In this document: positions 1 to 59,024 of the stretch, one piece after another
Position numbering within the stretch: the first letter of the stretch is position 1
How the letters are laid out: every line of letters starts with the position of its first letter
Source: Alphaproteobacteria bacterium
Lineage (GTDB): Bacteria > Pseudomonadota > Alphaproteobacteria > Micavibrionales > CSBR16-224
DNA length: 59,024 nt
Direction of reading: 5' to 3'
Assembly (NCBI GenBank): GCA_021775895.1
Contig: JAJFGX010000089.1
Coordinates: forward strand, 1 to 59,024
Translations under genes and position numbers: made by a program
Notes under the pieces: model-generated
Told to the model about the DNA's origin: nothing
The model's database searches: none
Seen by the model: only the letters and a program-made list of their open reading frames with translations

Positions 1-89
1 AATTCTGGAATATCGGCACAGTCGAGGCTGGGGACACGAGCAATCATGGAGCTAGTAGCGACACAACCAACCATGGACAAGTGTTCCAT
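1..89 (-). CDS. Partial small ORF running off the left window edge
   Basis: An open minus-strand frame begins with ATG at 87-89 (or an in-frame GTG at 99-101) and runs off the window without a stop. The visible start reads MEHLSMVGCVATSSMIAR. It follows the stop of the next small ORF closely, as in a compact array of short genes. The DNA here looks richer in G+C than the rest of the window. No family is recognised and there is no clear Shine-Dalgarno, so this is tentative. Confidence 0.25.
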   Translation of the reverse strand, partial: MEHLSMVGCVATSSMIARVPSLDCADIPE

Positions 90-103
90 GGTGATTGTCA
101 CTT

Positions 104-223
104 TTAACTATCACACTTGTTTTCTTTTTCTAAAACTAGCAAGTGTTCCAATCTTTTTTCTGCCGCTTTTATTGCGTTAGAATAATTAGACTGTTTGGCT
201 AATATTGTGATTGTTTTCTTCAT
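104..223 (-). CDS. Very small hypothetical protein (39 aa)
   Basis: The chosen start is the ATG at 221-223, because GGAG lies 8 bases upstream; a longer TTG-started version (to 289) has no ribosome site. The 39-residue product starts MKKTITILAKQS and is charged and probably helical (KAAEKRLEHLLVLEKEN). No domain is recognised. It sits between two other short ORFs on the same strand, an arrangement seen in phage or plasmid remnants, but nothing here proves mobility. Confidence 0.4.
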   Translation of the reverse strand: MKKTITILAKQSNYSNAIKAAEKRLEHLLVLEKENKCDS

Positions 224-292
224 TGGTTTAACTCCATTCGTTATTAAAAACAAACGGCCACCAATTTCTTGGTAGCCGGGGAGTTTCAACCG

Positions 293-487
293 TCATACAT
301 ACGGCGCAACGTATTCACGCTGAGCGTTATTATATTTCGTCGCCTCCCCAACCAAAAGTCGAGAAAGTAACATATATTTATAACGGTCTAATGTCATAGA
401 CCGCCGAGTAGAGGTTGTAAAGCCCCGAGCAAATGACACATGCCATTCACCTGCCGTGATTATAGCTTTTACTTTTTTGATGGGCAA
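293..487 (-). CDS. Small hypothetical protein (64 aa)
   Basis: A 64-codon frame starts with TTG at 485-487; there is no ATG between it and the upstream in-frame stop near 509, and no clear Shine-Dalgarno. The product is basic and aromatic-rich (begins MPIKKVKAIITAGEW). I do not recognise it. It lies about 70 bases upstream of the 39-residue ORF on the same strand and could share a transcript with it. It may be a real small gene, a decayed gene or chance. Confidence 0.35.
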   Translation of the reverse strand: MPIKKVKAIITAGEWHVSFARGFTTSTRRSMTLDRYKYMLLSRLLVGEATKYNNAQREYVAPYV

Positions 488-526
488 GTGGAAAGATTCT
501 GTACTAATTTAAGTTGTACAAGAACC

Positions 527-555
527 TTGTGCATATAGTCATTTAATATTATAAT
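527..555 (+). promoter_or_regulatory. Sigma70-type promoter for the HEPN-like gene
   Basis: TTGTGC (527-532) and a perfect TATAAT (550-555) are separated by 17 bases. A transcript starting near 562 would carry AGGA at 580-583, 8 bases before the ATG at 592. This places the natural start at 592 rather than at 636. Confidence 0.55.
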
Positions 556-635
556 TACTCTATAACTATTTATAAAATTAGGACTTTTACCATGGTGGAC
601 TACACTCTTTTTATTGATGAAAGATATATAAAATA

Positions 636-1061
636 ATGAAAAAGACTGATAGAAACTTAAATATTTCTATAGAAGATTGTTTCAAGATCTTTGAACAAAG
701 CTTTACCAGAGTTAAATACTTCACATGCATTACAGATAACTTTGATTTATCAATGCTCCCTAGCAACTGGAATATAGAAAACTCATCTAGCTTAAAATAT
801 TGCATGAATGAACCTAATGAAGCCGATAAACAGATGCTAACAGATGCATATAAACATTTTATTCAATGCTATTTAGTTCGTGACTGTATAGAAAGTTTTG
901 TATTATCTTTAGATAAACTATTTTATACACTACAACTCCATGGAAAGAAAATACCAATGGGCGAGACTTTACTTAATGATGAAGAAAAAAAAGACTTCAA
1001 AAAATTTGAATACATGGGATATGGTTGTAAAATTAAAAAACTAAAAAAAAATTTCAATTGA
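636..1061 (+). CDS. HEPN-like protein, N-terminal segment (frame-broken gene)
   Basis: This 141-residue helical segment is followed by a second segment in the -1 frame that carries the HEPN-type RNCFSH motif. The frame ends at TGA just after a run of nine A (CTA AAA AAA AAT), which contains the slippery heptamer A AAA AAA; a -1 slip, or one extra A, would fuse the two. Upstream, an ATG at 592 with good AGGA spacing and a promoter encodes MVDYTLFIDERYIK and stops at 634-636, overlapping the ATG at 636 (TAATG), so the N terminus may also be displaced by an indel. HEPN proteins are commonly RNases or toxins, or partners of nucleotidyltransferases. That role is inferred only from the motif. Decayed gene, sequencing error and slippage-expressed gene all remain possible. 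Confidence 0.5.
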   Translation: MKKTDRNLNISIEDCFKIFEQSFTRVKYFTCITDNFDLSMLPSNWNIENSSSLKYCMNEPNEADKQMLTDAYKHFIQCYLVRDCIESFVLSLDKLFYTLQLHGKKIPMGETLLNDEEKKDFKKFEYMGYGCKIKKLKKNFN

Positions 1062-1444
1062 AATTAGATTCATACGAAGAAATAATTACTAGTTTAACTG
1101 ATATTAGAAACTGCTTTTCTCATCGTAATGGTTTCGTTAGTAAAAATGACGGCAAAACAACAAAAAATAACAAACAAAGTTTCCAATGGAAAACTGTTCA
1201 TTCTTTTGCTAAAGGAACAGAAACTGGAAATATATCATCTATAAAAAATACAGAATACCATTCCGAACCAAGAGATATTTGTATAAAAATTAAGCTACAT
1301 TCAAAACTGCTAGACATCGGTGAACAATTGGCATTCTCTTCTGCAGAAACCTATGAAATAGGCTTCTCATTAAACCTTGTAAAATATAAGTATATTGAAG
1401 AGGTAAAAAAATACATTAAAAGGGTTAATAAATGGAGGAGATGA
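1058..1444 (+). CDS. HEPN-like protein, C-terminal segment with R-x4-H motif
   Basis: This 128-residue frame starts only at a TTG inside the end of the previous frame and has no Shine-Dalgarno, so it is best read as the continuation of the same protein. Residues 17-25 (RNCFSHRNG) fit the HEPN active-site pattern R-x4-H with a following glycine. Near its end, at GTA AAA AAA TAC (about 1404-1412), removing one A would switch back to the first frame, which stays open from 1407 to 1546. That alternative tail contains NGGDETEFYKKNLTK and ends DLLISMITFN, and looks protein-like. The gene therefore seems to need compensating changes at two poly(A) runs. No neighbouring nucleotidyltransferase antitoxin is visible. 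Confidence 0.45.
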   Translation: MKLDSYEEIITSLTDIRNCFSHRNGFVSKNDGKTTKNNKQSFQWKTVHSFAKGTETGNISSIKNTEYHSEPRDICIKIKLHSKLLDIGEQLAFSSAETYEIGFSLNLVKYKYIEEVKKYIKRVNKWRR

Positions 1445-1570
1445 AACAGAATTTTACAAGAAGAACCTAACAAAAGATTCATTAGAAGAGGCACGACAAA
1501 ATTCTACTGAGCTAGACCTTCTAATATCTATGATTACTTTTAACTAAAAAGATAGACACAACACACAAAA

Positions 1571-2023
1571 TTATGCCTTTTTCTCCCAGCCACCATTATC
1601 ATTTTGTTGATAATATACCGTATCCATACCCTGCTCTTTATAGGCTTTCCAGTGTTGCCTTGCGATTTTCACAGCCTCTGCGTCATCACCATTGAACATC
1701 TCACAGCAAATATCATAGTCTGATATTTTATCCGAAACTGCTCCATCTGCGAGTATCAATACATTAGCATTATTTGGATTGTCATCATTATTTGTTAGCC
1801 AAATTGGTTGCTCTAAAGGGTCGATACCCTTACCTTCCGAGCCGTGTGGTAGAAAACTATTTGGATCAAAGCTCCACAAAAGACTATCTAGCATCTTAAC
1901 GCTATCTTCTTTTCCAAGTTTCACCACCACTCGATGACCAATCGAGTGTATTTTTGCCAATAATGGCGGTAAGTTATGCTCCATTACCCCACGTTGTAAA
2001 TGATAAAAGCGAACTTCGGTCAT
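1571..2023 (-). CDS. holC: DNA polymerase III subunit chi
   Basis: Chi links the clamp loader to single-stranded-DNA-binding protein during replication. The 150-residue product has the family layout: MTEVRFYHLQ at the N terminus, a central VVVKLGKEDSVKMLDSLLWSFDPNSFLPHG segment split here only for description (roughly residues 33-62), the PIWLT strand, and a tryptophan-containing tail. Length is normal. It follows pepA by 6 bases on the same strand, a common alphaproteobacterial pair, and is probably cotranscribed with it. The tail NDNGGWEKKA agrees with the usual poorly conserved end. Confidence 0.9.
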   Translation of the reverse strand: MTEVRFYHLQRGVMEHNLPPLLAKIHSIGHRVVVKLGKEDSVKMLDSLLWSFDPNSFLPHGSEGKGIDPLEQPIWLTNNDDNPNNANVLILADGAVSDKISDYDICCEMFNGDDAEAVKIARQHWKAYKEQGMDTVYYQQNDNGGWEKKA

Positions 2024-2029
2024 GTTTGT

Positions 2030-3565
2030 TTATTTGCCCTCATAATGTGTTTTAACTAAAGTATCTAGTAAACGCACTCCATAGCCTGTTCCACCTTTAG
2101 GCACTGTTGGACGGTCTTTATCTGCCCATGCCATGCCTGCAATATCAATATGAGCCCAAGCCGTGCCTTTTTTAATGAAACGCTGTAAGAAAGCCGCCGC
2201 AGTTGCACTGCCAGCCCCCGTACTTGCACCGCCAATATTTTGAATATCGGCTATCGGGCTATCGATTGCCTTATCCCAAGCCTTACACATTGGCATATGC
2301 CATGCTTTTTCATCTACTGCTTCGCCTGCCTCTGCTATTTGTTTTGGTAGTTCTTCATCATTTGAGAAAATTCCTGCATATTCATGCCCTAGAGCAACTA
2401 TTATTGCTCCCGTCAATGTTGCTAAATCAATTACCACTTTTGGTTTGAATTTCTCTTGCGTATGCCATAGAGCGTCTGCGAGAACCAAGCGTCCTTCTGC
2501 ATCTGTATTTAAAACCTCAATGGTTTGACCAGACATAGATGTCACAACGTCACCTGGACGAGTAGCTGTACTAGATGGCATATTTTCAGCCAACGCAATA
2601 ACGCCGATAACATTTACTTTTGCTTTACGTCCTGCCAAGGCTTTGATTAAGCCTGTTACAGTACCTGCACCCCCCATATCCCATTTCATTTTATCCATTC
2701 CAGCCGCAGGCTTTAAGGATATTCCACCTGTATCAAAGGTAACGCCCTTACCAACAAAGGCAATCGGCTGTTTTTGCTTAGCTGATGCTGTTTTAGGCAA
2801 TCCATCATATTGCATGATGACCATACGTGAAGGTCTAGCACTGCCCTGCCCTACAGATAATAAAGAGCCCATACCAAGTTTTTCCATGTGCTTATCTGTC
2901 AATATTTGTACCTTAACCCCCATCGGAGTTAGCTCTTTTTTTGCTCTAGCGGCAAAACTTTCTGGGTAAAGAACATTTGCAGGCTCTGTCACCAAGTCAC
3001 GAGTTAAAAACACACCTTCTGCAATTTTTTGTAATGGAGTAAATAATTTTTTTGCTTCTGCAACTTCACTTAAAATAAAGTCCAGCTTTTTTATTTCAAC
3101 TTTGTCTTTGCCTTTGCTTTTACTTTTGGTTTTATATTGGTCAAAGCTATAATCTTCAAGCACCGCTCCATATGCCATATGAGCCGCAAAGCTCTGATTA
3201 CTATGCCCATCAAAACTATCTAATAAAATACTAGCCTGACTAATTTTATGCATTTTTAATGTTCTAACAACAACGCTGCCGAAAGCCTCAATATCAGTTA
3301 ATGAGCATTCTTTTGCATTACCTACCCCCAAAAGTACTATATGATCAACCTCTGCCCCTGCAATGCCAGTAAGAATTAAGCTCTGCCTAGCTTTGCCAGT
3401 GAAGTTAGCACTAGCCTTAATTGCTGATGAAAGAGCCATTTTTACTTTCTTATCAAAGTCACTAGCATTGCTTTCAATTACCGCTTTTCCTGCTTTGTTT
3501 GCAATAAGAACAACCAATGCACTATTGTTTGCTGGCTTTGTTGTGTAGAATCCTGTTTTAAGCAT
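2030..3565 (-). CDS. pepA: Leucyl aminopeptidase (M17 cytosol aminopeptidase)
   Basis: This two-metal M17 peptidase removes N-terminal residues from peptides in the cytoplasm. The 511-residue protein has an N-terminal macro-like domain (about 1-170) and a C-terminal catalytic domain. Visible catalytic motifs are GKGVTFDTGGISLKP (272-286) and the family signature NTDAEGRL (353-360). The start is supported by AGGGGA before the ATG. A lysine/serine-rich stretch (KTKSKSKGKDK, about 145-155) in the linker looks lineage specific. The gene is divergent from lptF across 87 bases and probably leads an operon with holC. Confidence 0.95.
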   Translation of the reverse strand: MLKTGFYTTKPANNSALVVLIANKAGKAVIESNASDFDKKVKMALSSAIKASANFTGKARQSLILTGIAGAEVDHIVLLGVGNAKECSLTDIEAFGSVVVRTLKMHKISQASILLDSFDGHSNQSFAAHMAYGAVLEDYSFDQYKTKSKSKGKDKVEIKKLDFILSEVAEAKKLFTPLQKIAEGVFLTRDLVTEPANVLYPESFAARAKKELTPMGVKVQILTDKHMEKLGMGSLLSVGQGSARPSRMVIMQYDGLPKTASAKQKQPIAFVGKGVTFDTGGISLKPAAGMDKMKWDMGGAGTVTGLIKALAGRKAKVNVIGVIALAENMPSSTATRPGDVVTSMSGQTIEVLNTDAEGRLVLADALWHTQEKFKPKVVIDLATLTGAIIVALGHEYAGIFSNDEELPKQIAEAGEAVDEKAWHMPMCKAWDKAIDSPIADIQNIGGASTGAGSATAAAFLQRFIKKGTAWAHIDIAGMAWADKDRPTVPKGGTGYGVRLLDTLVKTHYEGK

Positions 3566-3652
3566 GTTTAATTCCCCTAAATTTTCTTTTCATTTGATGT
3601 AAATTACACTACAAAGAAGCGTAGCAAATAAATTAGAAATAAAATAGAGCAA

Positions 3653-4798
3653 ATGTATCTTACAAACCGTTATATAACAAAAGGACTTCTTAGCATATGC
3701 TTGCTAGTCGCTTTGGTGCTTACATCTATTATTTGGCTAACGCAATCTCTACGTTTGCTTGAGCTAATTGTAAATTCTAGCGCTCCATTTAGCTTATTCT
3801 TTAAAATGATTGTTTTTTCTCTGCCAAAATTTATGGAAGTTATTTGCCCTGTCGCTGTCATGACCTCCGTAATTTTTATATACAACCGTATGATTAGCGA
3901 TAATGAGCTTATCATTATGCGTTCTGCTGGCATTAGCCCACTTGTTTTATCTCGACCCGCAATTACTATATCAGCAGGTGTTACGGCTATTTTATTAATT
4001 ATGAGCACTTGGTTATCGCCTGTTGCTATTGGAAATATGTACAATTTAAAACAAGTAGTTAAAGCAGAGTATTCAACCTTCTTGCTAAGAGAAGGTGTTT
4101 TTAACCCTGTAAGCACTTACCTAACTATCTACTTACGAGAGCGTGGACATAAAGGGGAGCTTAAAGGGCTACTTATTCATGACACGAGACCTGAAAATAA
4201 AACTCCTGTAACTATCACTGCAAAACGTGGAGTTGTCTTAACCACAGAAAAAGAACCCAAAGTAATTATATACGATGGAATGAGACAGCAATTTGAACCT
4301 GAAACCAAAAGCATGTCACGATTAGGCTTTGAAAGATATACCTTGGAAATAAAAGACTTTCAATCAGAGGTTAGTAAGCGCTGGCGTTCTGAAAAACAAA
4401 GAACCCTAACTGAACTAATATTTCAAACCGATTTGAACGATGAGCAAAAAAAGAAATATTCATATAAATTTTATGCAGAAGCGTCAAAGCGTATTATCAC
4501 TCCTTTCAGTGCTATTGGCTATGCAATGATTGCGCTTGTCTGCCTCTTAACTGGCTCTTTTAATCGCAGAGGGCAAGTTAAACGTATTTTAATGGCTATT
4601 GGCATTACTCTTGTCTTACAAAGCTCATATCTTGGACTTGCCAGCCTTATTAAAACAGAAATTTGGGCAATCCCTGTTTTATATATTTCGGTTTTAGCTC
4701 CTATATTTATAAGTTTATTTATACTTAGCGATAAAGGACGAATTCTAATTTCTAGGCTGCTGAAAAGCTCGCACCAACAAAAAATGGTGAAAATATGA
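3653..4798 (+). CDS. lptF: LPS export ABC transporter permease LptF
   Basis: LptF pairs with LptG and the ATPase LptB to extract LPS from the inner membrane and push it onto the periplasmic bridge. The 381-residue protein shows the YjgP/YjgQ layout: transmembrane helices in the first ~120 residues, a periplasmic beta-jellyroll of about 150 residues, then three C-terminal helices. Its stop overlaps the lptG start by 4 bases (ATGA), so translation is coupled. The start follows AGAG. The ATPase lptB is not in this window. LptF and LptG were separated by order and by LptF-like N-terminal sequence; a swap is unlikely. Confidence 0.92.
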   Translation: MYLTNRYITKGLLSICLLVALVLTSIIWLTQSLRLLELIVNSSAPFSLFFKMIVFSLPKFMEVICPVAVMTSVIFIYNRMISDNELIIMRSAGISPLVLSRPAITISAGVTAILLIMSTWLSPVAIGNMYNLKQVVKAEYSTFLLREGVFNPVSTYLTIYLRERGHKGELKGLLIHDTRPENKTPVTITAKRGVVLTTEKEPKVIIYDGMRQQFEPETKSMSRLGFERYTLEIKDFQSEVSKRWRSEKQRTLTELIFQTDLNDEQKKKYSYKFYAEASKRIITPFSAIGYAMIALVCLLTGSFNRRGQVKRILMAIGITLVLQSSYLGLASLIKTEIWAIPVLYISVLAPIFISLFILSDKGRILISRLLKSSHQQKMVKI

Positions 4799-5892
4799 GA
4801 AATTATTCCTTTATTTTATGGCGTTACACAGCAATACACTTTTTGCTTAGCTTCGTTGCTCTATTGCTTATCTTACTTGGTATTGTCTACATATTTGACA
4901 TTATAGAATTGCTGAGAAGAGCTTCAAAACTTGATGGTGTAGGAATTGGAATAGTGGCTCATATGGCTATATTAAAGCTACCTGAAGTTGGACAAGTTTT
5001 ATTGCCTTTTGCCGTTTTATTTAGTGCAATGTATAGTTTTTGGACGCTTAATAAAAAAAGTGAAATTATAATTATGCGTTCATCTGGTATATCTGCTTGG
5101 CATTTTCTTACCCCATCTTTATTTAGTGCTTTTTTTATAGGGGTTATTGCGATTACTATTTTAAATCCTTTATCCTCAATTTTATTGCAAAAATATCAAA
5201 CCATGGAAGAATTGCACCTTAAGAAAAAGAGCCATTTCGTCGCTCTACTGCAAAATGGCTTATGGCTTCGTCAAAATGACCCTGAAGGCTATGCACTTAT
5301 ATATGCTAAAGAATTTGAGCCTCATAGCTGGAATTTAAGTGATGTTATAAGTTTTACTTTCGATACAGAAGATAATTTTATTCAACGTATAGATGGTAGT
5401 AAAGCAGAACTAATGGACGGCTATTGGAATATCTCACAGGCTGTAATACATAAAAACACCCCAAAACCAGAGCGTATTGATACATACAGATATCCAACCA
5501 CACTTACGGCACAAGAAATTGACGATTCATTTGCCTCACCAGAAACTTTATCATTTTGGGAAATACCTAATTTCATTAAAAAAATGGAAGAAACTGGCGT
5601 ATCTACCAGCACGCTAAAAGTACATTTTCAATCACTTTTATCTAGACCGTTGTTCTTCTTATCAATGGTTTTACTCGCCGCTACAGTCTCCCTACGCCCT
5701 GTCAGACAAGGCAATAGTGGGTTTTTAATTGTTAGTGGTATTGCACTTGGTTTTGCTGTTTTATTCATAGAAACTGTTCTACAAGCCTTTGGTATATCTC
5801 AAAAACTACCGATAACTCTTGCTGCATGGACACCTGCTTTATTAACAACTCTTTTAGGAACGGTTGCCATACTTACTCTTGAAGATGGCTAA
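4795..5892 (+). CDS. lptG: LPS export ABC transporter permease LptG
   Basis: This is the second permease half of the LptB2FG exporter. The 365 residues have the same architecture as LptF: N-terminal helices with a cytoplasmic coupling region (SEIIIMRSSGIS, about 83-94), a periplasmic domain, and three helices at the end. The start overlaps lptF by 4 bases. The last 20 bases overlap the 3' end of miaA on the opposite strand, so the two genes converge without room for a separate terminator. Confidence 0.93.
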   Translation: MRNYSFILWRYTAIHFLLSFVALLLILLGIVYIFDIIELLRRASKLDGVGIGIVAHMAILKLPEVGQVLLPFAVLFSAMYSFWTLNKKSEIIIMRSSGISAWHFLTPSLFSAFFIGVIAITILNPLSSILLQKYQTMEELHLKKKSHFVALLQNGLWLRQNDPEGYALIYAKEFEPHSWNLSDVISFTFDTEDNFIQRIDGSKAELMDGYWNISQAVIHKNTPKPERIDTYRYPTTLTAQEIDDSFASPETLSFWEIPNFIKKMEETGVSTSTLKVHFQSLLSRPLFFLSMVLLAATVSLRPVRQGNSGFLIVSGIALGFAVLFIETVLQAFGISQKLPITLAAWTPALLTTLLGTVAILTLEDG

Positions 5893-6814
5893 TAACTTTA
5901 TCTATATTAGCTTTTGTAGCATTCTCTATTATTTCAGCATCAGACATTTGATTACGAAACCATGTCATTTGTCGCTTTGCATAGTTTCTAGTTACTTGTT
6001 GTGCTTTACTAATAGCCTCGTCAATACTGCAATTACCGACTAAATAATCAGACAATTCCTTAAACCCCAGAGCATTAACCAGAGCAACATCAGAATTTAT
6101 TTTTTCATTATCAATTAAGGAACAAAATTCAGTTACTTCATCAAGAGCCCCATTTTCAACCATTAATTCAAATCTTTCATTACATCGCTGATATAGTATA
6201 TCTCTATCTGGTTGCAAAACAGTTTTTATAAACTTGATGTTATCAGGCACCCCTTCCCGTGGCATATCTTGCCAATAAGCAAGACTTTTACCAGTAGCTT
6301 CCAAAACCTCCCATGCTCGCATCATTCGCTGCGGGTTAAGCATGTCTATACGTTTGATGATTTCAGTATCTAACTTTGATAACTCTACAGCAAATTGCTC
6401 TCGTCCCAACTTATTATAGATGTCTATTGTACTCTCTCGAACTTCATCTGGTATTTGAGGAATTAAACTTAAACCTTCGGTAAGTGCTTTAAAATAAAGT
6501 CCTGTGCCCCCAGTAATAATGGGGAGCTTTCCTGTTGCGTGTGCTTTATTTATAGCATCAATAGCCATATCCCTCCACATTGCAGCAGAATAATCTTGCG
6601 TTGGAGATAATTCTCCATAAAGGTAATGTGGGACAATAGACTTATCTTCTATAGATGGGTGAGCTGTCAACATATGCAAGCCATCATAAACTTGCATTGA
6701 ATCGGCATTAATAATGACACCAGAACAAGCCTTAGCAATTTCTAGAGCAAAGCCAGACTTACCGCTTGCCGTAGCCCCTGCAACAATTAAAACTTTCCTA
6801 GCATTAATAATCAT
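5873..6814 (-). CDS. miaA: tRNA dimethylallyltransferase
   Basis: MiaA transfers a dimethylallyl group to adenosine 37 of tRNAs that read UNN codons. The 313-residue protein has the P-loop GATASGKS (13-20), the DSMQVY segment and the ITGGTGLY motif, all diagnostic. Length is typical. Its ATG overlaps the stop of the HtrA gene by 4 bases, making it the last gene of an hflC-htrA-miaA unit. Confidence 0.95.
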   Translation of the reverse strand: MIINARKVLIVAGATASGKSGFALEIAKACSGVIINADSMQVYDGLHMLTAHPSIEDKSIVPHYLYGELSPTQDYSAAMWRDMAIDAINKAHATGKLPIITGGTGLYFKALTEGLSLIPQIPDEVRESTIDIYNKLGREQFAVELSKLDTEIIKRIDMLNPQRMMRAWEVLEATGKSLAYWQDMPREGVPDNIKFIKTVLQPDRDILYQRCNERFELMVENGALDEVTEFCSLIDNEKINSDVALVNALGFKELSDYLVGNCSIDEAISKAQQVTRNYAKRQMTWFRNQMSDAEIIENATKANIDKVISHLQE

Positions 6815-8376
6815 TTTTGTTTTAATCGTATTCCAACAAAACGTAAATTATCAGCTCTAGAAACCAAAAGTAAAATAGAGGTTTTCTTTTTCTTTATCAT
6901 TGACTTAAGCACGCCCTGCAATGACTTTACATTAACGATCACTTTTCTATCTGCTTCAACGATAACATCGCCCTCACGCAAACCTTTATCAGCGGCTGGG
7001 CTTTCTTGCAAAACCTTTGTAATAACAACGCCAGATACCAATTTATCAATTTTATACTGTTTGCGTAAATTATCATTTATAACACTGGCAAAAACTCCAA
7101 GCTCTTTCAGTTCAATCGCATTTGTCAAACTACCATCTCCATGAGTTTTTGAAGCAGACTTAACTAAACCATTTTCTTCCGCTTTTTCTAACTCTCCAAG
7201 ACGTACTTTAACCTTATTCTCTTTACCATCACGCCACACTAAAACAGTTACGGTACGACCAACATCTGTTTCAGCAACAATTAAAGGTAATTGACGCATT
7301 TCTGAAATAGGCTTGCCATCAAATTTAATAATTACATCACCAGATTTAATACCACCTTTACTAGCAGGGCCATCTTTTGTTGCGCTTGAAACTAATGCTC
7401 CCATTTTTTCCTTCATACCTAAGCTATCAGCAATATCTTCTGTTACCTCTTGTATACGAACACCAAGCCAGCCACGTTTTGTTTGACCATATTTTATCAA
7501 CTGTTTAACAACATTTTTTGCTAGATTTGCAGGCACAGCAAATCCTATCCCGACAGAACCACCAGATGGTGAAAAGATTGCAGTATTAACCCCAATAACA
7601 TCACCTTTAACATTGAACATTGGGCCTCCAGAATTACCTCTATTTATTGAAGCATCTGTTTGAATGAAATCATCATAAGGCCCTGCATTAATATTCCTTT
7701 GACGAGCAGATATAATACCTGTAGTAACAGTACCACCAAGACCAAATGGATTGCCTATTGCTAAAATCCAATTACCTACTCTAGCCGAGCTACTATCTCC
7801 CCATTTAGCAGCAGTTAATTTATGCTTAGTTTTTATTTGCAGAACAGCTAAGTCTGTTTTTTTATCATGACCAATTAAAACTGCATCTATATTAGTATCA
7901 TCATGTAATATTACTTTTATATCATCAGCCCCATCAATCACATGGTTATTAGTTACAATATAGCCTTTTTCAGCATCTATAACAAAACCAGAACCTAAAG
8001 ATGATACTTCCGATGGCTGATTTTGTGGTATGTTTTCATACTGTTCAAAAAAATCACGGAACATATCTTCGAATGGGGAATTCATACCAAAATTAGGCAT
8101 CGGAGGCCTTTTCTGTGCTTGAACTTTATGAGTCGTTGAAACATTAACCACTGTTGGTAATAAAATTTCCGCTAAATCAGCAAAGCCTTCATTAAAATCC
8201 ACTACATTATTCTTTGTTTGTTCGCTAACTGTAGTTTTTGATTTTAATAATGGTGATGTTTCTTTATTACCAAAAGCGAACACAGAGTAGTTAGCCACAA
8301 TAATGACAACAATAAAAGAAGCCACCACAAATAAAGAAATTAAATAGTTTGTTTTTTTATTATTTATCTTACTCAT
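6811..8376 (-). CDS. Do-type serine endoprotease (HtrA/DegP family)
   Basis: This envelope protease degrades or refolds damaged periplasmic proteins. The 521 residues start with a hydrophobic anchor or signal (about 11-36), then an S1C protease domain whose triad is visible: His145 (TNNHVID), Asp175 (KTDLAVLQ) and Ser249 (RGNSGGPMF). Two PDZ domains follow (about 295-385 and 425-515). A loop rich in Phe and Pro (about 90-122) precedes the catalytic barrel, resembling the DegP LA loop. It sits 4 bases after hflC, the usual order. Orthology to degP, degQ or mucD cannot be settled here, so no symbol is given. Confidence 0.93.
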   Translation of the reverse strand: MSKINNKKTNYLISLFVVASFIVVIIVANYSVFAFGNKETSPLLKSKTTVSEQTKNNVVDFNEGFADLAEILLPTVVNVSTTHKVQAQKRPPMPNFGMNSPFEDMFRDFFEQYENIPQNQPSEVSSLGSGFVIDAEKGYIVTNNHVIDGADDIKVILHDDTNIDAVLIGHDKKTDLAVLQIKTKHKLTAAKWGDSSSARVGNWILAIGNPFGLGGTVTTGIISARQRNINAGPYDDFIQTDASINRGNSGGPMFNVKGDVIGVNTAIFSPSGGSVGIGFAVPANLAKNVVKQLIKYGQTKRGWLGVRIQEVTEDIADSLGMKEKMGALVSSATKDGPASKGGIKSGDVIIKFDGKPISEMRQLPLIVAETDVGRTVTVLVWRDGKENKVKVRLGELEKAEENGLVKSASKTHGDGSLTNAIELKELGVFASVINDNLRKQYKIDKLVSGVVITKVLQESPAADKGLREGDVIVEADRKVIVNVKSLQGVLKSMIKKKKTSILLLVSRADNLRFVGIRLKQK

Positions 8377-8380
8377 AACC

Positions 8381-9250
8381 CTATTGACCTTTCAATGTTT
8401 TTTCAAAAAAGTTAAAAAACTCAGTATCTGGGGACAACACAAACATTGTATCATCACTAGATAAAGAATCTTTGTAGGCTTCCAAAGAACGATGAAAAGC
8501 ATAAAATTTAGGATCTTTATTGTAAGCTTTAGCATAAATTGCAATCGCATCTTTATCGCCTTCACCACGAAGTATTTGTGCCTCTTTTTCTGCCTCTGAT
8601 ATTAAAATAATGCTCTCTTTATCAGCTTTAGATCTTATTTCTTTTGCTAGCTCATTACCTTGAGCACGAAACTCTTTCGCTTCACGATCACGTTCTGAAC
8701 GCATACGAGCATAAATTGATTGACTAATTTGATCAGGGAAATCAGTGCGTCCAATACGGACATCAACTATAGATAAACCAAAACGCTGTACAGAGCCATT
8801 AACCTCTTCTTTAATTTTATTCATTACATCTGAACGTTTCTCTGTCAAAATATCATTCAAAGTTGAATTACCTAAAGTACTACGTACCGAACTATTAATT
8901 AAGTTATGAAGTCTAGTTACAGCTTGTGATTCTGTTTGCAGAGTCTTGTAGAAAGTCAGCATATCAACAATTTTATATCTAGCAAACGTGTCCACAACCA
9001 AACGTTTTTGATCTGCCAAAATCAGCTCTTCTGATGGGGGATCAACCTCCAAAACACGACGATCAAACACTTTCAAATTTTCAATAAATGGAACTTTAGT
9101 TTTTAAACCCGGTGTAGGGTGTTGCCTTACAGGGTCACCAAAACGCAAGACAATTACTTGTTTTGTTTCTGGCACAATAAACAAAGACTGTGTAATCAAA
9201 ATAAAAGATACTGCAAGAAAAATTAATATCGCCATAAGATGTTTTGTCAT
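8381..9250 (-). CDS. hflC: Protease modulator HflC (SPFH/band 7 protein)
   Basis: HflC normally forms a large HflKC cage around FtsH in the inner membrane. The 289-residue product has an N-terminal membrane segment (about 5-25), a SPFH domain (about 28-210), and the conserved coiled-coil segment RSERDREAKEFRAQG that follows. Length is slightly short of usual. The partner hflK, which normally lies immediately upstream, is not here: upstream is tRNA-Leu and then accA on the other strand. A plausible promoter lies between the tRNA and the gene. The Shine-Dalgarno AAGGA is rather far (12 bases) from the ATG. Confidence 0.93.
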   Translation of the reverse strand: MTKHLMAILIFLAVSFILITQSLFIVPETKQVIVLRFGDPVRQHPTPGLKTKVPFIENLKVFDRRVLEVDPPSEELILADQKRLVVDTFARYKIVDMLTFYKTLQTESQAVTRLHNLINSSVRSTLGNSTLNDILTEKRSDVMNKIKEEVNGSVQRFGLSIVDVRIGRTDFPDQISQSIYARMRSERDREAKEFRAQGNELAKEIRSKADKESIILISEAEKEAQILRGEGDKDAIAIYAKAYNKDPKFYAFHRSLEAYKDSLSSDDTMFVLSPDTEFFNFFEKTLKGQ

Positions 9251-9295
9251 TTGTTTGTCTATTCCTTCTATTAAATACCTTAATTAATTTAAAAT

Positions 9296-9323
9296 ATTAT
9301 ATGATATTGTTTTAATATCGTAA
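9296..9323 (-). promoter_or_regulatory. Possible promoter of hflC-htrA-miaA
   Basis: On the minus strand TTACGA (9318-9323) and TATAAT (9296-9301) are 16 bases apart. The spacer contains a 6-bp hairpin (GATATT/AATATC, 9303-9319) that could also serve as a weak tRNA 3' structure. The -10 match is perfect and the -35 weak. Confidence 0.4.
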
Positions 9324-9332
9324 ACAATTTAA

Positions 9333-9422
9333 TGGTGCGGCCGAGAAGACTCGAACTTCCACGGGAAAAAAAATCCCACAGCGACCTCAACGCTGCGCGT
9401 CTACCAATTCCGCCACGGCCGC
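9333..9422 (-). tRNA. tRNA-Leu (anticodon GAG)
   Basis: The 90-base gene folds as a class II tRNA: acceptor stem GCGGCCG/CGGCCGC, D-loop with TTGGTAGACGC, anticodon stem CAGCG/CGCTG with loop TTGAGGT giving anticodon GAG, a long variable arm, and the T-arm with GTTCGAGTC. The 3' CCA is encoded. The variable arm is GGGA/TCCC closed by an oligo-T loop, giving eight consecutive T in the gene. It lies upstream of hflC on the same strand. Confidence 0.95.
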
Positions 9423-9500
9423 AAAAACCAATAAAGCCGTATATATTCATACATAAAATTACAAAATGAGACAACCACTAAATAATTTTTAAAGTAAGAT

Positions 9501-9529
9501 TTTACCTATCTATTCTTTTTTGCTATATT
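9501..9529 (+). promoter_or_regulatory. accA promoter
   Basis: TTTACC (9501-9506), 17-base spacer, TATATT (9524-9529), with TGC directly before the -10 (extended -10). It ends 35 bases before the accA ATG. Confidence 0.5.
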
Positions 9530-9564
9530 GTCTTAATGATTCACAAATATTTAGGTGTAGATAA

Positions 9565-10506
9565 ATGTTAAACTTTGAAAAACCATTGCTTGAGCTAGAA
9601 AGCAAGATTACAGAATTGCAACGTATGAGCAACGATAATGACAATGATTCAAACATTGACGATGCACTAAAGAATTTACGTGACAAAGCCGATCGTATGC
9701 TAGAGAAAACATACACTTCTTTAACCGCTCAACAAAAGGTAATGGTTGCCAGACACCCTGCCCGCCCACATTTTAGTAATTACATTAAAGGTCTAATTAC
9801 TGACTTTACGCCACTGGCTGGTGATAGGTTTTTTTCAGAGGACCCTGCTTTAATTGCAGGTATTGGACGATTTAAAGACCAGCCATGTGTTATAATTGGG
9901 CAAGAAAAAGGACATGACACAGCAAGCCGTATTCATCATAATTTTGGCATGCCTAGACCTGAAGGTTACCGTAAAGCACAACGTTTAATGGATATAGCGT
10001 CCCGTTTTAACCTGCCAGTAATCACACTTGTAGATACGGCTGGTGCATATCCTGGAATAGGAGCGGAAGAACGTGGACAATCAGAAGCAATCGCCAAATC
10101 TATTGAAAGTTGCCTACGTTGTACAACCCCTATTATTTCTGTGATTATTGGTGAGGGTGGCTCTGGTGGAGCGGTTGCTATTGCTACTGCTAACCGTGTT
10201 TTAATGTTAGAACATTCAATTTATAGTGTAATATCACCAGAGGGTTGTGCTTCTATATTATGGCGCAGCTCAGACTACGCTAAAGAGGCAGCAGAAGCAC
10301 TAAAGCTTACTGCACAAGACTTAAAAGAGCTTAATATTATTGATGAAATAATTCCTGAACCTATTGGTGGTGCCCATCGTTTCCCTCAAAAAACTATAGA
10401 ATCCGTCGGAATAGCGATAGAAAAAAGCTTAGAACAGTTAGTCGGACAAGATTCTGAGACGATAAGAACTAATCGTGAAAATCGCTTTATAAATATCGGT
10501 AGTTAA
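9565..10506 (+). CDS. accA: Acetyl-CoA carboxylase carboxyltransferase subunit alpha
   Basis: AccA and AccD transfer the carboxyl group from carboxybiotin to acetyl-CoA, giving malonyl-CoA for fatty acid synthesis. The 313-residue protein matches the family in length and order: an N-terminal helical segment (FEKPLLELESKITEL), then the crotonase-fold core with GDRFFSEDPALIAGIGRF, LVDTAGAYPGIGAEERGQ and the oxyanion segment IGEGGSGGAVAI. The start follows AGGTG. Partner subunits accB, accC and accD are not in the window. Confidence 0.95.
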   Translation: MLNFEKPLLELESKITELQRMSNDNDNDSNIDDALKNLRDKADRMLEKTYTSLTAQQKVMVARHPARPHFSNYIKGLITDFTPLAGDRFFSEDPALIAGIGRFKDQPCVIIGQEKGHDTASRIHHNFGMPRPEGYRKAQRLMDIASRFNLPVITLVDTAGAYPGIGAEERGQSEAIAKSIESCLRCTTPIISVIIGEGGSGGAVAIATANRVLMLEHSIYSVISPEGCASILWRSSDYAKEAAEALKLTAQDLKELNIIDEIIPEPIGGAHRFPQKTIESVGIAIEKSLEQLVGQDSETIRTNRENRFINIGS

Positions 10507-10517
10507 AACTCTTAGAA

Positions 10518-10781
10518 TTAAACCTCAATATCCACGATACTGCCACGAGGAGTATCTTGACCTCTCTGATCTGCTGCATTATTAGACGAAGTTTGTGTAT
10601 CTTCCCGTGCTAATGATTTTTCTTCTGATCGTTGAGATTCTGCCGTTGGAGCTTGACGAGGCTCTACTTGGTTAGTCTTTGGCTTCTGTTCTGCCGTTCC
10701 AACACGATCATTACTATTCCCAACCCCTGGTTGGAAAGTATTTGTTACTGGAGACTGCGTCACACCAATATTTGCAACCAT
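10518..10781 (-). CDS. Small disordered hypothetical protein (87 aa)
   Basis: The ATG is preceded by GGAG at 6 bases, a strong start. The product is rich in Gln, Ser, Thr, Pro and charged residues, with no hydrophobic core, so it is probably disordered except for its ends: MVANIGVTQSPV at the start and TPRGSIVDIEV at the C terminus. The hydrophobic C-terminal strand after a flexible linker resembles a short docking tail. It converges on accA with an 11-base gap. No function can be assigned. Confidence 0.6.
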   Translation of the reverse strand: MVANIGVTQSPVTNTFQPGVGNSNDRVGTAEQKPKTNQVEPRQAPTAESQRSEEKSLAREDTQTSSNNAADQRGQDTPRGSIVDIEV

Positions 10782-10883
10782 TTGACACTCCTACATTTTA
10801 ATATAAACATTCCCTACTTCCATCATAGCAAGTAAAAGTAAATAAATCCTTACTTCCCTCTATAGCGATTAACATATTATTAA

Positions 10884-10912
10884 TTGACTAAAGCCAATTC
10901 CTATGATAGTAT
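10884..10912 (+). promoter_or_regulatory. Promoter of the 210-aa hypothetical gene
   Basis: TTGACT (10884-10889), 17-base spacer, TAGTAT (10907-10912). The transcript would carry AGGAG just before the ATG at 10943. Confidence 0.5.
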
Positions 10913-10942
10913 GGTAACAATAAAGCAAAGTTAGGAGAAAAT

Positions 10943-11575
10943 ATGTCAGAAAACATAGAACAAGCATACATTTCAGGACAAGTAGCTGATGGTTTAAGCC
11001 CATCAGACCAAGCCATAATTGCTGGAGCTATATTAAATCAAGAATCAACAATACTTACAGAATCTACGCTTGAAAATGATAATAGAGCTAATAAACACCT
11101 AAGTAAATTTATGTTTGAAGTAAAAAAAACAACTAGTATGACTTCCAATATACAAAGAAGGTCTAAATTTTATTCTGATAGCCCAGCAGTCGAGTTGCTA
11201 CAAGAAGTCCTAGGCATTGTAGAAGACCTATCTTATGCTGTCGCAAAACGTAAATCATCTCAAAATGTAGTTAAAGATAGTTCAAAAAGCAAAAATATGA
11301 CGACAACCTCAAAATATGCGTTATCTAAAACACCTAAAAGTGCAAAGGTTGAAAATCAATGGAAAATTGCTAAACTTAAAAAGCTAAAAGAATTACATGG
11401 TCAAATTAAGCATGCTCTAGAAAATAAGCACACAATATCTAATGAGCAAGTAGAAAAAATTAGAAAAGGTGTGATTGCTATGCGTAACGATATTCATAAA
11501 GAGCTTGGATCAGGGCAATCAATCCCAAAACTAGAATCAAATAAAGCCCTAAATCAATCGATGAAAACTTTGTAG
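10943..11575 (+). CDS. Lysine/serine-rich hypothetical protein (210 aa)
   Basis: A good AGGAG site precedes the ATG. The protein is soluble, lysine-rich and largely helical: an N-terminal part with GLSPSDQAIIAGAILNQES (about 20-38), a helical middle (about 80-100), a low-complexity Ser/Lys linker (about 102-135), and a charged helix or coiled coil (about 138-185). There is no signal peptide or recognised domain. It lies upstream of the two-cysteine membrane protein with its own promoter, so a shared function is only a neighbourhood guess. Confidence 0.65.
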   Translation: MSENIEQAYISGQVADGLSPSDQAIIAGAILNQESTILTESTLENDNRANKHLSKFMFEVKKTTSMTSNIQRRSKFYSDSPAVELLQEVLGIVEDLSYAVAKRKSSQNVVKDSSKSKNMTTTSKYALSKTPKSAKVENQWKIAKLKKLKELHGQIKHALENKHTISNEQVEKIRKGVIAMRNDIHKELGSGQSIPKLESNKALNQSMKTL

Positions 11576-11644
11576 AACTATGGAAGCAATAACTTCTACC
11601 CAGTAGCAGCTTCGTAACCTTCATAAATAATTATTAAATAGTTC

Positions 11645-11673
11645 TTGACTTTTTCGCTTTGCTTATGTATATT
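11645..11673 (+). promoter_or_regulatory. Promoter of the 260-aa membrane protein
   Basis: TTGACT (11645-11650), 17-base spacer ending in ATG, TATATT (11668-11673), about 40 bases before the ATG. Confidence 0.6.
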
Positions 11674-11712
11674 GATTTACAGCAATCAGCATTAATGTTT
11701 AGGAAGTGAAAA

Positions 11713-12495
11713 ATGGAAGAAAATAATACAGAAGAAAAGAGTTTAGTTGCATATTACGCAAAATCAGCCGGTTATCATACAGCGAAAGCCATAACTAGTG
11801 AGATAGGTGGTTATGCTTTAATTATAGCTAGTGCATTCATACTACCTTCTATGGCTATTAATAACCAAACTTTTGAAAGTGATATGGACAAAACTGGCAC
11901 ATATGAACATGATCAAGTATTAGAACAGCTAGTAACTAAGAAAGATAATTTGCTGTCAGGCGTTCAAAATTATATTGAGATAAGAGATAAAATGTCAGAA
12001 TACCAAGAGACTGGAGCACTTAGAGAATCTTTTATACTAGAGCCTGATCTACAACTACAAAAACAAGCTTCTGAAGAAGATGTTCGAGAATTTCTAGCAC
12101 ATGCATACATGAATGGCTCATCAGAAGAAGGCTTAGCCATTTCAGAAGTAGAGTTTCAATCTCTATTACGTGAAGTATCAAATGCAGACGTGGTATGGGA
12201 TGAAGATGTAAGCAATCTATTATCTGGATATAAACATGCAGAGCATATTGATGAATGTCGTGTTCAATCATATATTTCAGCCGATGCTGACGTAAAAGCA
12301 GTATTTGCAAATACCGCTAAAGAAATGAGAACCTGTGCTCAACAAGAAGATGATAGTCAAATAGCTGCCAGTACATTTGCTATTGGACTGGGTTCATGGA
12401 TTCCAGCTTTAGGGACACTGCTCTTACTCTGCAGTATTGAAGGTGCAACAAAAGGAGCAAGCAAACCTATCAAACCAAAAGTTAAAAAATTCTAG
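11713..12495 (+). CDS. Two-cysteine, two-TM membrane protein, paralog A
   Basis: The ATG follows AGGAAG. The 260-residue protein has an acidic N-terminal cytoplasmic stretch, TM1 (about 30-50), an extracytoplasmic helical domain of about 165 residues, TM2 (about 218-240) and a cationic tail (KPIKPKVKKF). It is collinear with the protein encoded at 16321-17121: both start MEx-x-x-S/T-x-EKS, both have an EEG motif at residues 138-140, Cys182 in an (I/L)DEC context, and a second cysteine 25-26 residues later just before TM2. The two cysteines could form a disulfide. No known family is recognised. It converges on lpxB with a 10-base gap. Confidence 0.7.
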   Translation: MEENNTEEKSLVAYYAKSAGYHTAKAITSEIGGYALIIASAFILPSMAINNQTFESDMDKTGTYEHDQVLEQLVTKKDNLLSGVQNYIEIRDKMSEYQETGALRESFILEPDLQLQKQASEEDVREFLAHAYMNGSSEEGLAISEVEFQSLLREVSNADVVWDEDVSNLLSGYKHAEHIDECRVQSYISADADVKAVFANTAKEMRTCAQQEDDSQIAASTFAIGLGSWIPALGTLLLLCSIEGATKGASKPIKPKVKKF

Positions 12496-12505
12496 ATACT
12501 TGAGC

Positions 12506-13639
12506 TTAAGAGGATAGCACTACATCTGCCGCTTTTTGAGATGGAGATAGACTGGAAAATTTATTCCTGATTGTAGAAAAACTGTCTTTTTGCGTTTTAG
12601 ATGCTTTTTCATCTGTTAATAAACGGTTTATATGCTTGAATAAATTATCGGCGGTGCAGTCTGAGAGTAACAGTTCAGGAATAACCTCTTGATTTAATAT
12701 AATATTTGGCAGACTAACATATGGTGTTTTAACCAGCCATTTAGCCAGCATGCTAGAAACAGCACCCATCTTATAACCTATAACTGTAGGCGTTCCTGTC
12801 ATCGCAAGCTCTAAAGCAACCGTCCCCGACGTTGCAAGAGCAACATCACTTGCGGCAAAAGCATCATACTTATCTTCACTTAATACTAATACATCGTTAT
12901 TAGCAAAATATTCTTCTACGCTATCTTTTAAGTGCGGAAGACTAATTGAAATTATCTTTATATTAGAATTTTCTCTTTTAGTTCTCTCAATAACTTTTTT
13001 AAATATCGGTAGCATTCTTTTAAGCTCTGAATGACGACTACCAGCTAAAACACATAATATTTTTTGACCCTCTAGAATGTTATATTTATGCCTAAATTTT
13101 AGTCCATCAGCATTCATCAAACTATCATTATCAACCATAGGGTGACCAACGAATGTGCATGGCAAACCCTCTTTTTCAAAATATGGTGGCTCAAATGGTA
13201 ATAAAGCTAAAATATGATCTAAAAAAACGGCTACTTTTTTTGCTCGTTTTGGTCGCCACGCCCAAACACTAGGTGCAACATAATGCACACATGGAGCTTT
13301 TACTAAGCCTCGCTTTTTTATCGCTTTAATTACACGAAAACAAAAATCTGGGGAATCTATGGTTACAATTACATCAGGTTGTTGTTTTTCAATGTCTTCT
13401 ACAGTTTGTTTAATTCTTGATAATAAATCAAATAACTTAGGTAAAATTTCTGCAATCCCCATAACCGAAAGTACTTCCATTGGAAATATAGAATCAAGCC
13501 CTTCAGCTATCATTTGCTTTCCGCCAACACCAAAGAAATCAATAGCATCAGAACTTTTTTCTTTTAAAGCCGCCATTAAAGAAGAACCGAGATTATCCCC
13601 AGATTCTTCACCAGCAATTATATAGATTTTTTTACTCAT
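12506..13639 (-). CDS. lpxB: Lipid-A-disaccharide synthase
   Basis: LpxB joins UDP-2,3-diacylglucosamine and lipid X to form the lipid A disaccharide at the inner membrane surface. The 377-residue protein has the GT19 features: IIAGEESGDNLG at the N terminus, VDSPDFCFR-type motif (TIDSPDFCFRV), YVAPSVWAWRPKRAKK, and the C-terminal GTVALELAMTGTP motif. It is the last gene of the lpxA-lpxI-phosphatase-lpxB row, 12 bases after the phosphatase gene. Confidence 0.95.
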   Translation of the reverse strand: MSKKIYIIAGEESGDNLGSSLMAALKEKSSDAIDFFGVGGKQMIAEGLDSIFPMEVLSVMGIAEILPKLFDLLSRIKQTVEDIEKQQPDVIVTIDSPDFCFRVIKAIKKRGLVKAPCVHYVAPSVWAWRPKRAKKVAVFLDHILALLPFEPPYFEKEGLPCTFVGHPMVDNDSLMNADGLKFRHKYNILEGQKILCVLAGSRHSELKRMLPIFKKVIERTKRENSNIKIISISLPHLKDSVEEYFANNDVLVLSEDKYDAFAASDVALATSGTVALELAMTGTPTVIGYKMGAVSSMLAKWLVKTPYVSLPNIILNQEVIPELLLSDCTADNLFKHINRLLTDEKASKTQKDSFSTIRNKFSSLSPSQKAADVVLSS

Positions 13640-13651
13640 AAAAACTCAATC

Positions 13652-14479
13652 TTAAATAGTGAATGATATATAAGCCCTATCATCATAAGAGACTTGACCA
13701 TGTTGTAGCCCTTTAGTTGAAGGATACTCCCGAAAAAGCAAAGGGTCTTCCTTAAGTACTTTTGTTAAAGCTTGTTCACTAGATTCTAACGTTGGTTTTA
13801 ATTCTGGATAACCGTCAGAGGCTAACACAATATGCTCCGCATTTTTAGTTGAGAAAAGCTCTACAAACTGCTCTGGTACAGAAGCTCCATTAACAACACC
13901 ATAGCCAAATTGACTGTCTGTATTATTTGCAAAAAGAAATTGTTTTTTTAAAATAGGCATTATAAAGTCACGCCCATAATCTTCCTCATAAAGCCCCTCC
14001 TCTAAAAATTCATTTGATAATATTCCTGCTTCAATGTAATTAGCCCTTGCCATAGAGGAGACATAGTCTATTAGCTTTCCACCATCATTAAGTAAACCGT
14101 CTAACATAAAGGGGCAGTCACCAACCCTTACAATATTCTCGTATTCTGGTAGATAGGCAACAAAACTTAAAGATGGAAAATCAATGTTTTGATTAGCGCC
14201 TTCTTCCAGTTCATCAAAAATAGCTTGTTTAAGATATACTGTCATTTTTTGCACAAGCTCTATTGGAGTAGTAATATTTTTAGAAATTGAGGGCAAAACA
14301 TTAGCAATAGTTTCTGCTGCAAATCGTCCAGATGAAACACCCTTGAACTTACGTCCACTTTTATCTGTTGCCCCATCAATTACAGCAATAATATTATCAT
14401 CTACAACAATAAAGTCTTCACAGCTATCTTCAGCTCCCATTTTACCTTGTAAAAACTGTTCTTTAATTCGATAACTCAT
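13652..14479 (-). CDS. PP2C-like protein phosphatase
   Basis: This 275-residue cytoplasmic protein shows the metal-binding motifs of PPM/PP2C phosphatases in order: DGATD (35-39), VGDCP (119-123), ASDGYPEL (220-227) and YDDRA (266-270 region). There is no membrane segment or sensor domain. Its ATG overlaps the lpxI stop by 4 bases and it is followed after 12 bases by lpxB, so it is translated from within the lipid A operon. The family dephosphorylates Ser/Thr or small molecules; a role in controlling lipid A synthesis is inference from position. No partner kinase is visible. Confidence 0.75.
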   Translation of the reverse strand: MSYRIKEQFLQGKMGAEDSCEDFIVVDDNIIAVIDGATDKSGRKFKGVSSGRFAAETIANVLPSISKNITTPIELVQKMTVYLKQAIFDELEEGANQNIDFPSLSFVAYLPEYENIVRVGDCPFMLDGLLNDGGKLIDYVSSMARANYIEAGILSNEFLEEGLYEEDYGRDFIMPILKKQFLFANNTDSQFGYGVVNGASVPEQFVELFSTKNAEHIVLASDGYPELKPTLESSEQALTKVLKEDPLLFREYPSTKGLQHGQVSYDDRAYISFTI

Positions 14480-15339
14480 ATCTCACCTGAAGTAATATTT
14501 TGTTCTAGAATACCATAGATAAAGAACTTATTTTTATCTGCTAGCATTATTGCCTTATCTTGTTCAAGAAACAACGTTTTACCAGCCTCCAGAGCTATAC
14601 CTGAAAAGCCAGCTTCTATAGCGTTTTCAATGGTTTTTAATCCTATCGTTGGCATATCAACCCGTTCATCTTGCTGTGGTTTGCAGCATTTGACTAAAAC
14701 AGGGGCTTCACCCTTGCGTTTTAGTGTTCCTGTACGCTCTATGAGAGCGTCTGTTCCCTCAATAGCCTCAAGCCCAAGCACCAAGCCATCTTGCAATACA
14801 ACAGCCTGCCCCACATCTAGCATACCCAGCTGTTTAGCCAAGTGCCAACCTTGCTGTATATCTTTCCAGTTAATTTTATTTGGCTTAACCTTCCCAATAG
14901 TTCCATTCGTAGTTAGCAAGTCAGGGCAAATATCATGAACCCCTACTATCTTAAACCCCTCTGTTTCCATCTCTTTAGTTACAGCTTGCAACAAACCATC
15001 ATCACCAAGTGCCTTTACGCCTAACTTTGCAAAAAATGCAATGCCACGCATATCAGGACGCAATTCCTTTAAGCTTGGGCGATGCAGATTACCTGCCATA
15101 GTTAGCTCTGAAATTCCTTCTTTCCGTAGAATATTGAAGGCTTCACCAACCGCTCCAAGCCTAACCCACGCATGAGGATAGCTAGATAGTAATTCTGGAT
15201 CAGTGAAATTCTCTAAAGCTAAAATAAAAAAAGGTCTGTTTTGTTTTAAGCAACTAGATACAACAGCAAATGGTAAGCCACCTGCTCCTGCAATAATTCC
15301 TAGACATGATTCTAATGATGTTTTTTGTTGTCGTTCCAT
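14476..15339 (-). CDS. lpxI: UDP-2,3-diacylglucosamine diphosphatase LpxI
   Basis: LpxI hydrolyses UDP-2,3-diacylglucosamine to lipid X, replacing LpxH in alphaproteobacteria. The 287-residue product has the DUF1009 pattern: LGIIAGAGGLPFAV near the N terminus, AMAGNLHRPSLKELRPD-type segment (TMAGNLHRPS), and the C-terminal KCCKPQQDERVDMPTIGLKTIE region. It follows lpxA by 17 bases and overlaps the next gene by 4. The start has no obvious Shine-Dalgarno, so coupling to lpxA is likely. Confidence 0.93.
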   Translation of the reverse strand: MERQQKTSLESCLGIIAGAGGLPFAVVSSCLKQNRPFFILALENFTDPELLSSYPHAWVRLGAVGEAFNILRKEGISELTMAGNLHRPSLKELRPDMRGIAFFAKLGVKALGDDGLLQAVTKEMETEGFKIVGVHDICPDLLTTNGTIGKVKPNKINWKDIQQGWHLAKQLGMLDVGQAVVLQDGLVLGLEAIEGTDALIERTGTLKRKGEAPVLVKCCKPQQDERVDMPTIGLKTIENAIEAGFSGIALEAGKTLFLEQDKAIMLADKNKFFIYGILEQNITSGEI

Positions 15340-15356
15340 TCTTATATAGTACTACA

Positions 15357-16142
15357 CTATTTAGGGCGACACATAGCACGACTTTCACGATTCTGCATAA
15401 ATTTAACCATCTTCATTACATAATCATCATTCGCATGATCTTTAGCAATTAAGTCAATCCGCTCTGCCATATTTCCGTCACCGTCAAAGATTCTTTTTGA
15501 TACTTTTAACAAAGTTTGTATTTGAGCTTTTTCAAAACCTTTACGCTCCATGCCAACATAATTTAATCCTGCAAGATATGCACGCTCTCCTTTTACCAGC
15601 CCATAAGGTATCACATCATTTTCAACCCCTGACATACCGCCAATAAAAGCATTATCACCAATGCGTACAAATTGATGTACTGCTGACAGACCACCGATAA
15701 TTACATTATCACCAACATGGACATGTCCTGCTAGTGTCGCATTATTTGCTAAAATAACTTTATTGCCAACAACACAATCATGTGCAACATGTGATGACAT
15801 CATAAACAAGCAATCATCTCCAATAATGGTTCTCATACTATCATCTGCTGTACCGGGATTTATTGTCACATGCTCACGAATAGTATTTCGCTCGCCAATA
15901 ATTAATTTTGATTCTTCACCATCATATTTTAAATCTTGTGGAGCATGACCGATAGATGCAAATGGATATATAACAGTTTCAGAGCCAATTACTGTATCTC
16001 CCTCAATCACTACATGAGACTTGAGCTCAACACCATCACCCAATTCAACTTTATCACCAACTACGCAATAAGCTCCAATCTTAACATCTTTACCAATCTT
16101 CGCATTTTCAGAAATAATTGCACTAGCATGTATATTTGTCAT
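15357..16142 (-). CDS. lpxA: UDP-N-acetylglucosamine acyltransferase
   Basis: LpxA carries out the first step of lipid A synthesis, adding a hydroxyacyl chain to UDP-GlcNAc. The 261-residue protein has an N-terminal left-handed beta-helix built of hexapeptide repeats (IHASAIISENAKIGKDVKIGAY split as short coils), the catalytic histidine region (AHDCVVGNKV, about 120), and a helical C-terminal domain. The start has AAGGA 9 bases upstream. It is the first gene of the lpxA-lpxI-phosphatase-lpxB operon and is divergent from membrane paralog B. fabZ and lpxD, usually next to it, are 20 kb away. Confidence 0.95.
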   Translation of the reverse strand: MTNIHASAIISENAKIGKDVKIGAYCVVGDKVELGDGVELKSHVVIEGDTVIGSETVIYPFASIGHAPQDLKYDGEESKLIIGERNTIREHVTINPGTADDSMRTIIGDDCLFMMSSHVAHDCVVGNKVILANNATLAGHVHVGDNVIIGGLSAVHQFVRIGDNAFIGGMSGVENDVIPYGLVKGERAYLAGLNYVGMERKGFEKAQIQTLLKVSKRIFDGDGNMAERIDLIAKDHANDDYVMKMVKFMQNRESRAMCRPK

Positions 16143-16320
16143 TATTTTAAATCCTTATTATTTTCCCTAGCTATAGCATCTAGAAAACAGCCAAACAAAG
16201 CAAAACACATTTTGTTGCAGAGTATTGCAATTGTAATTTCATATATCTATTGACATATAATTAAATATGTGTTACGTTTATAATATATTAATTAGATTCG
16301 ATAATGCAGAGGAAAAGCAA

Positions 16321-17121
16321 ATGGAAGATGAACGAAGTAAAGAAAAAAGTATTAATATCCCAAATCCTGTGCATTACACAGGAAAAACTATCAATGTTGC
16401 AGGGCCGCTATTCCCTCTCGTCATTGCAGTTGTATTATCAGGTTTTGGTTCAGTGTTCCTAGGTGATAGTATCATAGATGCTCATGATAGCATTCCAGAT
16501 ACTCAAGGTACTGGTAACCAAGCGGAACTTATTTTGGAACATGAGCAAAATTTTGCGGAGCTTTCTAAACTAGCTGAAGAATATAAAGAAACTAACGACT
16601 ATTTTTCTTTAGACACCAAATATGGCAACACTAAAGAAGGACAGGAAGATGCACTTAAAGCCTTAGCAGAAGAAATATCAACATCAATGAATGAAAACTA
16701 TATGAGTTTATTGTTAAGTGGGGCTGATAAAGAAGAAGGTGCCGCCCTGAGTGAAGAAAATTTTTCTCCTTTACATGAACAATTTGCTGAAATAGCCAAC
16801 AATACTGATGCTATCAAAGATTTAGGCTATGATATGAAAATAGAGGCTGGGGCTTTAGATGAATGTATCGCAGTTAATGATTCACTATCTTCACAAACGA
16901 CACTAGGTAGATACAATAATACAAAACAGCTTAACCAATGTATGGCTGAAGAACATGACAATAGTGGTTTTGGCTTAGCTTTACCTATCATCATTATAAC
17001 ATTTCTTGCGGGCACTTTTGGTGGAGGTTTTGCTTTACATACGGCTGCTGAAAATATGGAAGAAAAGCCTAACCGTATAAAAGTGAAACTTCCTAAACGT
17101 AAAAAGCCTAAGGCATGGTAG
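16321..17121 (+). CDS. Two-cysteine, two-TM membrane protein, paralog B
   Basis: The start at 16321 was chosen because GAGGAAAAGCAA precedes it; the longer frame from 16267 has no ribosome site. The 266-residue protein has TM1 (about 28-48), an extracytoplasmic domain, TM2 (about 216-240) and a strongly basic tail (KVKLPKRKKPKAW). It matches the 260-residue protein at 11713-12495 in layout and in landmark positions (EEG 138-140, Cys182 in LDEC, second Cys at 207). The pair encloses the lpx block and runs opposite to it. No known family is recognised. The last 14 bases overlap alr on the other strand. Confidence 0.7.
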   Translation: MEDERSKEKSINIPNPVHYTGKTINVAGPLFPLVIAVVLSGFGSVFLGDSIIDAHDSIPDTQGTGNQAELILEHEQNFAELSKLAEEYKETNDYFSLDTKYGNTKEGQEDALKALAEEISTSMNENYMSLLLSGADKEEGAALSEENFSPLHEQFAEIANNTDAIKDLGYDMKIEAGALDECIAVNDSLSSQTTLGRYNNTKQLNQCMAEEHDNSGFGLALPIIIITFLAGTFGGGFALHTAAENMEEKPNRIKVKLPKRKKPKAW

Positions 17122-18223
17122 TATAAGTTCTGCTATGATTCTTACCGATACTGGTTAATATTTCATAGCCTATGCTCCCAGCGTCTTTAGCTAAAGAATC
17201 TACCGTTTGATTCTGCCCCAAAATCTCAACCAAATCACCGAGTTTCGTTTGCTCTGCAATATCTGTAATATCTATAGTTATCAAATCCATAGATATTCTT
17301 CCAATAACTGAACATTTTGTGCCATTAACCCAAACAGAGCTTTTATTGCCAGCAGATCGAAGATAACCATCAGCATAGCCAACTGGAATTGTTGCAATTA
17401 CTGTATTACGCTTACATGTATGTGTTGCTCCGTAGCCAACTGTACTGCCTTTTAAAACATGATGAATGTTTAAAATAGGTGTATGCAGAAACATAACTGG
17501 TTTTATATCAATTTTTGTATTACAGGGGTTAAATCCAGACATTGCAGCCCCTACCCTCTCAATATCAAAATGTAATTTAGCATCATAAAAAACTCCTGCT
17601 GAATTGGCCAAACTAGCTGAAATATCTGGAAAACTAGCTTTTATATTTAAAAAGTCTTGATATTGACGCTCCGTCATCGGGTTTTCAGGATCGTCCGCAC
17701 AGGCAAGGTGACTCATTACGCTATACCAATTGATATTTGTAAACTTATCTTGATTATTTAAGAAAGTTTGAAATTCTTGATTGGTTAAACCTAAACGTTC
17801 CATGCCTGTATCTATATGTAGCATTGCAGAATATTGAGTATTATTTTTACTTGCAACTGCTTGCCAAAGCTCTATTTCATGCAAGCTATTTAATACAGGA
17901 ATTAAACCTAGCTTTGCAAAAGCATCTAAACTAGCTCCATCACTTAAACCACCAAGACCATGAAATACAGCGATATTTATATCATTTTGATTTTGAAGAA
18001 TCGATTTTAATTCCAGCGCTTCATCTAATGATGCAACAAAAAATAAACGACAGCCCTCTGCATAAAATGCCTCTGCACAGGCTTCCATACCTACACCATA
18101 AGCATTTGCTTTTATAACTACGCCACATGTTGTTTGAGGCTCTAAAAGTTTATTAATAGTGCGGTAATTATGCCTTACAGCTGAAATATCAATACAGAGT
18201 CCCGATGTGTAACTATTTTCCAT
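17108..18223 (-). CDS. alr: Alanine racemase
   Basis: This PLP enzyme makes D-alanine for peptidoglycan. The 371-residue protein has the PLP lysine motif VVIKANAYGVGM (Lys about 39), the HIDTGMERLG segment (about 137), and the C-terminal catalytic tyrosine region VGYGATHTC; GRISMDLITIDIT lies in the beta domain. It starts 3 bases after the dnaB stop with no Shine-Dalgarno, suggesting coupled translation; dnaB-alr adjacency is common in proteobacteria. Confidence 0.95.
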   Translation of the reverse strand: MENSYTSGLCIDISAVRHNYRTINKLLEPQTTCGVVIKANAYGVGMEACAEAFYAEGCRLFFVASLDEALELKSILQNQNDINIAVFHGLGGLSDGASLDAFAKLGLIPVLNSLHEIELWQAVASKNNTQYSAMLHIDTGMERLGLTNQEFQTFLNNQDKFTNINWYSVMSHLACADDPENPMTERQYQDFLNIKASFPDISASLANSAGVFYDAKLHFDIERVGAAMSGFNPCNTKIDIKPVMFLHTPILNIHHVLKGSTVGYGATHTCKRNTVIATIPVGYADGYLRSAGNKSSVWVNGTKCSVIGRISMDLITIDITDIAEQTKLGDLVEILGQNQTVDSLAKDAGSIGYEILTSIGKNHSRTYTTMP

Positions 18224-18226
18224 GTT

Positions 18227-19729
18227 TTAAATATCATTGCTATGTTCAGTGTCTAAATCTGAAAATCTTGTGTACTGACCTTCAAAGAACATTCTTATAT
18301 TGCCAATTGGCCCATGACGTTGCTTCGCAATTATACACTCAGCTATATTATGCACCTCTGCACAACGAACCGTCCAAGCTTCATAGCGTTCATTAAATCT
18401 ATCTTCTGTTTCTTCTGGCTTTCTAGCAGGCTCTTCACGTTCAAGATAGTACTGCTCCCGATAAAGAAACATTACTACATCAGAATCTTGCTCAATAGAA
18501 CCAGACTCACGTAAGTCAGAAAGTTGAGGTCGTTTATTATCACGGCTCTCTACCGCACGGCTTAACTGAGATAGTGCGATAACAGGGATATGTAGCTCTT
18601 TAGCAATGGCTTTTAATCCCCTTGTAATTTCAGAGACTTCTTGAACTCGATTATCACCACTTTTGCTACTACCTTGTAAAAGTTGTAAGTAATCCACAAT
18701 AACTAACCCAATGTTTTCAGTACGTTTTAAGCGTCTTGCCCTTGTCCTAACTGCATTAATTGTCAAAGCAGGCGTATCATCAACGAACATCGGTACAGCT
18801 GATAATAACTGACTTGCTTCAACAAACTTTTGAAAATCTGTATCTCGCAATTCACCTTTTCTAATCTTATCTGATGGAACATTTGATATATCCGCCAAGA
18901 TACGACTAGCAAGTTGCTCTGCCGACATCTCCAAAGAGAAAACTGCAGAAACTGCCCCTTCTTTTCCTCCAGATTCTAAATATGCTCTAGCAGCATTAAA
19001 AGCAATATTCACTCCCATCACTGTTTTACCCATAGATGGTCTACCAGCTACAATCAGTAAATCAGAGCTATGGAGACCTCCCAATTTATTATCAAGATCT
19101 CTTAAACCTGTGGTTATACCTGTAATGCATCCTTTATGTTTAAAGGCTGTTTCTGCTGTTTTAATTGCCTCAATTAACGATTTTGAGAACGGAACGAATC
19201 CACCGCTAAAGTCACCCTCTTCTGCTAATCCAAACAAAGCTTGCTCTGCATGCTCAATCTGCATAGTGGGAGAAAGATCAATATCTGCTGCAATAGCGCC
19301 ATCAACAATATTCTCACCCAAAGCAATTAAAGCTCGCCTTAAGTGAAGCTCATAAATTGTGCGCCCATAATCTTTAACATTAACAACATTAATAACGTTT
19401 CTAGCTAGTTCTGCTAGATACTCGCCACTGCCAACATGCTCAAGATCTTCATCTTTGCGGAAATATTCTTTTAAAGTAACCGGGCTTGCCTCTTGCCCTC
19501 TATCAATCATTTTCCTAATAGAATCAAAAATACGACCATGTGCAGGATTAAAAAAATGCTCTTGCCTTAAAAAGTCAGATATTTTTTCTAAAGCGCCATT
19601 ATTTACCAATAGAGCCCCTAAGAGAGCCTGCTCCGCCTCAGTGTTATGAGGCATAACCTTATAATTATCCTCTTCCATAGAAGAAGTATTATCTTGGATA
19701 TTGTCTATTGGTTGCATTTGTGTTGTCAT
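18227..19729 (-). CDS. dnaB: Replicative DNA helicase
   Basis: DnaB is the hexameric helicase at the replication fork. The 500-residue protein has the N-terminal helical domain (PHNTEAEQALLGALLV, about 28-43), a linker, and a RecA-like ATPase domain with Walker A AGRPSMGKT (about 227-235), Walker B GLVIVDYLQLL and the DLRESGSIEQD motif. No intein or frameshift is seen. It is first in a dnaB-alr unit, divergent from the zinc-ribbon gene. Confidence 0.96.
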   Translation of the reverse strand: MTTQMQPIDNIQDNTSSMEEDNYKVMPHNTEAEQALLGALLVNNGALEKISDFLRQEHFFNPAHGRIFDSIRKMIDRGQEASPVTLKEYFRKDEDLEHVGSGEYLAELARNVINVVNVKDYGRTIYELHLRRALIALGENIVDGAIAADIDLSPTMQIEHAEQALFGLAEEGDFSGGFVPFSKSLIEAIKTAETAFKHKGCITGITTGLRDLDNKLGGLHSSDLLIVAGRPSMGKTVMGVNIAFNAARAYLESGGKEGAVSAVFSLEMSAEQLASRILADISNVPSDKIRKGELRDTDFQKFVEASQLLSAVPMFVDDTPALTINAVRTRARRLKRTENIGLVIVDYLQLLQGSSKSGDNRVQEVSEITRGLKAIAKELHIPVIALSQLSRAVESRDNKRPQLSDLRESGSIEQDSDVVMFLYREQYYLEREEPARKPEETEDRFNERYEAWTVRCAEVHNIAECIIAKQRHGPIGNIRMFFEGQYTRFSDLDTEHSNDI

Positions 19730-19769
19730 GGTCAGACCATATCAAATATAGTTAATAAACGAAAGAGTT

Positions 19770-19799
19770 TTGTATGACGAAATGATATGATACTATAAA
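19770..19799 (+). promoter_or_regulatory. Possible promoter of the zinc-ribbon/cpdR unit
   Basis: TTGTAT (19770-19775), 18-base spacer, TATAAA (19794-19799) upstream of the ATG at 19837. The match is fair only. Confidence 0.35.
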
Positions 19800-19836
19800 T
19801 TAAGTGCAACTCTATAAATAACTATAGTAAGAATCC

Positions 19837-20589
19837 ATGATTATCGAATGCCCAGAATGTAAAACTAAATTTAGATGCTCTCATAATTTTTTGGAGTTAG
19901 ACGGGCGTACCTTGCGTTGCAGCCGTTGCTATCATCAATGGAGATATGCTAGAAAAGTAAACAACATCGTCAATGAAACTGATTCTAATACACCTATTGA
20001 AGAAAATACAAGCAATGAAGAAGCTGAATTAATAGAATCTATATCTTTTCCTATTCAAAATGAGCAAGTTGCTGATCACCAAGCTAATTCATTTATAGAT
20101 ACTAAATTTATTACAGCCTCTTTTTCGATTTTCTTATTGTTAACAATTTTATTTGCTTGGTTTTTTCCTATAAAAATTATACAAGTTTTTCCTCAAACAT
20201 ACCCTATCTATAAATTGTTAAAATTAATACCAACGCCAATAATTATAGAACCAATAGGAGCTGACTACCGTAAAGATCATTACGGTCATAGCATTTTATA
20301 TATTGAGCTAAAACTAGAAAACTCTACGGATAAACCTAAGGTTCTATCCCCATTAAATGTTGAGCTATACAATGAAGATAATAGTCTTATAAAAGAATGG
20401 CCTGTGCCTAGTCGTGAAAATAAAATTAATGCCCATGAAACTGTGCAATTAAAATTTGGACTTCGCGATGCCCCTGTCGGCGGTAAAAAAATCACAATAA
20501 GAAGAAACCTAGAGCAAATATACAATACCAATAAAGACAATAAAAATAATCACGCAAATGATGAACATGAACAAAAAGGTGAAACATGA
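19837..20589 (+). CDS. MJ0042-type zinc-ribbon membrane protein (DUF3426-like)
   Basis: The 250-residue protein begins with a zinc ribbon using Cys5, Cys8, Cys28 and Cys31 (IECPECKTKF and LRCSRCYHQW). A linker, one membrane helix (about 90-110), and a C-terminal periplasmic beta-rich domain (about 125-230) follow. This is the common alphaproteobacterial arrangement of zinc ribbon plus DUF3426. The function of the family is not established. Its last 4 bases overlap the cpdR start (ATGA), so the two are coupled. Confidence 0.82.
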   Translation: MIIECPECKTKFRCSHNFLELDGRTLRCSRCYHQWRYARKVNNIVNETDSNTPIEENTSNEEAELIESISFPIQNEQVADHQANSFIDTKFITASFSIFLLLTILFAWFFPIKIIQVFPQTYPIYKLLKLIPTPIIIEPIGADYRKDHYGHSILYIELKLENSTDKPKVLSPLNVELYNEDNSLIKEWPVPSRENKINAHETVQLKFGLRDAPVGGKKITIRRNLEQIYNTNKDNKNNHANDEHEQKGET

Positions 20590-20954
20590 ATGAGCGTATT
20601 TTAGTTATTGATGACGAACCTTCTGTACGTGAATTTATGCAACGTGCATTAAGCCACTATAAATATCAAGTAACAACCGCATCTGATGGAAATGCTGGAA
20701 TTCAAGCCTTGCAAGACAATGAAGCCTTTGACTTAATGATAACTGACATCGTTATGCCTGATTTAGATGGTATCTCTTTGGCTTTGAAAGTTTCTAATGA
20801 CTATCCAGATATGAAAATAATGCTTATGAGTGGCTACGCACAACAGCGAGATAGAGCCTATAATTTAGAAGAATTAGTTGTAGATGTTCTAAACAAACCA
20901 TTCTCAATTGAAGAATTATGCGAAAGAGTAGAGATTGCACTAAAAATTGTCTGA
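20586..20954 (+). CDS. cpdR: Single-domain response regulator, CpdR type
   Basis: CpdR in its unphosphorylated form directs ClpXP to polar sites to degrade cell-cycle proteins. The 122-residue protein is only a receiver domain: acidic pair Asp9-Asp10, phosphoacceptor Asp54 (LMITDIVMPDLDGI), Ser82 and Lys104 (NKPFSIEE). The segment SGYAQQRDRAYNLEELVVDV closely resembles CpdR and separates it from generic CheY-like proteins. The kinase that would phosphorylate it is not in the window. Confidence 0.8.
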   Translation: MNERILVIDDEPSVREFMQRALSHYKYQVTTASDGNAGIQALQDNEAFDLMITDIVMPDLDGISLALKVSNDYPDMKIMLMSGYAQQRDRAYNLEELVVDVLNKPFSIEELCERVEIALKIV

Positions 20955-20985
20955 CAAGACACTTTAAATATGCTATCACACAATA

Positions 20986-21720
20986 ATGTATACAAAAGAT
21001 ATTCAAAATAAAACAATACCAAACCATGTTGCTATAATTATGGACGGCAATGGACGATGGGCTAAGTCTAAAGGTTTACCTAGGATTGAAGGGCATAGAC
21101 GAGGTGCTAAAGTTGCTAGGAATATGATTAAAATAGCCCATGATAGGGGTATAAAATATATGACGTTTTTTGCTTTTTCATCTGAAAATTGGTCAAGACC
21201 AGCAAAAGAAGTTGATGGGCTAATGAACATGTTGCGTCATTACATGAAAAGCGATGTAAAAGAACTAGAAAAACATAATGCCCGCCTGCATGTTATTGGA
21301 GAAATTGAACGATTGCCACATGATGTATTTAACCTAATAAGAAAATGGGAAGAAAAAACAAAGAATAATGATGGTATTCATATAATCATGGCATTAAGCT
21401 ATGGTGGAAGACAAGATATCGTTTCTGCGGTTAAAAGACTTGTTAAGTCTGGCATTCCTGCTGATAAAATAGATGAAGAAACACTTTCTAATTCATTGAT
21501 GACAAAAAATATTCCAGACCCTGACTTGCTCATTAGAACCAGCGGTGAACAAAGAGTTAGTAACTTTCTTTTATGGCAGCTTGCATATACTGAGCTATAC
21601 TTTACTCAAACAGCATGGCCAGATTTTAATGCAAGAGAGCTAGACAAGGCTCTTTCTTCATATGCTAATCGTGACCGTCGCTATGGTTGCATAGAAAAAG
21701 AACAGGTGGAAGCATCATGA
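20986..21720 (+). CDS. uppS: Undecaprenyl diphosphate synthase
   Basis: This cis-prenyltransferase makes the C55 carrier for peptidoglycan and O-antigen. The 244-residue protein has the signature AIIMDGNGRWA (catalytic Asp20), the FSSENWSRP segment, and the C-terminal PDLLIRTSGEQR motif with LLWQLAYTELYF. It begins 31 bases after cpdR and its stop overlaps the cdsA ATG by 4 bases. Confidence 0.95.
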   Translation: MYTKDIQNKTIPNHVAIIMDGNGRWAKSKGLPRIEGHRRGAKVARNMIKIAHDRGIKYMTFFAFSSENWSRPAKEVDGLMNMLRHYMKSDVKELEKHNARLHVIGEIERLPHDVFNLIRKWEEKTKNNDGIHIIMALSYGGRQDIVSAVKRLVKSGIPADKIDEETLSNSLMTKNIPDPDLLIRTSGEQRVSNFLLWQLAYTELYFTQTAWPDFNARELDKALSSYANRDRRYGCIEKEQVEAS

Positions 21721-22637
21721 GTTCACTACAAAAACGTAGTTTATCTGCTTTGTTAATGCTTGCTATTTTTATTGGTGCATTACTATTCAGTCCAACAGTA
21801 TTTGTTCTGTTAATATTGATTGTCTCCGCAATCGCTGCTAAAGAATGGCTTTTCTTAGTTATGCCTCACCTTAGAGAACGCAAAGGTATAACAATATTTT
21901 TAATGATTCTTTTAGCTGTTCTAGCTGTTCTCATACCATTTTTTTATAGCGTAGAATTTCAAATGCTCTTATATAGAAAATTTACGATAATCTTTCCTAT
22001 AGACCCAATAGATTTACCAATTAGGATTTTAATTCCAGCTTTTTTAGCTGTTGCAATATGGCTACTAGATAAAGCTATCATTAGCCCTGAATGTAATAAA
22101 GAAACATGCCGTAGTCGTCAGTTTATGAGCATTGGACTTGTCTATATAATGCTTTCCACAACTGCTATATTATGGATTTATGCTCATGGTCGACTATATG
22201 GTGATGGTAGCGATGGTGTTTATTTAATCTTATTACTTTGCTCTATGGTGTGGGCAACGGATATTTTTGCTTACTTCTCTGGGAAAACCATTGGAGGTGC
22301 TAAAATGGCTCCTAAAATTAGCCCCAACAAAACTTGGGCTGGTTTAATTGGTGGCATGGCAGGCTCTGCTATCGTTGCAATGATATTTGGGCTACCTAAA
22401 TTCAGTATTGGGCTATTTTCTACTACGCCTTTATATTACATGGGATTAATGGGAGCCGTGCTTGCCGTTATAGGTCAAGTTGGAGACCTCATAGTTTCAG
22501 CACTAAAAAGAAAATATAACCTCAAAGACACTGGCAATATCATACCAGGACATGGTGGCGTACTAGATAGAATTGATGGGTTACTACTAGTATCTTTAGC
22601 CTTTGCATTAATTATCACAATTCTTGAAGTTATCTAA
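21717..22637 (+). CDS. cdsA: Phosphatidate cytidylyltransferase
   Basis: CdsA forms CDP-diacylglycerol, the precursor of all membrane phospholipids. The start at 21717 overlaps the uppS stop (ATGA) and was preferred to an in-frame codon 30 bases earlier inside uppS. The 306-residue multi-helix membrane protein ends with the CTP-transferase signature SALKRKYNLKDTGNIIPGHG followed by GVLDRIDGLL. dxr, which normally follows, is missing here; rseP comes next after 75 bases. Confidence 0.94.
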   Translation: MSSLQKRSLSALLMLAIFIGALLFSPTVFVLLILIVSAIAAKEWLFLVMPHLRERKGITIFLMILLAVLAVLIPFFYSVEFQMLLYRKFTIIFPIDPIDLPIRILIPAFLAVAIWLLDKAIISPECNKETCRSRQFMSIGLVYIMLSTTAILWIYAHGRLYGDGSDGVYLILLLCSMVWATDIFAYFSGKTIGGAKMAPKISPNKTWAGLIGGMAGSAIVAMIFGLPKFSIGLFSTTPLYYMGLMGAVLAVIGQVGDLIVSALKRKYNLKDTGNIIPGHGGVLDRIDGLLLVSLAFALIITILEVI

Positions 22638-22644
22638 ATTATGC

Positions 22645-22672
22645 TTGAGAAAATCACAAAACATGCTACAAC
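22645..22672 (+). promoter_or_regulatory. Possible rseP promoter (extended -10)
   Basis: TTGAGA (22645-22650), 16-base spacer ending in TGC, TACAAC (22667-22672). It would let rseP be transcribed independently of cdsA. Confidence 0.4.
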
Positions 22673-22712
22673 TATATAACTATAAAATGAATTATTTAAG
22701 GATAATCACTAC

Positions 22713-23924
22713 ATGGAATTACTAACCGAGCTACTTAATACACCATTTGATTTTATAAAAAACTACGGTGGGCCATTTATTTTGGTTCTAAGTATTTTAG
22801 TTTTTGTCCATGAATGGGGGCACTATATTGTTGCAAGATGGGCTGGAGTTAAAATAGAGAAGTTTTCAATTGGTTTTGGCCCAGAGCTTTTTGGACGTGT
22901 AGATCGCCATGGTACTCGCTGGAAGGTATGTGTCGTTCCCCTAGGTGGCTATGTGCAAATGTTCGGCGATAGCGACCCTGCTAGTGGTAACCACAATGAT
23001 GAAGTAAAAGGTGATGACGGTGAAACTCGTCAAATGACTGATGAAGAACGTAAAGTAGCTTTCTTTGCTCAATCGCTTTTAAAGCGTAGTCTAATCGTTG
23101 TCGCAGGCCCTGCCGTGAATTATATTTTTGCTATAATCCTTCTAACAGGGCTTTATATTTTTCATGGTCAGCCATACACTCCATCTATTGCAGCAACTCT
23201 TGTTGAGGGAGCTCCCGCAGAGGCTGCTGGGGTACAACCAGATGATAAAATCATTAAAATAGATGGCGTTTCAGTCACTAGATTTGAAGATTTGTCTCAA
23301 GCTGTTGCCGTTAACTTAAATAACGAAATGAATTTTACTATTGTCCACTCAACTGGCAAGAATACATGGGACTATGAAAACCCAGTGGATATTAAAATAA
23401 CACCTGCAGTAATTGATATTACTGACCGTTTTGGCTTCAAGCATTCTATGGGACGAATAGGTATTATAAGCCCTCCTGGGCAGTCAGAGCTTTTAGAACA
23501 TGGCTTTATGGGGGCATTAGGTAATTCACTAAAAGAAACTTGGAATTTGACTAGGCTAACACTTAAGGGTGTACGCCAAATGATTACAGGAGAAAGAAGC
23601 CCTAAGGAGCTTGGCGGAATTCTACGTATTGGCGCATATGCTGGGGAATTCGCTCAAGCAGGTATAATATCGCTGATTACTTTTACAGCACTGCTGTCTA
23701 TAAACCTTGGCTTAATTAATCTTTTCCCTATTCCTCTTTTAGATGGTGGGCATTTAGTATTCTATATAATTGAATTTTTAAAAGGCAAGCCACTTTCGCC
23801 ACAATCACAAGAATATGCCCTACGTACAGGCTTTGTGATAGTAATTAGCTTTATGCTATTTGCTACGTGGAATGATTTAATGCAATTAAAATTCTTTGAT
23901 TATATTGCAAATATTATTTCATAG
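22713..23924 (+). CDS. rseP: RIP metalloprotease RseP (site-2 protease)
   Basis: RseP cuts membrane-anchored anti-sigma factors and signal-peptide remnants inside the inner membrane. The 403-residue protein has the zinc motif HEWGH (33-37) in the first helix, a PDZ domain (about 150-235: VEGAPAEAAGVQPDDKII), and the second motif PIPLLDGGH in the C-terminal part. AAGGA precedes the ATG. No rseA-like anti-sigma gene is in the window. bamA, often its neighbour, is 13 kb away on the other strand. Confidence 0.95.
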   Translation: MELLTELLNTPFDFIKNYGGPFILVLSILVFVHEWGHYIVARWAGVKIEKFSIGFGPELFGRVDRHGTRWKVCVVPLGGYVQMFGDSDPASGNHNDEVKGDDGETRQMTDEERKVAFFAQSLLKRSLIVVAGPAVNYIFAIILLTGLYIFHGQPYTPSIAATLVEGAPAEAAGVQPDDKIIKIDGVSVTRFEDLSQAVAVNLNNEMNFTIVHSTGKNTWDYENPVDIKITPAVIDITDRFGFKHSMGRIGIISPPGQSELLEHGFMGALGNSLKETWNLTRLTLKGVRQMITGERSPKELGGILRIGAYAGEFAQAGIISLITFTALLSINLGLINLFPIPLLDGGHLVFYIIEFLKGKPLSPQSQEYALRTGFVIVISFMLFATWNDLMQLKFFDYIANIIS

Positions 23925-23931
23925 TGAAAAC

Positions 23932-24489
23932 TTAGTCTATAGCTACCACATCTATAACTTCAGGAATGAAATGTCTAATGACATTCTGGACACCTGACTT
24001 CAAAGTCATGCTAGCACTAGGACAACCAGAACATGCGCCTTGCATATTTAAGTACAACACACCTTCTTCATAGGAATGAAAGACAACATCTCCGCCATCT
24101 CTAGCTACCGCAGGGCGAACATGCGTATCTAAAATTTCTTTTATTTGCTGTACAATCTCACAATCTAGATCACCACTTACCGAAGTGTTCTCCTCCAATT
24201 CTTCAAACAAAACTGGTTTTCCAGACATGAAATGATCCATAATTACACTTAAGATTAAAGGCTTTAAAGCTTCCCACTCTATATTTTCTGTTTTAGTTAC
24301 CGTTACAAAATCACGCCCAAAGAAAACAGCTGCAACACCATCAATACTAAACACCTGCCCTGCTAGCGGTGATGTCTTTTCTGCATCTTCTTTAGTTAGA
24401 AATTCTACGCTTCCAGCCGTTACAACCTCACAACCAGGTAAAAACTTAACTGTAGCTGGGTTTGGTGTTTGCTCTGTTTGAATGAACAT
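23932..24489 (-). CDS. NfuA-type iron-sulfur cluster carrier
   Basis: The start at 24487-24489 has an excellent AAGGAGG site; the longer frame to 24591 does not. The 185-residue protein has an N-terminal Nfu_N domain (TEQTPNPATVKFLPG) and a C-terminal NifU-like domain with DGGDVVF and the cluster-binding ACSGCPSAS (CxxC). It carries Fe-S clusters to target enzymes. It follows a ferredoxin-NADP reductase gene, a sensible electron and cluster supply pair. Confidence 0.9.
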   Translation of the reverse strand: MFIQTEQTPNPATVKFLPGCEVVTAGSVEFLTKEDAEKTSPLAGQVFSIDGVAAVFFGRDFVTVTKTENIEWEALKPLILSVIMDHFMSGKPVLFEELEENTSVSGDLDCEIVQQIKEILDTHVRPAVARDGGDVVFHSYEEGVLYLNMQGACSGCPSASMTLKSGVQNVIRHFIPEVIDVVAID

Positions 24490-24511
24490 ATTTTCCTCCT
24501 TATTATAGTGG

Positions 24512-25531
24512 TTACCTTTTAGATATACCTTTTGTTGTTGAATGCTCAAAGTGTAACTCTTTACCATCGAAAACATAAGGATAAATTGCATGTGCTGCCA
24601 TTGCAGCCTCTGAAAACCCTGTAAGAATTAATTTTAGCTTATTGGGGTATGATGCTATATCACCTATAGCAAATATACCCTTTTTATTTGTTTCACAAGT
24701 TGTAGGATTCACTAAAACATGATGCATTTCAATATCTAATCCCCAATTATTAATTGAACCAAGCTTGCTAGACAAACCAAACAAAGGCAATAAAGTATCA
24801 ACCTTTAAGTTCTGTATATTATCATTAAAATCAATTATATCTATGGATTCTAACTGACCATTTCTACCATGCAGTTCTTTCAACTGATATGGAGTCATGA
24901 TTTCTAGTGCGTCACTATTTTTATCCAAGTCATACATTTTTTCTATCATATCAGGTGTTGCTCGAAACTTATCTCTGCGATGGATAACATATACTTTATC
25001 TGCAACATTTGCCAAAGCGACAGCCCAATCCACAGCACTATCACCACCCCCTGCAATTACGATATGTCTATTTTTAAAATCATTTATTTTACGCACCATA
25101 TAAAATACTGATTTATCTTCATATTCTTCTAAATTATCTAAAGGTGGTTTATTGGCTCCGAAAGCCCCTGCCCCTGCAGCAATTATCACGCCACCAGCCC
25201 TAATTTTCTTGCCTTTTGAGGTTGTTACAACGCATTCCTCGCCTTCTTTATTCAACGATACCGCCTGTTGCTGCATATGAAACACTGGTGAAAAAGGCTT
25301 TATTTGCTCCTCAAGCCTATCAATCAAAACACCTGCCTCTATACATGGATATGCAGGTATATCATATATAGGTTTCTCTGGGTACAGGGCAGAACATTGC
25401 CCTCCGATATCTTCAAGACTATCTATAACATGACATGACATTCCGAGCATACCGCACTGGAAAACTGCAAACAGCCCTACTGGCCCTGCACCTATAATTA
25501 CCACATCTGTTTTAACTTCATTTGACATCAT
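24512..25531 (-). CDS. Ferredoxin/flavodoxin-NADP+ reductase, TrxR-like type
   Basis: This FAD- and NADPH-binding enzyme moves electrons between NADPH and ferredoxin. From the ATG at 25529-25531 (a second ATG follows directly) it is 339 residues. The FAD motif is VVIIGAGPVGLFA, the NADPH motif is IAGGGDSAVDWA, and the C-terminal GIFAIGDIASYP is typical. No CxxC redox pair is present between the nucleotide domains, separating it from thioredoxin reductase. The reading frame extends further upstream, but that part does not resemble the family and crosses the divergent methyltransferase. Confidence 0.88.
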   Translation of the reverse strand: MMSNEVKTDVVIIGAGPVGLFAVFQCGMLGMSCHVIDSLEDIGGQCSALYPEKPIYDIPAYPCIEAGVLIDRLEEQIKPFSPVFHMQQQAVSLNKEGEECVVTTSKGKKIRAGGVIIAAGAGAFGANKPPLDNLEEYEDKSVFYMVRKINDFKNRHIVIAGGGDSAVDWAVALANVADKVYVIHRRDKFRATPDMIEKMYDLDKNSDALEIMTPYQLKELHGRNGQLESIDIIDFNDNIQNLKVDTLLPLFGLSSKLGSINNWGLDIEMHHVLVNPTTCETNKKGIFAIGDIASYPNKLKLILTGFSEAAMAAHAIYPYVFDGKELHFEHSTTKGISKR

Positions 25532-25574
25532 ATTGCTCTTATGCTCATATCTAAGCAGAGGTTTTTCAATTCCC

Positions 25575-26117
25575 ATGAATGATACAATTATTACAATTCT
25601 TTTATCCTTTACTGTTTTATTACTGCTTGTTGCACTTTTCAATGAATATTATCAATGGCGTGTTGGAGTATGTTGTATGCCAACCGTTCCAAAAGTTCGT
25701 GAAGAGATAATAAAACTTATTCAGGAGTATGGCTCAGATCAACACAAAAATATAGTAGAACTTGGTTGTGGCTGGGGTGGTCTTGCTATTGCTGCAGCAA
25801 AAAGCAATCCTGATAAGCATATCACAGGTGTTGAGCTATCACTTTTCCCTTATATTTTTTCAAAGCTCAGAATAAAGCCAAGCAATACTAGTATAGTTCA
25901 TAAGAATATTTACAACTTCAACTTAGCAGAATCAGATATTGTGCTATGCTATCTATCAAACAGTCATATGAAGAATTTAGAAGAGAAGATGACATCAGAA
26001 CTTAAATCTGGGAGTATAGTTATTAGCAGCACTTTTGTTTTTGCAAAAAAACAACCTCATAAAATAATTACTCTATCTGGTATATATGAAACAAAAATCT
26101 ACATTTATTTATTTTAA
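25575..26117 (+). CDS. Membrane-anchored class I methyltransferase (FAM173-like)
   Basis: The 180-residue protein starts with one membrane helix (about 3-22), then MPTVPKVREEIIKLI, then a short class I SAM-dependent methyltransferase core with motif I VELGCGWGG. A VLCYLSNS strand and the NLEEKMTSELKSGSIVIS segment follow. The single helix plus compact core resembles FAM173/ATPSCKMT lysine methyltransferases, which modify an ATP synthase c-type subunit; that substrate is not shown here. GAGG lies rather far upstream of the ATG at 25575. Confidence 0.65.
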   Translation: MNDTIITILLSFTVLLLLVALFNEYYQWRVGVCCMPTVPKVREEIIKLIQEYGSDQHKNIVELGCGWGGLAIAAAKSNPDKHITGVELSLFPYIFSKLRIKPSNTSIVHKNIYNFNLAESDIVLCYLSNSHMKNLEEKMTSELKSGSIVISSTFVFAKKQPHKIITLSGIYETKIYIYLF

Positions 26118-26164
26118 GTATATATAATGAATGTAGGATAAAAACAAAAAAAAGGTTTAAGCCA

Positions 26165-27613
26165 ATAGTAGTCTCCTTTCGTCCCGTATTTTTTGCTCTA
26201 GGCGTATTGTTAAGCATATTGTCTGTAACAATGCTGGCGCCTACAATAATTGACCTAATTGACCAGAATGATGACTGGAAAGCTTTTGCTGTTGCTCAAA
26301 TCTCTACAGCTTTTTTTGGTATTTTATTAACTCTACTTACATACCAAAAAGATTTTAATATTAGAATGAGGGAAGCCTTCCTCTTAACCAATATAAGCTG
26401 GCTTGTAATTGCCGCTTTTGGAGCTTTACCATTTTGTTTTTCTGAGCTTGGCATTTCATATACAGATTCTTTCTTTGAAGCCATGTCAGGCATTACAACA
26501 ACTGGGGCAACCATAATGACTGACTTAGACAATGCCCCCCGTGGGCTATTGCTATGGCGGGCTATTTTAGAATGGCTTGGTGGAGTTGGAATATTGGTGA
26601 TGGCTCTATCGATTCTACCTCTTTTACACGTAGGTGGTATGCAACTTTTTAAAGCCGAATCGCTTGATGTTGAAAAAGTCCTGCCAAGTGCGGCTCAAAT
26701 AGCTGCTTCAATCGGTATTATCTATCTTATGCTTACAGCAATTTGCGCTGCAGTCTATGCGGTGTTAGGAATGAGTCGCTTTGATGCCTTAACCCACGCA
26801 ATGACGACAATTGCAACAGGTGGCTTCTCAACCCATGATGAATCGATTGGTTTTTTTAATAGTAGTAGTATTGATTACGCCGCTACATTTTTTATGATAG
26901 CTAGTAGCCTACCATTTTTACTTTATTTGCGAGCAGTTAGAGGGAACTTAAAACCATTATTCAGCGATGGGCAAGTAAAGTGGTTTTTAAGTATTGTCGC
27001 AACATCTATTGCCTTTGTATTTATACATTTAATTATCACACAGGGTATGGGAGTCCTTGATGCTTTGCGTTATGCTAGCTTCAACACTGTATCTGTCATT
27101 ACAGGTACAGGCTATGCTACTGCTGATTACAGCCTATGGGGAGGATTTATCCTCGCTTTATTCTTTTTCCTGATGTGTGTAGGTGGTTGTGCTGGCTCTA
27201 CTACTTGCGGAATAAAAATCTTTCGTTTTCAAGTCTTACATGAGATATCAAAGGCTCAAATTAAGAAGTTACTAATGCCTCATGCAGTATTAAGACCATA
27301 TTACAATGGGAAGCCTGTTTCTTCAGATGTACAAATGTCTGTAATGGCTTTTTTCTTTTTGTTTGCCTTATGTTTTTCTGCAGTAACTATTTTACTTCAT
27401 ATAACAGGACTTGATTTCCTTACTGCAATGTCAGGAGCCGTGACAGCAATTTCTAATGTTGGTCCAGGATTAGGCGATACAATTGGACCTGCTGGTACAT
27501 TTGCTACTCTACCAGATAGTGCAAAATGGATTTTATCAACTGCAATGATTCTGGGAAGGCTAGAGCTTTTTACTCTATTAGTTATGTTCTCACCTTACTT
27601 TTGGCAAAAGTGA
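26165..27613 (+). CDS. trkH: TrkH-type potassium transporter, apparent AUA start
   Basis: TrkH forms the K+ pore of the Trk uptake system with cytoplasmic TrkA (not in the window). The frame has repeated pore motifs (GITTTGATIM, TIATGGFST, NTVSVITGTGYAT, AISNVGPGLG) and about ten membrane helices. The first standard start is TTG at 26207, inside the first helix. Upstream the frame stays open and encodes SFRPVFFALGVLLSIL, the expected TrkH N terminus, with AAGG nine bases before an ATA at 26165. No ATG or GTG exists there. The coordinate given assumes ATA initiation; a mutated start or TTG initiation at 26207 are alternatives. The 3' end overlaps the TlpA gene by 24 bases. Confidence 0.85.
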   Translation: MVVSFRPVFFALGVLLSILSVTMLAPTIIDLIDQNDDWKAFAVAQISTAFFGILLTLLTYQKDFNIRMREAFLLTNISWLVIAAFGALPFCFSELGISYTDSFFEAMSGITTTGATIMTDLDNAPRGLLLWRAILEWLGGVGILVMALSILPLLHVGGMQLFKAESLDVEKVLPSAAQIAASIGIIYLMLTAICAAVYAVLGMSRFDALTHAMTTIATGGFSTHDESIGFFNSSSIDYAATFFMIASSLPFLLYLRAVRGNLKPLFSDGQVKWFLSIVATSIAFVFIHLIITQGMGVLDALRYASFNTVSVITGTGYATADYSLWGGFILALFFFLMCVGGCAGSTTCGIKIFRFQVLHEISKAQIKKLLMPHAVLRPYYNGKPVSSDVQMSVMAFFFLFALCFSAVTILLHITGLDFLTAMSGAVTAISNVGPGLGDTIGPAGTFATLPDSAKWILSTAMILGRLELFTLLVMFSPYFWQK

Positions 27614-28237
27614 TTTAATAGCCCTATGTGTTTTCTTTGTTCTCCAATTTATAGAGCCTTTAACACTGTAAATTAACTCACCTGTAGGACTTATAAACAA
27701 TGTTTCTGGTACAGACTCAGGCTTATACTGTGTTTTTACAGTATGCCTATTATCTATATATAATGGCTCTATTTTAAGCTTGTTTTCTTTCAAAAAATTA
27801 CGTGTTTTTACAGGGTTTCTTGTATCTAGAGATAATGCAATGAATTCAACTGGCTTATCTTTATATGCTTTTTTTGTCGCTGTAAACTCATGCAACTCTT
27901 TTGCACAAGTACTACAACTTGTACGCCATAAGTTCAAAACAACTAACTTTCCTCGCAAATCTGACAAAGCAACATCTCGCCCTGCGTCAATATCGGTAAA
28001 AATTAATTCTCTTTTAAATTTAGCCTGCCTTTGGTTGGTTTCATTTATTTCAGGCTCTACCAACTTAATTTCATTAACTGTTTTGTCAATTTTTTCCGTG
28101 GTTATAATATCCTTATTTTTTTGAACTTTAGTAGCAGAACTATAATGTGAATATATACCACCTAAGTACTTACCACCAAAGAACCCTAAAGCAATCAATA
28201 CTACAGTAGCAATTATTGTAATGTTTTTACTTGCCAT
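27590..28237 (-). CDS. TlpA/ResA-like membrane-anchored thiol-disulfide protein
   Basis: The 215-residue protein has an N-terminal membrane anchor (about 7-29), a charged linker, and a thioredoxin-fold domain (about 75-210) with active site Cys108-Ser-Thr-Cys111 in WRTSCSTCAKE and a cis-proline motif SVPETLF. Such proteins reduce or transfer disulfides in the periplasm, often for cytochrome c maturation; no cytochrome genes are nearby. In many alphaproteobacteria a TlpA gene neighbours argH, the small lipoprotein gene and lysA; here only the small lipoprotein remains. Confidence 0.85.
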   Translation of the reverse strand: MASKNITIIATVVLIALGFFGGKYLGGIYSHYSSATKVQKNKDIITTEKIDKTVNEIKLVEPEINETNQRQAKFKRELIFTDIDAGRDVALSDLRGKLVVLNLWRTSCSTCAKELHEFTATKKAYKDKPVEFIALSLDTRNPVKTRNFLKENKLKIEPLYIDNRHTVKTQYKPESVPETLFISPTGELIYSVKGSINWRTKKTHRAIKSLLPKVR

Positions 28238-28289
28238 CTCTTAATCTCCCATCTAAATATAGTAATCGTAGAAAATTTAAAGGATACTC

Positions 28290-28436
28290 ATGTTTAGAGC
28301 AATACCTACATATATATATATTATTTTATTTTTAGTTTCTGTTAGCCTTGGTGGTTGCGGCATAAGACCATCTGAGGTTATTCTACCCAATGATAGCCCA
28401 CATAGTCAATTTCCCAACACCTACCCTAGCCCATAA
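28290..28436 (+). CDS. Very small lipoprotein (48 aa), LptM/YifL-like
   Basis: AGGA lies 5 bases before the ATG. The 48-residue product is a hydrophobic signal (about 5-20) followed by a lipobox-like SLGGC at Cys23, then a short proline-rich tail (GIRPSEVILPNDSPH, ending NTYPSP). This matches the tiny LptM/YifL lipoproteins usually encoded just upstream of lysA. In E. coli LptM assists LptD assembly; function here is by analogy only. lysA and argH are absent from this position. Confidence 0.7.
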   Translation: MFRAIPTYIYIILFLVSVSLGGCGIRPSEVILPNDSPHSQFPNTYPSP

Positions 28437-28455
28437 AATATAATCTTATAAAATA

Positions 28456-28483
28456 TTGACTTTTAAAGCTGTTTATTTGATAT
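28456..28483 (+). promoter_or_regulatory. Possible promoter of the OmpA-like lipoprotein gene
   Basis: TTGACT (28456-28461), 16-base spacer, TGATAT (28478-28483). The -10 is imperfect. Confidence 0.35.
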
Positions 28484-28562
28484 TTACGCTTGTTTAAATA
28501 AAACTAACTAGATATTATACGAATTGTTATAAAAATAATGAATATTTTAGGATAAATAAACC

Positions 28563-29816
28563 ATGACAAAACAAGCTTCTTTATTAACGATACCTGCTGC
28601 TCTTGCTTTATTAGCCTTATCTGGCTGTCACCCGTCAGAACAAAGCTCATTTGAGTGGTCAAAGCATAAGCAACATGCTATTTCTCCAAGTCGTCCATCT
28701 CTTGTCTTAAGTGATTCTGATGGTAGTAGACAAATTCAATCAGGAAGTAAAGATTCTCGTGTTTTATACTATCCAGGCTCAAAAGACCTATATAATGGCA
28801 GAGCAAATAATTCAGCTAGCCCACAAAATAATGCTGTAACAATGGATATAGCCCCATCACGTAGCAGCGATTACAAGCAACCACGAATTGATACGCTTGT
28901 TGGACGTAAAGTTAAAGAAATACATAAAGAGTTACTGTCACTAGAAACTATTATAAATAAGCATGACGCTCGAATGTCACATTTACAAACAAAAGGTGAT
29001 TTAGCCACTGGTAATTATTACTCTTTATTGGCCGTCATTAACTCTTATCTACAATCAGGAACAACCCCTGGCAATCCTGAACTAGTTGATATGTGGAACA
29101 ATGCAGGAACACACCTTGAAGAGCTTACAGAAAGTGCTAGTAACCTTGGTGAACTCTCAAATGATATCGCACAAACAGCATCAAAAGCTTCTTTCTTGCA
29201 AGATTCAACGCATGCTACTTTTGGTTTATCTGGTGCAATTGAGGAAGATCATCAAAACCTAACCGCTTTAGAAGACCAAGTAGGACAGTCTGTAACTAGA
29301 CTTAATCGCATGTTAAACGTAATTAATGATGAAATAAATCGTCGCAATTCGTACCTACGTACCGAAAGACTAAACATGCAAACTCTATCTTTAGCAATTG
29401 CTAATGGTGAAATGTATGGTCAAAGCATGTCTAGCAGGCTTTTTGCTAGAGTTTCAGACGCACAAGATGGTTTTTCAAACTCTGATGGTTTTAAAGCTCC
29501 ACCAGCATCGCCAACTAAGCGTCCATTAGTAATTATCCGCTTCAATAAGCCTGATGTTCAATATAAACAGCCTCTTTATGCTGCGTTAAGTCAAGCTATA
29601 GAAAAATATCCAGCTGTACAATTTGATATTATTTCTGTTACGCCAGAAACTAATAATCCTGCAGAAACTGCTCTATTTTTAGCTAGTGCTCGCCGTAGCA
29701 GTGAAGACGTTCTACGTAGCATGACACAAATGGGCGTTCCAACAGAACGTATACAAATGGGCAATGCTACTGATTCAAATGTCTCTGATAATGAAGTGCA
29801 TTTATATATTCGCTAA
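28563..29816 (+). CDS. Lipoprotein with helical middle and OmpA-like C terminus
   Basis: AGGATAAATAAACC precedes the ATG. The 417-residue protein has a lipoprotein signal ending LALSGC (Cys22), a low-complexity region (about 25-100), a long helical coiled-coil region (about 110-285), and a C-terminal alpha/beta domain (about 318-417: RPLVIIRFNKPDVQYKQPLY, ending NEVHLYIR). The last part resembles a degenerate OmpA-type peptidoglycan-binding fold. It is likely anchored in the outer membrane or inner leaflet of the envelope. Exact function is unknown. Confidence 0.7.
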   Translation: MTKQASLLTIPAALALLALSGCHPSEQSSFEWSKHKQHAISPSRPSLVLSDSDGSRQIQSGSKDSRVLYYPGSKDLYNGRANNSASPQNNAVTMDIAPSRSSDYKQPRIDTLVGRKVKEIHKELLSLETIINKHDARMSHLQTKGDLATGNYYSLLAVINSYLQSGTTPGNPELVDMWNNAGTHLEELTESASNLGELSNDIAQTASKASFLQDSTHATFGLSGAIEEDHQNLTALEDQVGQSVTRLNRMLNVINDEINRRNSYLRTERLNMQTLSLAIANGEMYGQSMSSRLFARVSDAQDGFSNSDGFKAPPASPTKRPLVIIRFNKPDVQYKQPLYAALSQAIEKYPAVQFDIISVTPETNNPAETALFLASARRSSEDVLRSMTQMGVPTERIQMGNATDSNVSDNEVHLYIR

Positions 29817-29825
29817 ATTATAAAT

Positions 29826-31649
29826 ATGATACTTGGATATTTTATAAAGAACTCGTCAATAGCAATAAACTCTCTTGGCATTGATTCAGTGAAATACACT
29901 GCAAAAAGGTTCACACTAGCCTCAATATTTATAGCCATAAATACTATACTCATCTTATTAATGATTCATGGCCTAAAGCATAAAGAAATGCTTGCCTTAA
30001 CAGCATCTATTTTTTATGGCACTGTTATGAGTATCTCATTTACTCTATTTTTAGAAACACATAAGCAAACTCTAGAAAAATACCGTGGAATACGTATCTT
30101 TGATATCATTTCTATTATATTTGTATCTATTTCCTATCTTCTTTTTATGAATGCTGAATACCATATTTCATTGATGCTGATTGGTTTTGGTTTGCTTCTC
30201 TCTATTTTATATGCACCTTATATTTTCCTTAAAATAGATGGTGATGAATTTTCTAAATTTTTTACAGAGGTGAATTTATCTCTATTCTTCACTGGAATAA
30301 CGACTCTAATACTATGTTTAGGAATAACCGCAATTATAGCGAGCATTCAGTATTTATTTGGTATTATTGCATTAAACGCTTTATATTTCTATGTATGGAT
30401 TTTTGGCTATGTATTCTTTGCGCCTTTCTACTTATTATCTTTAGTGCCAAAAAACCTACGTTTCTTGTCTAGTGATGAGTATGAGCATCCAAAATTTATA
30501 AAGTTCGTTGTAAATAATATGCTATCGCCGCTACTGATTGTATATATGTTTATATTGTACATATACATCATAAAGATAATTATTATATGGGAGCTGCCAA
30601 AAGGAAATTTAGCCTATATAGTTTCATGGTTTGGTGCAAAAGGTACTATTACCTATTTATTAGCTTATTCTATACGAGAGCAAGGAAATATCTGGCTACA
30701 GCTTGTGTGTAAATATTTCTATCATGCCTTAATAATCCCTATAATATTACTAGCTGTTGGTATATGGGTGCGTATAGATCAATATGGTATAACTGAGCCT
30801 AGATATCTTGTTATGCTTACTACAATATGGTTGAGTGGCTCTGCTGGCTATATGATTATTTCTAAATCTAAAAAATTAGAAGTAATTCCTATTTTTCTTA
30901 GCCTATTGCTTATCATAGCCTCTATTGGGCCATTAAGTGCTTTTAATGTTTCTGCTCACAGCCAAGTCTCTAGGCTAGAAGTCTACCTGAAAGAAAATAA
31001 TATTCTAGTTAATAATAAAATTAAGAAAACTGAAGTTGAAATTAATTTTGATGAAGAAAAAGAAATTGGCTCAATTCTATGGTATTTAATCAAAACAAAT
31101 AAAGATGAATACATAAAAGAATGGTTTTTAAAAACTGACCATATAAATATAGATGATGACTTAAATGTATACGCCATGGAAAAAACAAAAAATATTATGA
31201 ATGATATGGGCTTAACTTATATTGATTATTATAGATCTGTTAAACAAAGACCCTCAAGCCATGTCAGCACAAAGGGTGGGTACTCTCATGTAGCCATACC
31301 ATTGGAAAAATATGATTACTTAATAAACATTGGCCGTCAAAATATTGTTAGTGATAAATGGCTTAACGAATTTCATATACCAAATACAAACAGCCTAAAA
31401 CTAGACAATGATGTTGTAAAAATAGAAATTATAGACTACATAACCATGATTATAACCTCACCAAAAGGTGATGAAGTTACTTTTGATCTAGCTGAGTTAT
31501 TCTCTAAAGAATGGACTGAAAATATTAAAATGTCAGATACAAATGGCAATTTCAGTGCCGAAATTGAAGTCAAACGTGCTAATGGTCGTTTAACAGACAA
31601 AGAATATAAGTTAAAGTTTATTGATTTTATACTTTTTGTTTCCTACTAG
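29826..31649 (+). CDS. DUF4153-like polytopic membrane protein
   Basis: The 607-residue protein has about eleven hydrophobic helices in the first ~385 residues and a soluble C-terminal part of about 220 residues rich in Lys, Glu and Asn. The helix pattern, aromatic-rich loops, and positions such as [20 protein letters not shown] fit DUF4153 family proteins of unknown function. It starts 9 bases after the OmpA-like lipoprotein and is probably cotranscribed. The stop overlaps aroF-class gene on the other strand by 4 bases. Confidence 0.65.
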
Positions 31650-33007
31650 CCACTGTCTACAGCAGCACAAAGTTCTTCTGCCATCTGAAAAGCAAGCTCC
31701 AATGATTGCCTAGCATTAAGCCTAGGATCGCAATGAGTATGATAACGCAAAGATAAATCTATATCTGTAATATCATCAGCTCCACCAGTGCATTCGGTCA
31801 CATTCTGCCCTGTCATTTCCAAATGAATTCCACCTGCCCAGCTATTTTCAGCCTTATGTATTGCAAAGAATTGTCTAATTTCTTCTAGAATATTATTAAA
31901 CTGCCTTGTTTTATATCCAGTAGAAGACTTAATCGTATTACCATGCATAGGGTCACAAACCCAATTAACTATACGTCCTTCATTTTGCACCCTATTAATT
32001 AACTTAGCTAAATGATCACCAATTTTTTCATGTCCAAATCTAGTAATTATACTAATGCGTCCTGCTTCATTTTTTGGATTTAGAATATCTATTAGTTTAA
32101 TCAACTCATCATCATTCATTGTTTCTCCACATTTAACGCCAATTGGGTTGTTAATGCCTCGCATAAATTCTACATGTGCTCCATCTAATTGACGGGTACG
32201 ATCACCAAGCCATAAAAAATGCGCTGATACATCATACCAGTTGTCAGTTGTGCTATCTCTACGAGTAAGAGCCTGCTCGTACGGTAAAAGCAATGCTTCA
32301 TGTGAAGTATAAAACTCTGTTTCTTTAACAATATTTGTTGTGTTAACATCAACTCCAACAGCTGTCAAAAATGCCAAAGCATGCTCAATGTTCTTTGCAA
32401 TACTAAGGTATTTTTCACCTTGTGGGCTATCTGCTGCAAAGTTCAAAATCCATTGTTTTACTCTATGAAGATCTGCATAGCCACCATGAGCAAAGGAACG
32501 CAACAAGTTTAAAGTTGAAGTAGATTGATGATATGCTTGCAAAATTCTATCTGGATTAGGCGTACGTTCCTCAGCTGAAAAACCAAAACCATTGATAATA
32601 TCGCCTCTATAAGATGGTAAAGTAATATCTCCTTGAATTTCACTATTCCCAGAGCGTGGTTTTGCGAACTGCCCTGCCATACGTCCAATTTTAATTACAG
32701 GTACACGAGCGGCAAAAGTTAAAATAACTGCAATTTGTAAAATAACACGAAAAGTATCACGAATATTCTTTGAGTGAAACTCAGCAAAACTTTCTGCACA
32801 ATCACCTGCTTGCAACACAAAAGCTTTGCCCATCGCAGCCTCTGCTAAGTGATTTTTTAATGTCCTGCTTTCGCCTGCAAAAACTAATGGTGGCATATTA
32901 CTTAATGTTTCTAATGTCCTATTAAAACTTGCCTTATCTTTATATTCTGGCATTTGTTCAGCTGGCTTATTTTGCCAACTTGTTGGGCTCCAATTATTTT
33001 CAGTCAC
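31646..33007 (-). CDS. 3-deoxy-7-phosphoheptulonate synthase, class II
   Basis: This enzyme condenses phosphoenolpyruvate and erythrose 4-phosphate, the first step of the shikimate pathway. The 453-residue length and motifs are class II (plant/Mycobacterium/alphaproteobacterial type): [19 protein letters not shown] at the start, [24 protein letters not shown], and [10 protein letters not shown]. The C-terminal metal-site segment [18 protein letters not shown] is also present. No other aromatic pathway gene is in the window. Confidence 0.95.
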
Positions 33008-33026
33008 TATTATATATCCTTATATC

Positions 33027-33055
33027 TTGGTAAAATCTAATCTATATGCTAGCAT
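33027..33055 (+). promoter_or_regulatory. sbcB promoter (extended -10)
   Basis: TTGGTA (33027-33032), 17-base spacer ending in TGC, TAGCAT (33050-33055), about 50 bases before the ATG. Confidence 0.45.
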
Positions 33056-33103
33056 AACAGATAAACTATTAAACAATTATTTACGAAAGGAAATATACTC
33101 ATC

Positions 33104-34681
33104 ATGTATATTTTTTATGATCTTGAGACCTCTGATTTAGACAAGAATTTTAGTCAAATACTACAAATTGGTTTAATTTACGCTGATAAAGACCTGAATA
33201 TTATTGAAGAAAAAGAAATTACCTGCAAGCGTTCCCCGTGGATTTTACCATCTCCATCGGCTCTATTAATTACTGGGTTTGCTCCTGAACAATTAGAAAA
33301 GAATAAAAATAGCCAGTTTGATTTGTTAACAGAGCTTGAGAAATGGCTAAACGAAAAAAAGTGGCCTTTAATTTTTGCAGGCTATAACAGCACAAAATTT
33401 GACGACCCTTTTCTACAAAACTGTCGTCACCAAAACCTACAAGAACCTTTTATAAGCTCCATGAGTAAAAAATGGGGCGATGAACGTAACTCAAAAATTG
33501 ACATTATAACCATGGTTAAAGCAGTCGCTATTTTTGCGCCTGAAATATTAACTTTAAATGAGAAGAATACATATGGAACTAAATCCATGGCTCTTGGAAT
33601 AGTATGTCGCCAAAATAATATTAACCTTAGTGAAGAGGCTGCTCACGATGCTATTGCAGATGTTCGTGCAACGCTAGATCTAGCAAAAAAAATTAAGTCC
33701 GAAGCTCCAAAAGTTTGGGAGCAAATGATGACAATGCGTAGTAAAGATAAAGTAGATTATTTCTTAAAGGAAAACCCAGTATTCGGCTATAGCTACGCCC
33801 CTAGGCGTGGTCAATTTATTAGTGACAATATTATTGCTACCTCAATTGCTCAAGCTGCAAACTATGCTAATGAACAAATTGTATTTGACCTTAGCTTTGA
33901 CCCAGCCGAGTACATAAATAAATCTATTGAAGAATTAACAGAGCTAATGAAAGTGGAATCAGATGAGCATGTAACTCATCCATTACGTATTGTTAAAAAA
34001 AATCAACAACCTGTACTAATGCCTTTTGATATGTCTGGCACAATAACCCCTGATAATATCGATGAAGATACATTAAAACAAAGAGCAGAAATGATAAGCA
34101 AGAATCCAGTTTTTCAAAAAAATGTTGCAATAGCAGCTGATAAAGCTAGACCTGTTTTTGAAAATGGCACTGAGCCAGAACAACAAATGTTTGAATTTAT
34201 AGATAAAGCACATAAGAAAGATTTACAAATGTGGATTAATGAATTTCATGCTGGAAATTGGAAAGAACGACAAGAAACTGTTCAAGATTTTCCAAAAAGA
34301 TTTAAGTTAGCTTTAGAAAAACAGCCATCAATTAAAAGATTCATGAGCTTTGCCATGCGAATTATTTATGCTGATGCACCAGAGGTTATGACAGAAAACA
34401 TGCAACAAAAATACAGTTTAGCACTATTAAAAAGACTGTCTGATACCAATACAGATGTGCCATGGATGACTTTTGAAAAAGTTCGCAACCAACTAAATGA
34501 AGTTGTTGAACTCAGAGACAAAGGGGAAGAGCGTTGGAAGAATATAACTGATAAGCAAGTAGAAGATTTACGGAGTTACTATCTGAGTATTGCAGACAAC
34601 TTATTATCTATAACAGCTAAAAATGATAATAATAAAACATCTGGAAAGTCCAATAATAACCAGCAAAAACCATCGCCTTGA
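33104..34681 (+). CDS. sbcB: Exodeoxyribonuclease I
   Basis: ExoI degrades single-stranded DNA 3' to 5' in recombination and mismatch repair. The 525-residue protein starts with the DEDDh exonuclease domain (YDLETSD, catalytic Asp6 and Glu8; AGYNSTKFDD; the C-terminal catalytic H-x4-D within AAHDAIADVRATL). The SH3-like and helical C-terminal domains of ExoI follow (DPAEYINKSIEEL onward). The C-terminal end is Asn/Lys/Ser-rich. The gene has its own promoter. ExoI is typical of gammaproteobacteria and is less usual in alphaproteobacteria. Confidence 0.9.
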   Translation: MYIFYDLETSDLDKNFSQILQIGLIYADKDLNIIEEKEITCKRSPWILPSPSALLITGFAPEQLEKNKNSQFDLLTELEKWLNEKKWPLIFAGYNSTKFDDPFLQNCRHQNLQEPFISSMSKKWGDERNSKIDIITMVKAVAIFAPEILTLNEKNTYGTKSMALGIVCRQNNINLSEEAAHDAIADVRATLDLAKKIKSEAPKVWEQMMTMRSKDKVDYFLKENPVFGYSYAPRRGQFISDNIIATSIAQAANYANEQIVFDLSFDPAEYINKSIEELTELMKVESDEHVTHPLRIVKKNQQPVLMPFDMSGTITPDNIDEDTLKQRAEMISKNPVFQKNVAIAADKARPVFENGTEPEQQMFEFIDKAHKKDLQMWINEFHAGNWKERQETVQDFPKRFKLALEKQPSIKRFMSFAMRIIYADAPEVMTENMQQKYSLALLKRLSDTNTDVPWMTFEKVRNQLNEVVELRDKGEERWKNITDKQVEDLRSYYLSIADNLLSITAKNDNNKTSGKSNNNQQKPSP

Positions 34682-34695
34682 TTTTATTGTTGTCT

Positions 34696-35151
34696 TTATT
34701 TTTTATGACTTACACGCCTTTTAGCAAAAGCACGAAAATTTCTTTGCTTCTCTAATCTACCTTCCTTAAATTCTTTTTCTGTGTTTTTTATCTCTGTGCA
34801 TATTTCAGCAATTTCTTCACGTTTTGAATCATACATGGGTCTATATTGTTTTTCTATACGCTCAGTATCTGCACCAGCAAGAATTAATATAGCCGCACAA
34901 TCTACATGACCTCTAATAATTGCCCAATCAACTGCACTTCTATTAGCTTCATCTTGTATATTTAAATCAGCTTTTGCTTTTACTAGCAACTCTACACTAT
35001 CTTTGTTACCAAAAAATGTGGCAATAATTAGTGCTGTGTTACCAATATCATCTTTTCCATTTATATTCACACCTTTACTAATTATCTCTTTCAGGCCAAG
35101 GACATTATCCTTTTGAGCACTAGATGTAAAATTCTCAACTAAGTTATTCAT
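34696..35151 (-). CDS. Small ankyrin-repeat protein
   Basis: The start at 35149-35151 has AAGGAG nine bases upstream; a longer frame to 35193 lacks a site. The 151-residue cytoplasmic protein carries about three ankyrin repeats (DDIGNTALIIATFFGNKDSV, DEANRSAVDWAIIRGHVDCA and flanking halves, residues about 15-100), then a charged helical tail ending RRVSHKK. There is no signal peptide. Ankyrin repeats bind proteins; no partner can be named. Confidence 0.8.
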   Translation of the reverse strand: MNNLVENFTSSAQKDNVLGLKEIISKGVNINGKDDIGNTALIIATFFGNKDSVELLVKAKADLNIQDEANRSAVDWAIIRGHVDCAAILILAGADTERIEKQYRPMYDSKREEIAEICTEIKNTEKEFKEGRLEKQRNFRAFAKRRVSHKK

Positions 35152-35236
35152 ACGACAAAACTCCTTAAACATTGTACAAATTAAGCAAACCATACAACAG
35201 TCTTAAGGATATGTCAAGTGAATAATTGTAATTATT

Positions 35237-35689
35237 TTATTTTGAATCAGCTATCATTGCAGTAACGGTAGCTTCAGCACAAATTTTTCCATCAACTTTT
35301 GCCTCACAAGCAAAACGCCATACTCTTCCTCTGGAATGTTCTTTTTTTACATGAATATGCATGCTATCTCCAGGAACGACGACTTTGCGAAACTTTGCTT
35401 TATCTATTGCTAAAAAATATACTAATTTATTGGCTAAATTTTCACCTAAACTATCAACAACCAATATTGCCGAAGTTTGAGCCATAGCCTCAACTATTAA
35501 TACTCCAGGCATCACAGGAGATTCTGGGAAGTGACCTTGAAAGAAATTTTCATTTATAGTTACATTCTTTAATCCTATAGCACTTTCACCTGCTTTAATC
35601 TCTAGCATGCGATCTACCAATAACATAGGGTATCGGTGTGGAAGCATCTCCATAATACGCTTTACATCTATTATATTTTCTCCTGACAT
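35237..35689 (-). CDS. fabZ: 3-hydroxyacyl-ACP dehydratase FabZ
   Basis: FabZ dehydrates 3-hydroxyacyl-ACP in fatty acid elongation and competes with LpxA/LpxD for hydroxyacyl chains. The 150-residue hot-dog protein has [12 protein letters not shown] (catalytic His) and the helix [20 protein letters not shown] (catalytic Glu). GGAGGG precedes the ATG. It follows lpxD by 26 bases and ends the bamA-skp-lpxD-fabZ row; lpxA is elsewhere. Confidence 0.96.
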
Positions 35690-35715
35690 AATAAACCCTC
35701 CATAATAATTAATAT

Positions 35716-36744
35716 TTATTTTGATTTTTGCTTAATAAGGCGTGATAGTGCGGCTACTTGCCTCATATATTGTTTCAAAGGAATAGCTGGCGACCCCATA
35801 TATTCTGCCTGCCCTGCGGGGATATCACGCATAATACCAGATTGTGCGGCTATTCGTACTCCTGAACCTATTTTAAGATGACCTGCAAACCCAGACTGCC
35901 CACCAGCCATTACAAAATCACCAAATTCTGTACTGCCAGAAATTCCAGTTTGAGCTACGATTACACAATTACGCCCAATTTTAACGTTATGCCCAATTTG
36001 AACCAAGTTATCAATCCTAGTACCTGCACCAATTACTGTATCGGGCCCTGCCCCTCTATCAATTGTGGAGTTAGCTCCAACCTCAACATTGTCTTCAATA
36101 ATAACACGCCCTAGCTGAGGCACTGTCGTAAAACCAGAGGAATCAATAGCAAAACCAAAACCGCGCTGTCCTATACAAGCACCAGCATAAATCTCAATAT
36201 TATTTCCAAGTAAACAATGGCTTAAACTAGCATTCATACCGATTGTACAATTATCACCAATTTCAACAAACTCTCCAATTACAGAATTAGCACCAACTAT
36301 ACAATTATCACCAATTTTTACATGTTTGCCAATTACAGCTCCTGCTTCAACTATGCAAGCCTCGCCAAATATAGCTGTATCATCAATAATTGATTTTTTA
36401 TGATAGCTGGTCTTTTCAACTTTTTTCTCTGGATAAAACTGCTGTGCTGCCAAAGCATATGATTTGTAGGGGTTCTTTGATAATAAACAAATTGTATTAT
36501 CTGGAGCATGTTTAGCTAAATCTGGATGTACAAAACATGCGCCGGCTTCTGTCTTTTCGAATTCATGCAGATATTTTTTATTATCTAAAAAACTTACATG
36601 ATTAACATTAGCTATATCCAAAGCGGCTACGTCTTCAAACTTTTGCTTGGCACATGCCAAATTAACAATTTCTGCATTTGCTACTCTTGCAATCTCTTCC
36701 AAAGTAATTGGTTTATGCCTGTGAAAAAAACGTTGATCTGCCAT
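35716..36744 (-). CDS. lpxD: UDP-3-O-acylglucosamine N-acyltransferase
   Basis: LpxD adds the second hydroxyacyl chain in lipid A synthesis. The start [10 protein letters not shown] at 36742-36744 fits the alphaproteobacterial LpxD N terminus better than a GTG 24 bases earlier inside skp. The 342-residue protein has a uridine-binding N-terminal domain (about 1-105), a left-handed beta-helix of hexapeptide repeats with GIGQ-like (GQRGFGFA) and the catalytic His region (QIGHNVKIG), and a short C-terminal helix. Confidence 0.94.
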
Positions 36745-36758
36745 AGTATTATACTTTC

Positions 36759-37334
36759 TTACTTCCACTTAATTGGAATTGTTTTAACTTCTTTATCAAG
36801 ACGAGCCAAAACTTCATTAGTAATATCTAGGGAGCCTATAGCCAACACAACTTGTTGGTGAGAAAGAACAATATCAAAACCTCGTTTTTTAGCAATACCT
36901 CGAACTATAGTCGCTGATTTTTGACGTAATTCTTGCAAAGATTTTTCTACAGCCACGTCAATTTGACGCATTTCATTTTGTGCATTTTTTTGTACTGTTA
37001 TTACCTTTTGTTTAAACAACTTCTTTTTTGCAATTAGCTCTTCCTTTTTTAATTCATCTTGTTCTTTTAAAACACCCTGTTGAAAAGCTAAAACATCTTT
37101 TTCTTGTTTTTGAATCTTAGCTTGATATTGCTTTCGCTTTTTATCAACCTGTGAACGAATATTTTGTGCAGCAACAGATTTACGCATTATAATATCCATA
37201 TTTACAACACCAATTTTTGAGCTATCTGTAGTAACTTCAGCTTGAGATTTTGTGGTAAAAAAACAACACAACCCCACAATCAAAGCAATTGCAAGCATAT
37301 GTCTTATAGAAAATAAACTCATTGTATTTTTCAT
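36759..37334 (-). CDS. skp: OmpH/Skp family periplasmic chaperone
   Basis: Skp shields unfolded outer-membrane proteins on their way to BamA. The 191-residue protein has a signal peptide (about 10-32, ending SQA-EV), the conserved KIGVVNMDIIMRKS strand, long coiled-coil tentacles (about 60-135, Lys/Gln/Glu-rich) and the C-terminal DIVLSHQQVVLA. It lies between bamA and lpxD, the classical position. Confidence 0.9.
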   Translation of the reverse strand: MKNTMSLFSIRHMLAIALIVGLCCFFTTKSQAEVTTDSSKIGVVNMDIIMRKSVAAQNIRSQVDKKRKQYQAKIQKQEKDVLAFQQGVLKEQDELKKEELIAKKKLFKQKVITVQKNAQNEMRQIDVAVEKSLQELRQKSATIVRGIAKKRGFDIVLSHQQVVLAIGSLDITNEVLARLDKEVKTIPIKWK

Positions 37335-37357
37335 TATTTTATCCTTTTGTATAACAC

Positions 37358-39637
37358 TTAAAAGCTTGTTCCGAAACTAAATCGAAAAACTTCATCTATA
37401 TCGAATTCTTCATCTAACACAGGAGTTGCAAAGTCTAACCTAATTGGTCCTAACGGAGAACGCCATGAGCCACCGATACCAACCGAAGCCCTTACAGATG
37501 ACTCATCAAATATATTTGAGCCTGAATCATCAACACTCCATAAGCTACCAAAATCTGAGAAGACATGTCCACGAACTCCAAGTTCTTTTGGTAACCCCAC
37601 TGGGAAGCCTAATTCAACAGAACCACGATAGAATTGATTACCACCTAAAGCATCTGTTGTTGTTGCATCTCTAGGCCCTATACCTGCTCTCTCAAATCCA
37701 CGTAAAGTAGATCCACCTATATAAAAACGTTCATTAATGCGGACATCTTCACCACCCCAACCAAAAATATATCCAGCCTCACCTAAAGCACTCAGAATCC
37801 ACTGCTCATGAATTGGCCAATAATAATTAGCACCAAGACGCGTACTTAAATATTGAGCATCTCCACCAATACCTGCAAATTCTGTATCAAACCTTACTAC
37901 ACCGCCTTCAGTAGGTTCTAATGTGCTATCTCTAGTATCATAAGTAATGCGCTGAGAAATAGAGGAGGTTGCCCTTGCACCTTCTTGTTGACGAATAAAT
38001 AAAGATGCATCTGGCTGTACATTCTGAATATCATTATCTTCTAAACGATATCTTAAAGACTGTCGTAAATTTTTAGCTAAAGGATAAGCTGTTCGTAAAC
38101 TAAAACCAGTTTGACGTCGGTCAAATGAGCTTTCATCTTGCAAGTCTCTAGTTATGTGAAATATATCAATTCCAGCCTCAAGGTCACGGTTTAAAAAATG
38201 AGGCTCTGTAAAACCAAGGTCAAATTCAGTTCTTGAGCCAGATAATATTGTACTAAATTCTAGTTTTTGCCCTTTACCTAGTAAATTGTTTTCTCGAATA
38301 ACAAAGTTTGCTAATGGTCCATCTGTTGAAGAAAATCCTGCTCCGATTGATAATTCACCAGTTGATTTCTCTTGCACTTCAATTTCAATATCTGTTCTAT
38401 CAGCTGATGCTGTTTGTACATGACGAATTTTCACATCATCAAAAAAGTCCAAATCTTTAATATTTTGTTCTGAACGTTTAAGTTTTGTTCTATTAAATGG
38501 ATCACCCTCAACTAATAGCATTTCACGCCTAACGACAGAATCTAAAGTACGTACATTTCCATGAATGTTAATATTCTGAATAAATACTTTCGCACTTTCA
38601 TTAATTACAAATGCTAGGTCAACTTTTTGATTTTCTCGTTCACGCTTGACTTTAGGACGAATATCAATGAAAGCATATTGTTTGTTTTCAACTTCTCCCG
38701 TTAAAGAGACCACAGCATCTTCCACGGCACTAGCATCATACCAGCTACCTTCTTTTATATTCACTAAAGATCTTATCCAGTTTTCATCTAACTCACCCAC
38801 TCTATTATCAATCGTGATATTACCTACTTTATAGCGTTCACCTTCTTCGATTATAAAAGTTAAGAAAAAATCTTTTTTATCCGCAGAAAGTTCTGCAACT
38901 GATGAAGTTATTTGAAAATCTGCAAAACCATGGTTCAGGTAAAAACGACGTAATAACTCTTTATCAAAAGCTAAACGATCAGGGTCATATTTATCATTTG
39001 AGCTTAAAAAACGATACCAACGAGTTTCTTTACTAGTAATGGTATCCTCTAATTTTCCATCATCAAAATTATGGTTGCCCATAAAGCTAACTCTACGAAT
39101 TCTAGTTTCTGGCCCCTCAGAAATTTCAAATACAAGATTAACACGATTTTGATCCAACTTAATAATTTTAGGATTTATACTAACTGAAAACAAACCACTT
39201 AATCGGTAAACTTCAAGTAACCTCTGAACATCTGATTGTACTTTTGTTCTTGTGAAAACAACACGTTGTCTCAACTGTATTTCAGTTTGTAGGTTTTCAT
39301 TTTTTATTTTTTCGTTACCTTCGAATGAAATTTCATTAATCACTGGGTTCTCAGCTACTCGAACAACAAGATCATCGCCACTATGATAGAAGTTAATATC
39401 GGAAAATAACCCTGTAGCAAACAGTGATTTCAAACTTTTATTCAAGCTATCTTGACTTATTTCATCACCAGGTTGGATATCTAGATAAGTCATAACCGTA
39501 GCTGGATCTATACGTTCTGAGCCTTCAATACGAATATTTTTAGCAACTTCCGCATAAGAAACCGATACAGAAAATACTGTAAAACATACAAGTGTTAACA
39601 ACACACAATAGAATTTATTAGTTCGTAAGTACTTCAC
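37358..39637 (-). CDS. bamA: Outer membrane protein assembly factor BamA
   Basis: BamA inserts beta-barrel proteins into the outer membrane. The 759-residue protein has a signal peptide (about 1-29), five POTRA domains (about 30-420; first begins KNIRIEGSERIDPATV) and a C-terminal 16-strand barrel with the VRGF/Y-type motif seen as LRGFERAGIGPRD and the terminal Phe of FRFSFGTSF. It leads the bamA-skp-lpxD-fabZ row and is upstream of a TetR-like gene on the same strand. Confidence 0.96.
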   Translation of the reverse strand: MKYLRTNKFYCVLLTLVCFTVFSVSVSYAEVAKNIRIEGSERIDPATVMTYLDIQPGDEISQDSLNKSLKSLFATGLFSDINFYHSGDDLVVRVAENPVINEISFEGNEKIKNENLQTEIQLRQRVVFTRTKVQSDVQRLLEVYRLSGLFSVSINPKIIKLDQNRVNLVFEISEGPETRIRRVSFMGNHNFDDGKLEDTITSKETRWYRFLSSNDKYDPDRLAFDKELLRRFYLNHGFADFQITSSVAELSADKKDFFLTFIIEEGERYKVGNITIDNRVGELDENWIRSLVNIKEGSWYDASAVEDAVVSLTGEVENKQYAFIDIRPKVKRERENQKVDLAFVINESAKVFIQNINIHGNVRTLDSVVRREMLLVEGDPFNRTKLKRSEQNIKDLDFFDDVKIRHVQTASADRTDIEIEVQEKSTGELSIGAGFSSTDGPLANFVIRENNLLGKGQKLEFSTILSGSRTEFDLGFTEPHFLNRDLEAGIDIFHITRDLQDESSFDRRQTGFSLRTAYPLAKNLRQSLRYRLEDNDIQNVQPDASLFIRQQEGARATSSISQRITYDTRDSTLEPTEGGVVRFDTEFAGIGGDAQYLSTRLGANYYWPIHEQWILSALGEAGYIFGWGGEDVRINERFYIGGSTLRGFERAGIGPRDATTTDALGGNQFYRGSVELGFPVGLPKELGVRGHVFSDFGSLWSVDDSGSNIFDESSVRASVGIGGSWRSPLGPIRLDFATPVLDEEFDIDEVFRFSFGTSF

Positions 39638-39683
39638 TTCATCTCCATTTTAAGTATTAGTGCAGAATCACTCTAGCAAAACT

Positions 39684-40295
39684 TTAACCATCTGACCACA
39701 ATGTTTTTCGTCCAAGAAAGCCATCTAACATTGAAGATAAATGAAACATTTTACTTAGATGCTGATCTAACACAGACATAGTTTTAGCCATATCTTCACT
39801 ATCATCTTTCAGCCAAGTTTGTACAGTTAGCATATAAACCACAGATAGAGCAACAATGAAAGCATCTTCTTTAATCATAGATGAAGTCACTACTCCTGCT
39901 TTCTCAAGGATACTACGCATAGAGTAACAAAAATCCTTTTTGAAGCTCCAAAGATTTTCTGGTGCTGTCTTTAAAGGAGAAAGCATAGAAACCAATGCTT
40001 TTCTTTCTTTATTCAACAAATCGAAACGATACATTATAACATCAAAAAGTCTGTCTTTTGCTGTATCAAATTCCGAATCGAAGTGTAAATTTGCAGCTAA
40101 TAAATCATCATTTACCTTTTGCAGTACCGCCATTACAATTTCATTTTTATTTGCAAATATATTTTTAAGTTCCTTATTAGCAACCCCTAAATCCTCCGCA
40201 ATGCACTCTAAAGATACATTGTTCCAACCATTTTTATTAGCTAGCTTTAATGCTGATTGCAAAATATTCTGTTTTTTTATTTTTATTTGTGTCAT
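39684..40295 (-). CDS. TetR family transcriptional regulator
   Basis: The 203-residue protein has an N-terminal helix-turn-helix (NNVSLECIAEDLGVANKELK, about 21-45) and an all-helical C-terminal ligand domain with a Trp-rich end (VQTWLKDDSED). Some resemblance to COQ9-like C-terminal helices is possible but not certain. A perfect 7-5-7 dyad lies upstream in the space shared with the divergent kinase gene, so it probably controls that intergenic region. Confidence 0.8.
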   Translation of the reverse strand: MTQIKIKKQNILQSALKLANKNGWNNVSLECIAEDLGVANKELKNIFANKNEIVMAVLQKVNDDLLAANLHFDSEFDTAKDRLFDVIMYRFDLLNKERKALVSMLSPLKTAPENLWSFKKDFCYSMRSILEKAGVVTSSMIKEDAFIVALSVVYMLTVQTWLKDDSEDMAKTMSVLDQHLSKMFHLSSMLDGFLGRKTLWSDG

Positions 40296-40299
40296 CTTG

Positions 40300-40329
40300 T
40301 TGACTTAATTTTCTGTTTAATATTGTTAT
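40300..40329 (+). promoter_or_regulatory. Promoter of the PfkB kinase, overlapped by an operator
   Basis: TTGACT (40300-40305), 18-base spacer, TGTTAT (40324-40329). The -10 lies inside the dyad at 40323-40341, as expected for repression. Confidence 0.45.
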
Positions 40330-40341
40330 GCAGAATAACAA
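40323..40341. promoter_or_regulatory. Candidate TetR operator (7-5-7 perfect dyad)
   Basis: TTGTTAT and ATAACAA are perfect inverted repeats separated by GCAGA. The site lies between the divergent TetR-like regulator and the PfkB kinase gene and overlaps the predicted -10. Position and symmetry fit a TetR operator; binding is not shown. Confidence 0.5.
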
Positions 40342-40384
40342 AGCTCTACCATTCAAACAAGAACTAAAGAAAGATAAATATAAA

Positions 40385-41383
40385 ATGGATTCAAAAATAG
40401 ATGTTGTTGGCATTGGAAATGCTATCGTTGATGTTCTAAGCCAAACTGAAGATAGTTTTTTAGAACAAGAACAATTAACAAAGAATACAATGATGCTCAT
40501 AGATACTGAGCAAGCTCAAGAGCTTTATAGCAAAATGGGGCCAGGCGTAGAAGTTTCTGGCGGTTCAGTTGCAAACACAATTGCTGCCTTAGCCTCTCTT
40601 GGTGGCAAAACTGGTTTTATTGGTAAAGTTTCTCACGATCAGCTTGGCGATGTTTTTAGTCATGATATGCGTGCAATGGGTGTGAAGTTCTCAACCCCTG
40701 CCCTGCAAGATGGGCCTTCAACTGCTCGCTGCTTAATTTTTGTTACTCCAGATGCTCAAAGGACTATGTGTACTTTTCTTGGTGCTAGCGTTTGGATTGC
40801 TTCAACAGATATCGATGCTGAACTTATAGAATCTGCTAAAATTATTTATTTAGAGGGATATTTATTTGATCGAGACCGTGCGAAAAAAGCTTTTGAGCTT
40901 GCCGCAGAAATAGCTCACAAGGCTAATTCAAAGGTAGCCTTAACACTATCTGATGTTTTTTGTGTTGAAAGGCATAGAGAAGAATTTCTACATATGATTA
41001 AGAATCATGTTGATATATTATTTGCTAATGAAGAAGAAATTAAAGCCTTATATGAAACGAATGATTTTGACGATGCCGTGTATCAAGTGCAAGAGAACTG
41101 CTCACTTGCTGCCTTAACAAGGGGAGAAAAAGGCTCTGTTATCGTTACAAAAGATAAAAAAATCAATATTCCTGCAACAATTATAAGCAATGTAGTTGAT
41201 ACAACAGGTGCTGGTGATCTATATGCGGCAGGTTTTTTGTATGGTTACTCCCAAGGAAAAGACTTGGAGATATGTGGAGAAATAGCCTCTATCGCTGCAT
41301 CAGAGGTTTTAACACATATGGGAGCTAGACCACAAGTTAACCTTGCAAAACTGCTAGAGCAGAAATTAAGTGCTACAGCTTAA
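40385..41383 (+). CDS. PfkB family kinase (adenosine kinase-like)
   Basis: This carbohydrate or nucleoside kinase starts at 40385 by homology (KIDVVGIGNAIVDVL). A longer ORF from 40328 would begin inside the operator/-10 and is rejected. The 332 residues have the PfkB features GGSVANTIAALASLGG (sugar binding) and the catalytic signature DTTGAGDLYAAGFLYG with the base Asp. Alphaproteobacterial relatives are often annotated as adenosine kinase; substrate is not decided here. The gene is followed by a GGGTC palindrome. Confidence 0.88.
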   Translation: MDSKIDVVGIGNAIVDVLSQTEDSFLEQEQLTKNTMMLIDTEQAQELYSKMGPGVEVSGGSVANTIAALASLGGKTGFIGKVSHDQLGDVFSHDMRAMGVKFSTPALQDGPSTARCLIFVTPDAQRTMCTFLGASVWIASTDIDAELIESAKIIYLEGYLFDRDRAKKAFELAAEIAHKANSKVALTLSDVFCVERHREEFLHMIKNHVDILFANEEEIKALYETNDFDDAVYQVQENCSLAALTRGEKGSVIVTKDKKINIPATIISNVVDTTGAGDLYAAGFLYGYSQGKDLEICGEIASIAASEVLTHMGARPQVNLAKLLEQKLSATA

Positions 41384-41390
41384 AATTAAA

Positions 41391-41411
41391 CTTTAGGGTC
41401 AAGACCCTAGA
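41391..41411. repeat. Small dispersed palindrome (AGGGTC...GACCCT), copy 1
   Basis: The bases TTTAGGGT and ACCCTAGA pair (one G-T) around a CAAG loop, just after the kinase stop and before the YejA-like gene. The core is shared with the palindrome at 50192-50213. There is no oligo-T tail, so it is not a standard terminator. Confidence 0.6.
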
Positions 41412-41422
41412 AATGACAAAAT

Positions 41423-43180
41423 ATGATTGCAAAAGCAAAAGCATTTATGCGTAAGAATCTATGGTTAATAATATCACTTAAGGTTGTTAAGTATCTTATT
41501 GTTTTATATTTTGTTTTTTATCCGTCGGACAGCAAGGCGACTGTAGATCCCCCTACAATGGCTATTGCCATGCATGGCTCTCCAAAATATGCCCATGACT
41601 TCACCCATCTTGAATATGCTAATATAAATGCACCTAAAGGTGGGGAGCTTCATCAAGCTGTTAACGGTCACTTTGACACTCTAAACAATCATATTATCAT
41701 GGGAAGTCCTGCCAAAGGCTTGGCTTTGACCAATGACCGTCTAATGGCTCGTGTTTGGGACGAGCCTTTCAGCCTATATGGATTAGTCGCAGAAAATATT
41801 GATGTTGCAACAGATAGATCATGGATTATTTTCCATCTAAACCCTAAAGCAAAATTTCATGATGGACAGCCAATCACTACTGATGACGTTATTTTCAGTT
41901 ACGAAGCCTATAAAAAACATGGTCACCCTGTACGCAGACGTGTTTATAGTTTAGTGGATAAAGTCTCCACACCTTTTAAAGGGAGTGTGCAATTTGACTT
42001 TGGTGAAGGATATGATGCAGAGACTGCCCTTATCCTAGCCATCATGCCAGTTCTACCAAAACATTATTGGACTGCCGAAGGTCGAGATATTTCAAAGACT
42101 ACGCTAACACCACCACTAGGTAGCGGGCCTTACAAAATAGAAGACATCGATGCAGGGCATAGTATTACCTATAGCCGAGTTCCAGATTACTGGGCTAAAG
42201 ACTTAGCTGTAAATAAGGGGCATTATAATTTTGATAAACTTAAATATAGCTATTATCGTGATGATAGCATCGCATTTGAAGCATTTAAAGCTGGAGAATA
42301 CAACCTACGCAGAGAAACCGATATACGAAAATGGAAGACTGGATATAATATTAAGCCAGTGACCTCTGGTAAAATTAAATTATCCACGCTAAATCACGAT
42401 AGACCTGACGCTGTAAAATCTTTGGTTTTCAATACAAGAGAAGATATTTTTGCAGATAAAAACATAAGGCAAGCAATGTCATTAATGTTTGATTTTGACT
42501 GGATAAATAAAAATATGTTCTATAGTTCATACAAACGAATTGATAGCTTTTTTCCAAATTCTGAACTTGCCAACCCACAGCCCAAAGAAAGCCAACAAAG
42601 CACCAGAGAAAAAACTCGTAAAGCTTTGAAATTATTTGAAACTGCTGGCTGGGCAATAAAAAATAAACAAATGACTAATAAAGCAACGGGATTAGTATTT
42701 AATTTTGAAATACTTCTACAAACAGCTGAAGAAAAGAAAATTGCCCTGTCTTTCGCTCGTAGCTTAGAACGCATAGGAATTAATGCTAAAGTAAGACAAG
42801 TTGAAAGCGCTCAATACCAAGGAAGGCTTGATGATTTTGACTATGATATGGTATTTTTTACTTGGATTAACTCACTCTCTCCGGGTAATGAACAAATGAA
42901 TTATTGGGGAAGCCTCGCTGCTGACACAAACGGTAGTCGTAATTATGCTGGAGTAAAAGATAAACTAATTGATAAATTGGCTAATGACATTGCAAAATCA
43001 AATTCAAGAGAAGAATTAGTCGAAAGAACTCATAAATTGGATAGTGCTTTATTATCAGGACACTACGCAATTCCTTTATACTATCTTGGTAAGGACTTAA
43101 TAGCTCATAGTTCTGATATAAAGGCTCCAGATAATACTCCAATATACGGCAGTGTTATTGAAACATGGTGGAAAGAATAA
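41423..43180 (+). CDS. Peptide-type ABC transporter substrate-binding protein (YejA-like)
   Basis: The 585-residue exported protein belongs to solute-binding family 5. A hydrophobic signal region (about 12-35) is followed by ATVDPPTMAIAMHGSPKYAH, the YEYANINAPKGGEL-like segment (LEYANINAPKGGEL), FHLNPKAKFHDGQPIT, and the C-terminal IPLYYLGKD. YejA homologs bind peptides such as microcin C. No permease or ATPase genes follow; a small lipoprotein gene lies downstream, so it is an orphan binding protein here. MRKNLWLIIS at 41447 is an alternative start. Confidence 0.88.
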   Translation: MIAKAKAFMRKNLWLIISLKVVKYLIVLYFVFYPSDSKATVDPPTMAIAMHGSPKYAHDFTHLEYANINAPKGGELHQAVNGHFDTLNNHIIMGSPAKGLALTNDRLMARVWDEPFSLYGLVAENIDVATDRSWIIFHLNPKAKFHDGQPITTDDVIFSYEAYKKHGHPVRRRVYSLVDKVSTPFKGSVQFDFGEGYDAETALILAIMPVLPKHYWTAEGRDISKTTLTPPLGSGPYKIEDIDAGHSITYSRVPDYWAKDLAVNKGHYNFDKLKYSYYRDDSIAFEAFKAGEYNLRRETDIRKWKTGYNIKPVTSGKIKLSTLNHDRPDAVKSLVFNTREDIFADKNIRQAMSLMFDFDWINKNMFYSSYKRIDSFFPNSELANPQPKESQQSTREKTRKALKLFETAGWAIKNKQMTNKATGLVFNFEILLQTAEEKKIALSFARSLERIGINAKVRQVESAQYQGRLDDFDYDMVFFTWINSLSPGNEQMNYWGSLAADTNGSRNYAGVKDKLIDKLANDIAKSNSREELVERTHKLDSALLSGHYAIPLYYLGKDLIAHSSDIKAPDNTPIYGSVIETWWKE

Positions 43181-43207
43181 AAATAAAGAATATTTCTCAA
43201 TTAATAC

Positions 43208-43235
43208 TTGGAGTTTTTATTTGCTATGCTACAAT
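43208..43235 (+). promoter_or_regulatory. Promoter of the 183-aa lipoprotein gene (extended -10)
   Basis: TTGGAG (43208-43213), 16-base spacer ending in TGC, TACAAT (43230-43235), 50 bases before the GTG start. Confidence 0.45.
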
Positions 43236-43287
43236 ATAATAGACATTATTTATGATTAATTCCAAATTTAAGTAAGGGGCAGTTAAA

Positions 43288-43839
43288 GTGAAAAAATTAA
43301 AACAAATAGGTATTACAACAGGAGTATGTCTTGTAGCAGTTACTCTTATATCTGGTTGCACTCCAAAATCTAAAAGAATGGCAGATGCCTATTGGCAACG
43401 TATAGAATCTCATTCTGCCTTATACTTAACAGGGCCAAAAGCTCAACAACAGCTTGAGCAAAATATTTCTGGTTGTGTACGTGTAGTTGACGAATTAGTT
43501 GAGCTTGAAGCTCTGCGTGAGACTACTCCTCCTGATACACATAGCTCATATCACCATGCTTTAGAAAAATCAGGTGATCTTGATTATTTTGAAACACCAG
43601 CACGCTTTAAAGACTTGCTAGTTGATCACAGCGATTTCCACGATTTTGAAAGCTGTATGCGTCATGAAGGCTGGGAGCGTGTGATAAATGTTAGATATCA
43701 ACAAGCTGACAAGGCAACTCACACACGTAAAGTAACCAAAGCAATTCGTAAATATGGTATTACAAACGTGAATGAAGCTGAACGTCGCCTTGACGAGGAA
43801 AACAACCCAACAAAAGGTGATTTTGACGATCTAAATTAA
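43288..43839 (+). CDS. Hypothetical lipoprotein (183 aa)
   Basis: GTG start with AAGGGG upstream. A signal (about 5-23) ends in the lipobox LISGC (Cys24). The mature part is helical and contains two further cysteines (Cys63 in SGCVRVVDEL and one in FESCMRHEGWERV) that could pair, then a charged tail (KATHTRKVTKAIRKYG) and an acidic end. The CMRxxGW-like motif resembles small envelope lipoproteins of unknown role. No family can be named with certainty. Confidence 0.7.
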   Translation: MKKLKQIGITTGVCLVAVTLISGCTPKSKRMADAYWQRIESHSALYLTGPKAQQQLEQNISGCVRVVDELVELEALRETTPPDTHSSYHHALEKSGDLDYFETPARFKDLLVDHSDFHDFESCMRHEGWERVINVRYQQADKATHTRKVTKAIRKYGITNVNEAERRLDEENNPTKGDFDDLN

Positions 43840-43986
43840 TTACAATGTAATTATGAATAGAAACCACTCAAAGAACTTTATTAAGTGTTAGCTCCATAGT
43901 AAATATTGCAACCACTCTATTTACGATCTTGGGATGATTGTTGTAAAGATATAGGCATAAAAAAATAATGGACAGAAGGAAGAATT

Positions 43987-44364
43987 ATGAAATTACTTAA
44001 CAGTTTGCTTGTTTTGATATGCCTAATAGTTATATTGCCTTCAATTGCACAAGCTGAAAAATATGAATGCAAATATCCCTCATATAGCAATATTAATGGC
44101 AACCATAAAGATGATAATTTTAAACTTTTATTTTTAATCGAAGAGAATGAAGAAAAAGCATATATAATAGGAAATTTACAGAAAGTAGAGGTTTTAAAAA
44201 TAGACCGTGGAATGGGGATATCTATTATTGAAATAACCGCATTAGGAAATATAATGACAACGGTTATCAGCAAAGATATGAAATCTGTTCATAGTAGAAA
44301 TACAATTGGACCGATGGGGAATTTGATACCTTCACAATACTATGGTTCATGTACAAAAGAGTGA
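43987..44364 (+). CDS. Small secreted hypothetical protein (125 aa)
   Basis: AAGGA precedes the ATG. A clear signal peptide (about 1-22, ending IAQA) is followed by a small beta-rich domain with two cysteines, one near the mature N terminus (YECKYPSYSN) and one near the C terminus (YYGSCTKE), probably a disulfide. No known family is recognised. The 3' end overlaps a 56-codon ORF in another frame. Confidence 0.6.
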   Translation: MKLLNSLLVLICLIVILPSIAQAEKYECKYPSYSNINGNHKDDNFKLLFLIEENEEKAYIIGNLQKVEVLKIDRGMGISIIEITALGNIMTTVISKDMKSVHSRNTIGPMGNLIPSQYYGSCTKE

Positions 44365-44512
44365 ACCTCTGCGGGGCTTACCCCTTGGTTTTTATGTGCC
44401 TATAAAACGTGACTTATATGGAAGTGACAATCCATTATTTTTCACTCTTCTCCAAGAGAATAAAGTTATAGGTCAAGTAAAAAATGCATTGATTGTAAAA
44501 ACAATGCTCTAA
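44342..44512 (+). CDS. Possible 56-residue ORF overlapping the previous gene
   Basis: An ATG at 44342-44344 opens a frame in +1 relative to the preceding gene and reads without a stop to 44510-44512. The translated composition is balanced (PLRGLPLGFYVPIKRDLYGS, later FFTLLQENKVIGQVKNALIV) and unlike random AT-rich DNA. There is no Shine-Dalgarno. It may be a tiny coupled gene, a frameshifted C-terminal extension, or a remnant of an older gene. Confidence 0.3.
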   Translation: MVHVQKSEPLRGLPLGFYVPIKRDLYGSDNPLFFTLLQENKVIGQVKNALIVKTML

Positions 44513-44554
44513 AATTTTTCGTAATAAAACAAAACTAACATTAATTTTCTGTTT

Positions 44555-44644
44555 CGTCATTGCGAGAAATAAAGTGACGACGCAATCTAGTTATATCTAT
44601 GATTCTGGATTGCCACGTCAAGCTAACGCCCTCCTCGCAATGAC
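44555..44644. repeat. Palindromic repeat element, copy 1 (90 bp)
   Basis: Outer arms GTCATTGCGAG and CTCGCAATGAC are perfect 11-bp inverted repeats; inner arms GCAATCTAG and CTGGATTGC pair with one G-T. It is intergenic between small secreted proteins and ruvB. A second copy follows at 44712-44811. The layout matches dispersed hairpin elements found in many bacterial genomes, possibly non-autonomous mobile elements. No transposase is in the window. Confidence 0.8.
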
Positions 44645-44711
44645 TAGGCAAAGACAAAGTGGGAAATCCTTTTAAGAAAAAGTTTAACAAATAAAAAACA
44701 GAGCTATAAAC

Positions 44712-44811
44712 CGTCATTGCGAGCGTAGCGAAGCAATCTAGTTTTATGTCCCAATTTTCATGCTTACGACTCTAGATTGCCACGTCGAGATAAAGCCCTC
44801 CTCGCAATGAC
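44712..44811. repeat. Palindromic repeat element, copy 2 (100 bp)
   Basis: The same outer arms as copy 1 (GTCATTGCGAG and CTCGCAATGAC) and perfect inner arms GCAATCTAG and CTAGATTGC. Both copies share CACGTC and GCCCTC in the right half. The loop differs in sequence and length, so the copies have diverged internally while the arms stayed intact. Copy 2 ends 13 bases before the ruvB stop. Confidence 0.8.
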
Positions 44812-44823
44812 AAAACAAAGTAT

Positions 44824-45882
44824 TTATATATCTGTCAGCAAGTCTACATCTCTTTTCGGGGCATTACCAAGCCCTAAATGCTGATAGCCTTTATCTGAAA
44901 CCATACGACCTCTGGGAGTCCTCTGCACAAAGCCTTGTTGCAATAAATAAGGTTCAATTACCTCTTCCAGCACATCTCGCTGTTCTGACAACGCCGCCGA
45001 TAAAGTATCAATACCAACAGGCCCTCCGCCATAATTCTCAATTATACAAGACATATAGCGTCTATCCATACTATCAAGTCCTTTATCATCAACATCCATT
45101 CGGCGTAGAGCTTTATCTGCAATAACCGCATCAACAGTATTTTGTTTATCGGTTACATGAGCAAAGTCACGCACTCGCCTTGTTAAACGCACAGCAATTC
45201 TTGGCGTGCCTCTTGAGCGTTTAGCAATTTCATATGCCCCTTCTTCTGTAATCTCAAGATTTAACAATTTTGCATTACGCTCAACAATCTTAGATAAATC
45301 ATTAGGAGTGTAAAAGCTCAAACGCAATGGAATACCAAAACGCTCACGCAATGGGGTCGTTAGAAGCCCTGATCTAGTCGTTGCTGCAACCAGAGTAAAT
45401 GGCGGTAAATCAATGCGTACTGTTCTTGCTGCTGGCCCCTCGCCGATTACAAGATCCAAATGCCCATCTTCCATGGCTGGGTATAGAATTTCTTCAATTG
45501 CAGGTGAAAGCCTATGGATTTCATCAATAAATAAAACATCATGTGGCTGTAAGTTAGTCAGAATTGCCGCCAAATCTCCGGATTTATTAATTACTGGCCC
45601 TGCTGTTCCTCTAAACCCTACACCAAGCTCCCGACTAATGATTTGTGCAAGCGTAGTCTTACCTAAACCCGGAGGGCCAAAAAATAGAACATGATCCATT
45701 GACTCGCTACGCTGTTTTGCCGCTTCAATAAATATCTGCAAATTCTGCCTTAAATCATCTTGACCAATAAACTCATTAATAGATAAGGGACGATTTGCCA
45801 TACCAGAACTTGCGACATGTTCTGATTCAATATCCTCTAATATCTGATGAGGAGTAATATCTCGTTCTATTTCAATTGGCAT
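44824..45882 (-). CDS. ruvB: Holliday junction branch migration ATPase RuvB
   Basis: RuvB hexamers drive branch migration of Holliday junctions on either side of RuvA. The 352-residue protein has Walker A GPPGLGKT (69-76), Walker [10 protein letters not shown], sensor AATTRSGLL and the C-terminal winged helix with TPRGR. It follows ruvA by 23 bases as the last gene of ruvC-ruvA-ruvB. Confidence 0.97.
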
Positions 45883-45905
45883 ATTTTATCCTATTTTATC
45901 TATAT

Positions 45906-46532
45906 CTACGCTGTGCTAAGTGATTTTAAGCTATGCTGTATAAGCTGTTCAATACTAGGGTTATCACCTATTTCTTTAGTTGCCTCACCAACAGCACTAA
46001 ATGCTTCCGTCCGTCCATAACCCAAATTAATCAGAGCAGAAATAGCATCTCCATTATTACTGTTACTAGCAATCGTAGTGTTTACCGCATTAGTTCCTTT
46101 TGGAGATAATTTAGCATTACCTAATTCAAGTTTTGCAACTTTATCTTTTAGCTCTGTCACAATACGTGTCGCAAGCTTTGGCCCTACGCCTTCTGCCCTA
46201 GTAAACACTGCTTTATCTTGAGCTGCAATCGCAATTATTAATTGCTCTGCTGGAGCTACCGACAAAATAGCAAGACAAACCTTAGCCCCCACTCCCTGCA
46301 CTGTACACAAACGTTTAAACCAGTCTTTTTCTTCCTGATCAATAAAACCAAACAAGCTTATTTGATCTTCACGAACATGAGTATCAATCAATAATTGAGT
46401 ATATTCTCCAATTTGACCCACCCTAGATAAAGTAGAAGTCGAGGCTGAAACAAGATAGCCGACTCCATTAACATCAAGAATAAGCTCTTTAATACCTATA
46501 TGTACAATGTTTCCGCTTAACTGTGCTATCAT
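45906..46532 (-). CDS. ruvA: Holliday junction branch migration protein RuvA
   Basis: RuvA binds the four-way junction and loads RuvB. The 208-residue protein has the N-terminal OB fold (MIAQLSGNIVHIG), a middle helix-hairpin-helix part (VQGVGAKVCLAIL and AEGVGPKLATRIV) and a C-terminal RuvB-binding UBA-like helix bundle (DAISALINLGYGRTEAFSAV). Its start overlaps the ruvC stop by 4 bases. Confidence 0.96.
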   Translation of the reverse strand: MIAQLSGNIVHIGIKELILDVNGVGYLVSASTSTLSRVGQIGEYTQLLIDTHVREDQISLFGFIDQEEKDWFKRLCTVQGVGAKVCLAILSVAPAEQLIIAIAAQDKAVFTRAEGVGPKLATRIVTELKDKVAKLELGNAKLSPKGTNAVNTTIASNSNNGDAISALINLGYGRTEAFSAVGEATKEIGDNPSIEQLIQHSLKSLSTA

Positions 46533-47029
46533 CTAACCATAGCCTCCTTTATTATTTTATTTGTACCAAAGTGTTGTGCATGACAAATTGCAACTGCCAA
46601 GGCATCTGCCTCATCAGCTGAATTAAGCTCAACTTTTGGCAATAGAGTTTTTACCATCATTTGAATTTGCTCTTTTTTTGCATGACCTGCACCAACCAGT
46701 GTTTTTTTTACTAAGTTAGCTGAATATTCCTCCAATGGAATTTGATAATGCGCAGGAACCGTAAATGCTGCGCCCCTTGCCATACCAAGCTTTAAGGTTG
46801 ATGCTGGGTTTTTATTCACAAATATCTCTTCAATTGCTACTTGATCAGGTAAATACTGCTCACAAACAGCCATCAAACCACGTTGAATAGTAAATAAACG
46901 CATCGACATATCAAGTTTAACATCTGGAGATATAGTGCCTTGTGCTATATGTGATAAACGACCATCTTGAGAAAAAATAATTCCCCAGCCAGTATGTCGT
47001 AACCCTGGATCTATACCAAGAATTTTCAT
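46529..47029 (-). CDS. ruvC: Crossover junction endodeoxyribonuclease RuvC
   Basis: RuvC cuts Holliday junctions symmetrically. The start MKILGIDPGLRHTGWG at 47027-47029 places catalytic Asp7 as usual; the frame extends 9 codons upstream without family similarity. The 166-residue protein has EEIFVNKNP (catalytic Glu) and the C-terminal DEADALAVAICH (two catalytic Asp). The ruvA gene overlaps its stop. Confidence 0.95.
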   Translation of the reverse strand: MKILGIDPGLRHTGWGIIFSQDGRLSHIAQGTISPDVKLDMSMRLFTIQRGLMAVCEQYLPDQVAIEEIFVNKNPASTLKLGMARGAAFTVPAHYQIPLEEYSANLVKKTLVGAGHAKKEQIQMMVKTLLPKVELNSADEADALAVAICHAQHFGTNKIIKEAMVR

Positions 47030-47183
47030 TTGATCTAATTTCCTTATTAAAAACAAACAGTAAATATAAGAACCATCTATAAAAATAGCAGAGGGCTGTA
47101 TTTTCTACAATACATATATTATAAATGCTTCCAGAGATAACCAGTGAATGTGCAAGCTATATTGATAAAACCGCCCACAGCCC

Positions 47184-47212
47184 TTGACATAATCTAACGA
47201 ATCATGTATAGT
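47184..47212 (+). promoter_or_regulatory. Strong promoter of the 87-aa secreted protein
   Basis: A perfect TTGACA (47184-47189), 17-base spacer and TATAGT (47207-47212). It resembles the promoter at 49248-49276 over the -35 and spacer start. Confidence 0.65.
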
Positions 47213-47250
47213 TAATAACATAAATATTAAATTATAAATGGAGAAATTAA

Positions 47251-47514
47251 ATGCATAGAAAACTGGTTAAAATAGGAGTTGCTTTGACAGCTATATTTTC
47301 TATAAATGTTGGAGATGTGACAAAATCTGAGGCACTCGGTATCAATAGGCGATCAAATAAAAATAACACTAGCCTAATGCTAGATTGTGGTGACGTAGAT
47401 GATATTACAGCAGAAAGAAATAAAGCAATACAAATAGAAATGAGCAGAAAAAGCAAAGGCTCTGCAATGACTAAACCACCAAAGCAAAAAAAAGCTATTG
47501 AGGGGCTGAAATAA
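47251..47514 (+). CDS. Small exported hypothetical protein (87 aa)
   Basis: GGAG precedes the ATG and a consensus promoter lies upstream, so the gene is likely expressed. The product has a basic N terminus with a hydrophobic stretch (about 7-20) that could be a signal, then a polar segment with one cysteine (LMLDCGDVDD) and a lysine-rich tail. No family is recognised. Its 3' end overlaps the TadD-like gene by 20 bases. Confidence 0.55.
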   Translation: MHRKLVKIGVALTAIFSINVGDVTKSEALGINRRSNKNNTSLMLDCGDVDDITAERNKAIQIEMSRKSKGSAMTKPPKQKKAIEGLK

Positions 47515-48217
47515 CAGTGTTTCTTAGAGCTTCAACAAATTCTATATTCTTTTCGAAAGTCTTAGATTCTGTGCTAAGACCAGATGCTTGACGTAACATT
47601 TCAATCGACTTATCAAAATGTCCTTGCTCTGCCAAAGAGAGTGCTAAATTATTCATCACTAATGATGGATCTCCAATCCATGATGAAAGAGCCTCACGAT
47701 AACTAATTTCTGCTTCCTCATATTTACCTGAAGCTGACAAAACAACCCCTCGTAAATTATGAGCCTCTGGAAGATATATCTTATTTTTTGGGTTCTTTGA
47801 TTCTATAATACGTTCAATTGCATGACTAGCATGTAAAAAATGTCCCAGCTCAATATTAACTGTTGCATACTCCAACAAAACTTCTGTATCAACATTAATT
47901 TTTCTACTTGCCAATGGAGACAATATTGTTACAGCTTGCTTTGGGTGACCTGCCTTACGTAAAGCTTCAGCATATTTTACAGCAATTTTTTGCTCTCCGC
48001 TATTACGAGCATATAAACGCTCATACAATGCCATAGCCTCTTTAGCATTTTCACGTGTAATATGTTGCCTTGAATCTACAGCCTCACTATAACGTGAACT
48101 TTCCCCATCTCCAGAATAGTGACCATTAACATGACAACCAGACAACATCAATAATCCTAAACAACAAATGCCAACATTAAGTGTTTTTCTTATTTTAAAA
48201 AATCTTTGATAATCCAT
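47495..48217 (-). CDS. TadD-like TPR lipoprotein
   Basis: The start MDYQRFFKIRK at 48215-48217 has GGAGG upstream; the longer frame into the upstream gene is rejected. The 240-residue protein has a lipoprotein signal (lipobox MLSGC, Cys27) and four to five TPR units (about 60-215: LYERLYARNSGEQ..., HNLRGVVLSASGKYEEAEIS, MNNLALSLAEQGHFDKSIEM). TadD is the outer-membrane pilotin-like factor of the Tad/Flp pilus. It follows the secretin-N gene by 4 bases. No other tad/cpa genes are in the window. Confidence 0.8.
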   Translation of the reverse strand: MDYQRFFKIRKTLNVGICCLGLLMLSGCHVNGHYSGDGESSRYSEAVDSRQHITRENAKEAMALYERLYARNSGEQKIAVKYAEALRKAGHPKQAVTILSPLASRKINVDTEVLLEYATVNIELGHFLHASHAIERIIESKNPKNKIYLPEAHNLRGVVLSASGKYEEAEISYREALSSWIGDPSLVMNNLALSLAEQGHFDKSIEMLRQASGLSTESKTFEKNIEFVEALRNTVISAPQ

Positions 48218-48221
48218 GGCT

Positions 48222-48761
48222 CTATTCCTCCCCACCTTCTTCTTCAAAAGACACTCCAGATGTAGGAACTCGACTAGATACACCTCCACTTTCTGAATCA
48301 GGCGATGCTGTAAAAACCTGATGACAACCATCAGGACAGAAGTATACAGAGCTTGGGACACAGTCATCTACCGCATCTGTACAAACTCGTTGAATTCGCA
48401 CATATTTATTCTTACGTTCCGACACAACAATATCTCGTTTAATTATTGGCCTACCATCTTTATCTAAAACGGTAAAAGAAGTTGCACCTGGTGTTCCTGG
48501 AACAATAACAACAATCTGTGGTGTATCCAAAAAGACACTTGCATGAACTGGGTTGGCAATAACCACGCTACTAGCATTTTTATTAAGGTGTATTATTTTT
48601 GATTCATTCGGAGTTAAGTTAATAATTGTATTTTGCATCGATGAGCTAAAATTTCTAGTTTGAGCAAACCCCAAACCAGAATAGCTAGTTACAACTGCAA
48701 ATAAGAACATAAATAGAAATAATCCACTCAAGAAAAAGTGCTTCACATATTTTTTCATCAT
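48222..48761 (-). CDS. Secretin N-domain (CpaC/RcpA-type) protein with cysteine tail
   Basis: The 179-residue exported protein has a signal (about 8-34), then the small domain found at the N terminus of Tad pilus secretins (NLTPNESKIIHLNKNASSVV, VIANPVHASVFLDTPQIVVI, PGATSFTVLDKDGRPIIKRD split in order, about 48-115). After a charged linker it has a cluster of four cysteines: Cys127, Cys134, Cys142 and Cys146. The rest of a secretin barrel is missing. It is coupled to the TadD-like gene and probably forms an envelope module with it. Confidence 0.75.
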   Translation of the reverse strand: MMKKYVKHFFLSGLFLFMFLFAVVTSYSGLGFAQTRNFSSSMQNTIINLTPNESKIIHLNKNASSVVIANPVHASVFLDTPQIVVIVPGTPGATSFTVLDKDGRPIIKRDIVVSERKNKYVRIQRVCTDAVDDCVPSSVYFCPDGCHQVFTASPDSESGGVSSRVPTSGVSFEEEGGEE

Positions 48762-48778
48762 TAATCTCCAATAGAATT

Positions 48779-48794
48779 AAGAGAGAACTCTCTT
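48779..48794. promoter_or_regulatory. Perfect dyad upstream of the secretin-N gene
   Basis: AAGAGAG and CTCTCTT form 7-bp inverted repeats with a 2-base center, 18 bases before the start of the minus-strand gene. It could be an operator or an mRNA hairpin; function is unknown. Confidence 0.35.
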
Positions 48795-48812
48795 ACCTCT
48801 GAATAATGACAC

Positions 48813-48855
48813 AAAAAAACCCTGCCCGTCAAGTGAACTAGGCAAGGCTTTTTTT
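48813..48855. terminator. Bidirectional Rho-independent terminator
   Basis: On the minus strand, CCTTGCC and GGCAGGG form a 7-bp stem (one G-T) followed by seven T; the other strand also has a T-tract after the stem. It lies just after the 66-aa lipoprotein gene and before the secretin-N gene. Confidence 0.65.
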
Positions 48856-48869
48856 AAAACTTAATAAAA

Positions 48870-49070
48870 CTATTTACGCAATGAGCCATTAAATGTTTTA
48901 TCAGCAGATCTACTTCTGCGATGCTTGACAGTTTTGCCACTATCTGATTCCATAATTACGCCATCACCAGCAGTACGACCAGCTGACATTGGTGTCCAAT
49001 TATCGCTTGTTGCACAGCCAGATACCGCCATTGCTGATACCAAACACACTACAGTTAAAAACTTTTTCAT
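48870..49070 (-). CDS. Small lipoprotein (66 aa)
   Basis: The start MKKFLTVVCL at 49068-49070 has AAAGGAAA upstream. The signal ends with the lipobox AVSGC (Cys19), followed by a short polar mature part rich in Arg, Lys and Ser (KHRRSRSADKTFNGSLRK). Length and composition fit an abundant small envelope lipoprotein, but no family is recognised. It has its own terminator downstream. Confidence 0.65.
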   Translation of the reverse strand: MKKFLTVVCLVSAMAVSGCATSDNWTPMSAGRTAGDGVIMESDSGKTVKHRRSRSADKTFNGSLRK

Positions 49071-49247
49071 TATTATATTTCCTTTCATGATTGTTTCTTA
49101 AATTTTAGACTAGAAAAACAGAGCTATTACCGTTGTAATTAAAGAGATACTACAGAATACTATTAAAGTCTACACAGAAAACGAAGAAAAGCAAAACCTA
49201 ATTTTTACAATAAAAACAACAAACTATAAAAAAAATACATAAACTGC

Positions 49248-49276
49248 TTGACATAAGAGTAAGAATCGTGTAAAAA
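49248..49276 (+). promoter_or_regulatory. Promoter of the J-domain protein gene
   Basis: TTGACA (49248-49253), 17-base spacer ending in GTG, TAAAAA (49271-49276). The stretch TTGACATAA-N-AGAATCRTGT resembles the 47184 promoter, suggesting shared control. Confidence 0.5.
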
Positions 49277-49333
49277 TGCATGTATGAGTTAATAATAACA
49301 AAAACAGCAACTAAATGAATAGAGAGTAAAAAA

Positions 49334-50197
49334 ATGTCACAAAAACAGTCCCCTTACGAAATTCTTGGCGTTGAACGCAAAGCTGATGCAAAAACCATTA
49401 AAAGAGCATACAAAGTAGCAATGTCAAAATACCACCCAGATAAAGCAATGGCTCTTGTTGAAGAAAAAGGAACTCAAGGCACTCCAGAAGGTGATGCTGT
49501 AATTAATGAAGCTAGAGAGAACTCTTCTGCTGTAAATGTTGCTTATGATATTTTATCAGATGATGAAAAACGTCAAGTATACGATCAATATGGCTATGAT
49601 GGATTAGAATCATTAGCTGAAGGTAACGACCCTGCAGCATCTGGTGGTCGCAGAGGTGAATATACAGCCAGTGACTATGAAAGAGCAGAGGCTACATTTG
49701 GTGGAAATAAAGGCCCTATGCATGGCATGAGTGCCGAAGAGGTTATGGCTGATAACGCTGACGATCTATTTGATCTAGAAAATGATACTGATGGTGTCTT
49801 AGAAAATGCAAGAACAGACACAACAGACGCCTTACCAACCTTAGAGCAACTTATTGCGGAACAAAATGGTCAGAAAAGCGAACCAAAAACAGAAAAAACC
49901 CCTGACGAGAGTAATGGTGGTGGGTTTGATTTCGGTAGTGCAATTAATGGAATTTTTAACACAGCAAAAACAACGGCTACAAAGGCCGCAGAGACAGCTC
50001 AAGGAATGATGTCCAATGATAATTCAGAACTAGCATCTAGGCTTCAAAATGTTATTATCTCACTTGCGAATTCAGAAGGACAACAAGAACCTGATCTATT
50101 AGAAGCTATGCTAATTGAACTTGATGATATTAAAACAAATATTGAAGGTAGTAATAAGAAGCAAGATCTAAAAAATAGATTTGGTAGCAAACCTTAG
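49334..50197 (+). CDS. J-domain protein with novel C-terminal region
   Basis: The 287-residue protein has an N-terminal J domain (about 6-85) with the HPD motif at 34-36 (YHPDKAMAL), extended by an inserted loop EEKGTQGTPEGDAV before helix III. The QYGYDGLE end of the J domain is present, but there are no Cys repeats of DnaJ. A disordered acidic region (about 120-190) and a Thr/Ala-rich segment (NTAKTTATKAAETAQ) precede an amphipathic C-terminal helix region. It must recruit Hsp70 to an unknown client. Its stop codon lies in a small palindrome. Confidence 0.85.
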   Translation: MSQKQSPYEILGVERKADAKTIKRAYKVAMSKYHPDKAMALVEEKGTQGTPEGDAVINEARENSSAVNVAYDILSDDEKRQVYDQYGYDGLESLAEGNDPAASGGRRGEYTASDYERAEATFGGNKGPMHGMSAEEVMADNADDLFDLENDTDGVLENARTDTTDALPTLEQLIAEQNGQKSEPKTEKTPDESNGGGFDFGSAINGIFNTAKTTATKAAETAQGMMSNDNSELASRLQNVIISLANSEGQQEPDLLEAMLIELDDIKTNIEGSNKKQDLKNRFGSKP

Positions 50198-50213
50198 GGT
50201 CAGAACCCTAGGT
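50192..50213. repeat. Small dispersed palindrome (AGGGT...ACCCT), copy 2
   Basis: CTTAGGGT and ACCCTAGG pair (one G-T) around CAGA. The palindrome supplies the TAG stops of both the J-domain gene (50195-50197) and truA on the other strand (50208-50210). It shares its core and design with the palindrome at 41391-41411. Confidence 0.6.
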
Positions 50214-50993
50214 GGAATGACTATACTCTGCACGCATGAAATATAATCCATGAGCGGGAGCCGTTGCTCCTGCTTGTGTACGATCGCAAAGCTCTAATAC
50301 TTCTTTCATATTTTCTGGAGCCCACTTTCCTATACCAACATTAAGCAGGCTACCCGTAATGTTTCGCACTTGATGGTACAAGAATGACCTTGCCTCAACC
50401 CATATTTCTAAATACTGCCCTTGATAAAATTGACTGTCATTATCCTCTATAATATTTATTTTCTCTATGGTTTTTATAGGGCTTTTTCCTTGGCAACCAC
50501 TAGCACGAAAACTTGAAAAATCATGTTCTCCCAATAAGAAATTAGCAGCAGATTGCATATTTTCAACGTTTAATCTTGTTTTAATGTGCAGAACACGTCC
50601 ATTCGATAACACAGGCTGAGATCTTCTACCCGCAATAATACGATAACAATAAACCCTGCGTATAGCAGAGAATCGAGCATGAAAATCATTAGGTACTTGC
50701 TCTGCTTGACGAATAACAACACCTGCATAACCCAGTTCATAGAGCTTTACATTGCCACCATCTCGAATCGATTGTGCCGTTAGAGGTTTTTCACTGTCAA
50801 AATGAGCAACCTGCCCAACTGCATGTACACCTGCATCTGTACGTCCTGCAACATGCAAGTTTATCTGTTGTCCACTAAGTTTATAAATTGCATCTTCAAT
50901 TGCTTGTTGCACAGATATATCAATTTTCTGACGTTGCCAACCAACATAGGACAAGCCATCATACTCAATTGTTATTTTCCACCGCTGTGACAT
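50208..50993 (-). CDS. truA: tRNA pseudouridine synthase A
   Basis: TruA forms pseudouridine at positions 38-40 of many tRNAs. The 261-residue protein has the conserved catalytic Asp in the AGRTDAGVHA motif (about 50-59), YDGLSYVGWQRQ at the N terminus and FLYHQVRNITG-type RNA-binding segment near the end. It follows popZ by 5 bases on the same strand. Confidence 0.95.
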   Translation of the reverse strand: MSQRWKITIEYDGLSYVGWQRQKIDISVQQAIEDAIYKLSGQQINLHVAGRTDAGVHAVGQVAHFDSEKPLTAQSIRDGGNVKLYELGYAGVVIRQAEQVPNDFHARFSAIRRVYCYRIIAGRRSQPVLSNGRVLHIKTRLNVENMQSAANFLLGEHDFSSFRASGCQGKSPIKTIEKINIIEDNDSQFYQGQYLEIWVEARSFLYHQVRNITGSLLNVGIGKWAPENMKEVLELCDRTQAGATAPAHGLYFMRAEYSHST

Positions 50994-50998
50994 GAAGG

Positions 50999-51772
50999 TT
51001 ACTTATTAGCTTTATCTGCAAGCTTCTTAATTTCTTTCTCAACCAATGATTCGACTATATCTGGCAATCTGCTATCAAGCCACTCTTTTAACATTGGACG
51101 CATTAGCTCACGTGTCATTTGCTCTAAAGTGATTCTTCCTGCTGGTATTAGCATTTCAGAATGCTCCGCCTCTTCTACAAAAACATTAGCTGCTAGCTTA
51201 CTAAAGGAATCAGTTGCCGCATCTTTTGTATCATCAGACATAATATGCCCATCATCTTCTAATTCTTCCATTACAATGTCAGCCCCAACGCCACTATCTT
51301 CATCAGAGCTTGCCGCAAGGTCTCCACCATCCGCAGTTTCAACCACATCAACAAGCTCAATGACTTCTTCGCTATCATCAGCAGGTTCTGCATCACCATC
51401 AATATCTGCAGGAGTATAATCATCTTCTTTTATATCCATATCAATATCTGCAGGGGTGTAATCATCTTCCTTCGTGTCCATATCAATATCTGTAGGAGCA
51501 TCATTATCTTCATTAGCATCCATATCGATATCTGCAGGGGTGTAATCGTCTTCCTTCATGTCCCCATCAATATCTGCAGGGGTGTAATCATCTTCCTTCG
51601 TGTCCATATCAATATCGCCAGCCTTATCAAGAGAATCATCTAATGAGGCAAGGTCTCCACCATCTTCAGTCGCAGTCGCAACTTCATCATCCTCAGAAAT
51701 TATCTGACGAATAGATTCAAGAATTTCTTCTATCGATGGCTCTTCTTCTTGTTGTTCTTTTACATCTGTCAT
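50999..51772 (-). CDS. PopZ-like polar organising protein with tandem acidic repeats
   Basis: PopZ forms polar networks that anchor the chromosome origin and signalling proteins in alphaproteobacteria. The 257-residue protein has the N-terminal PSIEEILESIRQIISEDDE helix and the C-terminal oligomerisation region (about 209-257: LEQMTRELMRPMLKEWLDSR, LPDIVESLVEKEIKKLA). The acidic, proline-containing middle contains five near-identical 14-residue units (53-122, consensus DIDMDTKEDDYTPA). A PED-like disordered linker is normal for PopZ, but regular tandem repeats are not. Confidence 0.85.
   Translation of the reverse strand: MTDVKEQQEEEPSIEEILESIRQIISEDDEVATATEDGGDLASLDDSLDKAGDIDMDTKEDDYTPADIDGDMKEDDYTPADIDMDANEDNDAPTDIDMDTKEDDYTPADIDMDIKEDDYTPADIDGDAEPADDSEEVIELVDVVETADGGDLAASSDEDSGVGADIVMEELEDDGHIMSDDTKDAATDSFSKLAANVFVEEAEHSEMLIPAGRITLEQMTRELMRPMLKEWLDSRLPDIVESLVEKEIKKLADKANK
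51407..51616 (-). repeat. Tandem 42-bp repeats inside popZ (5 units)
   Basis: Five head-to-tail 42-bp units encode DIDMDTKEDDYTPA and near variants; a sixth unit is partial (DIDGDAEPADD). Unit 3 is the most divergent (DIDMDANEDNDAPT). In-frame units allow easy length change by slippage. Confidence 0.85.
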
Positions 51773-51845
51773 AATTTACATCAATTATATTGCTTCTATT
51801 TTTTAATATAACGTACTTTTCTAAAAAAAAAAATATATAATATCA

Positions 51846-54800
51846 CTAAGTTATAAATTGTCTAATAGTCTGCCCTGCCAAAGTTAACATAGATACGTCA
51901 AGAACGGCCGCACGATCAATTTCAGATATCAATTGTTCTACATGAAAGAATTTATCTTTATTTCTTTTCTTCCACTCCTCCAATGGGTTTTTTGTTGAAG
52001 TTGGACAACCGCATGTGTCAATTACACCTCTCGCTATGACCGCTTGATAGTTATAAAAATCATCAACTAAACCACTTAAAGCCCTAGACTGCCAATGGTT
52101 CTCAGTATTCATATGTGCGCATTGCTGACGTAACCAACCTAAACGTAGACTTTGCCCTACACCAAAATACACTGCTGCTGTATTTTGTAGAGGCCCATTA
52201 CAGTGGCTGCCAATTTCTACAATATCTGGAATAGCATCTAATACAGGAGCATATGCAATTTCTCGTGCCAAACTCTCTGGCATACCTTCTAAAACAAATG
52301 CTTGCCTTCTTTCTTCAGACCTACCCTTAACATAGTGAGGTATTAAATCCTCTATAAGTCCAGAAAGTTTTTTCGCTCCACTAGATAAAGCCATCACCTC
52401 ATCTTTAATAGCACCCATAGGACTAGGACGTCGTAACATCCATGTTGTTATATGCTTCAATAAAGTGTACACATCATTTAAAGCTTTTGTTTGTACAGAG
52501 CTATCAACCTTACCATCTAATCCTTCAATACCGCTCCATAATTTATTGATATTAAATGCACCAGACATAATCAAAAATGCCTTAACAACGTCTACCGATG
52601 ATGCCCCTGTTTTCTCTGCTCTAGACTTTAAAAACACAGGCCCCATACGGTTAACAACTGTGTTTGCGAGAACGGTTGCTATGATTTCTCTTCTCAATCC
52701 ATGTGCTTTAATTTCCTTCTTGTATTTTTGTACAGGAACAGGGAAATAATTAAATAAGATTTCTTCCATTTCTGGTTCATCTGGTAAATCAGAGTCTAAA
52801 AGATCCTTAAATAATTTAATTTTCACATAGGACAATATGATAGATAATTCAGGCCTAGATAACCCTTGCCTATCTTGTAACATACGACCAATATCTTCGT
52901 GACTTGGTAAATTTTCAATTTTACGATCAAGCAAGCTTATTTGCTCTAAATCACGAATCAGTCCTGCATATAATGGTAATTGAGCAGGAGCTCTAAAAAG
53001 AGCTACAGACAAGGCCTGTGTTTGTTGATAGTTATCTTGTAAAACTAATTCTGCAACTTCATCTGTCATACTCTCCAAAAGGGCATTACGAGACTTTCGA
53101 GACATTTTATGTTTTGCATCTTGCTCAACACTACTTAAGAGAATTTTAATATTAACCTCATGGTCAGAACAATCAACGCCAGCAGAATTATCTATAAAGT
53201 CTGTATTCAAACGCCCACCACGCTGTGCAAACTCTATGCGTCCTTTTTGGGTCATGCCTAGGTTAGCCCCCTCACCTATAACTTTCGCATAAACCTCAGA
53301 TGCATCAACTCGCAATGCATCATTATTACGATCATCTGCATCAGCATTACTTTCTTGAGAGTGTTTAATATATGTTCCAATACCACCAAACCATATTAGT
53401 TCAACCTCTGATTTTAGCATTGCAGACATCAATTCATTAGGTGTAACTTTGTCTTTTTTAAGACCAAAACACTGCTTGATTTCAGGAGTTATTTTTAATG
53501 ATTTAGCTGACCTATCATAGACACAACCACCTTTTGATAGTTTCTTTACGTCATATTGATCCCAACCACCTCTAGCTTCAAACAAACGCTCCCTTTCTTT
53601 AAAGCTAACCAATGCATCAGGATTTGGATCACAAAAAATATGCACATGATTAAATGCTCCTTGCATACATATGTGCTTAGATAACAGCATACCATTACCA
53701 AAAACATCACCACCCATATCGCCGACACCTATTACTGTAAATTCTTCTTTCTGTGTATCTTTGCCCATTTCTCTAAAATGTCTCTTAACAGAATCCCACG
53801 CACCTCTTGCTGTAATACCCATTGCTTTATGATCATAACCAACAGAACCACCAGAGGCGAAGGCATCATCAAGCCAAAAGCCTGCACCTTGTGACAAATC
53901 ATTAGCAATGTCTGAAAAAGTGGCCGTTCCTTTATCAGCTGCTACAACTAAATATGTATCATCTTCATCATATCTAACTGTATTTTCGGGTGGAACAATC
54001 ACTCCCTTAACATTGTTATCAGTTAAATCAAGCAATGACTGCACAAATAACTTATAACAAGCTATTCCCTCTTCCATAAAAGCTTCTCTGCCGCCTTCTT
54101 TTGGTGGGTTTTTCAAAATAAAACCACCTTTTGATCCAACTGGCACTATCACAGCATTTTTTACCATTTGTGACTTTACTAACCCTAGAATCTCAGTTCT
54201 AAAATCATCAATCCGATCAGACCAGCGTATACCGCCACGAGCAATCTCTCCTCCACGCAAATGAACGGCCTCCAATCGACTTGAATACACAAAAATTTCC
54301 ACATGCGGACGTGGTTTAGGTACAAAATCAATGTTCTTACTATCCAATTTAAATGATAAACATAAACGTCTTTCACCATCTTCATCTTCTTGATAATAAT
54401 TGGTTCGCAGAGTGTTCTTAATCAAAGTCCAATAAGCCCTTAAAATATGATCATGATCTAAAATTGATACGTCATTTAATTTTTGCTCCAAGTTTTTCTC
54501 ATATTCATCTATTTTTATCTTACGTTCTTTTTCTGATAAATCTGGTTTGTGTCTTGTTTTATACATTCCAACCAAGTCACGCACGATATCAGAATGACTA
54601 GATAAAACCGTTTCAATATAACCACGACTATAAGGAAAGCGAGCTTGCTTTAAATAGCTTGTATAACTGCGTACAATCCAAACTTCTCTCCACGTTAAAC
54701 CAGCTTGTAAAATTAGAGCGTTCAGCTCATCATCTTCCGCCATTCGTTGCCATATACGAAAAAAGGCTCTTTCAAAGTTTTCTTTAACATCTTCAAGTTT

Positions 54801-56663
54801 AAAGCTAACACTATCGCCTGCATAAACAATGAAATCATGCACCCAAACAGAGCTAATGTCTTTAAGGCTATTTGGTTTTATACTAAATGGCATTTCTGAA
54901 ACTGACTCTAATCCCATATGATCTAATACAGTTAAGATGTCTGACAAACGTACTGGATCATGTTTGTGATACACTCTTAGGTGATATTCATTTTTGCTTG
55001 CTGCATTAACAGGTTGAAAAAAATCAACCGCAATATCATCTTCTTTACTATCTATCAGCAATTGAATGTGTTTGATATCTTTCACCGCACCGATCACACC
55101 AAAAGCATCTTGATATGAAATAGGAAAAGCATCTATATAATCATGTGCATAAACAACGCCTTTATCCTTTCCGTACTCTAAAATCAGTACAGATCTTAAT
55201 TTCTCTGCCCAGCTACGTCCAACTTCAATTAACTCTTTTTCGATTTCATCTGCATCAAACTCTACAATTGGTGGTGTCTCAATTAGAACAGTAAACAAAA
55301 CACGAGCAAGTGGACTATCATCTAATGTGGTATAAAAATTAGTACATACACCATCTAAATGTTTTTCCAGTATTGCCTCTACATTTTTTCTAAAGCGTGT
55401 ATCGTAGATATCACGAGGTACATAAACAAGACATGATACGTAACGCTCCAAAGGATCTTTACGAGCAAAAAAGGCAATGTTCTGCCTTTCTTGTAATTGC
55501 AATATACCTAGACTTGTCTCAACCAGCTCGTCTACTGAAAGCTGAAAAAGCTCATCTCGTGGATACTTTTCTAAAATATGTTCCAACGCTTTACGATCAT
55601 GAGAATCATGCCCTAGTCTTGTTTTGTCTAAAGTATCTTTAACTTTTTGCCTAACAAGAGGAACGTCTAAAGTACGGCAAGAATAAGTACTTGAAGTAAA
55701 CAAGCCTACAAAAACATGTTGTCCTATAATAGCTCCAGATTTATCAAATATTTTTACATTAATAACATCAAAAGGAACTCGCCTATGTACTGTAGAATAC
55801 TCATTAATCCACTTACTAACTACCACAGGTTCAGATGTTGAAGACAGCATTTCATATTCACGTTGCAATGTCATGCAATCTAGTACATGACGGCCATCTT
55901 TTAATAAACCAAGTTCACTGCTTTTAGCAACACTGCAATCCATATCACTAGCAGAGCTTTTCTTAAAATTATATTTTCTATAGCCTAGAAATGTAAAATT
56001 ATTTTTATAAATATAGTCTAAGAAATCGATTGCTTCAGCTCGTTCATTCTCACATATTTTCAATGAAGGTTTGCTAACTCCACGAATTGCACCTTGTAGA
56101 TTATCCAACATTTCATGCCAATCGTCTGTTGCGACACAAACATCATCTACAATGTTAGAAAGAGTTTCTGCCAAACCTTTACAAACATCATCTGGCAAAC
56201 GTTGCTCTAATTGAATGTGAATGCAAGATTCTAAAGCTCCATTTAATCTTGCCTCTTCCATATCAGCACTTATAGATTCTATTTTCCCTTTATTATTGCG
56301 TTTTACCCCGATAACTGGATGAAACAAAAATGATATAGAAAAATTATAATGTGCCAATTCTGACGCTATGGAATCAATCAGAAATGGTCTATCATTATTT
56401 ATAATTTCAATTACAGTATTATCCGCTTTCCACACATGATGTTCATTATCTGTGTTGTAAACACGTATTTTATTATGGCTCTTGTTCCGTTGGCTGCCCC
56501 ATTCGTAAAAATCACTCGCCATTTGCTCTAAAGTATTTTCACCAATATCTAACTTATCATTGGTTGATACTTGACTTATAAAACAATTCACAAAGTCTTT
56601 TTTTACATTGTTATTCATCAGAGCTTCCTTTTCTTTATTCGTTTCTTTTTTCTGAGCATGCAT
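51846..56663 (-). CDS. NAD-specific glutamate dehydrogenase, large type
   Basis: This enzyme converts glutamate to 2-oxoglutarate and ammonia in the catabolic direction. The 1605 residues match the ~180 kDa GDH class: an N-terminal regulatory half with ACT-like parts (about 1-700), the catalytic core with LRGGEIARGGIRWSDR (about 840) and PVGSKGGFILKNPP, and the NAD-binding segment with TVIGVGDMGGDVFGNGM. A C-terminal helical domain follows. The start at 56663 has GGGAG upstream; an ATG 45 bases later with AAGGA is equally possible. Confidence 0.95.
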   Translation of the reverse strand: MHAQKKETNKEKEALMNNNVKKDFVNCFISQVSTNDKLDIGENTLEQMASDFYEWGSQRNKSHNKIRVYNTDNEHHVWKADNTVIEIINNDRPFLIDSIASELAHYNFSISFLFHPVIGVKRNNKGKIESISADMEEARLNGALESCIHIQLEQRLPDDVCKGLAETLSNIVDDVCVATDDWHEMLDNLQGAIRGVSKPSLKICENERAEAIDFLDYIYKNNFTFLGYRKYNFKKSSASDMDCSVAKSSELGLLKDGRHVLDCMTLQREYEMLSSTSEPVVVSKWINEYSTVHRRVPFDVINVKIFDKSGAIIGQHVFVGLFTSSTYSCRTLDVPLVRQKVKDTLDKTRLGHDSHDRKALEHILEKYPRDELFQLSVDELVETSLGILQLQERQNIAFFARKDPLERYVSCLVYVPRDIYDTRFRKNVEAILEKHLDGVCTNFYTTLDDSPLARVLFTVLIETPPIVEFDADEIEKELIEVGRSWAEKLRSVLILEYGKDKGVVYAHDYIDAFPISYQDAFGVIGAVKDIKHIQLLIDSKEDDIAVDFFQPVNAASKNEYHLRVYHKHDPVRLSDILTVLDHMGLESVSEMPFSIKPNSLKDISSVWVHDFIVYAGDSVSFKLEDVKENFERAFFRIWQRMAEDDELNALILQAGLTWREVWIVRSYTSYLKQARFPYSRGYIETVLSSHSDIVRDLVGMYKTRHKPDLSEKERKIKIDEYEKNLEQKLNDVSILDHDHILRAYWTLIKNTLRTNYYQEDEDGERRLCLSFKLDSKNIDFVPKPRPHVEIFVYSSRLEAVHLRGGEIARGGIRWSDRIDDFRTEILGLVKSQMVKNAVIVPVGSKGGFILKNPPKEGGREAFMEEGIACYKLFVQSLLDLTDNNVKGVIVPPENTVRYDEDDTYLVVAADKGTATFSDIANDLSQGAGFWLDDAFASGGSVGYDHKAMGITARGAWDSVKRHFREMGKDTQKEEFTVIGVGDMGGDVFGNGMLLSKHICMQGAFNHVHIFCDPNPDALVSFKERERLFEARGGWDQYDVKKLSKGGCVYDRSAKSLKITPEIKQCFGLKKDKVTPNELMSAMLKSEVELIWFGGIGTYIKHSQESNADADDRNNDALRVDASEVYAKVIGEGANLGMTQKGRIEFAQRGGRLNTDFIDNSAGVDCSDHEVNIKILLSSVEQDAKHKMSRKSRNALLESMTDEVAELVLQDNYQQTQALSVALFRAPAQLPLYAGLIRDLEQISLLDRKIENLPSHEDIGRMLQDRQGLSRPELSIILSYVKIKLFKDLLDSDLPDEPEMEEILFNYFPVPVQKYKKEIKAHGLRREIIATVLANTVVNRMGPVFLKSRAEKTGASSVDVVKAFLIMSGAFNINKLWSGIEGLDGKVDSSVQTKALNDVYTLLKHITTWMLRRPSPMGAIKDEVMALSSGAKKLSGLIEDLIPHYVKGRSEERRQAFVLEGMPESLAREIAYAPVLDAIPDIVEIGSHCNGPLQNTAAVYFGVGQSLRLGWLRQQCAHMNTENHWQSRALSGLVDDFYNYQAVIARGVIDTCGCPTSTKNPLEEWKKRNKDKFFHVEQLISEIDRAAVLDVSMLTLAGQTIRQFIT

Positions 56664-56710
56664 TATATTTTTCTCCCTGAAACTGTCTTATATCTATTTT
56701 TAATCAGTCT

Positions 56711-57331
56711 TTACTCTTCTTTTTTTGCTTTCAAAACTGCATCACGTTTATCTTTATTCATTTGCAGTTCAATACGTTCCATCTCTGCACTTGATGCGTC
56801 TGAATAATTAGTTCCACCACATAGCCCCCCTACACCATAAGTCTCTGAAGGATAATTATATAATGACCATTTTTCTAATTTATCAGCAGTGCGTTTATAT
56901 GCATAAACAAGATATTCTTTTCCTTCTTCAAAAGGATACCCCATACAAGTCAAATTTTGTAGGCTTGTATGTAGCTCAAAGCTATTATTTTCCTCATCAC
57001 CTAATATATTTTTAACTTTATTAATAATTTCAGTGTTTTTTCCTTTATCTTCTTTTTCTTCTTTTTCCTCTTTGTCTTCTTTTTCTTCTATATCCTCTAC
57101 TTTTAATTTTTTTATAACGTCAAAAGTCACTATTACAGGTTTATCATCATAGCTAGTACGATAATATTTATATAGTGTTTTTACTTCTTTAACCTTACCA
57201 ACAAAAACAGAGTCAGATTGAGTCCAACGATAATCAAATGAGGCAGGTATACACCTACAAGCAGAAGCTTCAGTTGCGACGACAACAAGCAACACCGCTA
57301 AAAACAAAATAAATACTTTACAACTTCTCAT
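56711..57331 (-). CDS. Secreted NTR/TIMP-like protein with charged insert
   Basis: A signal peptide (about 5-24, ending SA) leads into CRCIPASFDY, matching the CxC start of NTR/TIMP-like domains, followed by SDSVFVGKVKEVKTL. Later YPFEEGKEYLVYAY, GLCGG and the Cys in LTCMGYP complete the domain (206 residues in all). An inserted run of KE/DKE repeats (about 97-118) lies in the middle. In animals such domains inhibit metalloproteases; bacterial members have no proven role. Confidence 0.7.
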   Translation of the reverse strand: MRSCKVFILFLAVLLVVVATEASACRCIPASFDYRWTQSDSVFVGKVKEVKTLYKYYRTSYDDKPVIVTFDVIKKLKVEDIEEKEDKEEKEEKEDKGKNTEIINKVKNILGDEENNSFELHTSLQNLTCMGYPFEEGKEYLVYAYKRTADKLEKWSLYNYPSETYGVGGLCGGTNYSDASSAEMERIELQMNKDKRDAVLKAKKEE

Positions 57332-57501
57332 AGAATATACTTTCCTTTTGGCTAATTAGAATTCACCAATATATCAAGTATAGGATAGAAAATATAAAAA
57401 TGTTATTAATTTATTATCTTAATTCTCCGCATAATGAAAAAAATAATGTATAATAAATGATAGTAACAATTTGCTATCACATCTCAGATTCGGTTTTACA
57501 C

Positions 57502-57870
57502 ATGAAAATATACAACACAACAAGTAGCCAGCCCATAAGTGGTGACAGAAAAAGTGACAAAGATTATGATGCTCAGAAAGATACTGGCGTTCTAACTAAA
57601 ATTAAGCCAAAAACTAAACGTCCATCAATGTATAAAGTATTATTACTTAATGATGATTATACTCCTATGGAGTTTGTGGTTATGATTTTGAAGCGTTTTT
57701 TCTTTAAGAATGAAACAGAATCTATAGATATTACCATGACAATACACCGCAAAGGTGTTGGTCTATGTGGAGTTTATACATATGAAATTGCAGAAACAAA
57801 AGTTGCACAAGTTATGGCGTGTGCTACAGAAAACGAACACCCATTACAATGCACGATGGAAAAGGAGTAA
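57502..57870 (+). CDS. clpS: ATP-dependent Clp protease adaptor ClpS
   Basis: ClpS brings N-degron substrates to ClpAP. The start at 57502 (MKIYNTTSS) was preferred because a TATAAT -10 lies at 57449-57454, too close to the longer frame at 57457. The 122-residue protein has [17 protein letters not shown] (N-degron pocket), [20 protein letters not shown], and the C-terminal strand PLQCTMEKE. It precedes clpA by 5 bases. Confidence 0.92.
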
Positions 57871-57875
57871 TAGCA

Positions 57876-59024
57876 ATGCTATCGACAAATCTTGAACAAA
57901 CACTTCATAGAGCATTAAATTATGCCAACACCAGAAAGCATGAGCTAGCTACACTTGAACATCTTTTACTTGCCTTAACCGAAGACCCTGATGGCCTGTC
58001 TGTTCTTAGAGCATGTGGAATTGACATTGAAGAACTACAAACTGAAATCACTTCTTATATTGATGGTGACTTATCAACATTAGTCCGTAGTGACCATACA
58101 GAAACACGTCCAACCACTGGCTTTCAACGTGTTCTACAACGGGCAGCTATCCAAGTGCAATCATCAGGTCGTGAGGAAGTCACAGGTGCTAACGTCATTA
58201 TTGCTATTTTTTCAGAGCAAGAAAGTCACGCCGTTTACTTCCTTACCTCAAGAGATATGAGCAGATTTGATGCTATTAATTATATCTCTCATGGCATCGC
58301 AAAAGTTCCAGACTACAGTGAAGAGCGTACAATACACGGCGTTGATGAAGATTACGACAGTGAAGATACAGTCAAAAATGGTAAAGATGCATTAGCTGAA
58401 TATTGCGTAGACCTTAATCAAAAAGCCAATAATGGACTCATTGATTCCTTAATCGGTCGTGAAGAGGAACTAGAACGCACAATACAAGTGTTATGCCGAA
58501 GAACAAAAAATAATCCACTATATGTTGGTGATTCAGGGGTTGGTAAAACTGCAATAGCTGAAGGACTAGCCTTACTAATCACCGAGGGCAATGTTCCAGA
58601 AGTTTTGAAAACCTCCACCATATTTGCACTAGATATGGGCTCATTACTTGCTGGCACACGATACAGAGGAGACTTTGAAGAACGCTTGAAAGCTGTAATG
58701 AAAGCCTTGGAAAACCATGAAGACGCAATATTATTTATTGATGAAATACATACAATCATAGGTGCAGGGGCGACCTCTGGCGGGGCAATGGACGCTTCAA
58801 ACCTTCTAAAACCATCTTTAGCAAACGGAGGACTACGTTGCATAGGATCAACAACTTATAAAGAGTACCGCAACCACTTTGAAAAAGATCGAGCATTAGT
58901 CCGCAGATTCCAAAAAATAGATGTAAAAGAACCATCACAAGCCGATGCAATTAAGATTCTACACGGCTTGCGTAAATACTACGAGAAACATCATGATGTT
59001 AAATACACTAGCGAAGCTCTGAAA
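57876..59024 (+). CDS. clpA: ATP-dependent Clp protease ATPase ClpA (cut by window end)
   Basis: AAGGAG precedes the ATG. The frame is open to the window end (383 codons). It contains the Clp N-terminal repeats (LEQTLHRALNYA, FQRVLQRAAIQVQ; about 1-145), an acidic linker, and the first AAA+ domain with Walker A GDSGVGKT (218-225), Walker B ILFIDEIHTI and the sensor region IGSTTYKEYRN. ClpA unfolds substrates for ClpP; clpP is not in the window. It overlaps no other gene and follows clpS in one operon. Confidence 0.95.
   Translation, partial: MLSTNLEQTLHRALNYANTRKHELATLEHLLLALTEDPDGLSVLRACGIDIEELQTEITSYIDGDLSTLVRSDHTETRPTTGFQRVLQRAAIQVQSSGREEVTGANVIIAIFSEQESHAVYFLTSRDMSRFDAINYISHGIAKVPDYSEERTIHGVDEDYDSEDTVKNGKDALAEYCVDLNQKANNGLIDSLIGREEELERTIQVLCRRTKNNPLYVGDSGVGKTAIAEGLALLITEGNVPEVLKTSTIFALDMGSLLAGTRYRGDFEERLKAVMKALENHEDAILFIDEIHTIIGAGATSGGAMDASNLLKPSLANGGLRCIGSTTYKEYRNHFEKDRALVRRFQKIDVKEPSQADAIKILHGLRKYYEKHHDVKYTSEALK

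Follow-up and report, generated by a model that had tools for sequence, protein, structure and literature searches.

Two putative membrane proteins of similar build lie on either side of a group of lipid A genes in the window (the whole stretch of DNA analysed, 59,024 nucleotides), and this arrangement raises the question of whether the two proteins are related, and whether they serve the genes between them or belong to something larger. Both open reading frames (ORFs) are genuine, at 11713-12495 (260 aa) and 16321-17121 (266 aa) on the + strand, and a longer in-frame ATG at 16267 is a possible earlier start of the latter. The architecture that the first-pass annotation had described for both, a transmembrane segment (TM), an external domain, a second TM and a basic tail, was recovered in each, with an external domain of about 150 residues that is acidic and helical, and the landmarks it had listed are in place (EEG at 138-140, DEC at 180-182 and a second cysteine at 208 in member 1 and at 207 in member 2). 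The features of the locus are as follows.

11713..12495, + strand: member 1, 260 aa, with N-terminus inside, TM1, acidic helical external domain, TM2 and basic cytoplasmic tail with terminal Phe
11800..11859, + strand: TM1 of member 1, about residues 30-49 (hydropathy, charge pattern, sequence)
12256..12258, + strand: Cys182 of member 1, in the LDE[C/A/T] motif
12334..12336, + strand: Cys208 of member 1, presumed disulfide partner (two-or-none cysteine rule)
12376..12435, + strand: TM2 of member 1, about residues 222-241 (hydropathy)
12436..12492, + strand: basic cytoplasmic tail of member 1, ...KPIKPKVKKF (terminal Phe codon 12490-12492)
12506..13639, - strand: lpxB, convergent with member 1 (NCBIfam; adjacency kept in G002 and G006)
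14476..16142, - strand: lpxI and lpxA, between members 1 and 2 and outside the membrane protein family (NCBIfam)
16321..17121, + strand: member 2, 266 aa, architecture as member 1, terminal Trp
16405..16464, + strand: TM1 of member 2, about residues 29-48 (hydropathy)
16864..16866, + strand: Cys182 of member 2, in the DEC motif
16939..16941, + strand: Cys207 of member 2, presumed disulfide partner
16969..17037, + strand: TM2 of member 2, about residues 217-239 (hydropathy; AF2 helix, low confidence)
17038..17118, + strand: basic cytoplasmic tail of member 2, ...KLPKRKKPKAW (terminal Trp codon 17116-17118)

A dispersed family of membrane hairpins

The two proteins are paralogous, since direct blastp relates them at E 8e-5 and hhalign, comparing two profiles each derived from its own orthologue set, aligns 220 columns (Prob 98.8, E 1.4e-16); the similarity is thus above chance after profile comparison, on which the first-pass annotation had made their kinship depend. 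That annotation had also asked whether further copies exist, and profile searches of the genome (2.0 Mb in 137 contigs) revealed about 52-55 genes. Single-protein queries reached about a dozen places in total, a first profile gave 23 matches and a broader one 57, some of which are halves of one gene; 57 ORFs were kept, of which 52 are nearly complete and have a genuine 3' end, and from these we estimate 52-55 genes. By our estimate from gene density, the family may account for 2-3% of this bacterium's genes. Most copies stand singly and adjoin unrelated housekeeping genes, but some form tandem groups. In the family at large, tandem arrays of 4-6 copies occur, and some copies are recent tandem duplicates. 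Neither the dispersed copies (about 52-55), nor the near-uniform terminal residue described below, nor the members lacking both cysteines had been seen in the first-pass annotation.

Given this dispersal over a 2.0 Mb genome, the bracketing of the lipid A block by members 1 and 2 is mostly incidental. The proposed link to lipid A survives in part only: the family as a whole is scattered among housekeeping genes, while the copy on the lpxB side, the only one of the two that keeps its lipid A place, has a position conserved across related genera, lpxB being the neighbour of its orthologues in G002 and G006 and also of a pair of family members in G004. The enclosed genes named earlier were likewise confirmed in part. 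NCBIfam identified lpxB, lpxI and lpxA, all on the opposite strand, with LpxI scoring below its own curated cut-off; the ORF at 13652-14479 between lpxB and lpxI, which had been called a phosphatase, matches nothing in Pfam or NCBIfam, even with E allowed up to 1.

Members were present in all seven genomes examined from the taxonomic family of the window. The complete genome of G002, which belongs to a sister genus, carries 35 copies, and nine each were found in the fetched loci of G003 and G004. Among 142 genomes of the order, those outside this taxonomic family gave weak matches only (G140, G029 and, partially, G064), of which G140 and G029 join the family upon iteration; no family members were found in the rest of the class (385 genomes of the class searched), nor in phage, plasmid and viral-contig searches. 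Weak matches also occurred in other genomes of the phylum, and the two cases that were read are, by sequence, a short ElaB/YqjD-like coiled coil that does not belong to the family. The family's range hardly extends beyond a single taxonomic family within an alphaproteobacterial order. Metagenome-assembled genomes bearing the name CSBr16 originate from Cock Soda Lake (PMC6704655).

In members of the family, a TM is followed by a helical domain with SE and LDE motifs, a second TM and a basic tail some 24 residues long. Conservation is complete or almost so at three sites: Asp-x-x-Gly-Thr follows TM1, Ser-Glu lies midway, and Leu-Asp-Glu precedes the first cysteine. On average, the segment ahead of TM1 carries a positive charge, the external domain about -18 and the stretch beyond TM2 about +5.5, a pattern that fits a topology with both termini inside. 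Hydropathy and charge together support an inner-membrane hairpin, in which a cytoplasmic N-terminus leads through TM1 into an acidic helical periplasmic domain of about 150 residues and back through TM2 to a cytoplasmic C-terminus. The external domains diverge strongly, most copies being 15-25% identical, and the N-terminal cytoplasmic segments are short and differ by subfamily, with a conserved pattern. AF2 models member 2 at a mean pLDDT of 66, with the helical external domain at about 80-90; the model of member 1 was poor (pLDDT 42) and was not used.

No named family had been known for the two proteins, and none has come to light, as no confident match was obtained in Pfam, NCBIfam, PHROGs or PDB. 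In the scanned members, Pfam, NCBIfam and PHROGs returned no family-domain match and ankyrin repeats only, fused N-terminally onto two members; a PDB profile search found nothing at E <= 0.001, and Foldseek searches of PDB and BFVD with the moderate model of member 2, a partial test at that mean pLDDT, likewise gave no match at E <= 0.001. They may be envelope sensors or structural proteins, as the first-pass annotation had suggested, although no output domain was found in the family proteins. We judge the family to be new.

Of 138 members, 136 have either a pair of external cysteines or none at all, and the other two have a single one. Among the member 1 orthologues on the lpxB side, the first cysteine is replaced by Ala in nearly all and the second position lacks Cys. 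Presence or absence of the pair as a unit is as expected of a disulfide, and the disulfide proposed in the first-pass annotation is accordingly judged probable from these sequence patterns; where present, it would stabilise the helical domain. DsbB occurs in all seven genomes searched, which rules out loss of the Dsb system as the cause of cysteine loss.

The terminal residue follows the genome

Within the tail, the constraint falls on the chain end. In the genome of the window (G000), 50 of 52-53 members end in Trp, Tyr or Phe, against 11 of 165 in the non-family background (p 1e-34), whereas in G002 the terminal residue is His in every member counted (33/33 to 35/35, against 4/117 in the background, p 4e-29) and in G003, which represents another genus, it is Asn in 9/9 (background 0/14). 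Terminal His is also found in G005 (7/7), G006 (9/9) and G001 (8/11). G004 is looser, most of its members ending in Leu or in Leu plus one residue (L, LN, LA, LS); together with the 3/11 exceptions in G001 and three weak ones in the window's own genome, this indicates that the rule is not absolute in every genome. In G002 and G003 the entropy at position -1 falls to 0 bits, whereas positions -2 to -8 in G002 show about 2.5-3.0 bits. Over 1.2 Mb of stretches from G002, His ends 23 of 1084 non-family proteins (about 2%), and none of the 28 non-family proteins of that genome with a C-terminal TM and a basic tail. The tallies were reproduced with a profile built free of the tail, including on G002 stretches that had not been chosen for the family, and for the genomes studied the rule has firm statistical backing. 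The codons for the terminal residue vary (CAT and CAC for His; TAT, TAC, TGG, TTC and TTT for the aromatics), which shows that the constraint acts on the protein.

Outside the family, a 610-aa protein ends in ...KPKPH in the sister genus with terminal His, which may hint at a wider rule. As a case for a wider tag on non-family proteins it is unsupported, since its G003 homologue ends in W.

The history of the terminal residue was followed on a tree of 135 members from which the last 25 residues had been left out, made by a quick method with weak deep branches and several long branches. Many subfamilies mix genomes, and the terminal class changes at least 29 times on the tree, with 13 of these changes forced by well-supported branches. 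When independent pairs were drawn from the window's genome and the His genomes, the residue agreed with the genome of origin in 10-12 of 12, and the reverse was never seen (p about 5e-4 to 2e-3). Orthology of the switched pairs was confirmed from neighbouring genes, independently of the tree. Beside lpxB, the copy ends in ...KVKKF here, in ...KPKPSH in G002 and in ...KPKASH in G006, and the pair in G004 in KKSL and RSLN; beside Lrp and an ELM1-like gene, ...KPKNY here stands against ...PPPPKH in the orthologue, and further synteny-matched pairs are ...PKINKW versus ...PKRFKH and ...RRNIY versus ...SGFNH. Between tails ending LPTNY or LPTNW in this genome and LPTSH in that of G001, most of the difference lies at the chain end. 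The terminal residue thus tracks the genome and not the subfamily; parallel changes have taken place in many orthologous subfamilies, and all copies appear to have switched together.

A possible common reader of the tails

How could dozens of divergent proteins change one residue in concert? We consider it probable that the family is a diversified set of envelope hairpins whose cytoplasmic C-termini serve as a common address tag, recognised by a single partner that co-evolves with them. The free end of the tail would be bound by one common trans-acting partner per lineage, a many-to-one arrangement in which an altered partner pocket would select the matching terminal change in every copy. More tentatively, and at somewhat less than even chances, these tails may constitute a bacterial address system in which one lineage-evolving cytoplasmic receptor reads dozens of free C-termini, the set switching its terminal residue (W/Y/F, H, N or L-type) with the receptor. 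No partner gene for the tails emerged from the searches made here.

Other explanations would dispense with such a partner or give the tail a different reader. The terminal residue might pack into a pocket built from cytoplasmic parts of the family proteins themselves, tails and pockets co-evolving in hetero-oligomers without an outside receptor. Such self-assembly would suit the restriction of the terminal rule to the family, the conserved pattern of the N-terminal cytoplasmic segments and the tandem arrays of 4-6 copies, but we regard it as unlikely, because at 15-25% identity and with subfamily-specific N-termini it needs dozens of pockets changing together. Binding within the family could be tail to tail or tail to N-terminus. 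It is quite unlikely that the tail is instead an export or processing signal, recognised by an enzyme of secretion or sorting (type IV, or exosortase/rhombosortase-like) by which the proteins are moved or released, even though a basic C-terminal cluster behind a TM is reminiscent of tripartite many-to-one sorting signals (PMC3237569) and the N-terminal ankyrin repeats of two members are common in effectors. Exosortase was found in none of the seven genomes searched, six of them from the taxonomic family of the window (one control genome, an archaeon, did match), no VirD4 coupling protein scored above cut-off in seven genomes, and the constrained site is the very last residue and not a motif preceding the TM.

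That some copies are recent tandem duplicates could suggest that the shared residue comes from one recent copy or from homogenisation at the DNA level; this is very improbable, as orthologous subfamilies cross genera and yet the residue tracks the genome, and the synteny-matched pairs contradict it. Gene conversion or a DNA-level constraint is ruled out by the codon diversity, the same residue class arising from different codons with diverse adjacent tail residues. The least probable reading of all is a dedicated lipid A/LPS function, in which members 1 and 2 would serve the enclosed lpx genes: the lpxB-adjacent copy is indeed kept in place in several genera, but about 50 other copies lie among unrelated genes and the enclosed genes are on the opposite strand.

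The reading that we prefer, a common partner of the tails, can be set beside known systems. A short C-terminal address read by a single receptor is a principle with analogues elsewhere. The ER tags KDEL and HDEL differ in their residues between lineages along with the receptor, and the likeness lies in this logic of a lineage-varying C-terminal tag, although KDEL/HDEL are eukaryotic, lumenal and carried by unrelated proteins. Outer-membrane beta-barrels possess a conserved terminal aromatic signal with lineage preferences; the present proteins, in contrast, are helical hairpins with a basic tail whose terminal residue may be His or Asn. The chlamydial Inc proteins form a large lineage-restricted two-TM set with a short inter-TM loop and are type III secreted, whereas here the inter-TM loop is a 150-residue domain.

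Closer in outline are two bacterial systems. C-terminal sorting signals have been proposed to pair many-to-one with one enzyme (PMC3237569), and like the LPXTG, PEP-CTERM and GlyGly-CTERM proteins handled by sortase, exosortase and rhombosortase the family is lineage-specific, with many proteins per genome that bear a C-terminal TM and a basic cluster. Those signals, however, are suffixes carried by otherwise unrelated proteins and have a motif preceding the TM, whereas here full-length homologues are constrained at the last residue, no exosortase was found, and the family alignment has no conserved PEP-CTERM or GlyGly-CTERM signature before TM2. The C-terminal pentapeptide NWETF of chemoreceptors, bound by CheR/CheB (PMC7390727), is comparable as a short aromatic-ended C-terminus of membrane receptors with periplasmic domains and a common partner, but the family tail is basic rather than acidic, is carried by nearly all paralogues and switches its residue by lineage, and no Pfam match to the MCP signalling domain was found in family members. 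The family has the defining features of neither the sorting signals nor the chemoreceptor pentapeptide. 

From a few literature searches confined to open papers, we know of no precedent for terminal-residue switching across a whole bacterial paralogous family. The concerted change in dozens of divergent paralogues amounts to a natural experiment that points to a common binding partner; the partner is thereby findable, by tail-peptide pull-down or co-evolution, and recognition can be tested with single-residue swaps. The most likely use of the tail would be to dock or place a diversified periplasmic-facing repertoire on a shared cytoplasmic hub, which the diversified external domains, the common tail and the lack of an output domain make the likeliest choice, and the docked proteins may be receptors or envelope assembly subunits. 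If confirmed, this would amount to an address code at the C-terminus with no bacterial counterpart known to us, and the address system, if true, would follow a logic like that of KDEL/HDEL while being unrelated to known bacterial sorting signals.

Open reading frames in the window

Window 10943-11575, (+): 210-aa ORF immediately upstream of the first family member
Window 13652-14479, (-): ORF between lpxB and lpxI, labelled a phosphatase in the first-pass annotation

Nothing confident was returned for the former by Pfam or NCBIfam, and the latter had no match in either at E up to 1.

Proteins of related genomes

G002 contig C1, 347292-347870, (-): one-TM protein with LDGC...C, last residue Pro
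G002 contig C1, 423086-424915 (stretch L232); G005 contig C84 (L233); G003 contig C2 (L234): non-family protein with D/N-rich repeats

The one-TM protein may be a remote relative, at an E of only about 1e-4 to 7e-4. In the repeat protein, a TM at the C-terminal side is followed by a tail, ending in ...NPKPKPH in the sister genus (G002, G005) and in ...KKKKKLDW in the G003 homologue. Distant repeat relatives occur on contig C67 of the window's own genome.

Family genes in the window's genome

Stretch L137, 515-1654, (-), contig C112: family member with N-terminal ankyrin repeats
Stretch L122, 2260-3405, (-), contig C25: family member with N-terminal ankyrin repeats

Ankyrin repeats precede the hairpin in two members. 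Other members (L140, L161) are adjoined by standalone ankyrin-like genes. TGA serves as stop in none of 53 family genes, versus 21 of 165 neighbours. Since one family gene is apparently divided between the start of C34 (L024:2-376) and the end of C112 (L025:1450-1977), these contigs are suggested to be neighbours.
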